Program-made: the position numbers and the translations under genes
Shown here: in pieces, positions 1 through 64,000 of the stretch
How the letters are laid out: every line of letters begins with the position of its first letter
How positions within the stretch are numbered: the stretch's first letter is position 1
DNA from: Saccharothrix carnea
GTDB lineage: Bacteria; Actinomycetota; Actinomycetes; Mycobacteriales; Pseudonocardiaceae
Assembly: GCF_003014735.1 (NCBI RefSeq)
Contig: NZ_PYAX01000005.1
Location: 186,001 to 250,000 of the forward strand
Reading direction: 5' to 3'
DNA: 64,000 nt
Notes under the pieces: generated by a model
What the model was told of the DNA's origin: nothing
Database searches by the model: none
What the model saw: the letters and a program-made list of their open reading frames with translations, nothing else

Positions 1-956
1 GTACCCATGGACCTGCCGAAGCCGTCTTGCAGTCGTTGGCCGAGCATGCCGTCCTTGCTCCACAGCTTGACCAGCGGCGACTTGTCCCCGCCCGCCTTGA
101 GGGCGTCGGCGGCGAGGCTGCCGGCGTGCTTGTTGGCCATGGAGCGCTGGAACGCCGTCTTGACGTTCCCGGCCCGCTTGGCCAGGTTGCGCAGGAAGTC
201 CAGGATCTTGGTCAGGAACTGCTTCAACCTGGCCACGATCCGGGCCACCCGGCTGCCGGTGGTGGCCACCCGGACGCTGGTCGCGGCGCCCGCGGCGGCG
301 GTGGAGGCGCCGAAGCTCGGCACAGCCGCCGCCAGCGCGGGGATCCAGATCATGATCAGCCAGGTGATCAGCTCGGTGAGGATCGCCTTGATGAAGTCCT
401 CGATGATCGTCATGATCATGCTCGAGGTCTGGAGCATCTGCGCCAGCTCACCGGCCTGACCGGCGACGCCGTCGATGCCGTTGGCGAACTCGCCCAGCTT
501 CGTGCTGGCCGCCTCCGACGCGGAACCGCCCCAGCTGGTCACCGAGTTCGCCAGGTCGGTGTCGAACTGGTCGCGCAGCTTGGCCACGCCCTCGCCGATG
601 GCGTTGAAGTTCTCCGCCGCCTGCGCCAGCGCGGGCCCGTCGCCGCTGACGAAGTGGATCGCGTCCTCCAGCGGCTGCACCACGCTGATCAGGAAGTTCA
701 GGCCCTGACCAACCAACCAGCCGAGCGGGTCGGTGGCGATGCCCAGCGCGGAGGTGCCGAGCGATCCGATCAACGCCGAGCCCTCGGAGACCAGGCCGGT
801 GACCTCGGCGCCGCCCTTCTCCTCGGCCTTGCCCCACGCTTCCTTGGTCTTGAGGTAGTTGCCGTAGAAGGGGGCGGCTTCCGCCATCTTCTGGCTGGTG
901 TCCTTCTCGCCGACGGTGATCTCGACACCGCCGGCCTCGGTCTTCACTTCGGCCAT
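1..956 (-). CDS. Long WXG100-like type VII secretion substrate (partial, 3' end outside window)
   Basis: The frame opens with ATG at 954-956 and stays open to the window edge, giving about 317 residues without a stop. It begins MAEVKTEAGGVEITVG and carries a SWGGSAS motif like the W-x-G turn of WXG100 proteins, inside an Ala-rich helical stretch. A hydrophobic segment (LITWLIMIWIPALAAAVPS) follows, then a Lys/Arg-rich C-terminal part. This N-terminal WXG100-like plus long C-terminal layout is typical of exported type VII substrates, some of which are toxins. The end that would show a toxin domain lies outside the window. It sits 18 bp downstream of an EspC-like gene and is probably co-transcribed with it. 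Confidence 0.75.
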   Translation of the reverse strand, partial: MAEVKTEAGGVEITVGEKDTSQKMAEAAPFYGNYLKTKEAWGKAEEKGGAEVTGLVSEGSALIGSLGTSALGIATDPLGWLVGQGLNFLISVVQPLEDAIHFVSGDGPALAQAAENFNAIGEGVAKLRDQFDTDLANSVTSWGGSASEAASTKLGEFANGIDGVAGQAGELAQMLQTSSMIMTIIEDFIKAILTELITWLIMIWIPALAAAVPSFGASTAAAGAATSVRVATTGSRVARIVARLKQFLTKILDFLRNLAKRAGNVKTAFQRSMANKHAGSLAADALKAGGDKSPLVKLWSKDGMLGQRLQDGFGRSMG

Positions 957-974
957 TCCTTTGGTTCCCCGCCC

Positions 975-1298
975 CTACTTGCCGTCGAGCTGGACGTGCA
1001 GGCCGTTCAGCAGCTGCTTCACGGCTTCTTCCTGGGCGGCGTACTCCTGCGCCGCGCCGTTGAACTTGTCCGCGCCCGACTGCAAGCCGTCCTGAAGTGC
1101 CTGGAACACGTCGTTGAGGTCGTTGAGCATCTGCGTGTACTGGCCTTTGACGAACAGGCCGACCACGCCCCACGACTTCTCGCCCACGTCCGCCTTGGCC
1201 ACCAGGCCCGCGATCTCGGCGGCGGTCCCGCGGTGGCCGTCGAGCTTGCCCGCGAAGGCCCGCAGTTCCCCGGGGTTGACGTCGAATCCGCCGCTCAT
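975..1298 (-). CDS. EspC-like type VII secretion target, 107 aa
   Basis: A small, mostly helical protein (MSGGFDVNPGELRAFAGKLD...) with no signal peptide. Its length and heptad-like helices match the ESX-1 secretion-associated/EspC-like family of actinobacteria, whose members pair as helical hairpins and are exported or assist export. It starts with ATG 7 bp after the YbaB-like gene and is followed 18 bp later by the long WXG100-like gene, so all three probably form one transcript. No canonical WXG motif is seen, only SWG near residue 42. The family call rests on pattern and context rather than a database match. Confidence 0.75.
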   Translation of the reverse strand: MSGGFDVNPGELRAFAGKLDGHRGTAAEIAGLVAKADVGEKSWGVVGLFVKGQYTQMLNDLNDVFQALQDGLQSGADKFNGAAQEYAAQEEAVKQLLNGLHVQLDGK

Positions 1299-1305
1299 CG
1301 GGCGC

Positions 1306-1989
1306 TCACCGGTCCTCGTCGTCGAAAAGGTTCAGGAAACGGCCGTCTGCCTGCGCGGGGCCGGAGCGCGGAGGCGGGGTCGGCTGGTCGTCGTCGCGCA
1401 GGAACCGGCGCTGGGAGAAGTCGTCCGGCTCCTCCGGCGGCGCGGGGCGGCGTGGCGGGGCCGGCCGGGCGGGCGGGGCCGGTGGCATCCGGTTCGGGAC
1501 CGGGCCGGACGCGGGTGGGCCGGTGTAGGGCGGGGCCGGTGGCGGCGGGGCCTGCGGTGGTGGCGGGGCCTGCGGTGGTGGCGGCTGTTCGACCATGGCG
1601 CGCATGTCCTGCGGCGAGACGCCGAACAGCTGGGCCTGGGTCTCCAGCACCTGGTCGGTGAGGTTCATGTCGTCACCGAGGGCGTTCTCCACGATGCCGG
1701 CCTGGCGTCGGGCGGCCTCGGCGACGGCCTGCCTCAGCGTCGCCATGATCGCGCCGGCCAGCGCGTGCGGCGGCCGGCGCATCGCCGGGTCGCCCAGCCG
1801 GATGTCCTTGATCGCGCCGGACGGGCCCGCCACGACCGTCACCGCGCGGTCGGGCGAGGTCACGACCACCTCGAGCGCGGCCAGTTCCTCCTGCATCCGG
1901 TCGATGCCCGCGACCTGCTGGTCGACCCGGTGCAGCTTGGACTGGAACTGTTCGAACTGCGCGACGAGCTGGTCGAACTCGGCCGACAC
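1306..1989 (-). CDS. YbaB/EbfC-family nucleoid-associated-like protein with Pro-rich tail
   Basis: 227 residues. The first ~120 residues resemble YbaB/EbfC DNA-binding proteins: an N-terminal amphipathic helix, then a VTVVAGPSGAIKDIRL strand segment and a long helix. The C-terminal ~90 residues are Pro-rich and disordered (PPPPQAPPPPQAPPPP), ending in an acidic FDDEDR tip. The GTG start is preceded by GGGAGGT at a good distance. In actinobacteria such YbaB-like genes often head small clusters of EspC/WXG100-type proteins, as here. The role of this copy in secretion-cluster regulation or chaperoning is an inference. Confidence 0.8.
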   Translation of the reverse strand: MSAEFDQLVAQFEQFQSKLHRVDQQVAGIDRMQEELAALEVVVTSPDRAVTVVAGPSGAIKDIRLGDPAMRRPPHALAGAIMATLRQAVAEAARRQAGIVENALGDDMNLTDQVLETQAQLFGVSPQDMRAMVEQPPPPQAPPPPQAPPPPAPPYTGPPASGPVPNRMPPAPPARPAPPRRPAPPEEPDDFSQRRFLRDDDQPTPPPRSGPAQADGRFLNLFDDEDR

Positions 1990-2146
1990 GTCAAGACCTC
2001 CCGGGGGCTGCTGGGGCTTCGAGCGGGCCCCATGGTGGCAAGGGGGTGGCGCGCTTCGTGCCCGAACGAGCGAAAAGAGTGGACGTTCACGCTCCCGGAC
2101 GTTCGGCGGGTTCCTCGACCAAGCGGTGGTTGGGCAGCATCAGCGG

Positions 2147-3403
2147 GTGACCAGACGACTCCACGCAGTGATCAGCCTCACACTCGGTCTGTCCCTCCTC
2201 TCCCTCCCCGGCGTCGCGCACGCGCAGCCCGCGCCGTGCTTCGACCCGAACGCACCCGTCACCGTCGAAGAGCAGCGGTTGGGCGACCGGCTCACGCCGA
2301 CCGGACCGGAGGTCGGGCCCGAGCTGGCCCGGCTGGGTGGGTTCGACGACGACGTCACCCGGTTCACCACCCGCCTGTGCGAGCCGATCTCCCACGCCCA
2401 GGCGATGTACCACGTGGCCGCCGGCGGGACGGAGCTGTGGCGGGCGGCGGTGCGGCGGGCGCAGTCGCCCCAGGCTTGGGACCCCTACGACGACCGACCG
2501 CTGTACTGGGCCCGGCTGCTCGCGACGAAGGCGCTGCGGCAGTGGCAGCCGCGGGGGTGGCAGCTCGACGCGGCCGCGCGGGCGAGGCTGGTCGACGCGT
2601 TCGACCGCACGTCGCGGGGCGTGGAGCAGGTGCGGTTCGGTGACGGTGTCCGGCGGATCGCGGTGACCGGGTTCGACCCGTTCCAGCTCGGCGGCACGTC
2701 CGTGCGGCGCAGCAACCCCTCGGGCGCGGCGGCGCTGCGGCTGGACGGCAAGGTGATCACCACGCCGTCCGGTCCGGTGGTGGTGGAGGCCGCCGTGCTG
2801 CCGGTGCTGTGGGGCGCGTTCGACCAGGGGATCGTGGAGCGGTTCCACGGCGCGGCGCTCGGCGCCCGGGCGGACGCGCTGGTCACGGTCAGCCAGGGTC
2901 GGCCGGGGCAGTTCGACGTCGAGCGGTGGGCCGGCCGGTGGCGCGGCGGTGGCGCGGACAACAACGACGTGCCGGTGACCGGTGTCGTGCCGGACGCGGT
3001 CGGGTGGCCCCAGCCCGCGCACGAGTTCATCGAGACGACGTTGCCGCACCAGCGCATGGTCGACGCCGGGACCACGCCGTTCCCCGTGCGCTACAACCGC
3101 GAGTTCTGCGAGTGGGTCCCCGGCACCGTCCCCGGCACCGGTCCGATGAGCTGCCGCACGGACGAGCCGACGCCGGGCGCCGCGGCGGCCGGTGGCAGCG
3201 GTGGCGACTACCTGTCCAACGAGTCGATGTACCGGGCGAACCGGCTGCGCCTCGGCCTGTCCGCCACCACGACCGCGGGCGGTCACCTGCACACGCCCGT
3301 GCTCGGCCAGCCCGCCGACCCGACCGCGCTGACCGACGCGGCGTTCGAGCGGGACCGCCGGGCGATCGCCGACCAGGTGCTCGCGCTGGTGTCGGTAATC
3401 TGA
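2147..3403 (+). CDS. Secreted pyroglutamyl peptidase I-like protein (C15 fold), catalytic Cys replaced by Ser
   Basis: 418 residues starting at GTG 2147, which puts a clean Sec signal peptide at the N-terminus (VISLTLGLSLLSLPGVAHA). The C15 signature VTGFDPFQLGGTSVRRSNPSG and the Glu-containing VSQGRPGQFDVERWA stretch are present. The family's nucleophile motif (YLCN-type) reads DYLSN here, with Ser357 (codon 3215-3217) in place of Cys; a likely catalytic His follows in GGHLHTP. The ~180-residue N-terminal extension is unlike cytoplasmic Pcp enzymes. It is divergent from the YbaB cluster and 5 bp upstream of a lipoprotein gene. It may be an inactive homologue or a Ser-nucleophile variant. Confidence 0.8.
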   Translation: MTRRLHAVISLTLGLSLLSLPGVAHAQPAPCFDPNAPVTVEEQRLGDRLTPTGPEVGPELARLGGFDDDVTRFTTRLCEPISHAQAMYHVAAGGTELWRAAVRRAQSPQAWDPYDDRPLYWARLLATKALRQWQPRGWQLDAAARARLVDAFDRTSRGVEQVRFGDGVRRIAVTGFDPFQLGGTSVRRSNPSGAAALRLDGKVITTPSGPVVVEAAVLPVLWGAFDQGIVERFHGAALGARADALVTVSQGRPGQFDVERWAGRWRGGGADNNDVPVTGVVPDAVGWPQPAHEFIETTLPHQRMVDAGTTPFPVRYNREFCEWVPGTVPGTGPMSCRTDEPTPGAAAAGGSGGDYLSNESMYRANRLRLGLSATTTAGGHLHTPVLGQPADPTALTDAAFERDRRAIADQVLALVSVI

Positions 3404-3408
3404 CCCGT

Positions 3409-4239
3409 GTGAGGGGCCGGCGGGCGGTGGTCGTGGCACTGGCCGCGCTGTCGCTCGCCGCCTGCACGGCCCGGGTCGAGGGCGTGCCGGACGCGGAGGT
3501 CGTCCGCCCCTCCCTCACGCCGACCGCCGACCAGCTGCCCAAGGCCGGTCAGTGCACCGACACCGGCCTGGAGGTGCTCGACTGCAAAACCGGGCACGAG
3601 GCCGAGGTGACCGAGGTCGGCGAGCTGGACGGCCTGGGCGGCGAGTACCCGGGCGACCGGGACCTGCGCCGTGCCGCGCTGCCCGCGTGCCGTGCCGCGC
3701 TCACCGCGTACCTGGGCAGCGCCGACCACGACGCCACCCGGCTGCGGGCCCACGCGTTCTGGCCGAGCCGTGACGGCTGGGCGAAGGGCGACCGCTGGCG
3801 CGTGTGCACGGTGGTGGAGCTGAAGCCGGACGGCACCAGGGTGCGGCGCGAGACCAGCGCCAAGGACCTGCTCAAGGCGGCCGGGTTCGGCACGGTGCAG
3901 CTGTGCGCGACGACGTCACCGGGCGAGGCCAAGGACCCCGGGATCACCACCTGCGACCAGCCGCACAAGGCCGAAGCCGTGCCGGGGGTGCTCGCGCTGG
4001 GTAGCCCACAGGACCCGGCGCCGTCGCTGGAGCAGGTGAACGCCAAGGCGGCCGAGCACTGTGCGCGGGCCGTCACGAACTACGTCGGCGCGCCGCGCGA
4101 GGACGTCTTCGCGTCCTGGCGCGCGTTCGGCAGCCAGGCGTGGTCCGAGGGCTACACGTCGGCGATCTGCTACGCCGAGGCGACGCGACCGTTCAGCGGC
4201 CGGCTGTGGGGCCTGGGGCGCAACCCGCTGCCCGCCTGA
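3409..4239 (+). CDS. Septum-formation-like lipoprotein, 276 aa
   Basis: The GTG start gives a short signal peptide ending in a lipobox (ALSLAAC, Cys about residue 20), so the product is probably anchored to the outer face of the membrane. The mature part has two similar halves with paired cysteines, each resembling the ~110-residue septum-formation domain found in actinobacterial lipoproteins (GQCTDTGLEVLDCKTGHEAEV in the first half, ITTCDQPHKAEAV in the second). It follows the pyroglutamyl-peptidase-like gene by 5 bp and is likely co-transcribed. The biochemical function of the domain is not established. Confidence 0.75.
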   Translation: MRGRRAVVVALAALSLAACTARVEGVPDAEVVRPSLTPTADQLPKAGQCTDTGLEVLDCKTGHEAEVTEVGELDGLGGEYPGDRDLRRAALPACRAALTAYLGSADHDATRLRAHAFWPSRDGWAKGDRWRVCTVVELKPDGTRVRRETSAKDLLKAAGFGTVQLCATTSPGEAKDPGITTCDQPHKAEAVPGVLALGSPQDPAPSLEQVNAKAAEHCARAVTNYVGAPREDVFASWRAFGSQAWSEGYTSAICYAEATRPFSGRLWGLGRNPLPA

Positions 4240-4269
4240 GGACAACCGACCCACAGGCTGTGCACAGCT

Positions 4270-4290
4270 CTGTCCACAACCTGTGGACAA
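4270..4290. promoter_or_regulatory. Two head-to-head DnaA-box-like sites
   Basis: CTGTCCACA (4270-4278, plus) and TGTGGACAA (4282-4290, an exact TTGTCCACA on the minus strand) face each other across 3 bp. They lie between the lipoprotein stop and the convergent membrane-protein gene. TTGTCCACA is the usual actinobacterial DnaA box. Confidence 0.45.
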
Positions 4291-4758
4291 CTACGCCCGG
4301 CGCCACGCCAGCAACAGCAGCAACACGCCCACCACGACCGGGATGCCGCTCTCGAACATCGTCCTGAGCACGGGCAAGAAGGGGAAAGCCTCCAGTTCGT
4401 ACAGCACCGAACCGGACAGGGCGGCGAGTCCGATGGTCAGCGGCGCGGCTGGGGACAGCTTCCCCACGCACACCATGCCCACCACGAATCCCACGACCGC
4501 CAGGGCCACCAGACCCTCGACCCGCGCGCCGTCCGCGAGGAGGTCGAGGGCGAAGGCCGTCACGAATACGGCCGCCGCCGCGCCGACCGCCCCGAGCAGG
4601 ACGCCGGCCACGTGCCACCACGGTGATACCCGTCTTCGGACGGGCTCAACCACCTCACCCGTCGGGAGGTACCGCACGGTCCCGGTACCCGATCCGGCCT
4701 GCACCTCACGCACGGGGTCGTAGTGCAGGCCACCGAGGAAATCGTCTCGCTGCGCCAT
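4291..4758 (-). CDS. Small membrane protein of unknown function, 155 aa
   Basis: A ~45-residue hydrophilic N-terminus with a GLHYDPVREVQ segment is followed by four probable transmembrane helices (about residues 48-72, 80-100, 104-122, 135-152) and a short basic tail (AWRRA). The ATG at 4756-4758 is the first start in an open frame. I do not recognise a named family. It converges on the lipoprotein gene across the DnaA-box-like pair and has no obvious operon partner. Confidence 0.7.
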   Translation of the reverse strand: MAQRDDFLGGLHYDPVREVQAGSGTGTVRYLPTGEVVEPVRRRVSPWWHVAGVLLGAVGAAAAVFVTAFALDLLADGARVEGLVALAVVGFVVGMVCVGKLSPAAPLTIGLAALSGSVLYELEAFPFLPVLRTMFESGIPVVVGVLLLLLAWRRA

Positions 4759-4800
4759 CTCTCATTGGTACATCCGGCGCAGTCGGAGAGCGCAGACAGC

Positions 4801-4843
4801 AACCAAAAAGAGACCCGGTGGACGCCGTTGGCCACCGGGTCTC
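4801..4843 (-). terminator. Rho-independent terminator of pckG
   Basis: Perfect 12-bp inverted repeat GAGACCCGGTGG (4810-4821) / CCACCGGGTCTC (4832-4843) with a 10-nt loop. Read on the minus strand the hairpin is followed by CTTTTTGG, placing a U-run about 30 bp downstream of the pckG stop. Confidence 0.85.
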
Positions 4844-4874
4844 ACGCCGAGAACGTCTCGGGGAGGATGAAGGC

Positions 4875-6686
4875 TCAGCCGAGGCGGAGCTTCAGCGCCT
4901 CCAGTTCGTCACGCAGCGAGGTCGGCACCTTCTCGCCGATCTTGGCGAACCACTCCTCGATCATCGGGATCTCGGCCCGCCACTCGTCGGCGTCGAACCC
5001 CAGCGCCGCCTCGACGTCCTCACGCGGCGCGTCCAGGCCTTCCAGGTCCAGCTCGGCCGCGGTCGGCACGTGCCCGATCGGCGTCTCCACCGCGGCGGCC
5101 TTGCCCTCGATGCGCTCGACGGCCCACTTCAGCACGCGCGAGTTCTCGCCGAACCCGGGCCACAGGAACCGCTTGTCCTCGCCCCGGCGGAACCAGTTCA
5201 CGTAGAAGATCTTCGGCAGCTTGTCCGCGTCGGCCGACTTGCCGGTGTCGATCCAGTGCTGGAAGTAGTCGCCGGCGTGGTAGCCGATGAACGGCAGCAT
5301 CGCCATCGGGTCGCGCCGCACGACACCGGTCTTGCCGACGGCGGCGGCGGTCGTCTCGCTGGACAGGGTGGCGCCCATGAACACGCCGTGCTGCCAGTCG
5401 CGCGACTCGGTGATCAGCGGGATCGTGGTGGCGCGGCGACCGCCGAAGAAGATCGCCGAGATCGGCACGCCCTTCGGGTCCTCCCACTCGGGCGCCTTGA
5501 TGTCGCACTGGGCGATCGGCGTGCAGTAGCGGGAGTTCGGGTGCGACGACAGCTCCTCGCCGCCGGGCGTCCAGTCCTGCTTCTTCCACGAGGTCAGGTG
5601 CGCGGGCGGCTCGCCCATGCCCTCCCACCACACGTCGCCGTCGTCGGTCAGCGCGACGTTGGTGAACAGCGAGTTCCCCTTCTCGATGGTGCGCATCGCG
5701 TTGGGGTTGGTGTGGTAGTCGGTGCCCGGCGCGACGCCGAAGAAGCCGTTCTCCGGGTTGACCGCGTACAGCCGGCCGTCCTCGCCGAACCGCATCCACG
5801 CGATGTCGTCACCCAGGGTCTCGACCTTCCAGCCCGGGATGGTCGGCTCCAGCATGGCGAGGTTGGTCTTGCCGCAGGCGCTGGGGAACGCCGCCGCGAT
5901 GTAGTACGCCTTCTTCTCCGGCGAGGTCAGCTTGAGGATCAGCATGTGCTCGGCCAGCCAGCCCTCGTCGCGCGCCATCACCGAGGCGATGCGCAGCGAG
6001 TAGCACTTCTTGCCCAGCAGCGCGTTGCCGCCGTAGCCGGAGCCGAACGACCAGATCATCCGCTCTTCGGGGAACTGCGTGATGTACTTCGTCTCGTTGC
6101 AGGGCCACGGGACGTCGTCCTGGCCGGGCTCCAGCGGCGCGCCGATCGAGTGCAGCGCCTGGACGAAGTCGGCGTCGTCGCCGAATCGCGCCAACGCCTT
6201 CGTGCCCATGCGGGTCATGATGTGCATCGAGACGACGACGTACTCGGAGTCCGTGATCTCCACGCCCAGCATCGGCTTCTCGGCGTCGAGCGGGCCCATG
6301 CAGAAGGGGATCACGTACATCGTCCGACCGCGCATGCACCCGCGGTACAGCTCGGTCATGGTCGCCTTCATCTCGGCGGGGTCCATCCAGTTGTTCGTGG
6401 GTCCCGCGTCCCGCGGGTCCACCGAACAGATGAAGGTGCGCTCCTCGACCCGCGCCACATCGGTGGGATCCGACGCCGCCCAGAACGAGTTGGGTTTCTT
6501 CTTCAGCGGAACGAAGGTGCCCGCGTCCACGAGTTTGGCGGTGAGCCGGTTCCACTCGTCCTGGGAGCCGTCGGCCCACACCACTTCATCGGGGCAGGTC
6601 AGCTCGGCGACCTCGCGGACCCAGGACAGCAGGCGCGCGTGGGTGGTCGGTGCGTGGTCGAGACCGGGAATGGTCACTGCCGTCAT
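4875..6686 (-). CDS. pckG: Phosphoenolpyruvate carboxykinase (GTP)
   Basis: 603 residues, full length for the GTP-dependent class. The enzyme interconverts oxaloacetate + GTP and phosphoenolpyruvate + CO2 + GDP, the entry to gluconeogenesis. Visible marks include the P-loop with the reactive cysteine ([12 protein letters not shown]), the metal-binding segment [10 protein letters not shown], and the N-terminal substrate-binding region around [19 protein letters not shown] 6686 was chosen because AGGAG lies 10 nt upstream; an upstream in-frame start at 6719 lacks this. It is monocistronic: a strong terminator follows, and the long upstream gap holds several palindromes. Confidence 0.97.
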
Positions 6687-7111
6687 CTCGTCTCGTCTCC
6701 TAGCTGAGCGCCAGCCCACGGCGGACCCCGTTGTCCTGGTGGGACGTCCTCTCGGAATGGCTCCGCCCGCCCGGTGGAGGGCGTGCCGTTTAAGGGATAG
6801 ACGGAGGTTAGCCGGGTTAATCCCGGGTAACGCACATCTGACCTGTCGGCTGGCTCACAAAACCGATTCTGGAATCGATTCAGCACCCGATCACCGCAAA
6901 TCGGGCTGTGACCTGGGCTTTAGTCACCGGAATGCAAGGGCCGCCGGTGCGTCGATCGCCACACGTTCAGGTGTATGAACGGTAACTGCGTGAGAGCGCT
7001 CTCATGGAGCGGCGCAAAAATTGCTGCATCGAAATGCCCGGATTTCTCGACCGTTCCAGAAAGGGCGGTGCGCACACGTTCGGCACTGATTCCGCTTGCG
7101 CCCCAACGGAT
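6687..7111. promoter_or_regulatory. 425-bp non-coding region upstream of pckG with several palindromes
   Basis: No convincing gene is seen. The stretch contains three palindromic elements: 10-bp arms with one mismatch (GTTAGCCGGG / CCCGGGTAAC, 6807-6831), CGATTC-TG-GAATCG (6864-6877) and TGAGAGCGCTCTCA (6991-7004). The first two lie 120-190 bp before the pckG start, where repressor or activator sites would be expected. The third is nearer the 3' end of the GNAT gene. Confidence 0.55.
6991..7004. promoter_or_regulatory. Perfect 14-bp palindrome, LacI-family operator type
   Basis: TGAGAGCGCTCTCA is a perfect palindrome with the central CG step typical of LacI/GalR operators (compare TGGGAGCGCTCCCA sites in actinobacterial sugar regulons). 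No LacI-type gene lies in the window, so the cognate regulator would be elsewhere. Confidence 0.5.
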
Positions 7112-7591
7112 TCACGAACCGGTCACGTCGAGGCGCCGGTAGTACTGGACCTGGGTGAACGGGGTGAAGCCCGCGCGCTCGTAGGTGCGGCGGGCGGGGG
7201 CGTGGCCGGGGTCGCCGCCGGTGCCGACGACGGCCAGGGTGACGCCCGCTTCGCGCAGGCGGTCGACCGCGAAGTCGGTGAGGGCGGAGCCGATGCCCTG
7301 CCGCTGGTGCGCGGGGTCGACCGCCAGCATGTAGATCTCGCCGTCCGCCACCCGGACCGCGACGAAACCCACGGCGCGGCCGTGCCGGTCGGTCACCCAC
7401 ACGGCGGTCGCGTCGTCCCGGCAGACGTCCTCGACGGCTCGGGCCTGGGTCGACCGCCAGTCCGGGAACAGCGCTTCGTAGATCGGCCCGCCCAGCACGG
7501 CGCGGAACGAGTCGAACACCGGAGCCCACGCGCGCAGCGAGAACTCCACGACGGCGGCGATGTCGTCGGTCGTCAACGGGCGGATGACCAT
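7112..7591 (-). CDS. GNAT-family N-acetyltransferase, 159 aa
   Basis: The start at ATG 7591 gives the classic GNAT beginning MVIRPLTTDDIAAVVEFS. The acetyl-CoA-binding signature is clear: IYMLAVDPAHQRQGIGSAL (Q/RxxGxG/A, motif A), then a motif B-like ARRTYERAGF near the C-terminus. Length is normal for the family. The substrate cannot be told from sequence. It lies between the acidic repeat protein and pckG on the same strand, with 69 bp to the upstream stop codon and 425 bp before pckG. Confidence 0.85.
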   Translation of the reverse strand: MVIRPLTTDDIAAVVEFSLRAWAPVFDSFRAVLGGPIYEALFPDWRSTQARAVEDVCRDDATAVWVTDRHGRAVGFVAVRVADGEIYMLAVDPAHQRQGIGSALTDFAVDRLREAGVTLAVVGTGGDPGHAPARRTYERAGFTPFTQVQYYRRLDVTGS

Positions 7592-7660
7592 GCGGCCATC
7601 ATCGCGACAGGCACACCGCTCCCGCACCCGGGTTTCGGCGGGGTCGGCCGTGCGCACGGG

Positions 7661-8335
7661 TCAGTTCGGGCTGATCCACTGACCGGTGACGGAGTCGATG
7701 CGCACCACGCCGGACACCGTGACCTTCTCCTCGGACCAGGCCTCGTCGCTGTCGGGCGTGTACTTGCCGTCCTCGCCGATGCGACCGTGCTCGACCTCGG
7801 TCCACTCGTCGTCGCCGGTGTGCCGGGACACCGTGACCTCACCGTCCTGGGTGATCTCGGTGGCCAGGTCGGCGTTGCCGTCACCGTCCGCGTCGGTGAA
7901 CAGCCAGGTGTCGCCGTCCTCGTCCTTCACCACGGCGGTGTCGGCGCGGCCGTCGCCATCGGTGTCCTCGGTGGCGGGGCCGACGTTCTGGTCGGCGCCG
8001 TCCTCCGTGTCGACCACGATGGCCTTGCCGGCGTTCGTGTTGGTCTGCTCGCCGCGGTCGTCCGAGGGCTCCACGGCGACCCACTCGCCGGAGTCCTCGT
8101 CGAACTCAGCCTGGCCGGTGAGCTCGCCGTCCGCGTCGAACGAGCTCATCAGGTCGGCCTCGCCGTCACCATCGGTGTCGCTGAACGCGAGGTGCCCGCC
8201 GTCGTCGGTCTCCACGACCGCGCTCTCCTCGACCCCGTCCTGGTCGAGGTCGTAGGTCGCCTCGGCGGTGTACTCCTCGTCGCCGACCGTGACCTTCAGC
8301 TCGCCGTCGGCCGCGCCTGTCTCGTCGATGTACAC
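7661..8335 (-). CDS. Acidic protein with DxDxDG calcium-binding-type repeats, 224 aa
   Basis: GTG 8335 was chosen because AGGAGG lies 9 nt upstream. The protein is very acidic and has no signal peptide or membrane helix. It has at least four copies of a DxDxDG-x-(A/E) loop: DLDQDGVEESAVV, DTDGDGEADLMSS, DTDGDGRADTAVV and DADGDGNADLATE. Each is followed by a strand-like segment, giving a ~35-residue repeat. Such loops are calcium-binding in EF-hand, dockerin and thrombospondin-type repeats. No enzyme motif is present. It is 99 bp downstream of the dynamin operon on the same strand and could be its last gene or an independent unit. Confidence 0.75.
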   Translation of the reverse strand: MYIDETGAADGELKVTVGDEEYTAEATYDLDQDGVEESAVVETDDGGHLAFSDTDGDGEADLMSSFDADGELTGQAEFDEDSGEWVAVEPSDDRGEQTNTNAGKAIVVDTEDGADQNVGPATEDTDGDGRADTAVVKDEDGDTWLFTDADGDGNADLATEITQDGEVTVSRHTGDDEWTEVEHGRIGEDGKYTPDSDEAWSEEKVTVSGVVRIDSVTGQWISPN

Positions 8336-8434
8336 CGTTCCCACCCTCCTGCGTCCTGTACCACTTGGACTCACGTTATGCCCGTTCGGTTCCGCGGGGG
8401 AAGTTCCGGCGCGCGAGCCCACCTGGGCAGGCGA

Positions 8435-10252
8435 TCACGCCCGGTCGCGGACGGCGCGGATGCGGGCCAGCAGTTCGTCCACCTTCGTCCGGCCGGTGGT
8501 GAGCTCGGCCAGTCGGCGGGTCACCGCCTGCAGTGCCTTGGCGCGTTCGCCGGCTTCCATGCGCAGTGCCTTGTCCACCTCGCGCAGCTCGGCCTCGATC
8601 GCGTCGACCCGCTTGCCCAGCGCGTCGTCCAGCGCCAGGGACAGCTGCTGCTCGGCCTCGATGAGCTGCTCGGCCACCAGCTGGTCCACCGTCGAACGGG
8701 CGTCCGCGATGGCGTCCGACAGCCACTGCTTGAGGTGCTGCTTGTCGGCCGAGTGCTTCCTGGTCCGGGCCATCCACCAGCCCGCGCCGAGCCCCAGGGC
8801 GATGGTCACCGGCAGCACGATCGGGTTCAGCGCCGCCACCCCGAGCCCGGCCAGCGGCAGCGCGGCCAGCCTGCCCGCGCCCAACCCGCCGGACACGCCC
8901 ATGAACACCAGCAGCTTGTCCTCGGCGGTGGGTGCGCGCTTCTCCGGCGGGCGCAGCACGACCGGTGGCGTCACGCCGCGGGCGAACTGGCCGCGGATCA
9001 CGGCCAGCTCCTCCGGCGAGAACAGGTCGGCCAGCGCCGCGTCGGCGACCCGGGACAGCCGCACGGCCAGCCCGGCGCTGATCCGGCCGGACACCACCTG
9101 CAACGCCGTGTCGACCTCCTGCGGCAACGCCGCCAGCCGCTCGCGGTCGGCCGAGTCGATGGCCGTGCGGAACCACGTCTGCACGTCCCGCATCTGGCGG
9201 CTGACCTCGTGCGCGCCCTCCACCCGGGCCCGCTGCACCTCGCCGCGCAGCCGCACCTGCCAGCTGCGCGTCGACGAACGCCGCTGCGAGTTCAGCTCGT
9301 CGCGCCGTCCGCGCAGCGTCTCGGCTTCCTCCTCGCCCGACGACAGCGCGCGCTTGTCCGCCTCGTTGCGCGCGATCAGCTCGTCCAGCACGGTCGCCAG
9401 CGCGCGCAGCCCGTTGGCCTCGCCGAGCATCGCCGCCCGGCCGACCACCAGCTCCTGCAACGCCTCCTGCAACGCGCCGATCCCCGACCGGTCGCGCAGC
9501 ATGGCCGCCGCGTCCGGGTTCGGCGCCTTGGCCGCCAGCTCGAACATCCGCGACGACACCGGGTGGAACACCGCGCCGCGGAACCTCGGCGCGTGCTCGG
9601 CCAGCAAGGCCTGGTCGGCCTCCATGACCTGCCGCCAGCCCCGGTACTGGTCGACCTTGGTCAACGCGAACACCACGGTCTCGACGCGTTCGCCGACCGT
9701 GCGCAGGAAGTCCAGCTCACCGCGCGTGAACGGGGCCGAGGCGTCGACCACGAACAGCAGCGCGGTCGCCGACGCGGCGGCTTCGGCGGCCAGCTCGCCG
9801 TGCACGGAGTCCAGCCCGCCGACCCCCGGGGTGTCCACGACGGACAGTCGCTCCAGCAGCGGGATCGGTGCCTCGACCTCGACGTACCGGGGCGGCAGCA
9901 TGCCCTCGGGCAGCTCGTGCGCGGCCGACACCCAGTTCACGATCTCGGACCGCTCGAACGGCACCGGCGACATCGACCCGGCGTAGCAGGCGCGGGCCGA
10001 CCACTCCGCACCGTGCCGGAACACCAGGTAGGTCGCGGTGGCCACCTCGGCGTCGACCGGTGACAGGTTCGGCGTCGCCAGCAGGGCGTTGACCAGCGAG
10101 CTCTTGCCCCGGTTCGTCTCGCCGACGACGACCACCGACGCCGGACCGGCCTTGCGGGTCTCCACGAACGACGCGGCCGACTGGTCGAGCGCCCGCACCA
10201 GGCTGGTCAGCTTCTCCCTGGTCTGCCGGACGACCTGCGGCAGGCTGCTCAT
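8435..10252 (-). CDS. Dynamin-like GTPase, 605 aa (IniA-like)
   Basis: The GTPase domain shows G1 VVGETNRGKSS (Lys50), G3 VVDTPGVGG and G4 LTKVD. A helical stalk follows, with a hydrophobic paddle-like segment around GGLGAGRLAALPLAGLGVAAL and NPIVLPVTIALGLGAGWWM, then a coiled-coil tail rich in Glu/Arg. Size and layout match bacterial dynamin-like proteins (IniA in mycobacteria, DynA/B in Streptomyces), which bind and remodel membranes. The ATG overlaps the stop of the GrpE-like gene as ATGA (10249-10252), so translation is coupled. It is the third gene of a dynamin-GrpE-dynamin operon. Confidence 0.9.
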   Translation of the reverse strand: MSSLPQVVRQTREKLTSLVRALDQSAASFVETRKAGPASVVVVGETNRGKSSLVNALLATPNLSPVDAEVATATYLVFRHGAEWSARACYAGSMSPVPFERSEIVNWVSAAHELPEGMLPPRYVEVEAPIPLLERLSVVDTPGVGGLDSVHGELAAEAAASATALLFVVDASAPFTRGELDFLRTVGERVETVVFALTKVDQYRGWRQVMEADQALLAEHAPRFRGAVFHPVSSRMFELAAKAPNPDAAAMLRDRSGIGALQEALQELVVGRAAMLGEANGLRALATVLDELIARNEADKRALSSGEEEAETLRGRRDELNSQRRSSTRSWQVRLRGEVQRARVEGAHEVSRQMRDVQTWFRTAIDSADRERLAALPQEVDTALQVVSGRISAGLAVRLSRVADAALADLFSPEELAVIRGQFARGVTPPVVLRPPEKRAPTAEDKLLVFMGVSGGLGAGRLAALPLAGLGVAALNPIVLPVTIALGLGAGWWMARTRKHSADKQHLKQWLSDAIADARSTVDQLVAEQLIEAEQQLSLALDDALGKRVDAIEAELREVDKALRMEAGERAKALQAVTRRLAELTTGRTKVDELLARIRAVRDRA

Positions 10253-10626
10253 CGCGCGGTGTAGACGGTGACGATGGGTGCGCGCAGCGTCCGGCCGCGA
10301 TCGGCGAAGCCGACCACCTCGGTCTCGGCCACCACGCCGTCCAGCGACGCGTCCCGCGTCGGCACGGTGCCGCCCGCCTCGTGCCGCGACGGGTCGAACC
10401 GCTCGCCGTCCGGCCGCACCGCGGTCACGCCGATGGCCGCCAGGCCCTCTTCGAGCCGTTCCACCACCCCGGCGCTGCGGGCGCGGTCCAGCGCGTACAA
10501 GCACAGCTGCACCAACGCGCGCCGCTCGGCCAGCGCCTGGTCCAGCAGCTCGTCGGCGATGGTCGTCTCCAGCGTCGTCTCCACAGCGTGGTCGGACGCC
10601 GTGCCGCCCTGTTCCGTTCCGCTCAT
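10249..10626 (-). CDS. GrpE-like protein, 125 aa
   Basis: A helical N-terminal half (ELLDQALAERRALVQLCLYALDRARSAG) is followed by a segment resembling the C-terminal beta domain of GrpE, the DnaK nucleotide-exchange factor: GVTAVRPDGERFDPSRHEA, then VVGFADRGRTLRAPIVTVYTA. It is shorter than housekeeping GrpE (about 180-200 aa). It overlaps both neighbours by 4 bp (ATGA at 10623-10626 and 10249-10252), so it is embedded between two dynamin genes. No DnaK/Hsp70 gene is nearby. A role as a partner of the dynamins or of an unlinked Hsp70 is inferred. Confidence 0.75.
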   Translation of the reverse strand: MSGTEQGGTASDHAVETTLETTIADELLDQALAERRALVQLCLYALDRARSAGVVERLEEGLAAIGVTAVRPDGERFDPSRHEAGGTVPTRDASLDGVVAETEVVGFADRGRTLRAPIVTVYTAR

Positions 10627-12140
10627 CGCCGTCCCCGCAGTTGTTGCCAGATCAGGAAATACGCCCGGTGCACCACGTGCGCCACCCGGCTCTGCGCGGG
10701 CGTGGCGCCGAACGACGCGAACGAGCGCCACCAGCCCGCCCGTTCCAGCGCGTAGGCCATCAGCTCCTGCGGCGGTCTGCCGCGCAGGCCGAGCTGCTCG
10801 GACACGTCCGGCGAGCTGCCGAACCGCAGCACCTCTTCCACCAGGTCGTTCGGCATCGCCACGGCGCCGGACGCGACCAGCGTCAACGCCTCCAGCAGCC
10901 GCAGCTGGTGCGCCTCGGGCTTGGCCAGCAGCACCTCGATCGCGTCGTGCACGCGCTGCCGCTCGTTCGGGTCACCGGAGGCCGCGGCCAGCGACGTCAC
11001 CGACGCCAGCGCGGCGGCGGCCTTGATGCCGTCCGCGCGCGACCGGAACACCGCGTTCAGCTTGGCCCGCACGCCGTCCAGCCCGGAGGCGTCGAGCAGC
11101 TTGCGGCGCAGCGCGCCCGCGGTGATGCCCGGCTCGGCGTCCACCGCTTCGAGCGCCTTGCGGATGCCGTAGAGGTCGAGCTTCTCCAGCAGCCGGTTGC
11201 GGGTGCCGACCGGCACGTCGCACTCCCAGCTCACGAACAGGTCGGCCGAGATCAGCATGGTCTCGCGGGTCGCGTCGTCCAGCTCGGCCAGCTTGCGCAG
11301 CGCGTCCGCGTCGGCCGAGGTGAAGCCGCCGGTCTCGGTCGACTCGGCGACCAGGCCGATCACCGGCAGCACGTCGGCGACCCGCGGCTTGAGGGTCAGC
11401 GCCTGCCGTTCGGCGAGCAGCACCGCCGCCTGCCACGTGTCGCCGTTCGCGCCCTCGACGGTCTCGGCGGCGATCGTGTCGGCCTTGTTCAGCACCGCGA
11501 TCGCGTTCACCGGGCCCGCCTCGCGGCTCGCCGTCGCGGCGGTGAACGCGGCCAGCGCCTGCTGGTCGTCCGCGCGCACGCCCTGCGTGACGACGTACAG
11601 CACGGCTTCCGCGCCCGCGACCGCGTTGCGCGACACCGGGTCCAGCTCACCGCTCAGCAACGCCTCGGTGCGCGCCACCGACGCCGCGTCGAGCGAACCC
11701 AGGCCGGGTGTGTCGATCACGGTCAGGTCCCGCAGCACCGCGTTGGTCAGGTACGCCTCGATGTGCGACACCCGGTCGACGTCCACGCCGAGGTCGGGCG
11801 GGATCGAGCCGTTCGCCTCGAACGGCAGCACCTGCTTGCGGCCGTCGCTGAACACCACCTCGATCCGGTCCACCGTGCCGTACTGGAAGCGGGTCACCAG
11901 CCGGGTGCACTCGCCCACGTCCGTGGGCGCGACGCGACGCCCGATCAACGCGTTGACCAGGGTCGACTTGCCGGACTTGATCCGACCGGCGACGGCGACC
12001 TGCAACGGCGCGGACAGCCGGCGCAGCACCTCGCGGAATCCCGCCGCGGTCGCCGGCGACACCTGCGGCTGCAGGCCGACGCAGAGGTTCGCGACCGCCG
12101 CCGAGAGCGGACCGGCGAGCTGCTTGGCCTGCGTCGTCAC
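10623..12140 (-). CDS. Dynamin-like GTPase, 505 aa (IniC-like)
   Basis: The GTPase core shows G1 VAVAGRIKSGKSTLVNALIG, G3 VIDTPGLGS and G4 VLNKADT. A long helical region follows and no clear membrane helix is visible. GTG 12140 was chosen because the family normally starts shortly before the G domain; an upstream in-frame start at 12224 would add 28 Arg/Pro-poor residues without family resemblance. It is the first gene of the operon and shares a 4-bp overlap with the GrpE-like gene. Pairing of a shorter, paddle-less dynamin with a longer one recalls mycobacterial iniC/iniA. Confidence 0.87.
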   Translation of the reverse strand: MTTQAKQLAGPLSAAVANLCVGLQPQVSPATAAGFREVLRRLSAPLQVAVAGRIKSGKSTLVNALIGRRVAPTDVGECTRLVTRFQYGTVDRIEVVFSDGRKQVLPFEANGSIPPDLGVDVDRVSHIEAYLTNAVLRDLTVIDTPGLGSLDAASVARTEALLSGELDPVSRNAVAGAEAVLYVVTQGVRADDQQALAAFTAATASREAGPVNAIAVLNKADTIAAETVEGANGDTWQAAVLLAERQALTLKPRVADVLPVIGLVAESTETGGFTSADADALRKLAELDDATRETMLISADLFVSWECDVPVGTRNRLLEKLDLYGIRKALEAVDAEPGITAGALRRKLLDASGLDGVRAKLNAVFRSRADGIKAAAALASVTSLAAASGDPNERQRVHDAIEVLLAKPEAHQLRLLEALTLVASGAVAMPNDLVEEVLRFGSSPDVSEQLGLRGRPPQELMAYALERAGWWRSFASFGATPAQSRVAHVVHRAYFLIWQQLRGRR

Positions 12141-12226
12141 GCCGGAGATCGTGCCACGTACGGGTGGCGCCCGGTTTGCGAACTCGGCGACCGGGGTATT
12201 TCCGCGACCGACGAGGGAGGTCACCC

Positions 12227-12721
12227 ATGGAACAGGGTTACGCGGTGTTCCTGCTGCTCGGCGTGGTGCTGGTGCTGATCGACGGCCAGCTGATCTACCG
12301 CAGCGGCAAGGGGTACATGAGCCGCGCGTACGGCGACCCGGAGGCGGCCAGGTCGATGACCCGCCTGGCGACCGTGCTGTTCCACCTCGTGGTGCTCGGG
12401 CTGCTCGCCATCGTGTCGATCATCTCGGTCGACACCGGCGACCCCGTCAAGGACATCGTGGTGAAGCTCGGCGTGATGCTCCTGGTCCTGGCGCTGGTGC
12501 ACGCGGTGACCATGATGGTCCTGGGCCGCATCCGCGACCGGCAGCTCCAGCAGCAGCTGGCCGACGAGATGACCGAGGAGCACCGCCAGTACGAGCAGCA
12601 GCGGTCCGTGCCGCCGCAGACCCGGGTCGAGCCGGTGCAGGGCGCTCCCGCACCGCGCGTCGGGGTCGGGGAGAGGGCCGAGGACAAGATCGACCCGACG
12701 CAGGTCAAGACCACGAGGTAG
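12227..12721 (+). CDS. Small membrane protein with charged C-terminal tail, 164 aa
   Basis: The ATG follows GGGAGG at normal spacing. Three hydrophobic helices are visible: residues 4-21 (YAVFLLLGVVLVLIDG), about 45-67 (LATVLFHLVVLGLLAIVSII) and about 78-100 (LGVMLLVLALVHAVTMMVLG). A ~60-residue polar tail rich in Gln/Glu/Arg follows, coiled-coil-like at first and then disordered. No known domain is recognised. It is divergent from the dynamin operon, with 86 bp between starts, so the promoters share a region. Confidence 0.75.
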   Translation: MEQGYAVFLLLGVVLVLIDGQLIYRSGKGYMSRAYGDPEAARSMTRLATVLFHLVVLGLLAIVSIISVDTGDPVKDIVVKLGVMLLVLALVHAVTMMVLGRIRDRQLQQQLADEMTEEHRQYEQQRSVPPQTRVEPVQGAPAPRVGVGERAEDKIDPTQVKTTR

Positions 12722-12797
12722 GACGAGCCGTTCATCCGCCTGCAGGACTAGGCCAGGGTCAACCCGTGGCGCGACGCGCGTCCCCGCGACCCCTACC

Positions 12798-12803
12798 TAC
12801 CCT
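12798..12803 (+). promoter_or_regulatory. -10-like hexamer TACCCT, leaderless start
   Basis: TACCCT ends 6 nt before the GTG start of the first histidine kinase, and no Shine-Dalgarno sequence is present. Transcription would start at or next to the start codon. Confidence 0.5.
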
Positions 12804-12809
12804 GGTCAC

Positions 12810-13994
12810 GTGCGGCGGCTGAGCCTGTGGATGCGAGCGCACCCGGTCTTCGGGGATTCCCTGATGGCCGGGTTGCTGCTGTTGTCCGACGTGGTCTCGC
12901 TGGCGTCCGGCTGGTCGGCGATCGGTGGTTCCACGCTGCTGTTCGTCGGCGTCCTGCTGGTCGTCCCGGTCGCGTTCCGCCGCAAGTACCCGCTCGGCTC
13001 GTCCTACGTGATCCTGTTCGGCGGGATCGTGCAGCTGTTCACCCACGGCGGCCTCGACACCGGGCTGCCGATCCGGATGGGCGACTTCGCGCTGGCCATC
13101 GCGCTGTACACGATGGTCGCGTACGTCGGCAGGCGGCAAGGCCTGCTGTACGCGGTCTGGCTCGCCGCCGGCACGTTGCTGTGGGCCCTCGTGCCCATGG
13201 GCGGCACGCTCGACGCCGCGTTCGCGGTGTTCGTGATCGCCGTCATCTTCGCGTTCAGCTGGGCGATGGGCGAGTTCGTCGGCGCCCGCCGCGCCTACAA
13301 CCGGGAGCTGGAGCAGCGGCTCAAGCTGCTGGAGACCGAACGCGACCAGCAGGCGCGGATCGCGGTGGGCGAGGAGCGGTCCCGGATCGCCCGCGAGCTG
13401 CACGACGTGGTCGCGCACGCGGTGAGCGTGATGGTGGTGCAGGCGGACGGCGCGAGCTACGCGATCAAGACCAACCCCGACCTGGCCGAGGCCGCCGTGC
13501 GGACCATCGCCGACACCGGGCGGCAGGCGTTGACCGAGCTGCGGCGGCTGCTGGGCGTGCTGCGGTCGGAGGACCGGTCGGGCACGCAGTGGGTGCCCCA
13601 GCCCGACGCCGGTGACCTGCACGAACTGGCCGAGAACTGCCGTGCCGCCGGGCTGCCGGTCCGGCTGGAGACGCTGGGCGACCTGTCCGCGCTGCCCGCG
13701 GGCCTTGGCCTGGGCATCTACCGGATCGTCCAGGAAGCGCTGACCAACACGCTGAAGCACGCGGGCTCCGGCGCCACGGCGACCGTCCGCGTCACGCAGG
13801 CGGGTGAGCAGGTCGAGGTCGAGGTGGCCGACGACGGTTTCGGCACGCCGCACGACCTGGTGGCGGTGTCCGGCGGCAACGGCCTGATCGGCATGCGTGA
13901 ACGCGCCGGGGTGCTCGGCGGCACGCTGGAGGCGGGGCCCAACCCGGGTGGCGGTTGGCGGGTCCGTGCCGTGCTGCCGCTGGTCCCGTCGTAG
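12810..13994 (+). CDS. Two-component sensor histidine kinase, DesK/NarL class
   Basis: 394 residues. Four to five N-terminal transmembrane helices (to about residue 150) are followed by a coiled-coil linker and a HisKA_3 domain with the phospho-acceptor motif RIARELHDVVAHAVSVMV. The HATPase part shows the N box YRIVQEALTNTLKHA and G boxes VEVADDGFG and GNGLIGMRER. The short loops give no obvious ligand domain. The partner response regulator follows after 29 bp. A TACCCT hexamer just before the GTG supports leaderless transcription and this start. Confidence 0.93.
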   Translation: MRRLSLWMRAHPVFGDSLMAGLLLLSDVVSLASGWSAIGGSTLLFVGVLLVVPVAFRRKYPLGSSYVILFGGIVQLFTHGGLDTGLPIRMGDFALAIALYTMVAYVGRRQGLLYAVWLAAGTLLWALVPMGGTLDAAFAVFVIAVIFAFSWAMGEFVGARRAYNRELEQRLKLLETERDQQARIAVGEERSRIARELHDVVAHAVSVMVVQADGASYAIKTNPDLAEAAVRTIADTGRQALTELRRLLGVLRSEDRSGTQWVPQPDAGDLHELAENCRAAGLPVRLETLGDLSALPAGLGLGIYRIVQEALTNTLKHAGSGATATVRVTQAGEQVEVEVADDGFGTPHDLVAVSGGNGLIGMRERAGVLGGTLEAGPNPGGGWRVRAVLPLVPS

Positions 13995-14023
13995 GGTGCC
14001 GGTCGGCGGGGAAAGGTGACTTC

Positions 14024-14680
14024 GTGATCCGGGTTCTGCTGGTGGACGACCAGGAGCTCATGCGCATGGGCTTCCGGATGGTGCTCGGCGCGCAAGAGGA
14101 CGTCGATGTGGTCGGCGAGGCGGCCAACGGGCTCGACGCCGTGCAGCTGGCCGACCGGCTGCGGCCGGACGTCGTGCTGATGGACGTGCGCATGCCCGTG
14201 CTCGACGGGGTCGAGGCGACCAAGCGGATCGCCGAGGCGGGCACCGCGAAGGTGCTCGTGATGACCACGTTCGACCTGGACGAGTACGCGTTGTCGGCGC
14301 TGCGCAACGGCGCGTCCGGCTTCCTGCTCAAGGACACGCCGCCCGGTGACCTGGTGTCGGCGTTGCGCGCGGTGGCCAGCGGCGACGCGGTGGTGTCGCC
14401 TTCGGTGACCAAGCGGCTGCTGAGCCGGTTCCTCGGCGAGGGCGGCGGCGAGCTGCGTGACGCGGCGGTGCTGGAGGCGCTGACCGAGCGGGAGCGCGAG
14501 GTGCTGGTGCTGATCGCCAAGGGGCTGTCGAACACCGAGATCGCGCGCAAGCTGTTCCTGTCGGAGGCCACGGTGAAGACGCACGTCGGCCGCATCCTGG
14601 CCAAGCTCGAGCTGCGCGACCGCGTGCAGGCCGTGGTGCTGGCGTACGAGACGGGGCTGGTCCGACCCGGCGACGTCTGA
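14024..14680 (+). CDS. NarL/FixJ-family response regulator
   Basis: 218 residues. The receiver domain has the acidic pair VDDQ, the phospho-acceptor Asp54 in VVLMDVRMP, the switch Thr in VMTTFDLDEY and Lys in FLLKDT. The C-terminal LuxR-type HTH (LTEREREVLVLIAKGLSNTEIARKL) binds DNA. GGAAAGG sits 7 nt before the GTG. It is co-transcribed with the kinase 29 bp upstream and converges on the SDR gene, 21 bp away. Confidence 0.95.
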   Translation: MIRVLLVDDQELMRMGFRMVLGAQEDVDVVGEAANGLDAVQLADRLRPDVVLMDVRMPVLDGVEATKRIAEAGTAKVLVMTTFDLDEYALSALRNGASGFLLKDTPPGDLVSALRAVASGDAVVSPSVTKRLLSRFLGEGGGELRDAAVLEALTEREREVLVLIAKGLSNTEIARKLFLSEATVKTHVGRILAKLELRDRVQAVVLAYETGLVRPGDV

Positions 14681-14701
14681 CCGGGCCGGACCAGGTTCAC
14701 C

Positions 14702-15613
14702 TCAGCGGTACTGCGCGGCGTCCACCGTCGTCGGGTCGATGCCCGCCTTGAAGACCTCCTCGTACCAGCGGCCCCAGTCCGGCCGCGAGCCGTCCAGGTC
14801 GGTGAAGCCGTACTCGCGCATGAGGGTCCACGACGCGAGCGCCTTGCCGGTGAACCGGTGGCGGTCCGGGTCGGCGGCCAGCGCCGCCACGCCGCGGCCC
14901 AGGTAGCGCGGCGTCTCGGACATCGCGTAGTGCGGTTCCTTGGCGATCGCGTCGCGCCAGGTCTCCTCGGTGACGCCGAAGTGCTCCAGCATCTGCTCCG
15001 ACCGCAGGAACCCGGGCGTGACGGCGACCGACGTGCCGCCGAACGGCTCCAGCTCCTTCGCCATCACCGTGCCGATCCGCCGGATCGCGACCTTCACCGA
15101 GTCGTAGGCCAGCGACTCGCTGTAGAACTCGTCGCTGTCGCCGTCCGTCACCTCGACGAGCAGCCCGCCCGGCTCGCGGATCAGCAGCGGCAGCAGGCGG
15201 TGCAGCGTCACGAAGTGCGCCTCCACGCTGTTGCGCCACATCCGCAGCTGGCGGTCCAGGTCCTGCTCCCAGAACACCTTGAACTCGGTGTCCGCCTCGC
15301 CGCCCCACACGTCGTCCACCAGGACGTCGAGCCGCCCCTCGGCTTCGGACTCGATGCGGGCGCGGAACGCGTCCACGTCCGCGGGCACGGTGAAGTCGCA
15401 CCGCACCGGGATGCCCCGGCCACCCGCCGCCGTGACGAGCTCCGCGGTCTCCTCGATCGTCTCGTCCCGGCCGATCGGCGACTTCCGCTCCCGCGTCGAC
15501 CGACCGCCGACGAACACCGTCGCGCCCGCCGCGCCCAACTCGACCGCGATGGCGCGTCCCGCGCCCCGCGTCGCCCCCGTGACCACCGCGACCTTGCCGT
15601 CCAACGCCTTCAT
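14702..15613 (-). CDS. Short-chain dehydrogenase/reductase, 303 aa
   Basis: The N-terminal Rossmann motif VTGATRGAGRAIAVEL binds NAD(P) and the active-site YxxxK reads AYDSVK. The usual catalytic Ser position reads EVTDGDSDEF (Thr or Ser). An insertion after the first strand (RSTRERKSPIGRDETIEET) and the long C-terminal part resemble DHRS1-like SDRs. The substrate is unknown. The ATG overlaps the stop codon of the TetR gene (ATGA, 15610-15613), so the two form an operon and the repressor probably controls this enzyme. Confidence 0.9.
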   Translation of the reverse strand: MKALDGKVAVVTGATRGAGRAIAVELGAAGATVFVGGRSTRERKSPIGRDETIEETAELVTAAGGRGIPVRCDFTVPADVDAFRARIESEAEGRLDVLVDDVWGGEADTEFKVFWEQDLDRQLRMWRNSVEAHFVTLHRLLPLLIREPGGLLVEVTDGDSDEFYSESLAYDSVKVAIRRIGTVMAKELEPFGGTSVAVTPGFLRSEQMLEHFGVTEETWRDAIAKEPHYAMSETPRYLGRGVAALAADPDRHRFTGKALASWTLMREYGFTDLDGSRPDWGRWYEEVFKAGIDPTTVDAAQYR

Positions 15614-16185
15614 CGTCTCCCCTTCCACGCGTCCAGCACCGCGTCCACGTCCTGCGCCAGCCGGTCGGCCAGCTCGCCGCGCGGCCGGACCGACCAGTCC
15701 ATCGACACGCCGTAGAGCAACCCGGTGAGCACCCGCCCCGCGCGTTCCGGTGGCGGACCGTGCGGCAGGTCCACCGGTCGGGTGAGTTCCACCACGGTCC
15801 GCTCGGTGGCCGCGTACAGCTCGGCGAGCAGTGCGCGCAGCCGCGGGTCGATCAGGTCGACGCCGAGCTGGGCCAGGTGGTTCTGCGCCTCGGCCGGGTC
15901 GGTCATGCCCTCGAACCAGGTCAGCAGCGCCGCCCGCAACCCGTCTTCCGGGTCCGCCGCGACGGCTGCCACCTCGTGCATCCGCCGCACGTTCTGCTCC
16001 ATGGTCTGCCTGGTCAGCGCCTCGAGCAGGCCGCTCTTCGAGCCGAACCGCCCGGCGACCGTGCCCACCGAGACACCCGCCCGCTCGGCCACGTCGGCGA
16101 TGGTGAAGCCCGGCCCCTTGCGGCCGATCACCTCCGCCGCGGCGGCCAGCAGCCGTTCATCCGTGATCGTCTTCGGTCGTGCCAC
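15610..16185 (-). CDS. TetR-family transcriptional repressor, 191 aa
   Basis: The N-terminal HTH of the TetR family (FTIADVAERAGVSVGTVAGRFGSKSGLLEAL) is followed by an all-helical ligand domain. GTG 16185 (VARPKTITDERLLAAA) is the start; a more upstream start at 16251 would run through the operator palindrome. The stop overlaps the start of the SDR gene. A 28-bp near-perfect palindrome begins 1 bp upstream of the GTG, so autorepression is very likely. Confidence 0.9.
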   Translation of the reverse strand: MARPKTITDERLLAAAAEVIGRKGPGFTIADVAERAGVSVGTVAGRFGSKSGLLEALTRQTMEQNVRRMHEVAAVAADPEDGLRAALLTWFEGMTDPAEAQNHLAQLGVDLIDPRLRALLAELYAATERTVVELTRPVDLPHGPPPERAGRVLTGLLYGVSMDWSVRPRGELADRLAQDVDAVLDAWKGRR

Positions 16186-16186
16186 G

Positions 16187-16214
16187 CCATTATTGAACCA
16201 CGGTTCAGTAATGG
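16187..16214. promoter_or_regulatory. TetR operator palindrome between tetR and the HAD gene
   Basis: Two 14-nt arms (16187-16200, CCATTATTGAACCA; 16201-16214, CGGTTCAGTAATGG) are inverted repeats matching at 12 of 14 positions. The site abuts the tetR start on the minus strand and lies ~20 bp before the divergent HAD gene, so one repressor could control both directions. Confidence 0.8.
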
Positions 16215-16235
16215 TCGCCCAGTAGGGTGACACCA

Positions 16236-17030
16236 GTGACCTGGAGACCACGCCTCATCGCCCTGGACATCGACGGCACGATCACGCCCGTGGGCCGCGA
16301 GGAGATCGCGCCCGCCGTGCGCGCGGCGATCGGCCGGGCCGTCGACGACGGCGCCCACGTCGTCCTCTCCACCGGCCGCAGCCTCGTCGGCACCCTGCCG
16401 GTCCTGGACGACCTCGGCCTGCGCGGCACCACCGCGATCTGCTCCAACGGCGCGGTCTGGTGGGACACGACCACCCGCGAGGTGATCCGGAAGGTCGAGT
16501 TCGACCCCGGGCCTTCGGTCGAACGGCTGCGCGCCCTGCTGCCCGACTCGGTGTTCGCGGTCGAGCTGACCGGGGTGGGCAACCTGGCGTTCGGCCGGTT
16601 CCCGGACGGCGACCTGTGGGGCGAGGTGCGGCAGGTGCCGTACGCCGAGCTGGTGTCCACGCCCACGGCACGGCTGGTCACGCGCTGGGTCGGCCGCACG
16701 CCGGAGGAGCTGGCGCTGCGGGTGCTGGACGTGGAGCTGCCCGGCGTGACGGCGTCGTGCGACCACAACGAGCCGTGGCTGACGCTCTCGCCTCCCGGCG
16801 TGACCAAGGGCGCGGCGCTGGAGGAGCTGCGGTCCAAGCTCGGCGTGTCCGAAGAGGACACGTTGGCCATCGGTGACGGCTCCAACGACGTGGAGATGCT
16901 GCGGTGGGCCGCGCACGGCGTCGCCATGGGCCAGGCGCCGGTCGTCGTCCAGGAGGCCGCCGACGAGGTCACCGGCACGATCGTGGAGGACGGCGCGGCG
17001 GCCGTGCTGGACCGGTACTTCGGCGCCTAG
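16236..17030 (+). CDS. HAD-superfamily phosphatase, Cof-like, 264 aa
   Basis: HAD motif I reads LIALDIDGTIT, motif II is near VVLSTGRSL, and motifs III/IV are Lys in KGAALEELRS and GDGSNDVEMLRWA. The large C2-type cap between motifs II and III marks the Cof/YbjI group of phosphatases acting on sugar phosphates or similar small phosphates. GTG 16236 was preferred because TAGGGT lies 8 nt upstream (leaderless); GTG 16227 in frame would add three residues. Its stop overlaps the convergent multicopper oxidase stop in CTAG (17027-17030). Confidence 0.9.
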   Translation: MTWRPRLIALDIDGTITPVGREEIAPAVRAAIGRAVDDGAHVVLSTGRSLVGTLPVLDDLGLRGTTAICSNGAVWWDTTTREVIRKVEFDPGPSVERLRALLPDSVFAVELTGVGNLAFGRFPDGDLWGEVRQVPYAELVSTPTARLVTRWVGRTPEELALRVLDVELPGVTASCDHNEPWLTLSPPGVTKGAALEELRSKLGVSEEDTLAIGDGSNDVEMLRWAAHGVAMGQAPVVVQEAADEVTGTIVEDGAAAVLDRYFGA

Positions 17031-18481
17031 TGCGGGTGGCCCGCCATCGCGAGGGTGCGCGGGGTCTGGTCCTCGGTGCCCGGCGCGACGATCAAGAACT
17101 GGCCCATCATGCCCTTGTCCTCGTGCTTGAGGATGTGGCAGTGGTACATGTACGGGGTCTTCGGGTCGGTGTGCGTGCCGAACTCCACCGCCAGCCGCAC
17201 CTTCGTCCTCCCCTCCACGAACACGGTGTCCTTCCGGCCGCGCAGGTGCTCGGGCGGCGCCTCGCCGTCGACGTCCAGCACCGTGAACGCCACCTCGTGG
17301 ATGTGGAAGTTGTGCGAGAAGGTGATGTTGTCGACCTCCCACACCTCGCGCGCACCGGCGGGCACGACCTCGTCGACGCGGGTCATGTCCATGTCCTTGC
17401 CGTTGATGTCGGAGCCGCCGAGGGTGAACCTGCGGACCTTGGCGCCGGGCACGATCGGCGGGAGGTCCGCCAGCGTCGCGGGCAGGTCCGGTGAGGGCTC
17501 CAGGTTCGCCGCGGCGATCAGCTTGAGCAGGTCGTACTCGCCTTCCTCGACGTCGCTGTCACCGGCGAAGCCGCGCAGGACCACCTGCTCGCCGGGCGTG
17601 AAGTCGACCACGACCTCGAACCGCTCGCCGGGGCTGATCCGGAACCGTTGGACCGGTGCGGGCGCGGCCAGCAGGCCCGCGTCCGAGCCGACCACGTGGA
17701 ACGTGCGGTTGTCGGCGAAGCCGATGCTGTAGACGTGCGCGTTGGAGCCGTTGAGGACGCGGAAGCGCACCTTGGTCGTCGTCACCTCGAAGTACGGGTC
17801 GTAGGTGCCGTTGACCAGGACGTCGTCGCCGAGCAGGCCGAACGTGCCGCCGAACGCCTCGTCCAGCTCACCGTCCGCGGTGAACTCCTTGTCCTGCACG
17901 ATCAGCGGCACGTCGTCCACGCCGTAGGTGCCGGGCAGGTCCGGTGCGCGGTCGTCGTCGAGGATGAACATGCCCGCCAAGCCGCGGTAGACGTGCCGTG
18001 ACGTCATGCCGTGCGGGTGGGGGTGGTACCAGCAGGTGGCGGCGGGTTGGTCGACCGTCCACTCCGGGTTCCACGTGGCGCCGGGCTCGATCATCTGGTG
18101 CGGGCCGCCGTCCATCACCGCGGGCAGCCGCACGCCGTGCCAGTGCAGGGTGGTGGCCTCGGTGAGCTGGTTCACCACGCCCATCGCCACCCGGTCGCCC
18201 CGGCGGGCGCGCAACGTCGGGCCGAGGTGGTCGCCGTTGACGCCCCAGGTCGACGCCGTCTTGCCGGGCAGCAGCTCGGCGCGGCCGGCGCGCAGGTGCA
18301 GCGGGAAGCGCTTGACGCCGTCCGGGCCGGGCACCGGGTCGAGCACCGGCGGGATGCGCAGGCGGTTGGTGAAGGCCAGCGTGCCGGTGTTGCCGCCCGC
18401 ACCCGCGCCGCAGCCGGTCACGCCGACCACGCCGGCGAGGCCCAGGAGCCCGGTCAGGGTGAGGAAGCCGCGTCGTCTCAT
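17027..18481 (-). CDS. Multicopper oxidase, Tat-type lipoprotein, 484 aa
   Basis: All four copper-ligand clusters are present: HWHG (113-116), HPHPHG (153-158), HNFHIHEVAF and the C-terminal YMYHCHILKHEDKGMMGQF, which supplies the T1 copper Cys and Met. Such enzymes oxidise phenols, bilirubin or metal ions and reduce O2 to water, as in CotA, CueO and bilirubin oxidase. The N-terminus MRRRGFLTLTG suggests Tat export, and GVTGC (Cys24) looks like a lipobox. Methionine-rich cuprous-oxidase inserts are absent. It is divergent from the second histidine kinase. Confidence 0.93.
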   Translation of the reverse strand: MRRRGFLTLTGLLGLAGVVGVTGCGAGAGGNTGTLAFTNRLRIPPVLDPVPGPDGVKRFPLHLRAGRAELLPGKTASTWGVNGDHLGPTLRARRGDRVAMGVVNQLTEATTLHWHGVRLPAVMDGGPHQMIEPGATWNPEWTVDQPAATCWYHPHPHGMTSRHVYRGLAGMFILDDDRAPDLPGTYGVDDVPLIVQDKEFTADGELDEAFGGTFGLLGDDVLVNGTYDPYFEVTTTKVRFRVLNGSNAHVYSIGFADNRTFHVVGSDAGLLAAPAPVQRFRISPGERFEVVVDFTPGEQVVLRGFAGDSDVEEGEYDLLKLIAAANLEPSPDLPATLADLPPIVPGAKVRRFTLGGSDINGKDMDMTRVDEVVPAGAREVWEVDNITFSHNFHIHEVAFTVLDVDGEAPPEHLRGRKDTVFVEGRTKVRLAVEFGTHTDPKTPYMYHCHILKHEDKGMMGQFLIVAPGTEDQTPRTLAMAGHPH

Positions 18482-18656
18482 GGTGGCGATCCTGGTTCTC
18501 CCGCCACCGGAAAACGTCGGCCGACGACGGTAAACGCCGGGTCGTCCGCCGGCGGTAGCGTCATCCCCACGCGGTACGCGAGGTGTCCGCCGTGGGCCGA
18601 TGCGGTCGACCCGGCCGGCCGGGCACGGTTCGACGGTGTGGACGAGGGAAGTGACC

Positions 18657-19790
18657 ATGGCACGGGCCGACATCGCGCTGGGTGCGGGGCTGGCGGCCGT
18701 GGTGCTCGGGTTGAGCCTGCTCGGGGTCGGGCCGGAAGGTCCCGAGGGGCCGCTGGACTGGGGCGCGGTGGCGTTGGCCGTCGCGCTCGGCGTGGCCGTG
18801 GCGCTGCGCCGGCGGTACCCGTGGCCGGTGCTCCTGGCGGCGAACGCGATCACGCTCACGTGGTTCCACCTGGACTACCACGGCCGGCTGGTGACGGTCG
18901 CGCCGCTGATCGCCTGCTACACCGTGGCCGCGCACCGCGGTTGGCGGGCCGGTGTCGGCGGCGCGCTGGTCACGGCGGCCACCACGGTGATCACGGTGGG
19001 GGTGACCATGGGCGGGGAGTGGTTCGGCGACCAGGTCGCCAACGCGATCCCGCTGGAGGCGGCGGCGACGGCGCTCGGCGCGGCCGTGCACTCGCACCGG
19101 GCGTTCCGGGCGGGTGCGCGGGAACGGGCCGAGCGGATCGCGCAGGCGAGGTCGGAGCAGGCCAAGGCGCAGGCGGCCGAGGAGCGGCTGGAGATCGCCC
19201 GGGAGCTGCACGACGTGTTCGGGCACACGATGGCGGCGATCAGCGTGCAGGCCGGGGTGGCGGTGCACGTGATGGGTCGTCGGCCGGAGCAGGCCGCCGA
19301 GGCGTTGCAGGCGATCAAGCGGATCAGCGACGACGGGTTGGCCGAGGTGCAGGTGCTGCTGGGCGTGATGCGGTCGCGCAACGTGCGGGCGCTCACCGCG
19401 GACGGCGGGTTGGCGCAGCTGGAGAAGCTGCTGGACGTGGCCGGGGTGCGGGTGGAGCTGTCGGTGACCGGTGAGGACCGGGCCGTGCCGGTGGCGGTGG
19501 ACCTGGCGGCGTTCCGGATCGTGCAGGAGTCGCTGACCAACGTGCGGCGGCACTCGGACGCGTCGAAGGTGTGGCTGTCGCTGGCGTTCGGGGACGGGTC
19601 GTTGGAGGTCGTGGTGCGGGACAACGGGTCACCGGCCGGGTCGGGGTCGTCCGGGCCGTCCCCGGTCGGCGGTCACGGGATCGGGGGAATGCGGGCGCGG
19701 GCCCGTGCGCTGGGTGGCGAGCTGTCGGCGGGACCGGTGGCCGGCGGGTTCGAGGTGCGGTGCTCGCTGCCGACGCGGGAGGTCCGGTGA
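18657..19790 (+). CDS. Two-component sensor histidine kinase, DesK/NarL class
   Basis: 377 residues. The N-terminal region has four predicted membrane helices with short loops; one loop contains WFHLDYHGR. The HisKA_3 motif is EIARELHDVFGHTMAAIS. The ATP-binding part includes FRIVQESLTNVRRHSDAS, VVVRDNGSP and GGHGIGGMRARARALGG. GAGGGAA precedes the ATG. The stop overlaps the start of its response regulator as GTGA (19787-19790), so the pair is translationally coupled. It is a different pair from the one at 12.8-14.7 kb. Confidence 0.93.
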   Translation: MARADIALGAGLAAVVLGLSLLGVGPEGPEGPLDWGAVALAVALGVAVALRRRYPWPVLLAANAITLTWFHLDYHGRLVTVAPLIACYTVAAHRGWRAGVGGALVTAATTVITVGVTMGGEWFGDQVANAIPLEAAATALGAAVHSHRAFRAGARERAERIAQARSEQAKAQAAEERLEIARELHDVFGHTMAAISVQAGVAVHVMGRRPEQAAEALQAIKRISDDGLAEVQVLLGVMRSRNVRALTADGGLAQLEKLLDVAGVRVELSVTGEDRAVPVAVDLAAFRIVQESLTNVRRHSDASKVWLSLAFGDGSLEVVVRDNGSPAGSGSSGPSPVGGHGIGGMRARARALGGELSAGPVAGGFEVRCSLPTREVR

Positions 19791-20437
19791 TCAGGGTGCT
19801 CGTCGCCGACGACCAGGCGCTGGTGCGCGGCGGGTTCCGGGTGCTGATCGACAGCGAGCCGGACATGGCCGTGGTCGGTGAGGCCGGTGACGGCGGGACG
19901 GCGGCGGCGTTGGCGCGGGAGACCCGGCCGGACGTCGTGCTCATGGACGTGCAGATGCCGGGCGTGGACGGGTTGGAGGGCATCCGGCGGATCGTGGGCG
20001 ACCCGGAGCTGTCCGGCGTGCGGGTGCTGATCCTGACCACGTTCGACCAGGACGACTACGTGGTCGAGGGCCTGGCCGCGGGCGCGAGCGGGTTCCTGCT
20101 GAAGAACACCGACCCGGCGCAGCTGCTGCACGGCATCCGGGTCGTGGCGGGCGGCGAGGAGCTGCTGTCGCCGGGGCTGACCCGGCGGCTGATCGCCCGG
20201 ATGACCAAGCCGGCCGCCGTGGACCACGGGGTGTTCGACCAGCTCACCGCGCGGGAGCGGGAGGTCGTCGCGCTCGCCGCGCAGGGGTTGAGCAACGCGG
20301 AGATCACCCGTGAGCTGGTGATCAGCCCGGCCACGACCAAGACGCACATCAGCCGGGCGCTGGCGAAACTGGGTGCGCGCGACCGGGCGCAGCTGGTCGC
20401 GCTGGCGTACCGGCACGGGCTCGTCCGGCCGTCCTGA
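19787..20437 (+). CDS. NarL/FixJ-family response regulator
   Basis: 216 residues. The receiver domain has VADDQ, Asp54 in VVLMDVQMP, TTFDQDDY and FLLKNT. The LuxR HTH reads LTAREREVVALAAQGLSNAE. Its GTG overlaps the kinase stop by 4 bp. Its likely targets include neighbouring transport or redox genes, but no binding site was identified. Two imperfect tandem repeats lie just after its stop codon. Confidence 0.95.
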   Translation: MIRVLVADDQALVRGGFRVLIDSEPDMAVVGEAGDGGTAAALARETRPDVVLMDVQMPGVDGLEGIRRIVGDPELSGVRVLILTTFDQDDYVVEGLAAGASGFLLKNTDPAQLLHGIRVVAGGEELLSPGLTRRLIARMTKPAAVDHGVFDQLTAREREVVALAAQGLSNAEITRELVISPATTKTHISRALAKLGARDRAQLVALAYRHGLVRPS

Positions 20438-20452
20438 GTGTTGAACTCGGGG

Positions 20453-20490
20453 GTCCTGAACGTACGACACACGCGTTCTGGACGTAGGAC
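20453..20490. repeat. Imperfect tandem repeat, 22-bp period
   Basis: GTCCTGAACGTACGAC (20453-20468) and GTTCTGGACGTAGGAC (20475-20490) match at 13 of 16 positions and are spaced exactly 22 bp apart. They fill the short gap between the convergent response regulator and PPOX genes. They could be a degenerate copy of a dispersed intergenic repeat. Confidence 0.55.
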
Positions 20491-20498
20491 TCGCGCGG

Positions 20499-20933
20499 TT
20501 AGTCCGTTATGGCCGGTTTGGCGATGACCTTGGCGTCACGGATGCGGACGACCACCTCGCCCGGGCCGCCGTTGCGCTCGGCGAACTCGTTCGCCCGGGC
20601 CGCGCCCATGTAGCGGGCGCCGATGCGGCCCGCCCAGTAGCGCACCTGCTCGGGGTCGTCGAGGACGTCGGCGCGGCCGGAGACGGTGACGAACGCGAAC
20701 GGCGGCCGTTCGTCGTCCAGGCAGACCGACACCCGGCCGTCGCGCCGGATCGCCCTGCCCTTGATCGACCCCACCTGCGTGGTGAACACGAGCGTGCCGC
20801 CGTCGAGGTCCACCCAGACGGGTGTGACGTGCGGCGACCCGTCCGCGCGGACGACCGCGAGCTTGCCGGTCCGGGCGGGCGTGGCCGACACGAACTCGCG
20901 CCACCAGCCCTGGGGTGCGTCGCTGTTGCCCAT
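20499..20933 (-). CDS. PPOX-class F420- or FMN-dependent oxidoreductase, 144 aa
   Basis: The split-barrel flavin-binding fold is visible from GKLAVVRADGSPHVTPVWVDLDGGTLVFTT and the strand-helix SIKGRAIRRDGRVSVCLDDE. The actinobacterial PPOX class F420-dependent families have this size and layout. The start ATG 20933 was chosen because ACCGTA (20942-20947; TACGGT on the coding strand) sits 8 nt upstream, pointing to leaderless transcription. The substrate is unknown. Confidence 0.85.
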   Translation of the reverse strand: MGNSDAPQGWWREFVSATPARTGKLAVVRADGSPHVTPVWVDLDGGTLVFTTQVGSIKGRAIRRDGRVSVCLDDERPPFAFVTVSGRADVLDDPEQVRYWAGRIGARYMGAARANEFAERNGGPGEVVVRIRDAKVIAKPAITD

Positions 20934-21146
20934 GACCGCACACCGTAGGGCCATCCCATCCCTGAGGACGACCCGGTGAACGCCTAGGGGACAACTCAGG
21001 GTGAACACGGATTACTACAACCGAGGTAGCGACAACGATAAGACTGAAGTCGCACGCACGAGTCAACTACAGACCGATGTGCGGGACCCCGTGGATCGGG
21101 CAAGGTTCAGCCCAGTCCGGGGGATGTGTCGTCCAGGGGAGAAACC

Positions 21147-22067
21147 ATGATCGAGGCTGTCGGCCTCACCAAGCGCTACGGGAAGACGGTGGCGGTGGAC
21201 AACTTGTCCTTCACCGTCGAACCAGGTCGGGTCACCGGCTTCCTCGGCCCGAACGGCGCGGGCAAGTCCACCACCATGCGCATGATCCTCGGCCTCGACC
21301 GGCCGAGCGCGGGCAAGGTGCTGATCGACGGCAAGCCGTACGCGCAGCTCGACCGCCCGCTGCGCACCGTCGGCGCGCTGCTCGACGCCAAGTGGGTGCA
21401 CCCCAACCGCTCCGCGCGGGCGCACCTGCAGTGGCTGGCCAAGTCCAACGGCCTGCCCGACCGCCGGGTGGACGAGGTGCTCGACCTGGTCGGCCTGACC
21501 AAGGTCGCCAAGCGCCGCGCGGGCGGCTTCTCCCTGGGCATGTCCCAGCGGCTCGGCATCGCGGGCGCCCTGCTGGGCGACCCGAAGGTGCTGCTGTTCG
21601 ACGAGCCGGTCAACGGCCTGGACCCGGAGGGCATCCTCTGGATCCGCCAGTTCATGCAGGGCCTGGCCGCCGAGGGCCGCACCGTGCTGGTGTCGAGCCA
21701 CCTGCTGTCGGAGATGGCGCTGACCGCCCAGGACCTCGTGGTCATCGGGCGCGGCAAGCTCATCTCGCAGTCCAGCACCACCGAGTTCGTGGAGCGGTCG
21801 ACCGAGAACACCGTCCGGGTGCGCAGCCCGCACGCGGACAAGCTGGGTGCGATGCTCGTCGACAAGGGCTTCACCGTGCGTGAGGACACCGATGGCTCGC
21901 TCACCGTATCGGGTGCGCAGAGCGACGAGATCGGGGACATCGCGGCGGCGAGCGGCGTGGTGCTGCACGAGCTGAGCCCGCAGCGCGGTTCGCTCGAACA
22001 AGCATTCATGCAGCTCACCGGCGATTCTGTCGAGTACCACGCCGAACTCGCCGAGACGGGGAAGTGA
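21147..22067 (+). CDS. ABC transporter ATP-binding protein (exporter type), 306 aa
   Basis: The Walker A motif is FLGPNGAGKSTTMRM, the signature is GFSLGMSQRLGIAGALLGD, Walker B is VLLFDEP with VNGLDPEGI, and the H-loop is SSHLLSEM. The C-terminal ~80 residues form an accessory domain seen in DrrA-like drug/lantibiotic exporters. The partner permease starts 6 bp after the stop. A close paralogue lies 0.9 kb downstream (22970-23878). GGGGA precedes the ATG. Confidence 0.93.
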   Translation: MIEAVGLTKRYGKTVAVDNLSFTVEPGRVTGFLGPNGAGKSTTMRMILGLDRPSAGKVLIDGKPYAQLDRPLRTVGALLDAKWVHPNRSARAHLQWLAKSNGLPDRRVDEVLDLVGLTKVAKRRAGGFSLGMSQRLGIAGALLGDPKVLLFDEPVNGLDPEGILWIRQFMQGLAAEGRTVLVSSHLLSEMALTAQDLVVIGRGKLISQSSTTEFVERSTENTVRVRSPHADKLGAMLVDKGFTVREDTDGSLTVSGAQSDEIGDIAAASGVVLHELSPQRGSLEQAFMQLTGDSVEYHAELAETGK

Positions 22068-22073
22068 CCACCG

Positions 22074-22835
22074 ATGACTCTGCTCGCCGTTGAACGGATC
22101 AAGCTCTTCTCCACCCGCTCGCCCTGGTGGTGCATGCTGCTGGCACTCGGGTTGACCATCGGCATCACCGCGATCATCGCGGCCAACTGGGACGGCTCGC
22201 CGATGCCCGTGCTGGGCGCGGTGTTCACCCACACGTTCGGGCTGTACGTGATCATGGTGATGGCCGCGCTCGCGGTCACCACCGAGTACCGCTTCGGCAC
22301 GATCAAGTCCACGTTCCAGGCGGTGCCGGACCGCATCTCCCCGATGATCGCCAAGGCGGTCGTCGTGGTGCTGCTCTCGGCGCTGGTCGGCCTGGCCTCG
22401 TCGTTCGGGTCGTGGGGCCTGAGCTGGCTGCTCGCCGAGGACAACTCCGACCTCGCGCTGACCACGGCCAACGACTGGCGGCACGTCGCCGGCGTCGGCC
22501 TGGTGTTCGCGGCGGGCGCGCTGCTCGCCCTGGGCGTGGGCGCGCTGGTGCGGCAGACCGCGGGCGCGGTGTCGATCATCCTGGTGTTCGCGCTGGTGGT
22601 GGAGAGCGTGATCGCGTTCATCCCGAACATCGGCGACGACATCCAGAAGTGGATGCCGTTCACCGTGGCCAGCAAGTTCATCTTCGGCGACCCGGACGCG
22701 AGCGCGATCCCGGAGGGTGCCGGGCCGCCCGCGATCGGCGAGCTGAGCCCGTGGGGTTCGTTCGGGTACTTCGCCGCCATCGCGCTGGCCATCTACATCA
22801 TCTCGCTGGTCGTGGTGAAGCGGCGGGACGCGTAA
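22074..22835 (+). CDS. ABC-2-type permease, 253 aa
   Basis: Six hydrophobic segments in 253 residues, including WWCMLLALGLTIGITAII, LYVIMVMAALAVTT, VVVVLLSALVGLASSFGSWG and FAAIALAIYIISLVVV. A conserved TTEYRFGTIKSTFQAVPDR loop after TM2 is typical of ABC-2 permeases working with DrrA-type ATPases. It is in an operon with the upstream ATPase (6-bp gap). Only one permease is present for two ATPases. Confidence 0.88.
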   Translation: MTLLAVERIKLFSTRSPWWCMLLALGLTIGITAIIAANWDGSPMPVLGAVFTHTFGLYVIMVMAALAVTTEYRFGTIKSTFQAVPDRISPMIAKAVVVVLLSALVGLASSFGSWGLSWLLAEDNSDLALTTANDWRHVAGVGLVFAAGALLALGVGALVRQTAGAVSIILVFALVVESVIAFIPNIGDDIQKWMPFTVASKFIFGDPDASAIPEGAGPPAIGELSPWGSFGYFAAIALAIYIISLVVVKRRDA

Positions 22836-22969
22836 CGGGAGCACCGCGTGACCGGAGTCGGGGCCGGTGCGCGTGGAGGGGGAAAGGGGGAGCTCGGGTC
22901 ACCTTCGGGGGTGGCCCGGGCTCTTCTGCCATAGGTTCGCCACAGCGGTTGGATCGGACGGGAGATGTC

Positions 22970-23878
22970 ATGATCGAAGCGACCGGCCTCACCAAGCACT
23001 ACGGCAGGACGGTGGCGGTGGACGACCTGTCGTTCAGCGCCCAGCCGGGTCGGGTCACCGGGTTCCTGGGTCCCAACGGCGCGGGCAAGTCCACCACCAT
23101 GCGGATGATCCTGGGCCTGGACGCACCCACCCGCGGCAAGGTCACCGTGAACGGTCAGGACTACCGGTCGCTCAAGCAGCCGCTGCGCGTGGTCGGCGCG
23201 CTGCTGGACGCGAAGTGGGTGCACCCGAACCGGTCCGCGCGGGCGCACCTGCAGTGGCTGGCCAGGTCGAACCGGCTCCCGGACCGGCGGGTGGACGAGG
23301 TGCTGGACATGGTCGGCCTCACGCAGGTCGCCAAGCGCCGCGCCGGCGGGTTCTCCCTGGGCATGTCCCAGCGGCTCGGCATCGCGGGCACGCTGCTCGG
23401 CGACCCCAAGGTGCTGCTGTTCGACGAGCCGGTCAACGGCCTGGACCCGGAGGGCATCCTCTGGATCCGCCAGTTCATGCACCGGCTCGCCGACGAGGGC
23501 CGCACCGTGTTCGTGTCCAGCCACCTGCTGTCGGAGATGGCCCAGACCGCGCAGGACCTGGTCGTCATCGGGCGCGGCAAGCTCATCTCGCAGACCAGCA
23601 CCGCGCAGTTCATCAAGGACGCCACCGAGGACACCGTCCGGGTCCGCTCGCCGCAGCTCGACCGGTTGCGCGAGCTGCTGGACGGACGCGCCCGCATCGC
23701 CGAGGCCGCGGCGTCGGACGGCGCGCTCGTCGTGCACGGGGTGGAGGCGTCGTTCATCGGCGAGCTCGCCGCGTCGAACGGCATCACGTTGCACGAGCTG
23801 AGCCCGCAACTCGGTTCGCTGGAGGAGGCCTTCATGCAACTCACGAAGGAATCCGTGGAATACCACGCGGCCGAGTGA
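22970..23878 (+). CDS. ABC transporter ATP-binding protein, paralogue of the upstream ATPase, 302 aa
   Basis: Same domain order and nearly the same motifs as the ATPase at 21147-22067: FLGPNGAGKSTTMRM, GFSLGMSQRLGIAGTLLGD, VLLFDEP, SSHLLSEM. Long stretches such as ALLDAKWVHPNRSARAHLQW are identical, so this looks like a tandem duplication. The accessory C-terminal domain is less similar. No permease follows. GGGAGA is just before the ATG and a 134-bp gap separates it from the permease. It may share that permease or one elsewhere. Confidence 0.92.
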   Translation: MIEATGLTKHYGRTVAVDDLSFSAQPGRVTGFLGPNGAGKSTTMRMILGLDAPTRGKVTVNGQDYRSLKQPLRVVGALLDAKWVHPNRSARAHLQWLARSNRLPDRRVDEVLDMVGLTQVAKRRAGGFSLGMSQRLGIAGTLLGDPKVLLFDEPVNGLDPEGILWIRQFMHRLADEGRTVFVSSHLLSEMAQTAQDLVVIGRGKLISQTSTAQFIKDATEDTVRVRSPQLDRLRELLDGRARIAEAAASDGALVVHGVEASFIGELAASNGITLHELSPQLGSLEEAFMQLTKESVEYHAAE

Positions 23879-23932
23879 CGACCGGTTCCCACCGGGAAGG
23901 CGGGAAACGGATTCGCCGACCGCGCGCACGCG

Positions 23933-25132
23933 TCAGAACCGGTCGTTGCGCCAGAAGTCGTCGGACGGCGGCGGGATTTCGGTGACGACCGGTACCGGCG
24001 CGCGGCGGATTCGGCTGCGCCTGGCCAGCAGCAGGCTGACCACCGCCACCACGGCACCCACCGCGGTCAAACCGCCGAACGCGACCAGCAGCCGGGTGCC
24101 ACCGTCCACGTCGGAGGGCGGCGCGGCCAGACCTTCGTCCGATGTCGGCGGCGGCGCGGCCGACGACGTGGGCGGCGGCGGCGCGAGCGGGTTGCGCTCC
24201 ACCGGCGGCACGTCGGCGGTCAGCGCGGCGACCGGGTCGACCTGGCCGAACCCGGTCGCGTGGTCCCGGCCGGGCGCCAGCAGGTCGGTCGCGGTGGCGA
24301 TGAGCCGGTTCACCACGTTGCCCGCGTCCATCTCCGGGTAGCGGGCGCGCACCAGCGCCGCCGCGCCCGAGACCAGCGCCGTCGCCGCGCTCGTGCCGTC
24401 CACCTCGGCGTAGCCGGTGTCCACGACCTTCAGCGGCACGGCGGTCACGATCCGCTGCGCGGGCGCCGCCAGCACGGTCTCCGGGCCGGTGTTGGACTCC
24501 GGCCACACCCCGTTGCCCTTGACCGTGCCGGAGACCGCGATGACGCCCTTGATGTTCGCGGGCGCGCCCACGTGCTCGTCACCGTCGTTGCCGGTGCCGG
24601 CGACCACCACGATGTCGTGGTCGAACGCGTAGTTGACCGCCCGCAGCAGGTCGGGGGTGAGCGTGGCGAGCGAGGTCAGCGACAGGTTGATCACGTCGGC
24701 GCCCTGGTCGACGGCCCAGGTCACGCCCTCGGCGACGGACGCGGTGGTGAACTTGTCGCCGTCCGCGCCGACCGAGATGGGCAGGATCATCGCGCCGGGC
24801 GCCACTCCTAGCGCGCCGCCGTCCACCGCCCGGCCGGCGATCAGCGTCGCCATCGCGGTGCCGTGGCCGTCGTTGTCCTCGGTGCCGTCCGTGCCGGCCG
24901 CCGAGCCGAACCCGGTGCCCGGCAGCAGCGCGCCGGCGAGGTCGGGCCGGGTGTCGTCGACGCCCGAGTCGACCACCGCGACCACCACGCCGTCACCGCG
25001 CGTGGTGGCGTGCGCGGTCTGGACGCCCAAGGCGGCCAGGTGCCACTGCTGCTCCTCGATCGTCTGCGCCCGGGCCACGCCCGGGACCACCATCGCGATC
25101 AAGATCGCGGCGGCCACCGCTCTCCCCGTCAC
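23933..25132 (-). CDS. mycP: Type VII secretion-associated serine protease (mycosin), 400 aa class
   Basis: Subtilisin-like S8 protease. The signal peptide VTGRAVAAAILIAMVVPGVARA comes from GTG 25132. The catalytic triad is visible: Asp55 (VVDSGVDD), His90 (DGHGTAMA), Ser248 (DGTSAATAL). A Pro-rich linker and one C-terminal transmembrane helix (LLVAFGGLTAVGAVVAVVSLLL) with a short cytosolic tail match MycP, which anchors to the ESX machine. No ESX core genes (EccB-E) or EsxAB pair flank it, so it is an orphan here. It is divergent from the following gene. Confidence 0.92.
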   Translation of the reverse strand: MTGRAVAAAILIAMVVPGVARAQTIEEQQWHLAALGVQTAHATTRGDGVVVAVVDSGVDDTRPDLAGALLPGTGFGSAAGTDGTEDNDGHGTAMATLIAGRAVDGGALGVAPGAMILPISVGADGDKFTTASVAEGVTWAVDQGADVINLSLTSLATLTPDLLRAVNYAFDHDIVVVAGTGNDGDEHVGAPANIKGVIAVSGTVKGNGVWPESNTGPETVLAAPAQRIVTAVPLKVVDTGYAEVDGTSAATALVSGAAALVRARYPEMDAGNVVNRLIATATDLLAPGRDHATGFGQVDPVAALTADVPPVERNPLAPPPPTSSAAPPPTSDEGLAAPPSDVDGGTRLLVAFGGLTAVGAVVAVVSLLLARRSRIRRAPVPVVTEIPPPSDDFWRNDRF

Positions 25133-25362
25133 CCAATTCCCCTTGTGCTCGGGATCACAGATATTCCATCTCAATCATGTTTCACAGATCTGGATTCCGG
25201 CAAGCGGAGTAAGGCGTTCGTTAAGACGTCGTGAACTCCGGCACAGCCCCATGACAAGCGCTTCTGAACCGGGTCAGATGGAAAGCACGAATCGTGAGGT
25301 GGGCGCCTGCCCGCACGCGAATTCGGATACCCCCCGTCAAGGAACCCACCGGAGGTGAACCC

Positions 25363-25944
25363 GTGACGGTGCTTGATCCGGACCTGAACGCCGACCAGTC
25401 GGCCACCGGGTCGAAGGAGCTGCCACGGCAACGCGACCACGCCCTTCGCGTCGAACCGATGTTGGCGTTGGAATGGTCGCACGCGATCGAAGCGGCGGGA
25501 GGGGTCGGTGTCGCCGACTCACCCGCACAGACGCGTCGGGCTTGGATCCACAAGGCCGACGAGCAGCAAGTGCTCGCCATGTTCCGCGCGGTAGGCCCCG
25601 ACGCACCCGCACCGTGGTGGCTCAGGGCCCTGGACCGGGGCAGGATCGCCTCGCGCGCGGCGGCGTTCGCCCTGGAGGACGAGGTGACCCGGTTGCTGGG
25701 CAGCCGACCGGGTTGGGTGTTCGTCCCCTGGGCGACCGAGGGCGAGGTCGGCTACTGGGAGTTCGTGCCGTCCGAGAGCGGCGTCTACGGCCCCGCCGAG
25801 CCGACCACCGTGCAGTTCACCGACCGGCACCCCGGTTTCGTGGACCTGCTCCCCGCGCACCGGGGCCCCGGTCAGCGCCAACCCATCGAGTTCACCCCCG
25901 CCGAGCTGCGTGAGCAGATCGAGGACCTGGAGAACATCGCTTAG
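25363..25944 (+). CDS. Conserved hypothetical protein, 193 aa
   Basis: The GTG has GGAGG 7 nt upstream. No signal peptide or transmembrane helix is seen. The protein is Trp-rich in its middle (WSHAIEAAGG, PAPWWLRALDRGR, GWVFVPWATEGEVGYWEFVP), which suggests a compact alpha/beta domain. It ends in an acidic helix (FTPAELREQIEDLENIA). I recognise no family. It lies between the orphan mycosin, divergent from it, and trmB 23 bp downstream. Confidence 0.75.
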   Translation: MTVLDPDLNADQSATGSKELPRQRDHALRVEPMLALEWSHAIEAAGGVGVADSPAQTRRAWIHKADEQQVLAMFRAVGPDAPAPWWLRALDRGRIASRAAAFALEDEVTRLLGSRPGWVFVPWATEGEVGYWEFVPSESGVYGPAEPTTVQFTDRHPGFVDLLPAHRGPGQRQPIEFTPAELREQIEDLENIA

Positions 25945-25953
25945 CGCACCACC

Positions 25954-25959
25954 TAGGCT
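25954..25959 (+). promoter_or_regulatory. -10-like hexamer TAGGCT, leaderless trmB
   Basis: TAGGCT ends 8 nt before the GTG of trmB and no Shine-Dalgarno site is seen. It lies inside the 23-bp gap after the upstream gene. Confidence 0.5.
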
Positions 25960-25967
25960 GTACGCCC

Positions 25968-26669
25968 GTGACGTCCAGCCACCAGCGACCGCCGCACCAC
26001 CGATCCGTCGTCAGCTACGTCCAACGCGGCGAACGGATGACCGTGGGGCAGCAGCGCGCATGGGACCGCCACTGGGAGCGCTTGGGCCAGGAGGTCAAGG
26101 CGCTCCCGGCCGGTCCCGTGCACTTCGACGAGTGGTTCGGGCGCGAGGCGCCGGTGGTCCTCGAGATCGGTTCCGGGATGGGCGAGACCACCTCGCAGCT
26201 CGTCGCCGCCGCGCCCGACGTCAACTACGTGGCCGTCGAGGTCTACAAGCCCGGCCTGGCGCAGCTGCTGCTGCGCGCCGAGGCGCTCGACGTGACCAAC
26301 CTGCGGGTCCTTCGCGGTGACGCGGTCGACCTGCTCACCGAGCACGTGGAGCCCGGTGCCCTGGCCGAGGTGCGGATCTACTTCCCCGACCCGTGGCCGA
26401 AGAAGAAGCACCACAAGCGCCGGCTCGTGCAGCCGGAGTTCGTGCACCTGGTGGCGACGCGGCTGAAGCCGGGTGGCGTGCTGCACCTGGCCACGGACTG
26501 GGAGGAGTACGCCGAGCAGATGCTCGCGGTGTGCTCGGCCGAGCCTCTGCTGCGCAACCGGTACGACGGGTGGGCGCCGCGGCCGGAGTGGCGGCCGGTG
26601 ACCAAGTTCGAGCAGCGGGCGGTCGAGGAGGAGCGGATCAGCCACGACCTGATGTTCGAGCGGGGGTAA
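25968..26669 (+). CDS. trmB: tRNA (guanine-N7-)-methyltransferase
   Basis: 233 residues, normal length. It makes m7G46 in tRNA using S-adenosylmethionine. The SAM motif VVLEIGSGMGETT and the TrmB hallmark IYFPDPWPKKKHHKRRLV are both present, followed by HLATDWEEYAEQML. The start is supported by a -10-like TAGGCT 8 nt upstream. It is followed after ~150 bp by the nitric oxide synthase-like gene. Confidence 0.96.
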   Translation: MTSSHQRPPHHRSVVSYVQRGERMTVGQQRAWDRHWERLGQEVKALPAGPVHFDEWFGREAPVVLEIGSGMGETTSQLVAAAPDVNYVAVEVYKPGLAQLLLRAEALDVTNLRVLRGDAVDLLTEHVEPGALAEVRIYFPDPWPKKKHHKRRLVQPEFVHLVATRLKPGGVLHLATDWEEYAEQMLAVCSAEPLLRNRYDGWAPRPEWRPVTKFEQRAVEEERISHDLMFERG

Positions 26670-26809
26670 GTCACCCGACCGTGGCATAAAGTCACGGGTC
26701 CGAACGGACGATGCGGCGACTGCGCGTGGATTCGTCACCGGATCGAGTGGGATTTGTCGATCACCCGATGTGCCCCGTCTGGCAGTGACGCGTGACGCCG
26801 ATCCGCAAC

Positions 26810-26815
26810 TACGGT
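26810..26815 (+). promoter_or_regulatory. -10-like hexamer TACGGT, leaderless NOS gene
   Basis: TACGGT ends 8 nt before GTG 26824. This favours 26824 over the in-frame upstream GTG at 26770, which would place the hexamer inside the coding region. Confidence 0.5.
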
Positions 26816-26823
26816 TGCCGCCC

Positions 26824-27954
26824 GTGACCGCAGTAGACAACGAACCGATAACGTTCGACGTGGACGCGGCGGAGGGCTTCCTCCGCATGTTCCACATCGC
26901 CCACCCCGAAGCCGGACCGGTCGGACCACGCCTGAACGAGGTCCGCGACGAGATCGCCGACACCGGCACCTACCGCCACACCACCCACGAGCTCGCCTAC
27001 GGCGCGCGGATCGCGCTGCGCGACTCGGGCTGGTGCACCAGCGGCGTGCCGTGGCGCCGGCTCAAGGTCCGCGACCTGCGCGGTTTCCGCAACGCGGGCG
27101 CCGTCGCCGCCGAGTGCGTCGAGCACCTGCGCCTGGCCACCAACGGCGGCGAGATCCGCCCGCTGGTCACGGTGTTCGCGCCGGACACCCCGACCGCGCC
27201 GGGGCCGTGCATCTGGAACGAGCAGCTGGTCCGGTACGCGGGCTACGGCGACGGCACCGGTGACCGCCGCTACCGCGAGTTCACCGACGTCGTGCAGGGC
27301 ATGGGGTGGCGGGCGCCGACGCCGACCGGCCGCTTCGACCCGCTGCCGCTCGTGGTGGAGACCGCGCACGAGGGCGTGCGACTGTTCGACGTGCCGCCCG
27401 ACGTGGTGCACGAGGTGATGCTCGAACACCCCGAGCTGCCCTGGTTCGGCCGGCTCGGGCTGCGCTGGCACGCGGTGCCCGTGATCACGAACATGCGGCT
27501 GACCATCGGCGGCGTCACCTACCCCGCCGCGCCGTTCAACTCGTGGTTCGTCGGCTCCGAGATCGGCGCCAGGAGCCTCGCCGACGAGAACGCCTACGGC
27601 GCGGCCCGGCCCGTCGCCGAGGCGCTGGGTCTGGACACGTCCACCGAGCGCTCGCTGTGGCGCGACCGCGCCGTGGTGGAGCTGAACCGGGCCGTGCTGC
27701 ACTCGTTCGACCTCGCGTCGGTGACCATCACCGACCACCACGCCGAATCGCGGCACCGGCTGTCGTGGCTGCGCTCGCGGCAACGCCACTCCGGCAACCG
27801 GCCCGCCTTCCGCCTCGACCCCTCGGCGGCCCGCCGTGCCCGCGCCGGCGGCCCCGCCCGCTTCGCCCCCGCCCCCGCGGAGACGACCCGCCCCCAGTCA
27901 CCCGGACGCCTCGCCGAACTGCTCCGGCGGCGCGTCGAAGGCGTCGGCGGCTGA
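26824..27954 (+). CDS. nos: Nitric oxide synthase oxygenase, divergent heme-ligand loop
   Basis: 376 residues, oxygenase domain only as in other bacterial NOS, which make NO from arginine with help from unlinked reductases. Conserved parts: WNEQLVRYAGY, LRWHAVPVITNMRLTIGG, PFNSWFVGSEIGAR with the substrate Glu246, SLWRDRAVVELNRAVLHSF and TITDHHAESR. The proximal heme Cys71 and the Trp six residues later (CTSGVPW) keep their spacing. The usual RCIGR motif reads WCTSG, and PFNGW reads PFNSW. A ~50-residue Pro/Arg-rich extension ends the protein. Heme ligation is probably kept, but activity is uncertain. The monocistronic gene has a leaderless promoter. Confidence 0.9.
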   Translation: MTAVDNEPITFDVDAAEGFLRMFHIAHPEAGPVGPRLNEVRDEIADTGTYRHTTHELAYGARIALRDSGWCTSGVPWRRLKVRDLRGFRNAGAVAAECVEHLRLATNGGEIRPLVTVFAPDTPTAPGPCIWNEQLVRYAGYGDGTGDRRYREFTDVVQGMGWRAPTPTGRFDPLPLVVETAHEGVRLFDVPPDVVHEVMLEHPELPWFGRLGLRWHAVPVITNMRLTIGGVTYPAAPFNSWFVGSEIGARSLADENAYGAARPVAEALGLDTSTERSLWRDRAVVELNRAVLHSFDLASVTITDHHAESRHRLSWLRSRQRHSGNRPAFRLDPSAARRARAGGPARFAPAPAETTRPQSPGRLAELLRRRVEGVGG

Positions 27955-27987
27955 GCGCGGTCCCCGATACGCCTCGTAGCCGTCCGG

Positions 27988-28086
27988 TCAGCGCTCGGAA
28001 TCGACCAGCACGCCCGACAACGCCATCAGGACCAGCACCAGCAGGCCCAGCACGGCGCCCGCCCAAGTAGCGACCACTCCGAACAT
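27988..28086 (-). CDS. Small single-pass membrane peptide, 32 aa
   Basis: ATG 28086 is preceded by GGGAGG 7 nt upstream. The product begins MFGVVATWAGAVLGLLVLVL, forming one transmembrane helix, and ends in a polar VDSER tail. Codons are strongly GC-biased at third positions. It lies alone in the ~300-bp gap between the NOS-like gene and a histidine kinase. Resembles small membrane peptides often missed in annotation; function unknown. Confidence 0.6.
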   Translation of the reverse strand: MFGVVATWAGAVLGLLVLVLMALSGVLVDSER

Positions 28087-28242
28087 GGTGTTCCTCCCGT
28101 TCCCCGACTCACCACTCAAGAGTCACCCCGGGATTCGTCATCCGACATCGGCCACTGGTGTGTTTCCGCAGGCGTTCGGGTCAGCCTTGCGGCTGACGGC
28201 CCACCCGACCCGGGTCGGACGCGCCCCGCCGCGCGACCACCT

Positions 28243-28248
28243 ACGGTG
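28243..28248 (+). promoter_or_regulatory. -10-like hexamer TACGGT, leaderless histidine kinase gene
   Basis: TACGGT ends 7 nt before the GTG at 28256, with no Shine-Dalgarno sequence in between. Confidence 0.5.
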
Positions 28249-28255
28249 AGGTCCC

Positions 28256-29416
28256 GTGGAGAGCACTCACCTCGGGTGGCGGCCCCTGCTCCGCCGCCAG
28301 TGGCCGCTGGCCTGCGCCCTGCTCTTCTTCGTCGGCGGCGAGTTCCTCGGTGAGGTCGGCTGGTGGCACGTCCCCGGCGAGGTGGTCGTGTGCGTGCTGG
28401 CCGTGCTCGCGCCCCGGCGCCCGTTCGACGCCGCGCTGACCGCCGCGGCGGCGGTGCCGGCGAGTTCGGTCGTGCTGCGCGTGGCCGGTGTCGCGCCCGT
28501 GACGCCGATGCTCGGCGGCCTGGTGGTGGCCGAGGTGGCGGCGCTGATGGCGATCGTCGCGGTGGTGGTGCGGCAGGCGCCGCCGGTGCGCGCGGTGACC
28601 GGGGCGGTGCTGCTCGTCGCCGTGTCGGTGGTCGCCGCGCTCGTGCGGCCGGAGTACCGGTCGCCGTACTGGCCGGACGACTACGACGGTCCCGGGTTCG
28701 GCGCGCAGGCGGTGTTCGGCGGGGTGCTGCTGGCGCTGTCGGTCGGCACCGGGCTGTACTTCCGGGCCCGCGACCGGGAACGCGCGACCGCCGTGCGGGC
28801 CGAGGTCGCGGCGGCGCAGCACGCCGAGCGCATGGCGCTGGCCCGCGAGCTGCACGACGTGATCGCGCACTACGTGACCGGGATGGTGGTGCACGCGCAG
28901 GCGGCGCAGGCCGTGCCGGCGGCGGCGCGGGAGGCGTTGCCGATCATCGTGCGCAGCGGCAACGAGGCGTTGACCGAGATGCGCCGCCTGGTGGGCACGC
29001 TGCGCGGCACCGACGCCGACGCGCCCACCGCGTCCAGCGACCTGGCCGATGACGTGCGCGGGGTGGTGGAGCGGTCCGGGCAGCCCGTGCGGCTGCACGT
29101 CGACCTGCCGGAACCGGTGCCGCCGTCCCTGGGCCGCTCGGTGCTGCGGTTGGTGCAGGAGTCGTTGACCAACGCGCGCAAGCACGCCGAGGACGTGTCC
29201 TCTGTGGACGTCTCGGTGTCCGTTTCGGACGGTGTGGTGCACGTGGTGGTGGCCGACGACGGGCGGGCGCAGAGGACGGCGCCCGTCGGCGGCTCCGGCG
29301 GTTACGGGTTGGTGGGCATGCGCGAGCGGGTCGAGCTGCTGGGCGGGCGGTTCAGCGCGGGTGCGCGCGCCGGTGGTGGCTGGGAGGTGCGCGCCGCCCT
29401 GCCCGTGACGCGGTGA
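28256..29416 (+). CDS. Orphan sensor histidine kinase, DesK/NarL class, 386 aa
   Basis: Five to six membrane helices occupy the first ~165 residues. The HisKA_3 motif is ALARELHDVIAHYVTGMV. The ATPase part includes LRLVQESLTNARKHAEDV, VVVADDGRAQ and GGYGLVGMRERVELLGG. A WPDDYDG loop lies between two helices. Unlike the other two kinases in this window it has no adjacent response regulator. The next gene is on the opposite strand, so its partner must be elsewhere. Confidence 0.9.
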   Translation: MESTHLGWRPLLRRQWPLACALLFFVGGEFLGEVGWWHVPGEVVVCVLAVLAPRRPFDAALTAAAAVPASSVVLRVAGVAPVTPMLGGLVVAEVAALMAIVAVVVRQAPPVRAVTGAVLLVAVSVVAALVRPEYRSPYWPDDYDGPGFGAQAVFGGVLLALSVGTGLYFRARDRERATAVRAEVAAAQHAERMALARELHDVIAHYVTGMVVHAQAAQAVPAAAREALPIIVRSGNEALTEMRRLVGTLRGTDADAPTASSDLADDVRGVVERSGQPVRLHVDLPEPVPPSLGRSVLRLVQESLTNARKHAEDVSSVDVSVSVSDGVVHVVVADDGRAQRTAPVGGSGGYGLVGMRERVELLGGRFSAGARAGGGWEVRAALPVTR

Positions 29417-29448
29417 CCCGCCTGGCCGGTGGGTCGACCGCACCGCGG

Positions 29449-30315
29449 TCAGCCCGCGGTGGGGTGTGAGGCGGGCAGTTCCGCGGGCAGCGGGTAGGTG
29501 AAGGACTGCGCCGGGTCGAGCGCGCCGAGGTGCCGGTCGGCGACCGGGCGGCGGGCACGGTGACCACCCCGGTCCTGGTCGGGGATCGTCGGCCGGTAGT
29601 CGCCGAGCCAGGTGGTGACGTCGCCGGAGAGCCGGGCGTTCTCCTCGTGCAACTGGCGCACCTGGTGCTCCAGCTCGGCGATCCGCGCCTCCGCGTCGCG
29701 GTGCACCCGGACCACCGTCCACAGCAGCTCGTACGCGCTCGACTCCCGGTCCGGCGCCTCGTCCTCGTCGGCCGCGGGGTCGGGTTCCCAGCCCTCGGGG
29801 ACCGGCAGCCCGTACTTCCGGGCCCATCCCGGGCCGCCGATCATCGCGGTGGTGATGTTCTCGACCGACGGGTCCAGCCAGCGCGGGCGTGGTCCGTCCG
29901 TCTCCTCGCCGGTGACGAGTCGGTGCAGGTGGCGGGCGGTCGCCAGGACGTCCTGCACGTGTTCGGGGTGGACGGCGGCGTTGATCAGGTCGACGAGCCG
30001 GCTCCACGGCGGCACGGTGTCCGGCCGCGCCTGCGCGCCGATCCAGCGCGTCACCTCGGCCCGCACCGACCCGAGCGACCGGCCCTGCGCCCAGTGCCCG
30101 GGTGTTCGCGCGGCACGCCGGAGCACCCGCCGGTACGCGGTGCTCATCCGGCCCTGGTCGTCCACCAGGTGCACCAGCAGGAACAACGCGAGCCACCGAC
30201 GTTCCCGGGACAGGTCCGGCTCGGAGAAGTCAGCCTCCGATCGCAGGACCGCCGCCGCGGGCTCACCCCTGCCGCGCCGCTCGCCGGGTTGGCCACTTGT
30301 ACCGTTACGAGCCAC
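29449..30315 (-). CDS. Hypothetical protein with helical core and coiled coil, 288 aa
   Basis: The start GTG 30315 has AGGAG 5 nt upstream; the in-frame GTG 30321 would overlap that site. No signal peptide or membrane segment is visible. Residues ~35-150 are helical and Arg/Trp-rich (FLLVHLVDDQGRMSTAYRRVL). Residues ~205-245 form a coiled coil (HRDAEARIAELEHQVRQLHE). The tail is Pro-rich and disordered. No known domain is recognised. It is convergent with the histidine kinase and divergent from the amidohydrolase. Confidence 0.7.
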   Translation of the reverse strand: MARNGTSGQPGERRGRGEPAAAVLRSEADFSEPDLSRERRWLALFLLVHLVDDQGRMSTAYRRVLRRAARTPGHWAQGRSLGSVRAEVTRWIGAQARPDTVPPWSRLVDLINAAVHPEHVQDVLATARHLHRLVTGEETDGPRPRWLDPSVENITTAMIGGPGWARKYGLPVPEGWEPDPAADEDEAPDRESSAYELLWTVVRVHRDAEARIAELEHQVRQLHEENARLSGDVTTWLGDYRPTIPDQDRGGHRARRPVADRHLGALDPAQSFTYPLPAELPASHPTAG

Positions 30316-30488
30316 TGTCACTCCTTCGCCGGATCAGCGGGACCACCACCTCTCCCAACGTTTCGGAGATTACGTCCATCCGGCGGGTGAACACCGCCCG
30401 AGAAGGTCAAACCCACTGTTCGGGTTACGGGGTGACGCGTGCACCGCCACGTTGTGTGTCGCTCGATCGAGTGCGGCAGGATCGGGGT

Positions 30489-31790
30489 ATGTCGCTGCGC
30501 CTGCACGCCCCCGTCGTCCTGCCCTGCGATCCCGCCTGCACCGTCCTGCGTGACGCCGTGGTCGACGTCGTCGACGGCCGGATCACGCACGTCGGCGCGG
30601 AGGCCGACGCGCCGGAGTTCACCGGCGAGGTCCGCCGGCTGAGCGGGATCCTGTTGCCCGGCCTGGTGAACGCCCACGCGCACAGCCCGATGGTGCTGCT
30701 GCGCGGGATGGGCGGCGACCTGCCGCTGCTGCGCTGGCTGCGCGAGGCGATGTGGCCGGCCGAGGCGAAGATGAAGCCGTCCGACATCCGGGTCGGCATG
30801 CTGCTCGGCGCGGTGGAGATGCTGCGCAACGGCGTGACCACGAGCGCGGAGATGTACTTCCACGGCGAGCAGCTGGTGGACGCGGTGCTGGCGGCCGGGT
30901 CGCGGGTGCTGTTCGGTGCGGCGATCATGGACCTGCCGGGGATGCCGTGGCGGCCGATGACCGACGAGATCACCCGGTGGATCGACGCGGACGGGCTGCG
31001 GTTCGGGCCGGACGAGCGGGTGGAGCTGAGCTACGGGCCGCACTCGGCGTACATCCTGTCGCCGGAGGCGCTGGGCGAGATCGCGGGTGAGGCGCGCGAG
31101 CGCGGGGCGTTGGTGCAGGTGCACGTGGCCGAGTCGCCCGAGGAGGACGTCGAGCAGCGGGCGTCGCACGGTTCCGTGCCGCGGTTGCTGGAGCAGGCGG
31201 GCGTGCTGGGCGGGCGGGTGCTGTCGGCGCACTCCGTGCACCTGTCGCCGGAGGACGTCGCCATCTACGTCGAGCACGGGGTCGGGATCGCGCACTGCCC
31301 CGGGTCGAACACCAAGCTGGCGTCCGGCATCGCACCGCTGCGGTCCTACTTGGACGCGGGCATCGCGGTCGGCTTGGGCACGGACGGGCCCTCGTCCAAC
31401 GACGACCTGGACCTGTTCGAGGAGGCCAGGTTGGCGGCGCTGCTGGCGCGGGTGACGTCGCAGGACGCGACCGCGATGCGGGCGGCGGACGCGTTGCTGC
31501 TGGCCACGCGCGGTGGTGCGGCGGCGTTGGGCCGGGACGACCTCGGTGCGTTGGAGCCTGGTCGGTGGGGTGACGTCGTGCACGTGGACGTGGACGACCC
31601 GGCGTTCGCCACGGGCTTGGACGCGCCGGACGAGCAGGTGCTGGCGAACCTGGTGTGGGCGTCGGGCACGCGCCGGGTCAAGGACGTGTGGGTGGCGGGC
31701 AAACAGGTCGTGGCCGACGGTGAGACGACCAACGTCGACCGGCGTGAGGCGCAGGCCGGCGTGCGCGAGGTGGCGGCCCGCCTGCGGTAG
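30489..31790 (+). CDS. TRZ/ATZ-family amidohydrolase (S-adenosylhomocysteine/MTA deaminase-like)
   Basis: 433 residues. The metal-dependent amidohydrolase motifs are all present: GLVNAHAHSPM (HxH), the HxG-like VQVHVAESPEED, SAHSVHLSPED and LGTDGPSSNDDLDLFEE. The N-terminal and C-terminal beta sandwich is intact (ILLPGLVN, KDVWVAGKQVVADGE). The motif pattern is that of the TRZ/ATZ deaminases that include MtaD/SahH-deaminases and chlorohydrolases. The exact substrate is not determinable. CAGGAT lies 6 nt before the ATG as a possible leaderless -10. The next gene is convergent, separated by 1 bp. Confidence 0.88.
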   Translation: MSLRLHAPVVLPCDPACTVLRDAVVDVVDGRITHVGAEADAPEFTGEVRRLSGILLPGLVNAHAHSPMVLLRGMGGDLPLLRWLREAMWPAEAKMKPSDIRVGMLLGAVEMLRNGVTTSAEMYFHGEQLVDAVLAAGSRVLFGAAIMDLPGMPWRPMTDEITRWIDADGLRFGPDERVELSYGPHSAYILSPEALGEIAGEARERGALVQVHVAESPEEDVEQRASHGSVPRLLEQAGVLGGRVLSAHSVHLSPEDVAIYVEHGVGIAHCPGSNTKLASGIAPLRSYLDAGIAVGLGTDGPSSNDDLDLFEEARLAALLARVTSQDATAMRAADALLLATRGGAAALGRDDLGALEPGRWGDVVHVDVDDPAFATGLDAPDEQVLANLVWASGTRRVKDVWVAGKQVVADGETTNVDRREAQAGVREVAARLR

Positions 31791-31791
31791 G

Positions 31792-32472
31792 TCAGCGGGG
31801 GCGCGGGCGGACGACGATCTCGGTGAAGTGGGCGTCGTCGCCCGCGTTGACGGCGGTGACGACGGCCTGGGCGACGGAGTCCGGGTGCAGGTAGAGGTGC
31901 GGCTGGTAGTCGCCGTTCTCCTGCGCGCGGACGCCGCGCTGCATGTCGGTGTCGACGCGTCCGGGGTGGACGGACGTGACGCGGAGGTCTTCTTCTTCGG
32001 CGCGCAGAGCGTCACCGAAGGCCCGCAGCGCGAACTTGCTGGCCGCGTAGACGCCCCAGTCGGGATTCGCGCGCAGGCCCGCGCCGGAGTTGATCAGCAC
32101 GACGTGGCCGCGGTGGGCGCGCAGCAGCGGAAGCGTCAAGCGGGTGAGCTCCGCGACCGCGACCACGTTCACGTCGAGGGTGCGGCGCCAGACGTCGGCC
32201 GTGGCCTCGGCGAGCGGGCCGAGCTCGGCGATGCCCGCACTGTGCACGAGGACGTCCAGGCGGGTGAGCTCGGCGGTGGCGGCGGCCAGCGCGTCGGCGT
32301 CGGTCAGCTCCACGGGCCACGGGCGGGCGGAGTCCAGCGACCCGGCCAGCTCTCGCAGCGCTTCCTCATCCCGACCACCGAGCAACAGGTCGTGCGTCGG
32401 CGCGAGCACCCGCGCCACGGCCGCGCCGATGCCGCGCGAGGCACCGGTGATCAGAGCAACGGGACGACTCAT
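31792..32472 (-). CDS. Short-chain dehydrogenase/reductase, 226 aa
   Basis: TGxxxGxG reads LITGASRGIGAAVARVL, the catalytic residues are in LINSGAGLRANPDWGVYAASKFAL (Ser, YxxxK), and NSAG-type VHSAGI follows the fourth strand. Length is typical of classical SDRs. The cofactor preference and substrate are unknown. On the coding strand TAGGGT sits 6 nt before the ATG, a leaderless arrangement. It converges with the amidohydrolase gene. Confidence 0.92.
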   Translation of the reverse strand: MSRPVALITGASRGIGAAVARVLAPTHDLLLGGRDEEALRELAGSLDSARPWPVELTDADALAAATAELTRLDVLVHSAGIAELGPLAEATADVWRRTLDVNVVAVAELTRLTLPLLRAHRGHVVLINSGAGLRANPDWGVYAASKFALRAFGDALRAEEEDLRVTSVHPGRVDTDMQRGVRAQENGDYQPHLYLHPDSVAQAVVTAVNAGDDAHFTEIVVRPRPR

Positions 32473-32579
32473 GCCTCGACCCTAACCAACCACCGCCCGC
32501 GACGTGCCCTACCGGGCAACCACGCCGCTTCGCAGGCGTCCCCGCCAAGGGGACCCCTGCTTTCACCCTTCCACACAGG

Positions 32580-32596
32580 ACCGACGAATCGTCGGT
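32580..32596. repeat. 17-bp perfect inverted repeat in a promoter-like gap
   Basis: ACCGACGA-A-TCGTCGGT has 8-bp arms around a single A. It lies in the 212-bp gap between the SDR start and the phoX stop, about 14 bp before a TTGTCCACA-like site (32610-32618). Confidence 0.5.
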
Positions 32597-32640
32597 GTCG
32601 GGCATCGCCTGTGGACAAGTCCCTTGCCTGTGGAGAAGTC

Positions 32641-32678
32641 GGTGGAGGGCTCGGGCGCGGTGGCGCGAGCCCTCCACC
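32641..32678 (-). terminator. GC-rich hairpin downstream of phoX
   Basis: A 13-bp perfect stem, GGTGGAGGGCTCG (32641-32653) / CGAGCCCTCCACC (32666-32678), begins 6 nt past the phoX stop on the minus strand. There is no U-tract, as is common in high-GC actinobacteria. Confidence 0.65.
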
Positions 32679-32684
32679 TCGGGG

Positions 32685-34766
32685 TCAGCCGCAGATGCGG
32701 CCCTTGTCCTTCTTCCACACCGCGACCACGGACGGGCGGGGCTGGGTGGTGCCGCCGTCCGGCCAGTGCGACAGCGGGTTGTTGGCCGACGCGCCGTCGA
32801 TCTCACCGGGGTGCTGCACGGCCACCAGCACGAAGTCGTCCTCGATGACCGGGCCGCACGTCTCGGCACCCTTCGGCACGGTCAGGAACTGCTTCACCCG
32901 ACCGCGGAACGGACCCTCGACCGGCACCGCGAACAGGCCGTCGTTGGACTTCAGGGCGTTGCCGTCGGTGGAGATCCACAGGTTGCCCCGCGCGTCGAAC
33001 GCCACGTTGTCGGGGCACGAGATCGGCGAGACCTGGGTCTTGTCGTAGCCGCCGAAGTACGTGTCCGGCGAGGTCGGGTCGCCGCACACCAGCAGCAGCT
33101 TCCACGAGAACGACGTGGCGGCGTTGTCGCCGCGGCGCTCCTCCAGCTCCAGCACGTGACCGTGGCGGTTGTTCAGGCGCGGGTTGGGCTCGGTGGCGCC
33201 TTCCTTGCCCGCCTTGCCGCGGTCGGTGTTGTTGGTCAGCGCCGCGTACACCCGGCGGTTGCGCGGGTTCGGCTCGACGTCCTCGGGGCGGTCCATCTTG
33301 GTCGGGCCGACGGCGTCGGCCGCGAGCCGCGTGAAGACGTAGACCTCCTCGGCGGTGAAGCCGGGCACGAACGAGCGGTCACCCGCGGCCAGCGGGATCC
33401 ACTCGCCGGTGCCGTCGAACTCGCCGTCCGCGGGCAGCTTGCCGGTGCCGTCGATCTCGCCGACCGGGCTGTCGCCGGTGAACTTGGCGACGTACAGCGT
33501 GCCCTTGTCGAGCAGCTTCTTGTTGTGCTCACGGGCGTGCTTGCTGTTGCCCGGCTTGTACTTCTCGTCGGAGACGAACTTGTACATGTAGTCGAAGCGC
33601 TCGTCGTCACCCATGTACGCGACCACGCGGCCGTCGCGGGCGATGATCACGTTCGCGCCCTCGTGCTTGAAGCGGCCGAGCGCGGTGTGCTTGACCGGGG
33701 TCGAGTCCGGGTCGAGCGGATCGATCTCGACGACCCAGCCGAACCGGTTGACCTCGTTGGGCTCCTGCGCCACGTCGAAGCGCTTGTCGAAGCGCTCCCA
33801 CTTGCGGGTGGACGCCGCGCCGGACAGGCCGTAGCGGGACAGCCGCGCCTTCAGCACCGGGTCGGTGACCGAGCCCGCGTTGGCGAAGTACTGGTTGAAG
33901 TTCTCCTCGCCGGACAGGATCGTGCCCCACGGCGTGACGCCCCCGGCGCAGTTGTTCAGCGTGCCCAGCACCTTCGTGCCGGTCGGGTCGGCCGAGGTCT
34001 TGAGGTACTTCGAGCCGGCGGCCGGGCCGGTGACCTTGAACTCCGAGGTCGCGGTGAGGCGGCGGTTGTAGCGCCGGTCCAGCTTCGGCTCCAGCTTGCC
34101 GCTACGCCGGTCGCGCTCGACCTTCACCACGGACAGGCCGTGCGCGGCCCAGGCGATCTCGGTCTGCTCACGGGTGGGGTTGTTGGAGTCCCAGTTCTTG
34201 AACAGGAACTCCTCGGAGGTGTACTCGTGGTTGGCCACCAGCACCCACTCGTCGTGGCGGCCGACCGGCACCAGGCCGACGAAGTCGCAGTTGTAGCCGA
34301 ACTGCTTCGCCTGCGCCGCCGGCGTCTGGCGGTCGAAGTCGAACGCGGGCGCGCCGGGCAGCACCGGGTCGCCCCAGCGCAGCACGACACCCTGGTCGTA
34401 GCCCTCGGGCGTGACGATGCGGTCCTCGGTGTTGGGCGCGACGGCGGCGAAGTTCAGGCCGTCCCGGCGGCGACCGCCACCCAGGTCGGCGTCGACCTCG
34501 ACCTCGGGCTTCGCGGCGGCGGTGCCGGCACCGACCAGCCCGACACCCGCGCCCGCGACGGCGAGCACCGCGCCGGCCTTGAGCAGGCCACGCCGACGCA
34601 CGACCTCGCCGACGACGTCACCGAAGTAGGCGTTGTCGGACGTGTTGGGCGCCTCGTGCGCGCACGCGTCGCCGCAGCGGTACTTGCAGGTGATCGCCGA
34701 ACGCCCGAGGGGGTGGTTGGGCAGGAGGGGCAGCAGACGCCGCCCCCGATCGGTGGATGAGGACAC
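32685..34766 (-). CDS. phoX: PhoX-family alkaline phosphatase (DUF839), Tat-exported
   Basis: 693 residues. A twin-arginine-type leader appears at RRRGLLKAGAVLAVAGAG, ~55 residues in, as in actinobacterial PhoX. The body has the PhoX beta-propeller signatures: VANHEYTSEE, NNCAGGVTPWGTILSGEEN, FGWVVEIDPLDP and GCPDNVAFDARGNLWIS-type (here SCPDNVAFDARGNLWIS). These enzymes release phosphate from organic esters outside the cell and use Ca/Fe. GTG 34766 has GGAGG 5 nt upstream. A two-unit PHO box lies ~70 bp before it, indicating PhoP control under phosphate limitation. Confidence 0.93.
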   Translation of the reverse strand: MSSSTDRGRRLLPLLPNHPLGRSAITCKYRCGDACAHEAPNTSDNAYFGDVVGEVVRRRGLLKAGAVLAVAGAGVGLVGAGTAAAKPEVEVDADLGGGRRRDGLNFAAVAPNTEDRIVTPEGYDQGVVLRWGDPVLPGAPAFDFDRQTPAAQAKQFGYNCDFVGLVPVGRHDEWVLVANHEYTSEEFLFKNWDSNNPTREQTEIAWAAHGLSVVKVERDRRSGKLEPKLDRRYNRRLTATSEFKVTGPAAGSKYLKTSADPTGTKVLGTLNNCAGGVTPWGTILSGEENFNQYFANAGSVTDPVLKARLSRYGLSGAASTRKWERFDKRFDVAQEPNEVNRFGWVVEIDPLDPDSTPVKHTALGRFKHEGANVIIARDGRVVAYMGDDERFDYMYKFVSDEKYKPGNSKHAREHNKKLLDKGTLYVAKFTGDSPVGEIDGTGKLPADGEFDGTGEWIPLAAGDRSFVPGFTAEEVYVFTRLAADAVGPTKMDRPEDVEPNPRNRRVYAALTNNTDRGKAGKEGATEPNPRLNNRHGHVLELEERRGDNAATSFSWKLLLVCGDPTSPDTYFGGYDKTQVSPISCPDNVAFDARGNLWISTDGNALKSNDGLFAVPVEGPFRGRVKQFLTVPKGAETCGPVIEDDFVLVAVQHPGEIDGASANNPLSHWPDGGTTQPRPSVVAVWKKDKGRICG

Positions 34767-34834
34767 ACGGACCTCCGAGATCGCTCAGTGGGAACCGGGC
34801 GACCGTAAGAGGGCAAGTCCTCCTGCAGCGGACT

Positions 34835-34856
34835 TCGAAGTGAACGCGAGGCGAAC
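34835..34856 (-). promoter_or_regulatory. PHO box of phoX (two 11-nt direct repeats)
   Basis: On the coding strand, GTTCGCCTCGC (34846-34856) is followed at once by GTTCACTTCGA (34835-34845). This is the 11-nt direct-repeat-unit layout of actinobacterial PhoP boxes, with the GTTCACC-type core in each unit. Confidence 0.8.
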
Positions 34857-34974
34857 ACATCGATCGTTAACCAGCCGATACCAGCAGCTCACACCGCGTG
34901 TCGTCGGGTGGTCGCGGATCGTCACACCCGGCGGGCCGGTACGCGGCCCGGCGGCCGAGGGGCGGTGATCGCAC

Positions 34975-34980
34975 TACGGT
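34975..34980 (+). promoter_or_regulatory. -10-like hexamer TACGGT, leaderless HAD gene
   Basis: TACGGT ends 7 nt before GTG 34988, with no Shine-Dalgarno sequence between. Confidence 0.5.
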
Positions 34981-34987
34981 CAGGGGT

Positions 34988-35641
34988 GTGGATGCGGTGG
35001 TGTTCGACCTCGACGGCGTGCTGGTGGACTCCGAGCGGATGTGGGACGAGGTGCGGCAGGCCTTCGCCGCCCGGCACGGCGGCACGTGGCCGGCCGCGGC
35101 GACCCGGGCGATGCAGGGCATGAGCACGCCCGAGTGGGCGACGTACCTGGTGACGGAGGTCGGCGTCCGGCTGACCCCGGCCGAGACCGCGTCAGGCGTG
35201 ATCGGCGAGATGGCCGAGCGCTACGCCGAAGGCCCGCCCGTGCTGCCGGGCGCGGTGGACGTCGTGCGCGAGGTGGCGTCCCGCTACCCGGTGGCCATCG
35301 CCAGCTCCTCCCCGCCGGTCCTGATCAAGTCCTTCCTCGCCGCGACCGACCTGACCGACGTGGTGCCGGTGGCGATCTCCAGCGAACAGGCGGGCGCGGG
35401 CAAGCCGGCGCCGGACGTCTACCTCCTGGCCGCCTCGAAGCTGGGCGTCGACCCGTCCCGCAGCGCCGCGGTGGAGGACTCGACCAACGGCCTGCGCGCC
35501 GCCCTGGCCGCCGGCATGACCGTCTACGCCGTCCCGAACCCGCACTTCCCCCCGGACCCGGTGGTGTTGGCCCACGTCACGGTGTTGCGCGACCTCTCGG
35601 ACCTGCCCGCTGCACTAGCCTCTGCACCTCCAGGTGAATGA
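34988..35641 (+). CDS. HAD-superfamily phosphatase (beta-phosphoglucomutase-like), 217 aa
   Basis: HAD motifs: VVFDLDGVLVDSE (I), AIASSSPP (II), KPAPDVYL (III) and AAVEDSTNGLRAAL (IV). The helical cap between motifs I and II marks subfamily I, which includes phosphoglycolate and sugar phosphatases. GTG 34988 is preceded by TACGGT (34975-34980) with a 7-nt gap, a leaderless arrangement. The stop overlaps the start of a small downstream ORF as ATGA (35638-35641). Confidence 0.9.
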   Translation: MDAVVFDLDGVLVDSERMWDEVRQAFAARHGGTWPAAATRAMQGMSTPEWATYLVTEVGVRLTPAETASGVIGEMAERYAEGPPVLPGAVDVVREVASRYPVAIASSSPPVLIKSFLAATDLTDVVPVAISSEQAGAGKPAPDVYLLAASKLGVDPSRSAAVEDSTNGLRAALAAGMTVYAVPNPHFPPDPVVLAHVTVLRDLSDLPAALASAPPGE

Positions 35642-35799
35642 CCGACACAGTCGAACAGAGCACGGGCGACACCGCCACCACGGGGCCCGTCGATCTGCGA
35701 GGTGTGCCACCGCGGCACGGCCGGCTACGCCCGGTGCTCGACGCGATCGCCTCGCAGCCGTTCGACTGGGACGTGTGCGTGCTCTGCCGGACCACCTAG
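35638..35799 (+). CDS. Small protein with C-terminal CxxC, 53 aa
   Basis: The ATG overlaps the HAD stop by 4 nt (ATGA), suggesting translational coupling. The product begins MTDTVEQSTGDTATTG and ends WDVCVLCRTT, with a VCVLC pair that could bind a metal. The middle is basic (PPRHGRLRP) and probably helical. Its TAG doubles as part of a TAGCGT hexamer before the next gene. Coding status rests on the coupling and clean length; the codon bias is only moderate. Confidence 0.45.
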   Translation: MTDTVEQSTGDTATTGPVDLRGVPPRHGRLRPVLDAIASQPFDWDVCVLCRTT

Positions 35800-35809
35800 C
35801 GTTCAGCAC

Positions 35810-36538
35810 ATGGAACGACGAGTTGCGGTGGTCACCGGGGCGGCGCAGGGGATCGGGGCACGGGTGGCCCAGGTGTTGCGCGGGGACGGGTACGAGGTGG
35901 TCGGGTTCGATCTCGGGGAGACCGAGGGCGGGGTGGTCGGGGACGTGTCGTCGCCGCACGACGTGGCCCGGGTGGTCGAGCGGGTCGGGGATCGGGTGGA
36001 CGTGCTGGTCAACAACGCCGGCATCGCGGGGATCACGCCGTTCGAGGACACGTCGCTGGAGCAGTGGGAGCGGATGGTGGCGGTCAACCTCACCGGGCCG
36101 TTCCTGCTGACGCAGGCGTTGGGGCGGGTGATGCTGGCGCGCGGTCGGGGTGCGGTGGTGAACATCGCGTCCGTGGCCGGGTTGCGCGGTGTCGCGGACC
36201 GGGCCGCGTACAACACCACCAAGCACGGGTTGATCGGCATGACGCGCACGCTCGCCGTGGAGTGGGGCGGGCGCGGGGTCCGGGTCAACGCGGTGTGCCC
36301 CGGCTGGGTGAAGACCGAGATGGACGTCGAGTCGCAGGCGGGCGGGCACTACGGCGACGCCGACATCACCGACCACGTGCCGATGGGCCGGTTCGCGACG
36401 CCCGACGACATCGCGCAGGCCGTCGCCTTCCTGGCCGACCCGGACCGCAGCGGCTTCGTCAACGGGGTCGCGCTGCCGGTGGACGGCGGGTGGACGGCCG
36501 ACGGGTCGTGGCAGTCGCTGCGGCTGTCCAAGCGCTGA
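35810..36538 (+). CDS. Short-chain dehydrogenase/reductase, 242 aa (FabG-like)
   Basis: The cofactor motif is VVTGAAQGIGARVAQV, the active site YNTTKHGLIGM (YxxxK) follows the Ser-containing NIASVAGL, and NNAGIAG is present. A C-terminal FVNGVALPVDGGWTADG is typical of FabG-like and glucose/acetoacetyl reductase SDRs. The start ATG 35810 is 7 nt after TAGCGT (35797-35802). It is followed by a strong bidirectional terminator before ino1. The substrate is unknown. Confidence 0.93.
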   Translation: MERRVAVVTGAAQGIGARVAQVLRGDGYEVVGFDLGETEGGVVGDVSSPHDVARVVERVGDRVDVLVNNAGIAGITPFEDTSLEQWERMVAVNLTGPFLLTQALGRVMLARGRGAVVNIASVAGLRGVADRAAYNTTKHGLIGMTRTLAVEWGGRGVRVNAVCPGWVKTEMDVESQAGGHYGDADITDHVPMGRFATPDDIAQAVAFLADPDRSGFVNGVALPVDGGWTADGSWQSLRLSKR

Positions 36539-36543
36539 CCGGC

Positions 36544-36579
36544 GGAAACCCCCTGCACGAACGCGTGCAGGGGGTTTCC
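36544..36579. terminator. Bidirectional terminator between SDR and ino1
   Basis: A perfect 16-bp stem, GGAAACCCCCTGCACG (36544-36559) / CGTGCAGGGGGTTTCC (36564-36579), with a 4-nt loop. It lies between two convergent stops. A run of T on each side of the stem base (in TTTCC or GGAAA) is short but present. Confidence 0.9.
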
Positions 36580-36593
36580 GGCCGGCGGAAAGC

Positions 36594-37685
36594 TCAGCGC
36601 TCCACGTCGCCGCGGATGAACGCCTCGACCGCCTCGTGCGCCTCGGAGTCCGAGTACTGCACCGGCGGGGACTTCATGAAGTACGACGACGCCGACAGGA
36701 TCGGGCCGCCGATACCCCGATCGAGCGCGATCTTCGCGGCGCGCACCGCGTCGATGATGATGCCCGCCGAGTTCGGCGAGTCCCACACCTCGAGCTTGTA
36801 CTCCAGGTTCAGCGGCACGTCGCCGAACGCACGGCCCTCCAGCCGCACGTACGCCCACTTGCGGTCGTCCAGCCACGCCACGTAGTCGGACGGGCCGATG
36901 TGCACGTTGCGCTTGCCGAGGTCGCGGTCGACCTGGGAGGTCACGGCCTGCGTCTTGGAGACCTTCTTGGACTCCAGCCGCTCCAGCTCCTTCATGTTCA
37001 GGAAGTCCATGTTCCCGCCCACGTTGAGCTGCATCGTGCGGTCGAGCTGCACGCCGCGGTCCTCGAACAGCTTGGCCAGCACGCGGTGCGTGATAGTGGC
37101 ACCGACCTGCGACTTGATGTCGTCGCCGACGATCGGCACGCCGGCCGCGCGGAACTTCTCGGCCCACTCCGGGTCGGAGGCGATGAACACCGGCAGGGCG
37201 TTGACGAACGCCACACCGGCGTCGATGGCGGCCTGCGCGTAGAAGCGGTCCGCCGCCTCCGAGCCGACCGGCAGGTACGACACCAGCACGTCGACGTCGG
37301 CGTCGCGCAGCGCCTGCGCCACGTCCACCGGCTGCTCGTCGGACTCCTCGATGGTCTCCCGGTAGAACCGGCCGAGACCGTCGAGCGTGTGACCCCGCTG
37401 CACGGTGACGCCGAGCGGCGGCACGTCGGCGATCTTGATCGTGTTGTTCTCGCTCGCCCCGATGGCCTCGGACAGGTCCGTGCCGACCTTCTTGGCGTCC
37501 ACGTCGAACGCGGCGACGAACTCGATGTCGCGCACGTGGTAGTCGCCGAACCGGACGTGCATCAGACCGGGCACGCGGGTGCTCGGATCGGCATCGCGGT
37601 AGTAGTGGACGCCCTGCACCAGCGACGCCGCGCAGTTGCCGACCCCGACAATGGCCACTCGAACGGTGCGGCGGTTGTCGCCCAT
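36594..37685 (-). CDS. ino1: Inositol-3-phosphate synthase
   Basis: 363 residues. It converts glucose 6-phosphate to 1L-myo-inositol 1-phosphate using NAD+, feeding phosphatidylinositol and mycothiol synthesis. The NAD-binding motif [16 protein letters not shown] and the actinobacterial Ino1 stretches [32 protein letters not shown] and [11 protein letters not shown] are present. GGAGGA lies 6 nt before the ATG. The PadR gene is directly upstream (40 bp) on the same strand, matching the mycobacterial Rv0047c-ino1 order. Confidence 0.97.
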
Positions 37686-37725
37686 GCCGAGTCCTCCTTG
37701 ATTCTTCCGTGCTCGTATTCGGGGG

Positions 37726-38271
37726 TTATTGGTCCCGCTCGCGCTGTTCGGCCTGCTCGTGGGCGATCAGCTCGTTCAACCACCGCACTTCGCGCTCGGT
37801 GCTCTCCAGCCCGAGCCGGTGCAGCTCCCGGGTGTACCGGTCGATGCGTTCGCTGGTGGCCGATAACGAGGTGCGCAGTCCTTCGCGGCGTTCCTCGACC
37901 CGGCGCCTGCGGCCCTCGAGGATGCGCATCCTGATCTCGGCGGGGGTGCGGGAGAAGAACGCCAGGTGGACGCCGAACGAGTCGTCGTCCCACGTCTGGG
38001 GTCCGGCGTTGGCCAGCAGTTCGGCGAACCTCTCCTTGCCCTCCGCGGTGAGCTTGTAGACCTTGCGCGCCCGGCGGCCCCACCGGGCCGAGTCCTCCTC
38101 GGGCACTTCCTCGACGATCAGGCCGCCACGTTGCAGCTTGCGCAACGTGGGGTACAGCGTCCCGTAGGAGAACGCGCGGAACGCCCCCAGCAACTCGTGC
38201 AAGCGCTTGCGCAGCTCGTAGCCGTGCATGGGCGCTTCGTGCAGCAGGCCGAGGACCGCGAACTCCAGCAC
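37726..38271 (-). CDS. PadR-family transcriptional regulator, 181 aa
   Basis: An N-terminal winged helix of the PadR type ([39 protein letters not shown]) is followed by a long C-terminal antiparallel coiled coil ([23 protein letters not shown]) for dimerisation. GGAGG precedes the GTG. A palindrome (38315-38331) lies 44 bp upstream. It sits immediately upstream of ino1 on the same strand and probably regulates its own transcript and possibly ino1. Confidence 0.93.
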
Positions 38272-38314
38272 GTAGCACCTCCCCGCTCAGGTGAGCGCCG
38301 ATGGGTGCGGTCAG

Positions 38315-38331
38315 TATATCGGTGCGATACA
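38315..38331. promoter_or_regulatory. Candidate PadR operator
   Basis: TATATCG-GTG-CGATACA is an inverted repeat with 7-bp arms (one mismatch). It lies between the PadR start and the divergent DUF5318 gene, 44 bp from the former and 109 bp from the latter. Confidence 0.6.
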
Positions 38332-38426
38332 TCCGCGCACGCAGATGCCGTGTCGCGTGGCACACAGCGACCCCTGCCTTCGGCCCACTGCCCTGAACGG
38401 CCCATCGGTCGGGTTGGAGCGGCACG

Positions 38427-38432
38427 TACTCT
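38427..38432 (+). promoter_or_regulatory. -10-like hexamer TACTCT, leaderless DUF5318 gene
   Basis: TACTCT ends 7 nt before GTG 38440, without a Shine-Dalgarno sequence. Confidence 0.5.
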
Positions 38433-38439
38433 GGTCGTC

Positions 38440-38844
38440 GTGTCGACCCAACGCCAGGTCGTGGACTACGCCTTGCAGCGCCGTGCGCTGCTGGCGGAGG
38501 TCTACGCGGGCCGAGTGGGCACGATGGAGGTCTGCGACGCCGGCCCGTACCTGCTGCGAGCTGCGAAGTTCCACGGCCGGCCGACCGAGCAGACCTGCCC
38601 GGTGTGCCGGAAGGAACCGCTCACCCACGTGTCCTGGGTCTACGGCGACGAGCTCAAGCACGCGGCCGGATCCGCGCGCACCGCCGACGAGCTGGCCCGC
38701 ATGGCGACCCTCTTCGAGGAGTTCACCGTGTACGTGGTCGAAGTTTGCCGCACATGTAGTTGGAACCACCTGGTGCAGTCATACGTCCTGGGAACGCGTG
38801 GCCTGAACTCTCGCAAGCCACGCAGGAGGACCGCGGCGGAGTGA
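38440..38844 (+). CDS. DUF5318-family protein, 134 aa
   Basis: Two CxxC pairs, CPVCRKEPLTH and CRTCSWNHL, could form one zinc ribbon. The remainder is helical (VVDYALQRRALLAEVYAGR) with a basic tail (SRKPRRRTAAE). This gene precedes the class A PBP ponA in other actinobacteria, as in the mycobacterial Rv0049-ponA1 order, and does so here (94 bp apart). No function is established. Confidence 0.85.
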   Translation: MSTQRQVVDYALQRRALLAEVYAGRVGTMEVCDAGPYLLRAAKFHGRPTEQTCPVCRKEPLTHVSWVYGDELKHAAGSARTADELARMATLFEEFTVYVVEVCRTCSWNHLVQSYVLGTRGLNSRKPRRRTAAE

Positions 38845-38938
38845 ACCTGCTCCGACCACGGGCGCCGCTCCGGCGAGGAGCAGCGGCGTACGACCACCGA
38901 ACCGCGTGCAACGGCACGCCGGTCTGGGAGGCCATTTC

Positions 38939-41806
38939 GTGAACGACCAGCATGACGACAGGCATCGTGGCGCGGAGCCGCAATGGCCGACCGGGGAGGA
39001 CCCGGACGGCGGCGGTCACCCACCGCGCCACGGAGCCGGGGATCAGCCGGAGCGTCCGAACACCCCGCCAGGTGGTTTCGCGCGCTCACCGCTCGACGGC
39101 CCCGGCCCTAGGCACGGCACCCCACCGGGCGGGTTCACCCGTCCGGGCACGCCACCCGGCGGCTTCCCGCAGGCGGGCGGCACCCCGCCCGGTGGCATCC
39201 CCCGGGGTGGCCCACCGCCGCGCAGGCCCGCGGGCCCCGGCCCCGGCGGCAGGCACGGCGGCCCGGTACCCGGTGCGCGTCCCGAAGGCCCGGCCGTCGC
39301 GGGCAACGTGCCCGGCGGCCCGCCCCAGCGCCCCAACACGCCTCCCGGCGGCATGCGCCGACCCGGTGCCCCCGGTGGTCCCGTGCCGCCCGGCGGCAGG
39401 CCACCGGTCGGCGGCCCCGGTGGTCCGCGCAGGCCGGGCGGTCCCGGAGGCCCCGGTGGACCCGCCGGTCCCGGTGGCCCGCAGCGGCGTCCCGGCGAGG
39501 AGCCGACCGACCTGCTCCCGCCCGTCTACCAGACCACGCCCCGCGAGCCCGAGCTCCTCACGCACCGCGAGGACGAGGTCGAGCTGGAGCCGTTCTACGA
39601 CGACGAGTACGACGAGGAGCTGACCGAGGAGGAGGCCCGCGCCGTGCGTCGCAAGAAGGTGTGGCGCCGCGTGCGCCGCACCACCTACGTCGCCCTCGGG
39701 CTGATGCTCCTGGCACCGGTCGTCGCGTTCGCCATCGCCTACCAGGTGGTCGAGGTGCCGAACCCCGAGGCGGTCGCGGCCGACCAGGGCAAGGCGATCA
39801 CGATCCTGTACGCCGACGGCACGGAGATGACCAAGTACGCGCCGGGTGACGCGAACCGCACCCTGGTCAAGTACGAGGACCTGCCGCAGACGCTCAAGGA
39901 CGCCGTGTTCGCCGCGGAGGACCCGACGTTCATGACGAACGTCGGCTTCGACCTCACCGCCATCGCCCGCGCCGGCTGGTACCAGCTCAAGGGCGAGCAG
40001 AGCGGTGGCTCGGGCCTCACGCAGCAGTACGTCAAGGAGGCCACCGACCAGGCCGACATGACGCTGACCCGCAAGTTCACCGAGGCGGTCACCGCGTACA
40101 AGATGTCGCAGCAGCAGGACAAGCCGGACATCCTGACGGCGTACCTGAACACGATCTACTTCGGTCGTGGCGGCTACGGCATCAAGACCGCGGTGAAGGC
40201 GTACTTCGGCGACGTCCAGCTCAAGGACCTCACCCACACGCAGGCCGCGCTGCTGGCGGGCATGATCCAGAACCCGGGCCGGTCGGAGCAGCCGGCGTAC
40301 CGCGAAGAGCGCTGGAACTACGTGATGGACCAGATGCTCAAGCACGGCTGGATCGACCAGGCCTACCGCGGTTCCGCGGAGATGCCGGTGCCGTTGGAGC
40401 AGACCGACCAGTCCGGCCTGAGCGGGCCGCGCCTGCACATCCGCGACCAGGTCATCCAGGAGATGGACAGGGTCGAGTGGGACGTCGAGAAGGCGCAGAA
40501 GGTCGGCGTCACCGTCCACACCACCATCGAGCCGCCGAAGCAGCTCGCGGCCGAGGAGGCGGTGCGGGACATCATGGGTCCGCAGCCGCCGGAGCTGAGG
40601 TCGTCGCTCACCGCGATCGACCCGCAGACCGGTGCGGTCCGGGCGTACTACGCGGGCGCGGACGGCACGGGCCTGGACTACGCGACCAACACGCTCCAGG
40701 AGGCCGGCTCGTCGTTCAAGCCGTTCGACCTGGTCGCCGCGCTGAAGGCGGGCAAGGGCCTCGGCACGACCTACGACGGCCGCTCGCCGAAGACCTTCAA
40801 GCTCGGCGGCACCAACATCACCATCCGCAACGCCTCCGACACGGGCAACACGTGCGGTGAGGAGTGCCCCATCCGCGAGGCGATGCGGATGTCGCTGAAC
40901 ACGGTGTTCTACGAGATGGTGATCGAGATCGGCACCCAGCCGGTCGCCGACGCCGCGCACGCCGCGGGCATCCCGAAGTCCGTCGAGGTGCAGGGCGTGA
41001 AGAAGGACCTGCTGGTCAACGAGAACGGCGGGGCGCCCAACGTCGGTATCGCCATCGGTGGTGGCGAGGCGCAGGTGCGGCCGTTCGACATGGCATCGGC
41101 GTACGCCACGTTCGCCGCGCGCGGCGTCTACCACGAGCCGTTCTTCATCTCGAAGATCACCAACGCCGAGGGCAAGGCCGTTTACCAGCACGTCGACGTG
41201 TCCCGGCAGGCGTTCGACCCGGACCCGCAGAAGAACCAGGACATCGCGGACAACGTCACCGAGTCGCTCAAGCCCGTCCTCACGTACTCGAAGATCCCGT
41301 GCGCGGGCCGCGAGTGCGCGGGCAAGACCGGCACGCACGAGCTCCCCGACGACGCCAGCCAGAACTCGAAGGCGTGGATGGTCGGCTACACGCCGTCGCT
41401 GTCCGCGTCGGTGTGGGTCGGCCGTGACGAGGGCAACGTGGCGTTGAGGGACGCCCAGGGCAGGCCGGTCTTCGGTGGTGGCCTGCCGGGTCAGGTGTGG
41501 AAGCGGTTCATGGACAAGGCGCTCGAAGGCACCCCGGCGGAGCCCTTCCCGAAGCCCCGGAAGCTGAACCAGTTCGACAACCCGACGAAGACGACCACCA
41601 CCACGACCACCACCACGACGACCAAGAAGAACGACGACGACAACAACAATCGGACGACGACGACTCAGCCGACCACGGGTCGGACGACGACGACGAAGCC
41701 GACGACCACCCGTCCGTGCGTGGGCCTGGCCTGCCCGACCCAGCCGACCACGTCGGACGAGAACGAGCCCGACCCGATCGGCAACGGCAGTCCGCCAACG
41801 CGTTAG
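38939..41806 (+). CDS. ponA: Class A penicillin-binding protein (glycosyltransferase/transpeptidase), 955 aa
   Basis: Residues 1-~240 are cytoplasmic, Pro/Gly-rich and disordered, with five TPPGG(F/I/M)-type repeats and an acidic end. One membrane helix (~249-270, YVALGLMLLAPVVAFAIAYQ) follows. The GT51 domain shows FAAEDPTFMTNVGFD and GGSGLTQQYVKEA. The transpeptidase domain has SSFK (Ser591/Lys594), SLN in MSLNTVFYE and KTGT (~796). The tail is a Thr-rich stretch (a run of 11 Thr). GGGAGG lies 7 nt before GTG 38939. It polymerises and cross-links peptidoglycan outside the membrane. Confidence 0.96.
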   Translation: MNDQHDDRHRGAEPQWPTGEDPDGGGHPPRHGAGDQPERPNTPPGGFARSPLDGPGPRHGTPPGGFTRPGTPPGGFPQAGGTPPGGIPRGGPPPRRPAGPGPGGRHGGPVPGARPEGPAVAGNVPGGPPQRPNTPPGGMRRPGAPGGPVPPGGRPPVGGPGGPRRPGGPGGPGGPAGPGGPQRRPGEEPTDLLPPVYQTTPREPELLTHREDEVELEPFYDDEYDEELTEEEARAVRRKKVWRRVRRTTYVALGLMLLAPVVAFAIAYQVVEVPNPEAVAADQGKAITILYADGTEMTKYAPGDANRTLVKYEDLPQTLKDAVFAAEDPTFMTNVGFDLTAIARAGWYQLKGEQSGGSGLTQQYVKEATDQADMTLTRKFTEAVTAYKMSQQQDKPDILTAYLNTIYFGRGGYGIKTAVKAYFGDVQLKDLTHTQAALLAGMIQNPGRSEQPAYREERWNYVMDQMLKHGWIDQAYRGSAEMPVPLEQTDQSGLSGPRLHIRDQVIQEMDRVEWDVEKAQKVGVTVHTTIEPPKQLAAEEAVRDIMGPQPPELRSSLTAIDPQTGAVRAYYAGADGTGLDYATNTLQEAGSSFKPFDLVAALKAGKGLGTTYDGRSPKTFKLGGTNITIRNASDTGNTCGEECPIREAMRMSLNTVFYEMVIEIGTQPVADAAHAAGIPKSVEVQGVKKDLLVNENGGAPNVGIAIGGGEAQVRPFDMASAYATFAARGVYHEPFFISKITNAEGKAVYQHVDVSRQAFDPDPQKNQDIADNVTESLKPVLTYSKIPCAGRECAGKTGTHELPDDASQNSKAWMVGYTPSLSASVWVGRDEGNVALRDAQGRPVFGGGLPGQVWKRFMDKALEGTPAEPFPKPRKLNQFDNPTKTTTTTTTTTTTKKNDDDNNNRTTTTQPTTGRTTTTKPTTTRPCVGLACPTQPTTSDENEPDPIGNGSPPTR

Positions 41807-41942
41807 CGACACGGGTTCGCGCACGTCGAGAGGGGTCCGGCCGAGTGCCGGGCCCCTCTTCGCGTGCGGGCGGGGTACTGGAGACCGCAGCGGTCACCGA
41901 GGGGTTCGCGTCGACCTCACATCTTCCGTTGACCCGTGCCCG

Positions 41943-41948
41943 TAGCAT
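41943..41948 (+). promoter_or_regulatory. -10-like hexamer TAGCAT, leaderless glycosyltransferase gene
   Basis: TAGCAT ends 8 nt before GTG 41957, which favours that start over GTG 41936 upstream of the hexamer. Confidence 0.5.
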
Positions 41949-41956
41949 CCGTCACC

Positions 41957-43531
41957 GTGGCCAGCCCCTCGGAGCCCTCGCGGACGAACGCCGACGACAC
42001 CGACTCGCTCACCCCCGAGGAGCGGGTCAACCCCACGTGGACCGAGCCGCTGGCCCGGACCGCGAGCAAGCCGATCGGCGGGCCGGTCGGACGGCACGCG
42101 TCGGTCGGCAGGCAGTGGTTCTGGACACCGCTGCGGGTCGTGCTGCTGTTCGCGGTCGTGACGCTGGCGCTGTCGTGGTTCCAGAAGTCGCCGTGCATCC
42201 AGCAGTACGTGGACGACAACGGCGTGGTGCAGCTCGACTGGCGCGGCAGCAAGCAGTTCACCGCGATGTGCTACTCCGACACCGTGCCGCTGTACACGGC
42301 GGAGCGGTTGGACAAGCCGGACACGTTCCCCTACAAGACGTCCTGGGTGGACGACGAGGGCAAGCCGACGGCGCACGTGCGGTACATGGAGTACCCCGTG
42401 CTGACGGGCATGTTCCAGCTGCTCAACGCGCGCATGGCGCAGGGCTGGACGGTGATCGCCTCGTCCGGGTGGCTGCCGAACCCGATGACGGTGATCGTGT
42501 ACTTCAACATCACCGCGCTGTGGCTGGCGCTGGCGTGGCTGGTGACCGCGTACGCGGTGGCGCAACTGGCCAGGCGGCGGCCGTACGACGCGGTGCTGGT
42601 GGCGGTGTCGCCGCTGGTGATCGTGCACGCGTTCACCAACTTCGACACGCTGGCGACGGCGTTCGCGACGGCGGGCATGCTCGCGTGGGCGCGCAAGAAG
42701 CCGGTGCTGGCGGGCGTGCTGCTGGGGCTCGGGGGCGCGGCGAAGCTGTACCCGCTGTTCCTGCTCGGGCCGTTGCTGTTGCTGTGCTGGCGGTCGGGGC
42801 GGCTGAAGGCCGGGTGGACCACGTTCGGCGCGACTCTGGCGACGTGGGCGCTGGTGAACGCGCCGATCGCGTGGCTCTACCCGGACGGGTGGCGGGAGTT
42901 CTTCCGGCTGAACACCGAGCGCGGCGTCGACCCGGACTCGCTGTACAACGTGATCGCGCAGTGGACCGGGTGGCAGGGCTTCGACCCCGGTCTCGCGCAC
43001 GGCCAGGCGCCCGAGGTGCTGAACACGGTCAGCGCGGTGCTGTTCCTGGTGTGCTGCGCCGCGGTCGGGTTCGTGGCCATGTCCGCGCCGCGGCGGCCGA
43101 GGTTCGCGCAGCTGGCGTTCCTCGTGGTGGCCGCGTTCCTGCTGACGAACAAGGTGTGGAGCCCGCAGTACTCGCTGTGGCTCGTGCCGCTGGCCGTGCT
43201 GGCCCTGCCGCGGTGGAAACCGCTGCTGGCGTGGATGGTGGTGGACGCGCTGGTCTGGGTGCCCCGGATGTTCTTCTACCTGGGCGTGGAGAACAAGGGC
43301 CTGCCGATCGACTGGTTCCTGGGCACGGTCGTCGCGCGTGACGTCGCGGTGATCGTGCTGTGCGGGATGATCGTGCGCGAGATCTACCGGCCGAGCCGGG
43401 ACAAGGTGCGGCAGGCGGGCGATGACGACCCGTGCGGCGGTGTCTTCGACGGCGCACCGGACCGGTTCGCGCTGCGGTTCAAGCGGCGGCGCGAGGACGC
43501 CCCCGCGGTCGCCGCCGGTACGGGAAGCTAG
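41957..43531 (+). CDS. Membrane glycosyltransferase, GT87/DUF2029-type, 524 aa
   Basis: A ~60-residue acidic N-terminus precedes ten or more membrane helices. The extracytoplasmic region holds [21 protein letters not shown] and, further on, [10 protein letters not shown], plus [17 protein letters not shown] near the C-terminus. These are hallmarks of actinobacterial GT-C polyprenol-dependent glycosyltransferases. The gene follows ponA, as Rv0051 follows ponA1, and its product may build cell-envelope glycans. Its stop shares CTAG (43528-43531) with the convergent paralogue. Confidence 0.88.
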
Positions 43532-44931
43532 TCGGCGGTGGTGGGTGTGGCCGGACGGCGGCGGCTCGGGGTGGAGTCGGTGAAGGTGACCTCCGACTTC
43601 AGGAAGACCAGGAACAACGCCACCAGCAGCGCCGCCCGGCCCCACACGCCGATCACCACGGCCTGCGCCGCGAGCCCGTCGTAGATGCCGGACGGCTCGC
43701 CGAACTCGATCGCGTAGAACCAGCGGAAGATGCCGATGCCCATGGCCACGTCCGCCGCGAAGTACGCCGCCACCCAGCCCCAGTCCACCCGCAGCAGCAC
43801 GAACATCGGCACCAGCCACAGCGTGTACTGCGGCGAGTGCACCTTGTGCAGCAGCAGGAAACCGCACAGCATCGCCGCCGACACCGCCACCCACGGGTAG
43901 CTGCCCTCGGCCAGGTACCGCCGCCACCCGAGCCGGCAGGCCAGCGCGAACGACGCCATGATCGCGACCGGTGACAGCAGCCCGACCAGCGCCTGCATGG
44001 TCTCGTCCGGCATGAACGGCCGCATCGACCAGAACCAGATCGAGTTCGTGGTGATGTCGACCCGCCGCAGGCCCTGGAACGCGAACGACGCCTGCCAGCC
44101 CTCGAACCCCGCCACCACGAACGGCAGGTTGATCAGCACCGCCGTCACCACCGACGCCGTCGCCACCCGCACCGCGCCCGCCACGTCGTACCGCACCCCG
44201 CGCGGCAGCGACCGCCCGCCCGGACCGCCGGTCAGCACGTACAGGCACAGCGGCAGCACGAAGACCGCCGGGTAGAGCTTGAACGCGAACCCGATGCCCA
44301 GCAGCACCGACGCGGCCAGGGCGCGGTCCGCCAACGGCCGCTCGCGCCGCCCCCAGCCCCGGTGCACCACGTACACCGCCGCCACCGCGCAGAACACGAC
44401 CGGCAGGTCCCAGTTGTGGAACGCGTACAACACCACCGGCGGACCCAACGCCCAGACCAGCGCGCGCCACCGGCTCAGCTTGCCCAGCAGCCACCCGGTG
44501 GCCAGCCCGAACGGCGCCATCAGCAACGCCGAGAACAGCAGGAACGCCGCGTCGGTCTCGGCGAAGATCGCACCGGCCCAGATCAGCAGCCCGGTCAGCA
44601 CCGGGTACTCGACCACGCCGCCGACCAGCATGCCCTTGCTGTTCATGCTGCCGTTGACGTACGGGAACACGTGCCGGTCGATGTCCCGGCCGATCCACAG
44701 GTGCTGGATGTCGGAGTAGCAGACCTCGGCCTTGTTGCGCCGCTCGTAGTCCGGCGCGCTGCGGCCCCACTGGTCGAACTCCGGCCCGGTGCAGCGGTCC
44801 TTGTTGAGGAAGCCGGCGAACAGCGTCAGCCCGCTCAGGAGGACGACCGCGGCGAGCGCGACCCGGCCGAACCGCGGCAACCGCGAACCGGCGTCCGCGC
44901 GCTCCGGCACGGCCACCACCTCCCGTGTCAC
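43528..44931 (-). CDS. Membrane glycosyltransferase, GT87/DUF2029-type, paralogue, 467 aa
   Basis: Polytopic protein sharing key stretches with the convergent gene at 41957-43531: [31 protein letters not shown] and [16 protein letters not shown]. It is therefore a paralogue, smaller at its N-terminus. GTG 44931 is 2 bp after the endonuclease IV-like stop, so translation may be coupled. An alternative GTG 44910 has GGGAGG 8 nt upstream, so the true start may be 7 residues later. The substrate is unknown; a polyprenol-linked sugar donor is expected for the family. Confidence 0.87.
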
Positions 44932-44933
44932 GC

Positions 44934-45704
44934 TCAGCCGCCCAGGTGCTCGCGGAGGAACGCGATGTCCTGCGCCTGCCCTTCGTCCGGGGTCTCGACC
45001 AGCACCGGCGAGCCGGCGGCGGCGGCCACCGCGACCAGCTGCCCGGGGTCGATCGTGCCCGACGCGATGTTGGCGTGCCGGTCGCGGGAGGAGCCGAACT
45101 CGTCGCGCGAGCTGTTGAGGTGGACCAGGTCGATGCGCCCGGTGATGGCCTTCACCCGGTCCACGATGCCGACCAGGTCCTCGCCGGAGGCGAACGCGTG
45201 GCAGGTGTCCAGGCAGAACCCGGCGTCGAACTCGCCCACCGCGTCCCACAGCCTGCCGAGCATGTCGAACGTGCGCGCCATGGCGTTCTCGCCGCCCGCG
45301 GTGTTCTCGATCAGGATCGGGACCGCGAACCCGCCGCTGTCGGCCTGCCGCTCGAACATCTTCCGCCAGTTGGCGATGCCCTCGTTCGGGTCCTCGCCCT
45401 TGGTGACGTGACCGCCGTGCACGATCAGGCCCTTGGCGCCGACCTTCGCCGCGGCCTCGGCGTGCTGGAGCACGATCTTGCGCGACGGGATGCGGATGCG
45501 GTTGTTCAGCGACGCGACGTTGGCCAGGTACGGCGCGTGGATGAAGACCTCCAGGTCGGAGGCGAGCAACCCGTCCGTCTGGGGGTGCGGCTTCGGCGCC
45601 TTCCAGCCCTGCGGGTCGGCCAGGAAGAACTGCACGACGTCCGCACCGCGGTCGGCGGCGGCGCCGAGCGGGTCGTCGTCGCGGACGTGGGCCCCGATGC
45701 GCAT
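44934..45704 (-). CDS. Endonuclease IV-like TIM-barrel protein, 256 aa
   Basis: Sequences typical of the AP endonuclease 2/endonuclease IV family: HGGHVTKGEDP, ILIENTAGGENAMARTFD, CLDTCHAFASGEDL and VHLNSSRDEFGSSRDRHANI. The metal-binding His/Glu/Asp pattern of Nfo is largely present. Such proteins cut DNA 5' to abasic sites. ATG 45704 has TACCCT 7 nt upstream on the coding strand (45712-45717), supporting a leaderless start. The paralogous glycosyltransferase follows directly. Confidence 0.85.
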   Translation of the reverse strand: MRIGAHVRDDDPLGAAADRGADVVQFFLADPQGWKAPKPHPQTDGLLASDLEVFIHAPYLANVASLNNRIRIPSRKIVLQHAEAAAKVGAKGLIVHGGHVTKGEDPNEGIANWRKMFERQADSGGFAVPILIENTAGGENAMARTFDMLGRLWDAVGEFDAGFCLDTCHAFASGEDLVGIVDRVKAITGRIDLVHLNSSRDEFGSSRDRHANIASGTIDPGQLVAVAAAAGSPVLVETPDEGQAQDIAFLREHLGG

Positions 45705-45859
45705 GCCGTGCAGGGTAGTCGGGCGCTGCAACGCATCGCCGACCGCCGGCGATAGCAAATTTGTCGACGAGGGGGATGGTCCGCGTCACTATCAGGACCT
45801 ACGCTCGTTACTTGTAAGTAGGAAACGGGACGCACGGGCAGTACGCCAGGAGGCCAGAC

Positions 45860-46861
45860 ATGCGGATCCGGCTCACTCGGCTGGTGAGCGCGACGGCTGT
45901 CGTGTTCGCGGTCGGCACGGCCGGCGCCGCCGCGGGCTCCGGTTCGGCCGTGGCCGCCGAGCCCGTCGTCGTGGGCAGCTGCGCGACCACCGTGCAGGGC
46001 GCGCCGGGCACACCGGTGGCGCTGAGCACGGCCGCCGTGCTCGACCCGATCGTGCAGCTCGTCCGGGCCGTCCCACTGCTCGGGCCGCCGCTCGCCGAAC
46101 CGTTCCGCCAGGCGTTCTCGGCCCTGCCGCCCATCCCGATCGGCGCCATCGGCACCGGCACCGACGTCATCACCGGCGGCGACATCGCGAACAAGGTCAA
46201 CGCCGAACTGGTCAAGCTGCCGCTGCTCGGGCCGATCATCGTCACCCTGTCCAACGGCGTGCGCGCCGAGCTGACCAAGCTGTGCGGCGTCACCGTGCAG
46301 GGCGTCAACGCCGCCGCCGCGCCCGTCCAGGACGGGTCGCGGGCGCTCGCCGACGCCTCGCAGCAGGCCACCGGACAGCTGCCGGGCCTGCCCGGCACCA
46401 AGCCCACGCCGAACCCGCCGCCGCAGACCGGCCAGCCCGGCGGCACCCCCGGCACGTCCCAGCCCGGCACCAGCCCGAACGGCCAGGCACCGGTGAACAG
46501 CCCGGTCGGCGGCGTCGGCGGGCTCGACGTGCCGCTGTACGGCTCGAACCCGTGGGGCGGCAACTTCGGCCGCGTGCCGCTGTTCAGCTACGGCTCGCTG
46601 CCGTTCGCCGTGCCCGGCCGGTACGCGCCGTCACCGGGCGTGCGCTACGGCGGTGGCGTGAGCGGCTACCGGCCCGGCTACGGCGTGCCCGACGCCGACG
46701 ACCCCGACGGCGTGCAGACCGCGGGCCGCGCCCAGGCGCTGCCCGGCTCCGGCCGGATGGGCGGCGGCGTGGCGGCTCCCGTGCTGCTGGCCGTGCTGCT
46801 GCTGTCGTGCGTGACGGGCGCGCTCGTGCGCACCTGGGTGCTGCGCCGCGCCGTCGCCTGA
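45860..46861 (+). CDS. Secreted membrane-anchored protein, 333 aa, function unknown
   Basis: A Sec signal peptide (VSATAVVFAVGTAGAAAGSGSAVAA) precedes an Ala-rich region with a Cys pair (GSCATTVQG, TKLCGVTVQG). Next come a Pro/Gly/Thr-rich linker (PGTKPTPNPPPQTGQPGG), a Gly/Tyr-rich segment (GVRYGGGVSGYRPGYG) and a C-terminal membrane helix (VLLAVLLLSCVTGALVRTWVL). GGAGG precedes the ATG. No enzyme motif. It lies between the endonuclease IV-like gene (divergent) and the rpsF operon. Confidence 0.8.
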   Translation: MRIRLTRLVSATAVVFAVGTAGAAAGSGSAVAAEPVVVGSCATTVQGAPGTPVALSTAAVLDPIVQLVRAVPLLGPPLAEPFRQAFSALPPIPIGAIGTGTDVITGGDIANKVNAELVKLPLLGPIIVTLSNGVRAELTKLCGVTVQGVNAAAAPVQDGSRALADASQQATGQLPGLPGTKPTPNPPPQTGQPGGTPGTSQPGTSPNGQAPVNSPVGGVGGLDVPLYGSNPWGGNFGRVPLFSYGSLPFAVPGRYAPSPGVRYGGGVSGYRPGYGVPDADDPDGVQTAGRAQALPGSGRMGGGVAAPVLLAVLLLSCVTGALVRTWVLRRAVA

Positions 46862-46943
46862 GACGCCGGCTCGAAGGCCCAGGTAAGAGCAACCGTTCAC
46901 GGCCTGTTACCCTTCACGGGTTGCTGACGCGACGACCCTCCTG

Positions 46944-46991
46944 CCACGGAACGTCCGTGGCCGCCGAGTCCACAGGAGGTGAGTGGTCTTC
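46944..46991 (+). promoter_or_regulatory. rpsF leader with hairpin and strong Shine-Dalgarno
   Basis: A perfect 7-bp hairpin, CCACGGA-ACG-TCCGTGG (46944-46960), precedes AGGAGGT (46974-46980), then the rpsF ATG at 46992. The hairpin could serve feedback control by ribosomal proteins (the S6:S18 leader motif of other bacteria is of this general kind), but the conserved core was not confirmed. Confidence 0.4.
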
Positions 46992-47339
46992 ATGCGTCAT
47001 TACGAAGTGATGGTCATCCTCGACCCCAGTCTCGACGAGCGCACGATCGCGCCGTCCCTCGACACGTTCCTCAACGTCATCCGCACCACGGGTGGCAACG
47101 TGGAGAAGGTCGAGGTGTGGGGCAAGCGCCGGCTGAGCTTCGAGATCAACAAGAACGCCGAGGGCATCTACGCCGTCCTCGACCTGATCTCGAGCCCCGA
47201 CGCGGTGAAGGAACTGGACCGCCAGCTCGGCCTCCAGGAGACGGTGCTGCGCACCAAGGTCATCCGCCGCGAGCCCGCCAAGGCCGCGAAGACCGCCGCG
47301 CGGATCGCCGCCAAGGCCGCGGCCAAGGCCAAGGCCTAG
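46992..47339 (+). CDS. rpsF: 30S ribosomal protein S6
   Basis: 115 residues. Sequence [21 protein letters not shown] matches the S6 N-terminus, and [14 protein letters not shown] and [10 protein letters not shown] are characteristic. An upstream GTG in frame (46983) is only 3 nt from the Shine-Dalgarno site, so ATG 46992 was preferred by spacing and homology. The Ala/Lys-rich tail ([20 protein letters not shown]) is longer than in mycobacteria. First gene of rpsF-ssb-rpsR-rplI. Confidence 0.97.
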
Positions 47340-47352
47340 GGGCCCGCCGACC

Positions 47353-47850
47353 ATGGCAGGCGAGACGACGATCACGGTGGTCGGGAACCTGACCGCCGAT
47401 CCCGAACTCCGCTTCACCCAGTCCGGCGCCGCGGTGGCGAGCTTCACCGTGGCCTCCACCCCCCGCACGTTCGACAAGAACAGCGGCGAGTGGAAGGACG
47501 GCGAAGCGCTGTTCCTGCGGTGCAACGTGTGGCGCCAGGTCGCGGAGAACGTGGCCGAGTCGCTCACCCGCGGCTCGCGCGTGGTCGTGACCGGGCGGCT
47601 GCGCCAGCGTTCCTTCGAGACGAAGGAAGGCGAAAAGCGCACCGTCATCGAGCTTGAGGTCGACGAGATCGGCCCCTCGCTGCGCTACGCGACCGCGAAG
47701 GTCAACAAGGTGAGCCGTGGAGACGGCGGCGGCGGCTTCGGCGGCGGCGGTCAGTCTCGCGGTGGCGGCGGTGGCGCCCCGGCCGACGACCCGTGGGGCT
47801 CCGCGCCCCCGGCCGGCTCCGGTGGCTTCGCCGACGAGCCCCCCTTCTAG
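47353..47850 (+). CDS. ssb: Single-stranded DNA-binding protein
   Basis: 165 residues. The OB-fold reads [27 protein letters not shown] and ends near residue 115. A Gly-rich linker ([16 protein letters not shown]) follows, then the acidic tip DEPPF, which docks replication and repair partners. It protects single-stranded DNA as a tetramer. It is 13 bp after rpsF and 53 bp before rpsR in one operon. Confidence 0.97.
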
Positions 47851-47903
47851 ACCCGGCACCGGTCCACTCCACACTTCACTGCGTAATACCCAGGAGTTCA
47901 CAC

Positions 47904-48143
47904 ATGGCCAAGCCGCCTGTGCGCAAGCCCAAGAAGAAGGTCTGCGCGTTCTGCAAGGACAAGAACGCCAACCTGATCGACTACAAGGACACCACCCTGC
48001 TCCGGAAGTACATCTCGGACCGGGGCAAGATCCGCGCCCGCCGGGTCACCGGCAACTGCTCCCAGCACCAGCGCGACGTCGCGGTCGCCGTCAAGAACGC
48101 CCGCGAGATGGCACTGCTGCCCTACACCTCGACCGCTCGCTGA
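47904..48143 (+). CDS. rpsR: 30S ribosomal protein S18, zinc-ribbon (C+) form
   Basis: 79 residues. The S18 core [23 protein letters not shown] is present. Cysteines in VCAFCKDKN and GNCSQHQ form the zinc-binding (C+) type rather than the cysteine-free paralogue induced under zinc starvation. GGAG lies upstream of the ATG. Within the rpsF-ssb-rpsR-rplI operon. Confidence 0.97.
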
Positions 48144-48159
48144 GAAAGGGGACGGCATC

Positions 48160-48615
48160 GTGAAGCTCATCCTCACCGCTGACGTGACCGGCCTCGGCGG
48201 CCCCGGCGACATCGTCGAGGTCAAGGACGGCTACGGCCGCAACTACCTGCTGCCCCGCGGCCTGGCGATCGTCGCCACCAAGGGCGCGGCCAAGCAGGTG
48301 GAGGTCATCCGCCGGGCGCAGGAGACGCGCCGGGTCCGTGACCTGGACCACGCCAAGGAGATCAAGGCCTCGCTGGAGGGCCTCGGCTCCGTGACGCTGA
48401 AGGCCAAGGCCGCGGCGGGCTCGAAGAAGCTGTTCGGCTCCGTCACCTCGTCCGACGTCGTGTCGGCCGTGCGTGCGGCCGGCGGCCCGACGCTGGACAA
48501 GCGGGCCGTCGAGATCGCGGGTCACATCAAGACCCTCGGCAAGCACTCGGTGAACGTCCGGTTGCACCCGGAGGTCACCGTGTCGCTCTCGGTCGAGGTC
48601 GCGAACGCGCTCTGA
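48160..48615 (+). CDS. rplI: 50S ribosomal protein L9
   Basis: 151 residues. The N-terminal domain [36 protein letters not shown] is diagnostic; a long connecting helix and C-terminal domain follow ([22 protein letters not shown]). GTG start after AGAAAGGGGA. Last gene of the ribosomal operon, followed by a terminator hairpin. Confidence 0.97.
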
Positions 48616-48628
48616 CGTTCTACCCCGG

Positions 48629-48667
48629 AAGCGCCGTTCGACCAGGTGTTCTGGTCGGGCGGCGCTT
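48629..48667 (+). terminator. Terminator of the rpsF-ssb-rpsR-rplI operon
   Basis: Arms AAGCGCCGTTCGACCAG (48629-48645) and CTGGTCGGGCGGCGCTT (48651-48667) pair across 17 positions with two T-G wobbles and a 5-nt loop, 13 bp after the rplI stop. Confidence 0.8.
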
Positions 48668-48680
48668 TCGCTCGTCCGGC

Positions 48681-48904
48681 TGTGGACAACTCGTGTGACA
48701 CGTTGTGCGCGACACGCCGTAGCCGCGGTTACACGCGACACGCCGAAGGTGTGACACACGACTTTTCCACAAACTTATCCACAGGGCTTGACCTGCGATA
48801 ACTTTTGTCTGGACCCGAGTTGTACCCAGGTTGTCCACAGGTTTCCCCAGCCCTGTGGTCAGCTCGGCACACCCATCCCCAAGCTGTCCACCGAGTTGTC
48901 CACA
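48681..48904. promoter_or_regulatory. DnaA-box cluster and iteron-like repeats upstream of dnaB
   Basis: The gap of 414 bp between rplI and dnaB holds no gene. It contains TTGTCCACA-type boxes at 48681-48689 (reverse), 48831-48839 and 48896-48904, TTATCCACA at 48775-48783, and weaker TTTTCCACA (48763-48771) and CTGTCCACC (48885-48893). Between them two 9-bp GTGTGACAC motifs (48693, 48749) flank two 11-bp GCGACACGCCG repeats (48709, 48735). Confidence 0.65.
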
Positions 48905-49029
48905 GGTGGGTTTGCCTACGCCATCCAGGTGGCTCTAGCGTCGCTGGACCACGGGGCGTGGCGTGGCGGAGATTGTCGGACCCACGAGGTACAACAAACC
49001 GCACGGCAGCAGATTGGGGTGAGCTCACG

Positions 49030-50391
49030 GTGGCGCTGGTGGACGACCGGGGCATGGCCGAGCCCGGCTTCGAACGGCAGCCGCCGCAGGACCTCGCCGC
49101 CGAGCAGTCGGTGCTGGGCGGGATGCTGCTGAGCAAGGACGCGATCGCCGACGTGGTCGAGGTCCTGGCACCCAACGACTTCTACCGGCCCGCGCACCAG
49201 GCCGTGTACGACTGCATCCTCGACCTGTACGGGCGGGGCGAGCCGGCCGACCCGATCACGGTGTCCGCCGAGCTCGAACGCCGGGGCGAGCTGCTGCGCG
49301 TGGGTGGCGCGCCGTACCTGCACACCCTGATCGCGACCGTGCCGACTGCCGCCAACGCTTCTTACTACGCCGAGATCGTGGCCGAGAAGGCGGTGTTGCG
49401 GCGGTTGGTGGAGGCCGGCACGCGGATCGTCCAGCTCGGCTACAACGGTGCCGAGGGCGCCGACGTGGACGAGGTGGTCGACCGGGCGCAGGCGGCGATC
49501 TACGAGGTCACCGAGCGCCGCACCACCGAGGACTACGTGGTGCTGGAGGAACTGCTCCAGCCGACCATGGACGAGATCGACGCCATCGCCTCGCGCGGCG
49601 GCTCGTCCTTGGGCATCCCCACCGGCTTCGCCGACCTGGACGAACTGACCAACGGCCTGCACCCCGGCCAGATGATCATCGTCGCCGCCCGCCCTGGCGT
49701 TGGCAAGTCAACCCTGGGACTGGATTTCGCCAGGTCGTGCTCGGTGAAGCACGGGTTGACCAGTGCGATCTTCTCGCTGGAGATGTCGCGCACCGAGATC
49801 GTCATGCGCATGCTGTCGGCCGAGGCGCGGATTCGGCTCGGGGACATGCGCGGTGGGCGGATGAGTGATGACGACTGGACGCGGTTGGCGCGGCGGATGA
49901 GTGAGATCAGCGAGGCGCCGCTGTTCGTCGACGACTCGCCGAACCTGACCATGATGGAGATCCGGGCGAAGGCTCGGCGGTTGAAGCAGCGGCACGACCT
50001 GCGGCTGGTGGTGGTCGACTACCTCCAGCTGATGTCGTCGGGCAAGCGCACCGAGTCCCGTCAGCAGGAGGTCTCGGAGTTCTCCCGGAACCTGAAGCTG
50101 ATCGCCAAGGAGCTCGAGGTGCCGGTGATCGCGATCAGCCAGCTCAACCGAGGTCCGGAACAGCGGACCGACAAGCGGCCGCAGCTGTCGGACCTGCGCG
50201 AGTCCGGTTCGCTGGAGCAGGACGCGGACATGGTGATCCTGATCAACCGCCCGGATGCGTGGGAGCGCGACGACCCCCGTGCCGGTGAGGCGGACCTGAT
50301 CATCGCCAAGCACCGCGCCGGCCCGACCGCCACCATCACCGTCGCCCACCAGCTGCACTACAGCCGCTTCGCCGACCTCGCCCAGGGCTGA
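49030..50391 (+). CDS. dnaB: Replicative DNA helicase DnaB, no intein
   Basis: 453 residues. The N-terminal domain QPPQDLAAEQSVLGGMLLSKDAIAD matches actinobacterial DnaB, and the RecA-like domain has Walker A AARPGVGKSTL, DYLQLMSSG and SQLNRGPEQR. The hexamer unwinds DNA ahead of the replisome. GTG 49030 gives VALVDDRG, like the MAVVDD of mycobacterial DnaB. Mycobacterial DnaB often carries inteins; this one does not. A perfect GTGAGCTCAC palindrome (49019-49028) abuts the start. Convergent with the STAND gene. Confidence 0.97.
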   Translation: MALVDDRGMAEPGFERQPPQDLAAEQSVLGGMLLSKDAIADVVEVLAPNDFYRPAHQAVYDCILDLYGRGEPADPITVSAELERRGELLRVGGAPYLHTLIATVPTAANASYYAEIVAEKAVLRRLVEAGTRIVQLGYNGAEGADVDEVVDRAQAAIYEVTERRTTEDYVVLEELLQPTMDEIDAIASRGGSSLGIPTGFADLDELTNGLHPGQMIIVAARPGVGKSTLGLDFARSCSVKHGLTSAIFSLEMSRTEIVMRMLSAEARIRLGDMRGGRMSDDDWTRLARRMSEISEAPLFVDDSPNLTMMEIRAKARRLKQRHDLRLVVVDYLQLMSSGKRTESRQQEVSEFSRNLKLIAKELEVPVIAISQLNRGPEQRTDKRPQLSDLRESGSLEQDADMVILINRPDAWERDDPRAGEADLIIAKHRAGPTATITVAHQLHYSRFADLAQG

Positions 50392-50423
50392 CCGGCTCGG
50401 GGGTCGCGGTCGCCGCCTGGTGA

Positions 50424-53400
50424 TCACCCCGTCTCGGTCGCGGTCTCGGCGAGGAACGCTTCGGCGACGTCGGTCAGTGCGGCGGGTTCCACCGCGGCGA
50501 GGGCGTCGACGGTGTCCCGCCAGTCGGCGAGCCGCAGCGCTCGGGCGATCAGCGGACGGGCGTCGGCCGGGTCGACGTGCCGCGCCACGTACCCCAGGGC
50601 ACTCGCCCGGAAGCGGGGTGCCAGGTCCCGGGCGAGGGTCACGGCCTGGTGGGGGTGCCCGGTGAGGGCCAGGGCTCTGATGACCTCTCCCAACGCCCAG
50701 GCCAGTGGGGACGAGACGGTGGCCGTGCGGAGTCCGGCTTCGGCCTCGCGGGCGAGGGTCGTGGCGTGGTCGCGATCACCGGCTCGTGCCGCGGCCTTCG
50801 CCACCAAGGCCAGCTCGCGAATCCGGTCCTCCTGACCGGGAGCGGTTCTGGCGATCGTGGCGGCATCTCTGATGAGGCGCCGGGCGTGGTCGGCTTCTCC
50901 GGCCCGCCCCGCGGCCGTCGCCGCTGCCGCCAGGAATTCCGCACGCCAACTGTCGACGCCGCAGTCCCGGGCCAGGGCTTCGACGTCCCGGACCAGCACG
51001 TGCGCGTGGTGACCGGCTTCCGCCGCTGCTCGCGCTGCCGCCGCGGCCGCCCTGAGCCGACCGTACGAGTCATCGGTGATCCCCTGGACGAGGTGTCTGG
51101 CGTGGTCGATGTCGCCGGCCCGCGCCACCGCCGCGATGACCTCGGCCAGCACCGGTGCCCTGTTGAGGCGGTTGGTGATGGTGTGGGCGACATCCAGGCC
51201 GTGTGCGGTGTCCCCGGCTTGCGCCGCCGCCTCTGCCACGATCATCCGCACCCACTCGCGATCGCGCTCGTCGGTGAGGACATCGGCGAGCGCCTCGGCT
51301 TCGGTGATGAGGGCCGTGGCGCGGTCGGCGCGTCCCGACCGGGCCAACGCCCGTGCCGCCGCCGCCATCGCCTGTGCCCGCCAGCGCGGGTCGGCGGTCG
51401 TCCTGGCGAAGGTTTCGGCGTGGCGGGCGAGTTCCGCGGCGCGGTCGAGGTCTCCGGTCCGCGCGACCGCGCTCGCGGCCTCGGCCAGCGCCAGCGCCCG
51501 CTGCGGCGCGGACGTGGGGGTCCTGACCAGCATTTCGGCGTGGTGGGCCAGTTGCGCGGCGCGGTCGTGGTCGGCGGCCAGGGCCACCAGCGTGATCGTT
51601 CTCGCTTGCCGTGCGGGGTCGGCGAGTGCCCGGGCCAGGGCTTCGGCGGCGTCCAGGTCCCCGTCCCGGATCAGGGTCTCCGCTGCCCGCGCCAACACCT
51701 GGTCCTGTTCGTACGGGTCGGCAAAGGTCTGCGGCGGAGTCGGCACGGATCGGGAGCCCCTGGCCCGACCCGCCAGCACTTCCGCCAGGATCGTCCCCCG
51801 CCACGCCGCGTTGTCGACCACGGTCCGGGCCGAGGACCAGGCGTGGTCGGCGAGGTGCGTCGCGTACTCGGTGTCACGGGCGAGGGCCGCGGCCTTGACC
51901 ACCGCGGCCAGCACCCACGCCTGTTGATCGGTCGGGTCGACGGCTCGTGCCGCCGCTTCGGCTTCACGGGCGATCGTCGCGGCGCGGTCGAGTTCTCCGG
52001 ACCGTGCCACGGCCTCGGCCACCGCGACCAGCGCCCGTGCCCGATCACCCGGGTCGGGAACCGCGCGAGCGAGGTTCGCGGCGCGGTGGTGATCACCGGC
52101 CCAGCACACGGCTCGTGCCGCCGCCACCAGCGTGGTCGTCCGGCCGTGCTGCCCGGCTCGGTCCCGAGCCACCGCGACGGCGTCGGAGGCGAACCGCGCC
52201 GCGCGGTCGAAGTCGCCTGCCCGCGTCGCCGCCTCGGCCATCCCGGCGAGCGCCCAAGCGCGCTGGACCGGGTCGGCGATGGCACGGGCCACCGCCGCGG
52301 CGCCCCGGAAGTCCCCTGTGCGTGCTCCGGCCTCGGCCACCCACCTCAGCACCTCGGCCTGCTCGCCGGGGTCGGTGGCCTCGCCGGCGACCGCGACGGC
52401 CTGATCGAGGTCTCCGGCTCGCGCCGCCGCTTTCGCCACCTCGCGCAGCGCTTGGAAGCGCGGGAACCGTTCCGGGATGGTCCGGGCCACCGCCGTGGCG
52501 CCGCGAACGTCCCCCGCTCGTGCGCCGGCCGCCGCCACTCCGCTCAGCGCCTCTGCCCGACGGTGCTCGCCGGCAACCTCGTGCGCCAGGGCGACACCGT
52601 GATCGAGGTTCCCGCTCCGCGCCGCCGCGCCCGCCACCAGGGCCAGCGCCTTGTCGCGCTCCTGTGGATACCCGATCCCGTGGACGATCTCCTCGGCCTC
52701 ACCCAGCACCTCGTCGGCACGGACCTCTTCACCGGCCGGGTGCTCGGCCAGCGCCTCGCACAGCTTCGCCATCGCCTCTACCCGGGTGAGCGGATCGGCG
52801 ATGGACCGGGCCAGGGCATGGGCGCGGATCGGACGACCGAGCCGCGCCCACACGGCGGGCAGTGCGACCGGTACGTGGCGGTTGCGCTCGACCAGGCTGT
52901 CCCGACGTGCGGCGAGCAGGGTCATGTTCCGCAGGTCCGCGGGATCGTGGTCGAGCAGGGCGTCCTGGGCGGTGGTGATCTCGGCGAGGGCGGTGGTGTC
53001 CCCGCCGATGACGTCCAGCATCCGGTCGTGGCGGGCCGGGTCGAGGGCGCAGGCGATCATCCTGGTCAGGTCGCCGGTGGCGTGCAGCACGGGGAAGTAG
53101 CCGCGCAACAGGTAGTCGGGCGTGCCCGCCGGCCAGCCCTCATCGCGGTAGCGGGCGGCCCACGCGTGCAGGCGCTGCCGGTAGCCGTCCAGCCGGGACG
53201 GGCCCAGGAACGCCACGGCCGCGTTCTGCAGTTCCTCGTGGGCGAGCAGGTACACCTCGGGGCGGTCACCGGGCCGGCCCGCCCGCCGGCGGAACGTGCG
53301 CCCGGACACCGCGCGCAGCTCGTCGTCCACCTCCCACCGCGCCGACCCGGTCAGCTCGGCGAGGTCACCGCTGCCGAGCCCGCCACCGGCGGTGGCCACC

Positions 53401-54203
53401 AGGCCGAGCAGGTCCTGCTCGGTGGACGTGCCGCGCAGGAGCCGCTTGAGCTCGCGCTCGGCCTCGGCGCGGACCGTCGCCGCGTGGGGTGACGGGCTCA
53501 GGACCTCGACCACGCCGGGGTCGCGCAGCGGGTGGTCACCGGGCACGTCGGCGGGCAGCGGCGGTTCCGGCCGCCCCGCGACCACCACCCGCAGGCCCGC
53601 CGCCGGGTGGGCGGGCAGCAGCGCCGCGATGCTGTGCGCGTCGGGAGCGGTGGTCACGCCGCGGTCCTCGTCCAGCCCGTCCACGACCAGCACCAGGCGC
53701 TCACCGCGGTCGGCGCACCGGCGGGCGGCGTCGGCCAGCATCGACAGCAGGTGCGCGTCGCGGGTGGCCTCGGTCAAGTAGGCGGGCACCGGCTCGTGGA
53801 GCAGCTCGGCGAGCTGCTCCAGCAGCACGTCGGTGAACGCGACCCGGTCGCTCTGCCCCGCGTAGCGGGCGGTGACGAAGAACGACACCACCCGCACCCC
53901 CGCCGGTGGGTGCAGCACGAACCAGGCCAGCAGCGCCGACTTGCCCGCCCAGGCCCGCGCACGCCACCACAGGTAGGCCCGGCCGTCCGGCGCGGTGCAG
54001 AACTCGCTCAGCCGCGCCAGTTCCCGCTCGCGGTCGCGCAACGACTCCGGGGCGATCCGGCGCACCTGCTCCCGGTAGGCCGACCGCGGCACCCGGTCAC
54101 CCGAGACGATGGTGACGTTCCCGACGATGTGGCCGGCCTGCACCACCACCCCGCCGACCGCCGGGCCCGTGGTGGTGTTGTGGACCTCGGGCGTGTCTGT
54201 CAC
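50424..54203 (-). CDS. STAND-type P-loop NTPase with many TPR-like repeats, 1259 aa
   Basis: Residues 1-35 form a Gly/Val-rich strand region (VGGVVVQAGHIVGNVTI). The NTPase domain has an atypical Walker A, RARAWAGKSALL (Lys88; Ala at the first Gly position), and a Walker B-like LVLVVDGLDED (Asp174). Residues ~460-1200 are about 20 or more helix pairs containing ARxGDxDxA-type turns, a TPR-like solenoid. No toxin or nuclease domain is visible. GTG 54203 is used; an upstream GTG at 54212 is possible. It is third in the kinase-NACHT-STAND set, 55 bp after the NACHT stop, and may sense or transmit a signal. Confidence 0.85.
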   Translation of the reverse strand: MTDTPEVHNTTTGPAVGGVVVQAGHIVGNVTIVSGDRVPRSAYREQVRRIAPESLRDRERELARLSEFCTAPDGRAYLWWRARAWAGKSALLAWFVLHPPAGVRVVSFFVTARYAGQSDRVAFTDVLLEQLAELLHEPVPAYLTEATRDAHLLSMLADAARRCADRGERLVLVVDGLDEDRGVTTAPDAHSIAALLPAHPAAGLRVVVAGRPEPPLPADVPGDHPLRDPGVVEVLSPSPHAATVRAEAERELKRLLRGTSTEQDLLGLVATAGGGLGSGDLAELTGSARWEVDDELRAVSGRTFRRRAGRPGDRPEVYLLAHEELQNAAVAFLGPSRLDGYRQRLHAWAARYRDEGWPAGTPDYLLRGYFPVLHATGDLTRMIACALDPARHDRMLDVIGGDTTALAEITTAQDALLDHDPADLRNMTLLAARRDSLVERNRHVPVALPAVWARLGRPIRAHALARSIADPLTRVEAMAKLCEALAEHPAGEEVRADEVLGEAEEIVHGIGYPQERDKALALVAGAAARSGNLDHGVALAHEVAGEHRRAEALSGVAAAGARAGDVRGATAVARTIPERFPRFQALREVAKAAARAGDLDQAVAVAGEATDPGEQAEVLRWVAEAGARTGDFRGAAAVARAIADPVQRAWALAGMAEAATRAGDFDRAARFASDAVAVARDRAGQHGRTTTLVAAARAVCWAGDHHRAANLARAVPDPGDRARALVAVAEAVARSGELDRAATIAREAEAAARAVDPTDQQAWVLAAVVKAAALARDTEYATHLADHAWSSARTVVDNAAWRGTILAEVLAGRARGSRSVPTPPQTFADPYEQDQVLARAAETLIRDGDLDAAEALARALADPARQARTITLVALAADHDRAAQLAHHAEMLVRTPTSAPQRALALAEAASAVARTGDLDRAAELARHAETFARTTADPRWRAQAMAAAARALARSGRADRATALITEAEALADVLTDERDREWVRMIVAEAAAQAGDTAHGLDVAHTITNRLNRAPVLAEVIAAVARAGDIDHARHLVQGITDDSYGRLRAAAAAARAAAEAGHHAHVLVRDVEALARDCGVDSWRAEFLAAAATAAGRAGEADHARRLIRDAATIARTAPGQEDRIRELALVAKAAARAGDRDHATTLAREAEAGLRTATVSSPLAWALGEVIRALALTGHPHQAVTLARDLAPRFRASALGYVARHVDPADARPLIARALRLADWRDTVDALAAVEPAALTDVAEAFLAETATETG

Positions 54204-54258
54204 GACGACCACTCTGGCGCACGGCCACCGACCGCAGAAGGCCCGACCGCGGCACCGG

Positions 54259-56436
54259 TTACCGGTTGCCCAGCGCGAGCAGCAGCACGCGCAGGTCCGG
54301 CTCGGCCGACATCAGGCCGGGCAGTTCGTCGTCGTGCTCGCGGAACGCGTAGCGGGTCAGCATGCGCACGCCGGACTCGGTCAGGACCCAGAAGCGCTCG
54401 CCGCCGCCGAACTTGCGCTCCTGCTCGGCGGCGCCCACCCGGCGCAGTTCCGACCACCCGCGCTGATCGGTGCACTCCTTCAGGCTGATCATCCGCACCA
54501 GGCCGTCCGCCGACCGCCGCTTGAGCGGCTTGATCATCACGTCCAGGCGGGTGCACCCGCGCGCGAGCCGGGCCGCGTCGTCGGTCGCCTTGGGGAACTC
54601 GGTGCCTTCCGTGTTCAGCTGGAGCACCGACTCGTCGTAGTCGCACTGCCTGGCGTTGACGCAGTAGGTCAGCGAGCCCGACCCGCTGAGGCGGCGCAAC
54701 GTCCAGCCCTGGAGGTCCAGCTGCTGGACGACGACGTCGGCCAGCAGCGTGTCGCACAGGGACTTCCCACCCAGCAGCCCGGACAGGCACGCCGACCGCA
54801 CGGCCGGGCTCTCACCCGCGCACTCGTCCTCCACCCGGGCCAGGGCGATCGCCAGCACGTTGCGCCTGAGCAACGGGTACTCGCCGGTCGCCCTGGACCA
54901 CCCGCGCGCGATGTCGTCGAGGCCCAGCATGCGGGCCAGGTACTCGACCGTCATGTCGTCGAGCTTGGTGCCGCGCAGGTCACCGGTCACGGAGCCGAAG
55001 CCGAGGCGCCGCCAGTCCTCGGAGATCGCCTTGGCGGCGAACAACAACAGGAACTCCGTGTACTTGAACACGACCATCCCGTCCGCGGTGCGGGTGAGCA
55101 GCGCGTGCGGGTTCAGGATCATGGCCGCCTTCGGCTCGGCGACGTCGATGCCCAGGTGCTCCAGCGCGGAGTGCTCGTTGAGGTCGCCCAGCAGGTGCGT
55201 CCAGTGCGCGAAGTCGGTCAGCACCGCCATCTGCTCCTTGGAGTCGACGCCGAGGCGTTCCTCGTCCCGCACGCAGAGCAGCTCCAACAGCGCCAGCAGG
55301 ACGTTCGTCCGGGACGACGCCACGGCGACGTCCAGCTCGTCCTTCAGGTTCACGTAGTACGCCAGCAGCAGGAACAGCGGGATGCCCTGCGCCTTCGAGG
55401 ACTGCAGCGCCTTGAGCACCTCGTCCGCCCGGTCGGGGTCGGCGCCGTTCTTCAGCAGCAGCTCGCGCCCGCCGGCCGGTTCCATCGGTTCGATCGTCGC
55501 GATCTCGCCGCTGTCGAAGATCGTACCGATCGTGCGGGTGGAGTTCAGGTGGCCGAGCCGGCTGGACACCGCCAGCCGGGCACCGTCGTCCACGGCCCGC
55601 CGCAGTTCGCGCAACCCCTCTTCGAGCTTCGCGCGGGAGATCATCAACTCGTCGGTGCCGTCGAGCAGCAGGATCAACCGCTGCCTGCGCAGCAGTTCCA
55701 GCAGGAAGCGACCGCTGTCCAGCCGGTTCAGCGCGGGCAGGTCGTCCTCGTCGGACGGGCGCGAGAGGTAGTGCGCGATCGCGTCGAGCGACAGGGTGCG
55801 CAAGCCCCGCAGCGGAACTCTGAGGGCCACCGGCGGGTAGGTGTGCGCTCGCTGGGCGACCGCCGACTCGTAGAACACCGCGTAACGCCACTCGTGCCAC
55901 TTCAGCAGTTCGCTCTTGCCCAATCCGGCGTCCGCGAGGATCGCCAGCGCCGAGCCGCTCGCGCTCAGCGCCCGCTCCAGGAGCCTGTTGTCCGGGACCC
56001 GCTCGCCGCCGAGCTTGAGGTACTGCTTGACGTGGCGGTCGGGCGCGGTGAGTTCGGGCGCGACGAAACCCTCGAAGTTGTCCGCCGTCTCGGCGTCGCG
56101 CCGCGCGCGGACCGCCGCGGTGGACGCGTCCCACAGGATGTCGATGAAGTGCGTGATCCGGTTCACCCGCGGTTCCCTGCCCGCGGCGCGCATGGCCTCC
56201 TCGACGCGCTCGACCTCCTTCGCCGGGGTGAGGTCGGGGACGAGGATCCTGGTCGGGCGCACCTGGGCGATCTCGGTGCCGGTGAGCGCGATCGCCTCGC
56301 CCGCCATCCACACGTGCTTGATGTTGTCGAGCGTCGGCTCGACCGCGCGGATGGTGAACCGGGTCGCGTCACAACGCCAGCCCCGAGCCTGCAGGAGGCT
56401 CCGGACGCTCTCCGCCAGGACCGAGGTGTACGCCAT
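54259..56436 (-). CDS. NACHT-type NTPase, 725 aa, candidate defence protein
   Basis: Residues 1-~130 form an alpha/beta N-terminal domain I do not recognise. Then comes a NACHT-type P-loop, LADAGLGKSELLKW (Lys174; Ala instead of the first Gly), and the DGTDELM motif (259-265) of NACHT Walker B. A ~330-residue helical region and a C-terminal winged-helix-like domain follow. Bacterial NACHT proteins are known in antiphage defence and often carry an effector at the N-terminus. Here no nuclease motif is clear. The ATG lies 2 bp after the kinase stop, so translation is coupled. Confidence 0.87.
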   Translation of the reverse strand: MAYTSVLAESVRSLLQARGWRCDATRFTIRAVEPTLDNIKHVWMAGEAIALTGTEIAQVRPTRILVPDLTPAKEVERVEEAMRAAGREPRVNRITHFIDILWDASTAAVRARRDAETADNFEGFVAPELTAPDRHVKQYLKLGGERVPDNRLLERALSASGSALAILADAGLGKSELLKWHEWRYAVFYESAVAQRAHTYPPVALRVPLRGLRTLSLDAIAHYLSRPSDEDDLPALNRLDSGRFLLELLRRQRLILLLDGTDELMISRAKLEEGLRELRRAVDDGARLAVSSRLGHLNSTRTIGTIFDSGEIATIEPMEPAGGRELLLKNGADPDRADEVLKALQSSKAQGIPLFLLLAYYVNLKDELDVAVASSRTNVLLALLELLCVRDEERLGVDSKEQMAVLTDFAHWTHLLGDLNEHSALEHLGIDVAEPKAAMILNPHALLTRTADGMVVFKYTEFLLLFAAKAISEDWRRLGFGSVTGDLRGTKLDDMTVEYLARMLGLDDIARGWSRATGEYPLLRRNVLAIALARVEDECAGESPAVRSACLSGLLGGKSLCDTLLADVVVQQLDLQGWTLRRLSGSGSLTYCVNARQCDYDESVLQLNTEGTEFPKATDDAARLARGCTRLDVMIKPLKRRSADGLVRMISLKECTDQRGWSELRRVGAAEQERKFGGGERFWVLTESGVRMLTRYAFREHDDELPGLMSAEPDLRVLLLALGNR

Positions 56437-56438
56437 CG

Positions 56439-57740
56439 CTAGTCACCTTCGATCGCGCGGAGCAGCACGGGCGGCAGGCTCAGGTGCCGCAGGTTGGCCC
56501 GGCACCAGTCGGCCACCGCCGGGTGGGTCCGGACGTGGTGCGCCAGTGCCTGGATCACCGTCTCGTCGCGTTCGGCCGCGACGCAGCGGCTGACGATGTA
56601 GTTCGCCTCGGCGATCGAGTAGCGGGCCGCCAGCGTGACCGACGCGAGCAGGCTCAACTCCCGCGTCGCGCCGTCCGGGGATATGCCGAGGACGTCCTCG
56701 ATGAAACGCAGGCTCGTCATCACGTAGTCGAGTGCCAGCGGTTCTTCGAGGAAGGAAACGTACGATTCCAGCACGGGCAGCATCGCCGGCGCGTGGTGCG
56801 CGAGCAGTGCCTGGAGCAGGACGTACGGCAATCGGGGCAGCGTGCGCGTCGCCAGTTGGAAGTCGTCCCGGTGTTCGAGCAGGAACTGCGCCAACTGGCG
56901 GGTGCTCTCCAGGTCCGCGGACTCGTTCTCGATCAGCGCCTGGATCAGGCCGAGCGCCGTGTCCACCGGGCGCTGCAACGACGTCGGGTGGTCGATGACC
57001 AACCGGAAATCATCGTGGAACTCCTCCGCCGTCCGATAGCGGTGGTCGGCGTTGACCGCGGTCGCGGTGCGCACGCAGTATTCGAGCCGGCGGGTCAGCG
57101 GGGAATCGGGCACGGCGACGGTCGCGAGCACGTACGCCAGGATCTGGCCCAGGCTGTAGATGTCCGCCCGGTGGTCGACGCCGCCGAAGTCGGTCCACTG
57201 CTCCGGCGCCGCCCACCCCGGCGTGCCCGCGCCGAGGCGTGACGCGGTCCTGAACGAGGCGTCCCTGGTGAAGGCACGGCCGAGACCGAAGTCGGCGACC
57301 CGTGCGTACCGGCGCCCGCCGCCGTTCCCGGCGAAGACCAGGACGTTCTCCGGCTTGAGGTCGCGGTGCAGCACCCGGTTGCGGTGGGCGAAGGCCACTC
57401 CGGTCAACGCGTCGCCGAACAGCGCGAGGGCGTCGGACTCGCCCAGGATCGGCAACACCTCGGCCATGTTCCCTTCGGCCAACGGCGCGGCGTACCAGGG
57501 ATTGGCCATGTCCAGGCTGTGGTCGAGGACCGGCAGGATGTTGCGGTGGTTCAACTGGCTCTGCAGTCGCACCTCGCGGCTGAATCGCACTCGATCCTCG
57601 TCGTCCATGAGCGCGAGCGGGATCTTGATGACCACCGGTCGGTCCGGGTCGTGCTTCTCGCGCGCCTCCCACACCGAGCCGAAACCACCGCTCGCTATTT
57701 TCCTGATCGGCAGGTATTGCGCCGGGAAATCATCGGGCAT
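56439..57740 (-). CDS. Cytoplasmic eukaryotic-like Ser/Thr protein kinase, 433 aa
   Basis: The kinase domain spans residues ~10-270: glycine loop ASGGFGSVWEA, Lys39 in VVIKIP, Glu56 in FSREVRL, HRDLKPEN (HRD 125-127), DFG (150-152), APE in WAAPEQW and DIYSLG. All catalytic residues are present, so it should be active. Residues ~275-433 are helical with no transmembrane segment or PASTA domain, unlike PknB. ATG 57740 has GGAGG 8 nt upstream. It is the first gene of the set; the NACHT ATPase follows after 2 bp. It may phosphorylate the NACHT or STAND protein. Confidence 0.92.
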   Translation of the reverse strand: MPDDFPAQYLPIRKIASGGFGSVWEAREKHDPDRPVVIKIPLALMDDEDRVRFSREVRLQSQLNHRNILPVLDHSLDMANPWYAAPLAEGNMAEVLPILGESDALALFGDALTGVAFAHRNRVLHRDLKPENVLVFAGNGGGRRYARVADFGLGRAFTRDASFRTASRLGAGTPGWAAPEQWTDFGGVDHRADIYSLGQILAYVLATVAVPDSPLTRRLEYCVRTATAVNADHRYRTAEEFHDDFRLVIDHPTSLQRPVDTALGLIQALIENESADLESTRQLAQFLLEHRDDFQLATRTLPRLPYVLLQALLAHHAPAMLPVLESYVSFLEEPLALDYVMTSLRFIEDVLGISPDGATRELSLLASVTLAARYSIAEANYIVSRCVAAERDETVIQALAHHVRTHPAVADWCRANLRHLSLPPVLLRAIEGD

Positions 57741-57982
57741 GAGCGCCGCCTCCACCAATGACACGGGCACGCGCGCATTACTCGGCCCGGCCCGGAGAAT
57801 CGCGAACCAGTCGGAGCAGCGGCTGACTTACCCTACTTTCGGCGGGTCGGCACGGATGGTTACAGCCCTCACCCGAATGCACTAGCACCCGCTGCCCCGG
57901 CTCTGCGCTCGCGGTGGGGGATCACCGGTTCGGCGGGTTGTGGGTCATTCCCGCACCCGAGAACTGCGCCTACGATCGAAAG
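57741..57982. promoter_or_regulatory. Divergent promoter region, kinase operon and tetR
   Basis: This 242-bp gap has no gene. A TAGGGT hexamer (57830-57835, minus) is a candidate -10 for the kinase operon with a ~90-nt leader. TACGAT (57971-57976, plus) lies 6 nt before the tetR ATG. No clear palindrome was found. Confidence 0.4.
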
Positions 57983-58540
57983 ATGCCACCCGACGCGGCG
58001 CGGCGCAGCGACCGTTCGAGGCGGGCGATCCTCGTGGCCGCGCTGGAGTTGGTCGAGGCGCTCGGCTACTCGCGGTTGACCATCGAGGCGGTGGCGGCGC
58101 GGGCCGGGGTCGGCAAGCAGACGATCTACCGGTGGTGGCCGTCGAAGGGGCCGCTGCTGTTCGACGCCTTCGTGGAGTTCGGGCCGGTGGGGACCGACGA
58201 GTTACCGAGTGGGGTGCTGGCCGTCGACCTCGCGCGCGAGTTGCGGGCGGCGGTCGAGGAGTTGGCCGAGCGGCGGTTCGACCAGGTGTGCCGACTCCTG
58301 GTGCACGAGGAGCGCACGGACCTGGTGACGTTGCTGCTGATGCCGCGCCGGATGGCGTTGGAGGAGCGGTTGCGGGCGGCGCAGCGGTTGGGCGAGGTGC
58401 GGGCCGATGTGGACCTGTCGGCGGCGGTGGAACTGCTGCTGGCTCCCGTCCACCAGCGGTGGTTCCTGCGGACCGCGCCGCTGACCGGGGAGTTCGCCGA
58501 CGCCCTGGTCGACCTCGTGCTCCGCGCGCTGAGGACGTGA
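57983..58540 (+). CDS. TetR-family transcriptional regulator, 185 aa
   Basis: The HTH ILVAALELVEALGYSRLTIEAVAARAGVGKQTIYRWWPSKGPLL is a standard TetR N-terminus; the C-terminal helical domain is of the TetR_C_16-like kind. Leaderless start: TACGAT ends 6 nt before the ATG. It is divergent from the kinase operon and could repress it, but no shared palindrome is visible in the gap. It ends 25 bp before the exonuclease gene. Confidence 0.9.
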   Translation: MPPDAARRSDRSRRAILVAALELVEALGYSRLTIEAVAARAGVGKQTIYRWWPSKGPLLFDAFVEFGPVGTDELPSGVLAVDLARELRAAVEELAERRFDQVCRLLVHEERTDLVTLLLMPRRMALEERLRAAQRLGEVRADVDLSAAVELLLAPVHQRWFLRTAPLTGEFADALVDLVLRALRT

Positions 58541-58565
58541 CCATGATCGGTACTGTTCGTCGATC

Positions 58566-59450
58566 ATGGGGTACGCCGTGGTCGACGTGGAGACGACCGG
58601 CTTCGCCGCGCGCGGTTCGGACCGGGTGGTCGAGGTGGCCGTCGTCGGGCTGGACGACGCGGGCCGGGTGACCGACGAGTGGTGCACCCTGCTCAATCCC
58701 GGGCGCGACCTCGGGCCGCAGCACGTGCACCGGATCCGCGCCGCCGACGTGTGGCACGCGCCCACGTTCGCGCGGGCCGCCGGCGCGATCGCGGCTCGCC
58801 TCGCCGAACGGGTGATCGTCGCGCACAACCTGTCGTTCGACGCCCGGTTCCTGACCGCCGAGTTCGCCCGCGCCGGGGTCGACCTCCCGGTGACGGGCCT
58901 GTGCACGATGCGCCTGGCCGACCGGTACCTGCCGAACCTGGCCGGCCGGTCGCTGCGGGCGTGCTGCGAAGCGGCCGGGGTGGTGCTCGACTCGGCGCAC
59001 TCCGCGTTGCACGACGCCCGCGCCACGGCCCGGCTGTTCGCCCACTACCTGCGTTCCGGCGTGCCGGCGGCCGAGCCCGCGCCACGGCTGCCGCTGCCCG
59101 ACGACGTGGCCGAGGTCCGGCGCGGCGCGGCCACGCGGGTGTACCGGCGGCCGGAACTGGTGACGTTGGTGCGCGGTGACCTGGTCGTGTTCACCGGCCG
59201 GACGCACGCGCCGCGCGAGGAGTGGGTGGACCGGGCGGCGTCGGCCGGGCTGGTCAGCCAGGGCTACGTGACCAGGTCGACCCGCCTGGTCGTGGCCGCC
59301 GACCCGTTCACGCTGTCGAGCAAGGCGCGGCGGGCGCGGGCGTACCGGGTGCCGATCGTGTCCGAGGAGGACTTCGCCGGGATGCTGGCCCTGCTGGGCG
59401 TTACACCGCCGGCCAAAGATCACCGGACCGGGTGGCGCCAGTCCTATTGA
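58566..59450 (+). CDS. DnaQ-like DEDDh 3'-5' exonuclease with C-terminal BRCT domain, 294 aa
   Basis: Exo I is VVDVETTG (Asp7, Glu9), Exo II is HNLSFDARFL, and Exo III is HSALHDARATARLF with the His and Asp of the DEDDh class. After a Pro-rich linker, residues ~205-285 (GDLVVFTGRTH, RAASAGLVSQG, TRLVVAADP, SKARRARAYRVPIVSEEDF) form a BRCT domain, common in bacterial ligase and exonuclease proteins of this type. It probably trims DNA ends in repair. TACTGT 9 nt before the ATG suggests leaderless transcription. Confidence 0.92.
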   Translation: MGYAVVDVETTGFAARGSDRVVEVAVVGLDDAGRVTDEWCTLLNPGRDLGPQHVHRIRAADVWHAPTFARAAGAIAARLAERVIVAHNLSFDARFLTAEFARAGVDLPVTGLCTMRLADRYLPNLAGRSLRACCEAAGVVLDSAHSALHDARATARLFAHYLRSGVPAAEPAPRLPLPDDVAEVRRGAATRVYRRPELVTLVRGDLVVFTGRTHAPREEWVDRAASAGLVSQGYVTRSTRLVVAADPFTLSSKARRARAYRVPIVSEEDFAGMLALLGVTPPAKDHRTGWRQSY

Positions 59451-59517
59451 AAAGCCCGCCGGCCGCGGGGAGGCTCTTCACGGACAGGCCCCTGCCTCAG
59501 CGGAAGGCACGAGTCCC

Positions 59518-60300
59518 ATGAGTACCGTGCAGACAACGGCTTCCCGGGCGGTGTGGGACGAGTTCGTCTCGCAGCTGCCGGTCGGGGTACTGCTCCAGGA
59601 CGAGAACGGCGTGGTGCTCGCCGCGAACCCGATGGCCACGGCGCTGCTCGGTGACGCCCGCGCCCGCGACGACTCCGGGGCGCCGCTGCCCAGTTGCGCC
59701 GAACTGGCCGCGCAGGTGCTGCGCACCGGCTCACCCCTGACGATCCCGATGGTGCTGCCGCACGCCCAGGTGTGGGCCGAGTACTACCCGATCGTGCTGC
59801 GCGGGCAGGTGCTGGTGCTGCTGCGGCCGGTGCAGGCGGACGTGCCGCACAGCGCCGGGCTGCTCGACGCGCTGACCGGGCTGCCGGGCCGGGCGCTGCT
59901 GCTCGACCGGCTGGACCAGGCGTTGGTCCGGGCACGCACCCAGGGCACGCTGGCGTCCCTGGTCCTGGCGGACGTGCACCGGATGGCGGCGGTGAACGCG
60001 GCGTACGGCTTCAAGCGCGGCGACGAGCTGCTGACCGTGCTGGCGAAGCGGCTGCGGCAGGGTTTACGGGCCGACTACACCGTCGCGCGGTACGGCGGCG
60101 ACTCGTTCGCCGTGGTCGCGGAGCACCCGAACGGCAGCGGCGAGGCGATCGCGGCCCGGGTGCGCGAGCTGGCCGGACGGGCGGTGCGGCTCGGCGGCGA
60201 ACGCGTGCGCACCGGCGTCCGCGTGTGCTGGGTGACCAGCGACGGCGAAGCGCCGGTGCACTCGGTGATCGCGCACGTGGCAGACCGCCTGCGTCACTGA
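59518..60300 (+). CDS. PAS/GGDEF-like protein with degenerate GGDSF site, 260 aa
   Basis: Residues ~15-110 form a PAS-like sensor (VGVLLQDENGVVLAANPMATALLG). Residues ~115-255 follow the GGDEF fold (LDALTGLPGRALLLDRLDQAL, LADVHRMAAVNAAYGFKRGDELL). The active-site loop reads GGDSF (193-197) rather than GGDEF, so the metal-binding Glu is missing and cyclic-di-GMP synthesis is unlikely. It may bind GTP or act as a partner. Downstream is a strong terminator. Confidence 0.9.
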   Translation: MSTVQTTASRAVWDEFVSQLPVGVLLQDENGVVLAANPMATALLGDARARDDSGAPLPSCAELAAQVLRTGSPLTIPMVLPHAQVWAEYYPIVLRGQVLVLLRPVQADVPHSAGLLDALTGLPGRALLLDRLDQALVRARTQGTLASLVLADVHRMAAVNAAYGFKRGDELLTVLAKRLRQGLRADYTVARYGGDSFAVVAEHPNGSGEAIAARVRELAGRAVRLGGERVRTGVRVCWVTSDGEAPVHSVIAHVADRLRH

Positions 60301-60315
60301 AGCCCGCGGAGAACG

Positions 60316-60354
60316 GACCGGGCCCCCGGCACGTGAGGTGCCGAGGGCCCGGTC
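60316..60354. terminator. Terminator between GGDEF-like gene and the repeat protein
   Basis: Arms GACCGGGCCCCCGGCAC (60316-60332) and GTGCCGAGGGCCCGGTC (60338-60354) pair at 16 of 17 positions with a 5-nt loop. It separates convergent genes. Confidence 0.85.
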
Positions 60355-60378
60355 GCGGGGGGTGTGGAGCGGGGTAGG

Positions 60379-63300
60379 TCAGATGCGCGGCAGCACGGTG
60401 GTGACCTCGTGCGCGTTGAACAGGCTGCGCGCGTCCATGTCCGCCAGGGCCGGGGCCTGGGTGTCGGTGAACCGGGTCGGGCCGACGCCACCCTGCATCG
60501 GGTTGACGTTCAGGCCGCTCAGCGACAGCGGCGGCAGCGCCGGGGACTCGCTGCGCGGCTGCGCCACACCGGGCACCGGCAGCACGAACGGCAGGCCGGC
60601 CGGCGCCGCGACGGGCAGCGACGACACGGCGCGACCGCCCTGGGTGAGGCCCTGCAGCGGCAGGTTGTCCACGACGGGGATCCCCTGCGTGGTGACGAGG
60701 TCGCCGACCACCGGCAGGGTGCCGCCGAACGAGCGCTCGTCCGAGTCGGTCCGCACCGAACGGGTCAGCACCGCGCCGAGCGGCAGCGTGCCGAGGGCGG
60801 CACGCGCCCCTTCACCGACAGCCGGCAGCCCGTGCTGGACCTGGTCGACGTCACCGAGCCGCGGCAGCTGGTCGGTCAGGTCGGACACCGCGCCCAGCTT
60901 GGGCAGCTGACGGGTCGGCAGCTCGGCCTGCGACAGCGCGCCGGCCGGGCCGGCGAGCGACGGCGGCTTGGCCTGCGACAGCGCGCCGACCGGGCCGGCC
61001 AGCGACGGCGGCTTGGCCTGCGACAGCGCGCCGACGATCATGTCCGGCCTCGGCGCCGCCGGCTTCGGCAGGTCGGGCTTCGGGACCGCCCTGGACAGCA
61101 GCGCGCCACCCGGCATCGGGAGCTGGGTGAGGCCCTGGATCGGCAGGCCGCGCAGGTCGTCGATGCCCGGCGTGCTCAGCGGCACGGTGTACTGCGACAA
61201 CCGGCTCAGCAGGCCCAGGCTCGGCAGTTCGGTCGCCCGCAGCAGGCTGTCGACGCCGGCCGGGAGCTGGATGCCCCGGTTCGGCTCGGTGACCTCGGTG
61301 TCGTCGCCCCGGTCGTCACCGGTGCGGACGTCGTTGCGGTCCTGGGCGTTCGCGGTGGCCGTGCCGAGCACGTCCACCGGGACGCCGACCAGGCGGGCGA
61401 ACGCCTCGGCCGGCGCCTCGACGTCGTGCGCGCTGACCGGGCCGTGGCCCTCGGTGGTGGTGACGCCACCGGAGTGGCTGGTCGACCGGCTGCCGGTCGC
61501 GGCGTCCGCGAGACCGGCCACGGTCACCGCGTCACCGTGCACCGACGGCGTGACACCGGCGGGCGCGGTGACCAGGTTGCCCGACCACGCGCTGTCCTCG
61601 GCGGAGGTCAGGTGCTCGCCACCGGCGATCAGGCCGGTCTTGTTGTCGGTCTGGGAGTAGCCGTTGCCCGCCGCGGTCACGGCGTCGCCGAACAGCTGCA
61701 GCGGGATCGACGGCTGGGCGCCGACGCCGTTGCCGGAGAACGAACCGTCGTCACCGGAGGTCTGCACGTCGCCGCCCGAGTGCGAGCCGAACTCGTTGCG
61801 GCTCTCCGACTCGACGTTGCTGCCCGCGCCGACCGCGCTGCCGAACACCTGCGGCGACGACGCCTCGGGCAACGACAGCACGTTGCCCGACAGCGAGCCC
61901 TCGTCACCGGTGGTGGTGGCGGCGCCGCCGGAGCGGGAGTCGAGCCTGCTGTCGGTCTCGGACGAGCCGTTGCCGACCGCGACGACGGAGTCGCCGAAGA
62001 CCTGGGCCGGGTTGGACGTCGGCACGTGCACGATGTTGCCGGAGGCGGAACCGTGCTTGCCGTTGGCCTTGGGCGGGTTGGCGAGGTCGATCCGGGTGTC
62101 GCTGTCGGTCTTCGACGTCGGGTTGGCGACCGCGCCACCCGAGTTGCCGAACACCTGGCCGCCCAGGGCGGTCGGTGCGGACACGACGTTGCTGGACACG
62201 GTGCCGTTGTCGTCCACGCTGGTCGCCACCCGGCCGGAACGCACGTACTTGTCCTCGTCGGCCCGGGCGGTGGGCGTGCCCGCCGCGCCGAAGCCGTTGC
62301 CGAACGCCTCGGCGGGCAGGCCGAGCGGCACCTGGCCGACGTTGCCGGAGCCGACCGCGTCGTTGCCGGTCGTGCCGTTGTAGCCGCCGGACTCCGCGCT
62401 GACGTCGTTGCCGCACTCGGCCTCGGCGATACCGCCGCCGGTCAGGCCGTTGCCGCACAGGTCGGCCGCGCCGGCCGGCGGCAGGTTCGCCGAGTTGGCC
62501 GACAGCACGGAGCGGTCGCCGTTGGTGTAGGTGTCGCCGCCGGTGACCGCGGTGGCCTCGTTGGCGTGCCGGGCCGAGGTGTTGCCCACGCCGGACAGCG
62601 CGTTGCCCGCGCCGGAGACCGGCAGGGCGACCGGGGTGTCGGCGAAGTTGCCGGACAGCACCGAGTCCTGGCCCGCGGTGTAGCTGTGGCCGCCCGCCTC
62701 GGCGTCGTGGGCCATCGCGTTGGTGACCCGCGCGTTGCCCGCGCCCGCCAGCGTGTTGTCGCCGGCGGCGACGGGGCCCGCGAACGCGGGCTGCGCCACG
62801 TTGCCCGCGAGGGTGCCGCCGTTGCCGGAGGTGGCCGACCACATCGGGAGGTCGGTCCGGTCGCGGTTGGTGGTGCCCGCGTCGGAGGACGCCCGGTTCT
62901 CGGTGACGGTCTCCGCGTTGCCCGCGGCACCGACGCCGTTGCCGGTGACCGCGACGACCGGTGCGAGCGGCGTGCCCAGGACGTTGCCGCCGCCGGTGCT
63001 GCGGTCGCCGGTGGTGCTCAGCGAGCCGGCGGCCTGCGCGTCGTTGGACGACGTGGCCTCGCTGTAGGCGTTGCCGCCCGCGGCGACCGCGTTGTTGGTC
63101 ACCTGCGCGGGCAGCGCGCCCTGGACGGCGGCGATGTTGCCCGACAGCGAGCCGTCCTGGCCCGAGGTCTTGACGTTGTCGCCGGCGGTCGCGCGCTGGT
63201 AGGAGATCGCGCGGGACTCGGCGTTGGCCAGGGCGGCGACCGCGTTGCCGTTGACCTGGGGCGAGACGGCGGCGGCGCCGTGCGCCACGTTGCCGGCCAG

Positions 63301-63777
63301 GGTGCCGTACGAGCCGTCGCTCCTGATCTCGCCCGTGCTGCTCGCGGACTGGACGCAGACGCCGTCGCTGTAGGCGTCGCCGCCCGCCGCGATCGCGTTG
63401 CCGCAGGCGCTGACCGGCACGACGACATCGGCGTCGGCGGTGTTGCCGCGGGTCAGGGCTGACGTGTCGACGCCGGTCAGCCGCTCCCGCGCGGTGCGGA
63501 CCAGCGGGTTGGCGGGGCCGGTGAGCTCCCGGATCGGCCGGTCCGCCGCGGACGGCGTGCCGATCTCGTGGTGGACGGCCGGCAGGTCGTGGTTGCCGAC
63601 CGGGGTGCCCAGGTTGTTGTGGTCGACGTCGACCGGGACGCGCACCTTCGCGTCGAGCGGGTTCGGTTTCGCGTCGGGGTTGACGTTCTCCTGGGCTGAA
63701 GCGATGCCCGTGCCGAGCATCAGCAAACCACCCGTGACAAGTGCGGTCTTCAGACCACGCTTGGCCCAGGTTTGCAT
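60379..63777 (-). CDS. Very large secreted repeat protein, chaplin-like Cys motifs, 1132 aa
   Basis: A Sec signal peptide (LKTALVTGGLLMLGTGIASAQ) leads a ~30-residue acidic linker. Residues ~120-760 are tandem ~55-65-residue units with GNAVAAxGNA and (D/E)GSLSGN-type turns, a beta-helix pattern. Two units carry Cys pairs in chaplin-like context: VSACGNAIAAGG...DGVCV and DLCGNGLTGGG...ECGND. The C-terminal ~350 residues are Pro/Leu-rich with a 15-residue repeat GALSQAKPPSLAGPV (60926-61035). GGAGA lies before ATG 63777. Likely cell-surface or aerial-hypha material; no enzymatic motif. Confidence 0.85.
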   Translation of the reverse strand: MQTWAKRGLKTALVTGGLLMLGTGIASAQENVNPDAKPNPLDAKVRVPVDVDHNNLGTPVGNHDLPAVHHEIGTPSAADRPIRELTGPANPLVRTARERLTGVDTSALTRGNTADADVVVPVSACGNAIAAGGDAYSDGVCVQSASSTGEIRSDGSYGTLAGNVAHGAAAVSPQVNGNAVAALANAESRAISYQRATAGDNVKTSGQDGSLSGNIAAVQGALPAQVTNNAVAAGGNAYSEATSSNDAQAAGSLSTTGDRSTGGGNVLGTPLAPVVAVTGNGVGAAGNAETVTENRASSDAGTTNRDRTDLPMWSATSGNGGTLAGNVAQPAFAGPVAAGDNTLAGAGNARVTNAMAHDAEAGGHSYTAGQDSVLSGNFADTPVALPVSGAGNALSGVGNTSARHANEATAVTGGDTYTNGDRSVLSANSANLPPAGAADLCGNGLTGGGIAEAECGNDVSAESGGYNGTTGNDAVGSGNVGQVPLGLPAEAFGNGFGAAGTPTARADEDKYVRSGRVATSVDDNGTVSSNVVSAPTALGGQVFGNSGGAVANPTSKTDSDTRIDLANPPKANGKHGSASGNIVHVPTSNPAQVFGDSVVAVGNGSSETDSRLDSRSGGAATTTGDEGSLSGNVLSLPEASSPQVFGSAVGAGSNVESESRNEFGSHSGGDVQTSGDDGSFSGNGVGAQPSIPLQLFGDAVTAAGNGYSQTDNKTGLIAGGEHLTSAEDSAWSGNLVTAPAGVTPSVHGDAVTVAGLADAATGSRSTSHSGGVTTTEGHGPVSAHDVEAPAEAFARLVGVPVDVLGTATANAQDRNDVRTGDDRGDDTEVTEPNRGIQLPAGVDSLLRATELPSLGLLSRLSQYTVPLSTPGIDDLRGLPIQGLTQLPMPGGALLSRAVPKPDLPKPAAPRPDMIVGALSQAKPPSLAGPVGALSQAKPPSLAGPAGALSQAELPTRQLPKLGAVSDLTDQLPRLGDVDQVQHGLPAVGEGARAALGTLPLGAVLTRSVRTDSDERSFGGTLPVVGDLVTTQGIPVVDNLPLQGLTQGGRAVSSLPVAAPAGLPFVLPVPGVAQPRSESPALPPLSLSGLNVNPMQGGVGPTRFTDTQAPALADMDARSLFNAHEVTTVLPRI
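60926..61035 (-). repeat. 45-bp coding tandem repeat (15 aa)
   Basis: Copies start at 60926, 60971 and, in part, 61016, all inside the repeat protein's Pro/Leu-rich region. The first two encode GALSQA(K/E)-type units; copy number can vary by slippage. Confidence 0.8.
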
Positions 63778-64000
63778 GGGATCTCCTTCTTCCGGTTTCC
63801 CTGGCGGGAGGTGAAGGGTGGTCGGACGCGGCTACCGCGTCGGAGACGACGACCACCCGGGTCATCAGAGGGGGTGGGAAGCGCGGCGTCTCGACCGGTT
63901 CGTGAGCGCACGCGAGGCGGCGCGACGGTCGATTACCGGGTCGGCTCGACGATGAGCCGCCGCGGACCGCGCGCTGGGGTCAGTCGGGCGTGGTGCCGGG
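63778..64000. other. Upstream region of the repeat protein, no gene seen
   Basis: This 223-bp edge region has no supported ORF. It holds the GGAGA ribosome site of the repeat protein, and a weak 6-bp hairpin CGGCTC/GAGCCG (63942-63959). Minus-strand TGA at 63980-63982 could be the end of a gene beyond the window but cannot be supported. Confidence 0.4.

Follow-up and report, generated by a model that had tools for sequence, protein, structure and literature searches.

Three adjacent genes of Saccharothrix carnea, encoding a Ser/Thr kinase, a NACHT-type ATPase and a STAND ATPase, may well be two accessory immune-type units lying side by side: a kinase-NACHT pair, and a STAND sensor that would work with a small effector in trans. 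We give this reading an even chance. The genes fill positions 50424-57740 of the window (the whole stretch of 64,000 nucleotides that was analysed), all on the minus strand, and the GC3 of this stretch (0.89-0.96) agrees with coding. The open reading frames listed in an earlier note on this DNA are real. The STAND gene spans 50424-54212, with an alternative start at 54203, the NACHT-type ATPase gene spans 54259-56436, and the longest form of the kinase ORF spans 56439-57770. The kinase ATG lies at 57740, behind GGTGGAGG, and a GTG at 57770 is a possible alternative start; the starts at 57740 and 54203 fit the earlier numbers. Only 2 bp separate the kinase stop from the NACHT ATG, as had been claimed, with AAGGTG a few bases 5' of this ATG, and the pair looks translationally coupled from its sequence. 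The gap between NACHT and STAND is the 55 bp given earlier if STAND starts at 54203, and 46 bp if it starts at 54212.

The genes occupy a site of variable content (50392..57913) between dnaB and a TetR-exonuclease-GGDEF-chaplin block, delimited by comparison with genus relatives. On one side, dnaB (plus strand) ends at 50391 and is convergent with the STAND stop; on the other, a plus-strand gene, identified as TetR by Pfam, begins at 57914. Of 24 genus relatives, 23 were read beyond dnaB (G013 was left out). In 22 of these, all but L110, TetR or the exonuclease could be recognised downstream of the dnaB gene. The distance from dnaB to TetR or the exonuclease goes from less than 70 bp (L106) up to 12.5 kb (L103), with different genes in between, and tblastn (1e-6) found no homologue of the kinase, NACHT or STAND genes after dnaB in the 23 relatives. 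Because the interval changes and the relatives carry no homologues of the trio there, we regard the trio as accessory genes inserted at a variable site, in agreement with the earlier note. Some features of the surroundings are worth recording. A chaplin-like repeat surface protein of 1132 residues (60379-63777 of the window), with three sub-threshold ChpA-C stretches, can be recognised beyond the variable site in most of the genus relatives read. DnaB seems to carry a P-loop insertion in 12 of 25 genus genomes (L085-L096; the query matched only from residue 71), with an intein-type HN/S junction in all three insertions inspected. An ARAGORN tRNA call at 42043-42141 of the window has an undefined four-base anticodon, overlaps coding-like ORFs and is probably false.

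The earlier note had taken the three genes for one system. If so, the NACHT and STAND proteins would both be sensors acting upstream of a single kinase effector, which we consider improbable. The common strand, the short gaps and the lack of an obvious promoter in them (by eye) speak for it, and with a gap of 46-55 bp all three genes could be on one transcript. However, we found no co-conservation for the two genes that have relatives, the kinase and the STAND gene. No kinase or NACHT homologue lies beside the other STAND copies at any of 29 loci, within flanks of up to 1.5 kb (shorter for L049, at a contig end). We also scanned eleven other kinase-family loci, 11-17 kb each, for ORFs of at least 200 residues in which a loose P-loop precedes a Walker B of NACHT/STAND type, and no such ORF turned up at any of them. 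The same scan recovers the STAND gene of the window. Near the kinase relatives of L124 and L129, the P-loop genes encode an FtsK-like protein and RuvB. In addition, STAND relatives in other genomes have a small partner of their own. The defence or signalling flavour given earlier to the locus is supported by the families involved and by the variable insertion site; its three-gene architecture finds no such backing.

The kinase (433 aa from the ATG, 56439..57740, minus strand) is cytoplasmic and catalytically intact, as previously stated. Its domain is PF00069 (Pfam, E 2.6e-26), and K39, E56, HRD 125-127, DFG 150-152 and APE 178-180 are invariant across four aligned members of the family. The C-terminal tail of ~170 residues (56442..57008, minus strand) is family-specific and is predicted to fold as an 11-helix alpha-solenoid (pLDDT 90.2) with a generic helical-repeat, ARM/HEAT-like shape. 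Most simply, this predicted fold would be a protein-contact domain. Judged from sequence comparisons, the tail defines a rare kinase family. Besides its own copy, there is one tail-bearing relative among 98 other related genomes, and at least one among 396 other genomes of the order, where up to 8 candidates per genome were scored at first look. A pattern scan of the genome contig collection gave 8 kinase-family loci, including three weak ones (E 6e-7 to 9e-5). Two relatives (L002, L003) are plasmid-borne, and L125 is probably the same record as the G241 match.

These relatives bear on another reading, in which the kinase would work on its own as a single-gene defence kinase like PD-T4-6 and the NACHT gene would be an unrelated, fast-evolving passenger. 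Gene calls were read around nine kinase-family loci (L124-L129, L002, L003, L024), which together with L130 and L131 make up the eleven scanned for P-loops. The kinase relatives mostly stand alone, several of the nine near integrases, IS elements or element genes, and the best PADLOC models of the window's kinase are themselves kinases, which argues for this reading. Yet the matches to these models (mad6 and PD-T4-6) span the generic kinase domain only, at residues ~5-214 for PD-T4-6 (E 5e-36), and the 2-bp junction suggests a coupled pair. We therefore find the lone kinase rather unlikely. The kinase of the window resembles PD-T4-6 and related defence kinases in PADLOC by its kinase domain, and differs from PD-T4-6 by its family-specific solenoid tail and its NACHT neighbour. 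Unlike mad6 of MADS, it matches by domain only: a full-length mad6 match is absent and the NCBIfam score (69.6 bits) lies below the curated cut-off of 460. Separately, the weak kinase relative in a Pseudodesulfovibrio MAG (L131:1633-3716) has directly behind it a gene that by eye looks like a PP2C phosphatase.

The second member of the pair (54259..56436, minus strand) is an orphan of 725 aa. That it is a NACHT-type ATPase, as earlier proposed, is supported by eye by a Walker A motif (ADAGLGKS) and DGTDEL, but the Pfam match of its core (PF05729, residues 169-330, 55447..55932, minus strand) remains below threshold. The E-value is 0.027 (0.0046 for the core alone), with scores of 14.8 and 17.3 bits where the cut-off is 26.7. 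No domain was assigned to the terminal regions flanking the core (~1-150 and ~480-725). Homology searches found no relative of the protein beyond itself; four of five weak matches to its N-terminus were inspected, and none of the four lies in a NACHT-like gene. As relatives of the NACHT protein could not be detected, we treat the kinase-NACHT pair as a candidate module seen in a single genome. The NACHT protein shares a NACHT-type ATPase core with bNACHT antiphage proteins such as bNACHT25 (described in the available part of PMC12169576), and differs from them by its sub-threshold scores, by having no relative found and by its pairing with a kinase. NACHT proteins act in defence, according to the accessible text of PMC13092281. 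With this role and the 2 bp spacing in mind, we infer that the NACHT protein may be a switch for the kinase.

The third gene (50424..54212, minus strand) encodes a protein of 1259-1262 aa. The earlier description of a STAND ATPase with a TPR-like solenoid is upheld for the ATPase and, by periodicity, for the solenoid. The P-loop domain (residues 72-216, 53565..53999, minus strand) matches NPHP3_N, AAA_22 and NACHT in Pfam, NPHP3_N being above the cut-off (E 7.7e-6), and the protein matches the PADLOC model STAND_TPR (PDLC01173) with E 8e-110. Residues ~531-1262 (50427..52622, minus strand) show a 33/40-residue periodicity (autocorrelations of 0.213 and 0.194, where shuffles gave 0.170 at most), but no TPR model matched this region in the Pfam scan. 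By these matches, the gene is a member of a common, paralogous actinobacterial family: a search with its ATPase region gave 41 matches, spread over 18 of 60 genomes. This count includes its own genome, with three of the matches. The protein also matches 16 plasmid records. At five STAND loci (L027, L028, L030, L031, L035), the upstream gene looks by eye like a ribose-phosphate pyrophosphokinase. The likeness to STAND_TPR, a candidate system from Streptomyces, extends to the same ATPase region and the TPR-like periodicity. The two differ at the N-terminus: the model description names an Xre-HTH, whereas the STAND protein of the window has an amyloid-type motif and neither an HTH nor another DNA-binding domain in the Pfam scan. 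STAND ATPases and Hanks kinases also have regulatory roles in actinomycetes. The genes described here could be signalling or developmental genes apart from defence, the STAND protein a regulator of transcription or antibiotic production and the kinase a Hanks-type regulator. The missing DNA-binding domain, the patchy distribution and the variable site argue against such roles, which leaves this reading unlikely.

The N-terminus of the STAND protein resembles, in sequence, a bacterial amyloid-signalling (BASS) motif. The BASS/RHIM-like motif HNTTTGPAVGGVVVQAGHIVGNVTIV (54105..54182, minus strand) scores 15.1 with a profile built from eight further motif-bearing proteins encoded in this genome. 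When the first 60 residues were shuffled 20000 times, 8 shuffles scored at least as high, and 300 shuffles of the whole protein scored at most 8.1. On the other hand, among 2000 shuffles of the 60-residue stretch the top score was 19.9, above the real one. The STAND motif is also weaker than those of the other eight proteins, which score 30.6-42.1 when each is left out in turn, a range that is inflated, since the core pattern had itself served to choose seven of the eight, and the last was noticed next to those. The motif recurs within the family: a loose pattern of its core is found at 22 of 30 STAND loci (20 of the 27 from other genomes) and is absent from the remaining 8, compared with a mean expectation of 1.9 and a maximum of 6 in 1000 shuffles, and with 2 of 174 control windows. 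The kinase and NACHT proteins score -8.7 and -9.7, within their shuffles, and have no such motif. Hence, the earlier remark that no effector is visible can be partly answered for STAND: its N-terminus would not be an effector domain, and the amyloid-type motif points to a separate small effector.

Scanning the genome for this motif gave 15 matches, compared with 3 in a reversed control. Eight were judged genuine by context (L008, L009, L010, L012, L013, L014, L017, L021), L010 being the STAND gene of the window. By Pfam, the motif bearers of this genome include NB-ARC-TPR proteins (L067, L069), a NACHT protein with HEAT-like repeats (L071:2940-8903) and an NB-ARC protein with a CHAT domain (L066:978-4853). 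We also noted a GNAT protein (L066:12596-13786) with a looser motif-like N-terminus, and a pseudokinase on contig C9 (L065:7473-8573) in which VVHGG replaces HRD, PF00069 is sub-threshold and the same amyloid-type motif is N-terminal. The latter adjoins an SF1 helicase (AAA_11/AAA_12, L065:4551-7463), and the two resemble a Mokosh-like pair.

Among the 15 matches only one, L008/L068, carries the motif at the C-terminus; the scan was strict and will have missed other bearers. It is a protein of 110 residues (contig C3:609430-609759), unlinked to the STAND gene. We call it BELL-like from its sequence resemblance and description rather than from a curated model: it has no Pfam match and its hydrophobicity peak is modest (1.34). 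Matches occur in 19 of the 25 genus genomes, the own one included, and in all 19 the gene lies beside the same downstream gene, i.e. at a fixed locus. The C-terminal motif is kept in 17 of 18 sequences compared (L151 was left out of the comparison, and L150 has no motif). The same query also matched STAND relatives in their N-terminal region, in G022 (6.5e-5, with one stop within the matched stretch) and G020 (3.1e-4), and gave other weak matches in G005 and G021. Against a link between both proteins, their association across the 25 genomes is not significant (13/2/6/4, Fisher p 0.18), and G012 and G019 have the STAND gene and no BELL-like match.

Adjacent pairs with matching motifs exist elsewhere. 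On a Nocardia plasmid, a BELL-like homologue lies directly behind an NB-ARC-TPR gene, with QARD variants of the motif in both. On two Streptomyces plasmids (L004, L157), STAND relatives follow a small protein of the 167-residue class with a related C-terminal motif (FGQ..GDV-type). The match is clear in L157, where the two sides read FGQVGRDV and FGQVSGDV, and the STAND-side motif is degenerate in L004 (FNKVTGSV). BASS/BELL bacterial amyloid NLR signalosomes were reportedly described by Dyrka et al. in 2020. The available portions of PMC7889193, PMC9815663 and PMC12261475 present them as an NLR with a short N-terminal motif plus a small protein with a matching C-terminal motif, in multicellular actinobacteria, an arrangement that for PMC7889193 is the same as in the adjacent pairs seen here. 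Our case is similar in these three elements, the motif by sequence and less strongly than in the other motif bearers of this genome, and the likeness is given without a BASS family assignment. It differs in that the STAND gene of the window has no small-effector ORF beside it, nor room for one, the sole candidate found being the unlinked gene at the fixed locus, and in that several motif-bearing sensors occur in one genome. At the level of primary sequence, we have documented the STAND motif, its recurrence, its match in a small protein and the adjacent matched pairs elsewhere. Most likely, the STAND protein is a common BASS-type sensor that acts on a small effector in trans.

The two units would then operate independently. 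In the first, where the two genes and their spacing are observed, the NACHT protein would be a sensor and ATP-driven switch that turns on the kinase. The solenoid tail would supply contacts, and phosphorylation of host proteins by the kinase would stop growth of the infected cell. In the second, the solenoid of the STAND-TPR sensor would bind a ligand, upon which the ATPase would oligomerise and line up the N-terminal amyloid-type motifs. The aligned motifs could template the matching C-terminal motif of the BELL-like protein in trans, which would trigger a membrane or cell-death response.

A broader and more tentative possibility, less likely than not, is that the genus has a branched amyloid immune network, in which a single BELL-like executioner, encoded at a fixed locus of the core genome, serves many unlinked accessory sensors bearing the same motif. 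The STAND protein of the window would be a freely moving input, and the kinase-NACHT pair a separate, undescribed defence module. With the same reserve, the sensors assigned to the hub would be the STAND-TPR, NB-ARC-TPR, NB-ARC-CHAT and NACHT-HEAT proteins and the pseudokinase beside the helicase. The available part of PMC7889193 describes the amyloid signalosomes of bacteria as pairs of adjacent genes, one for the sensor and one for the effector, and mentions unlinked effectors only for fungi. The kinase family with the alpha-solenoid tail is a second testable lead. The many-sensor, one-effector amyloid network is a notable one. If true, a conserved unlinked effector served by several motif-matched accessory sensors would turn bacterial amyloid signalling into a network with a shared hub, comparable to the immune networks of fungi and plants, and would predict genes that act together without being neighbours.
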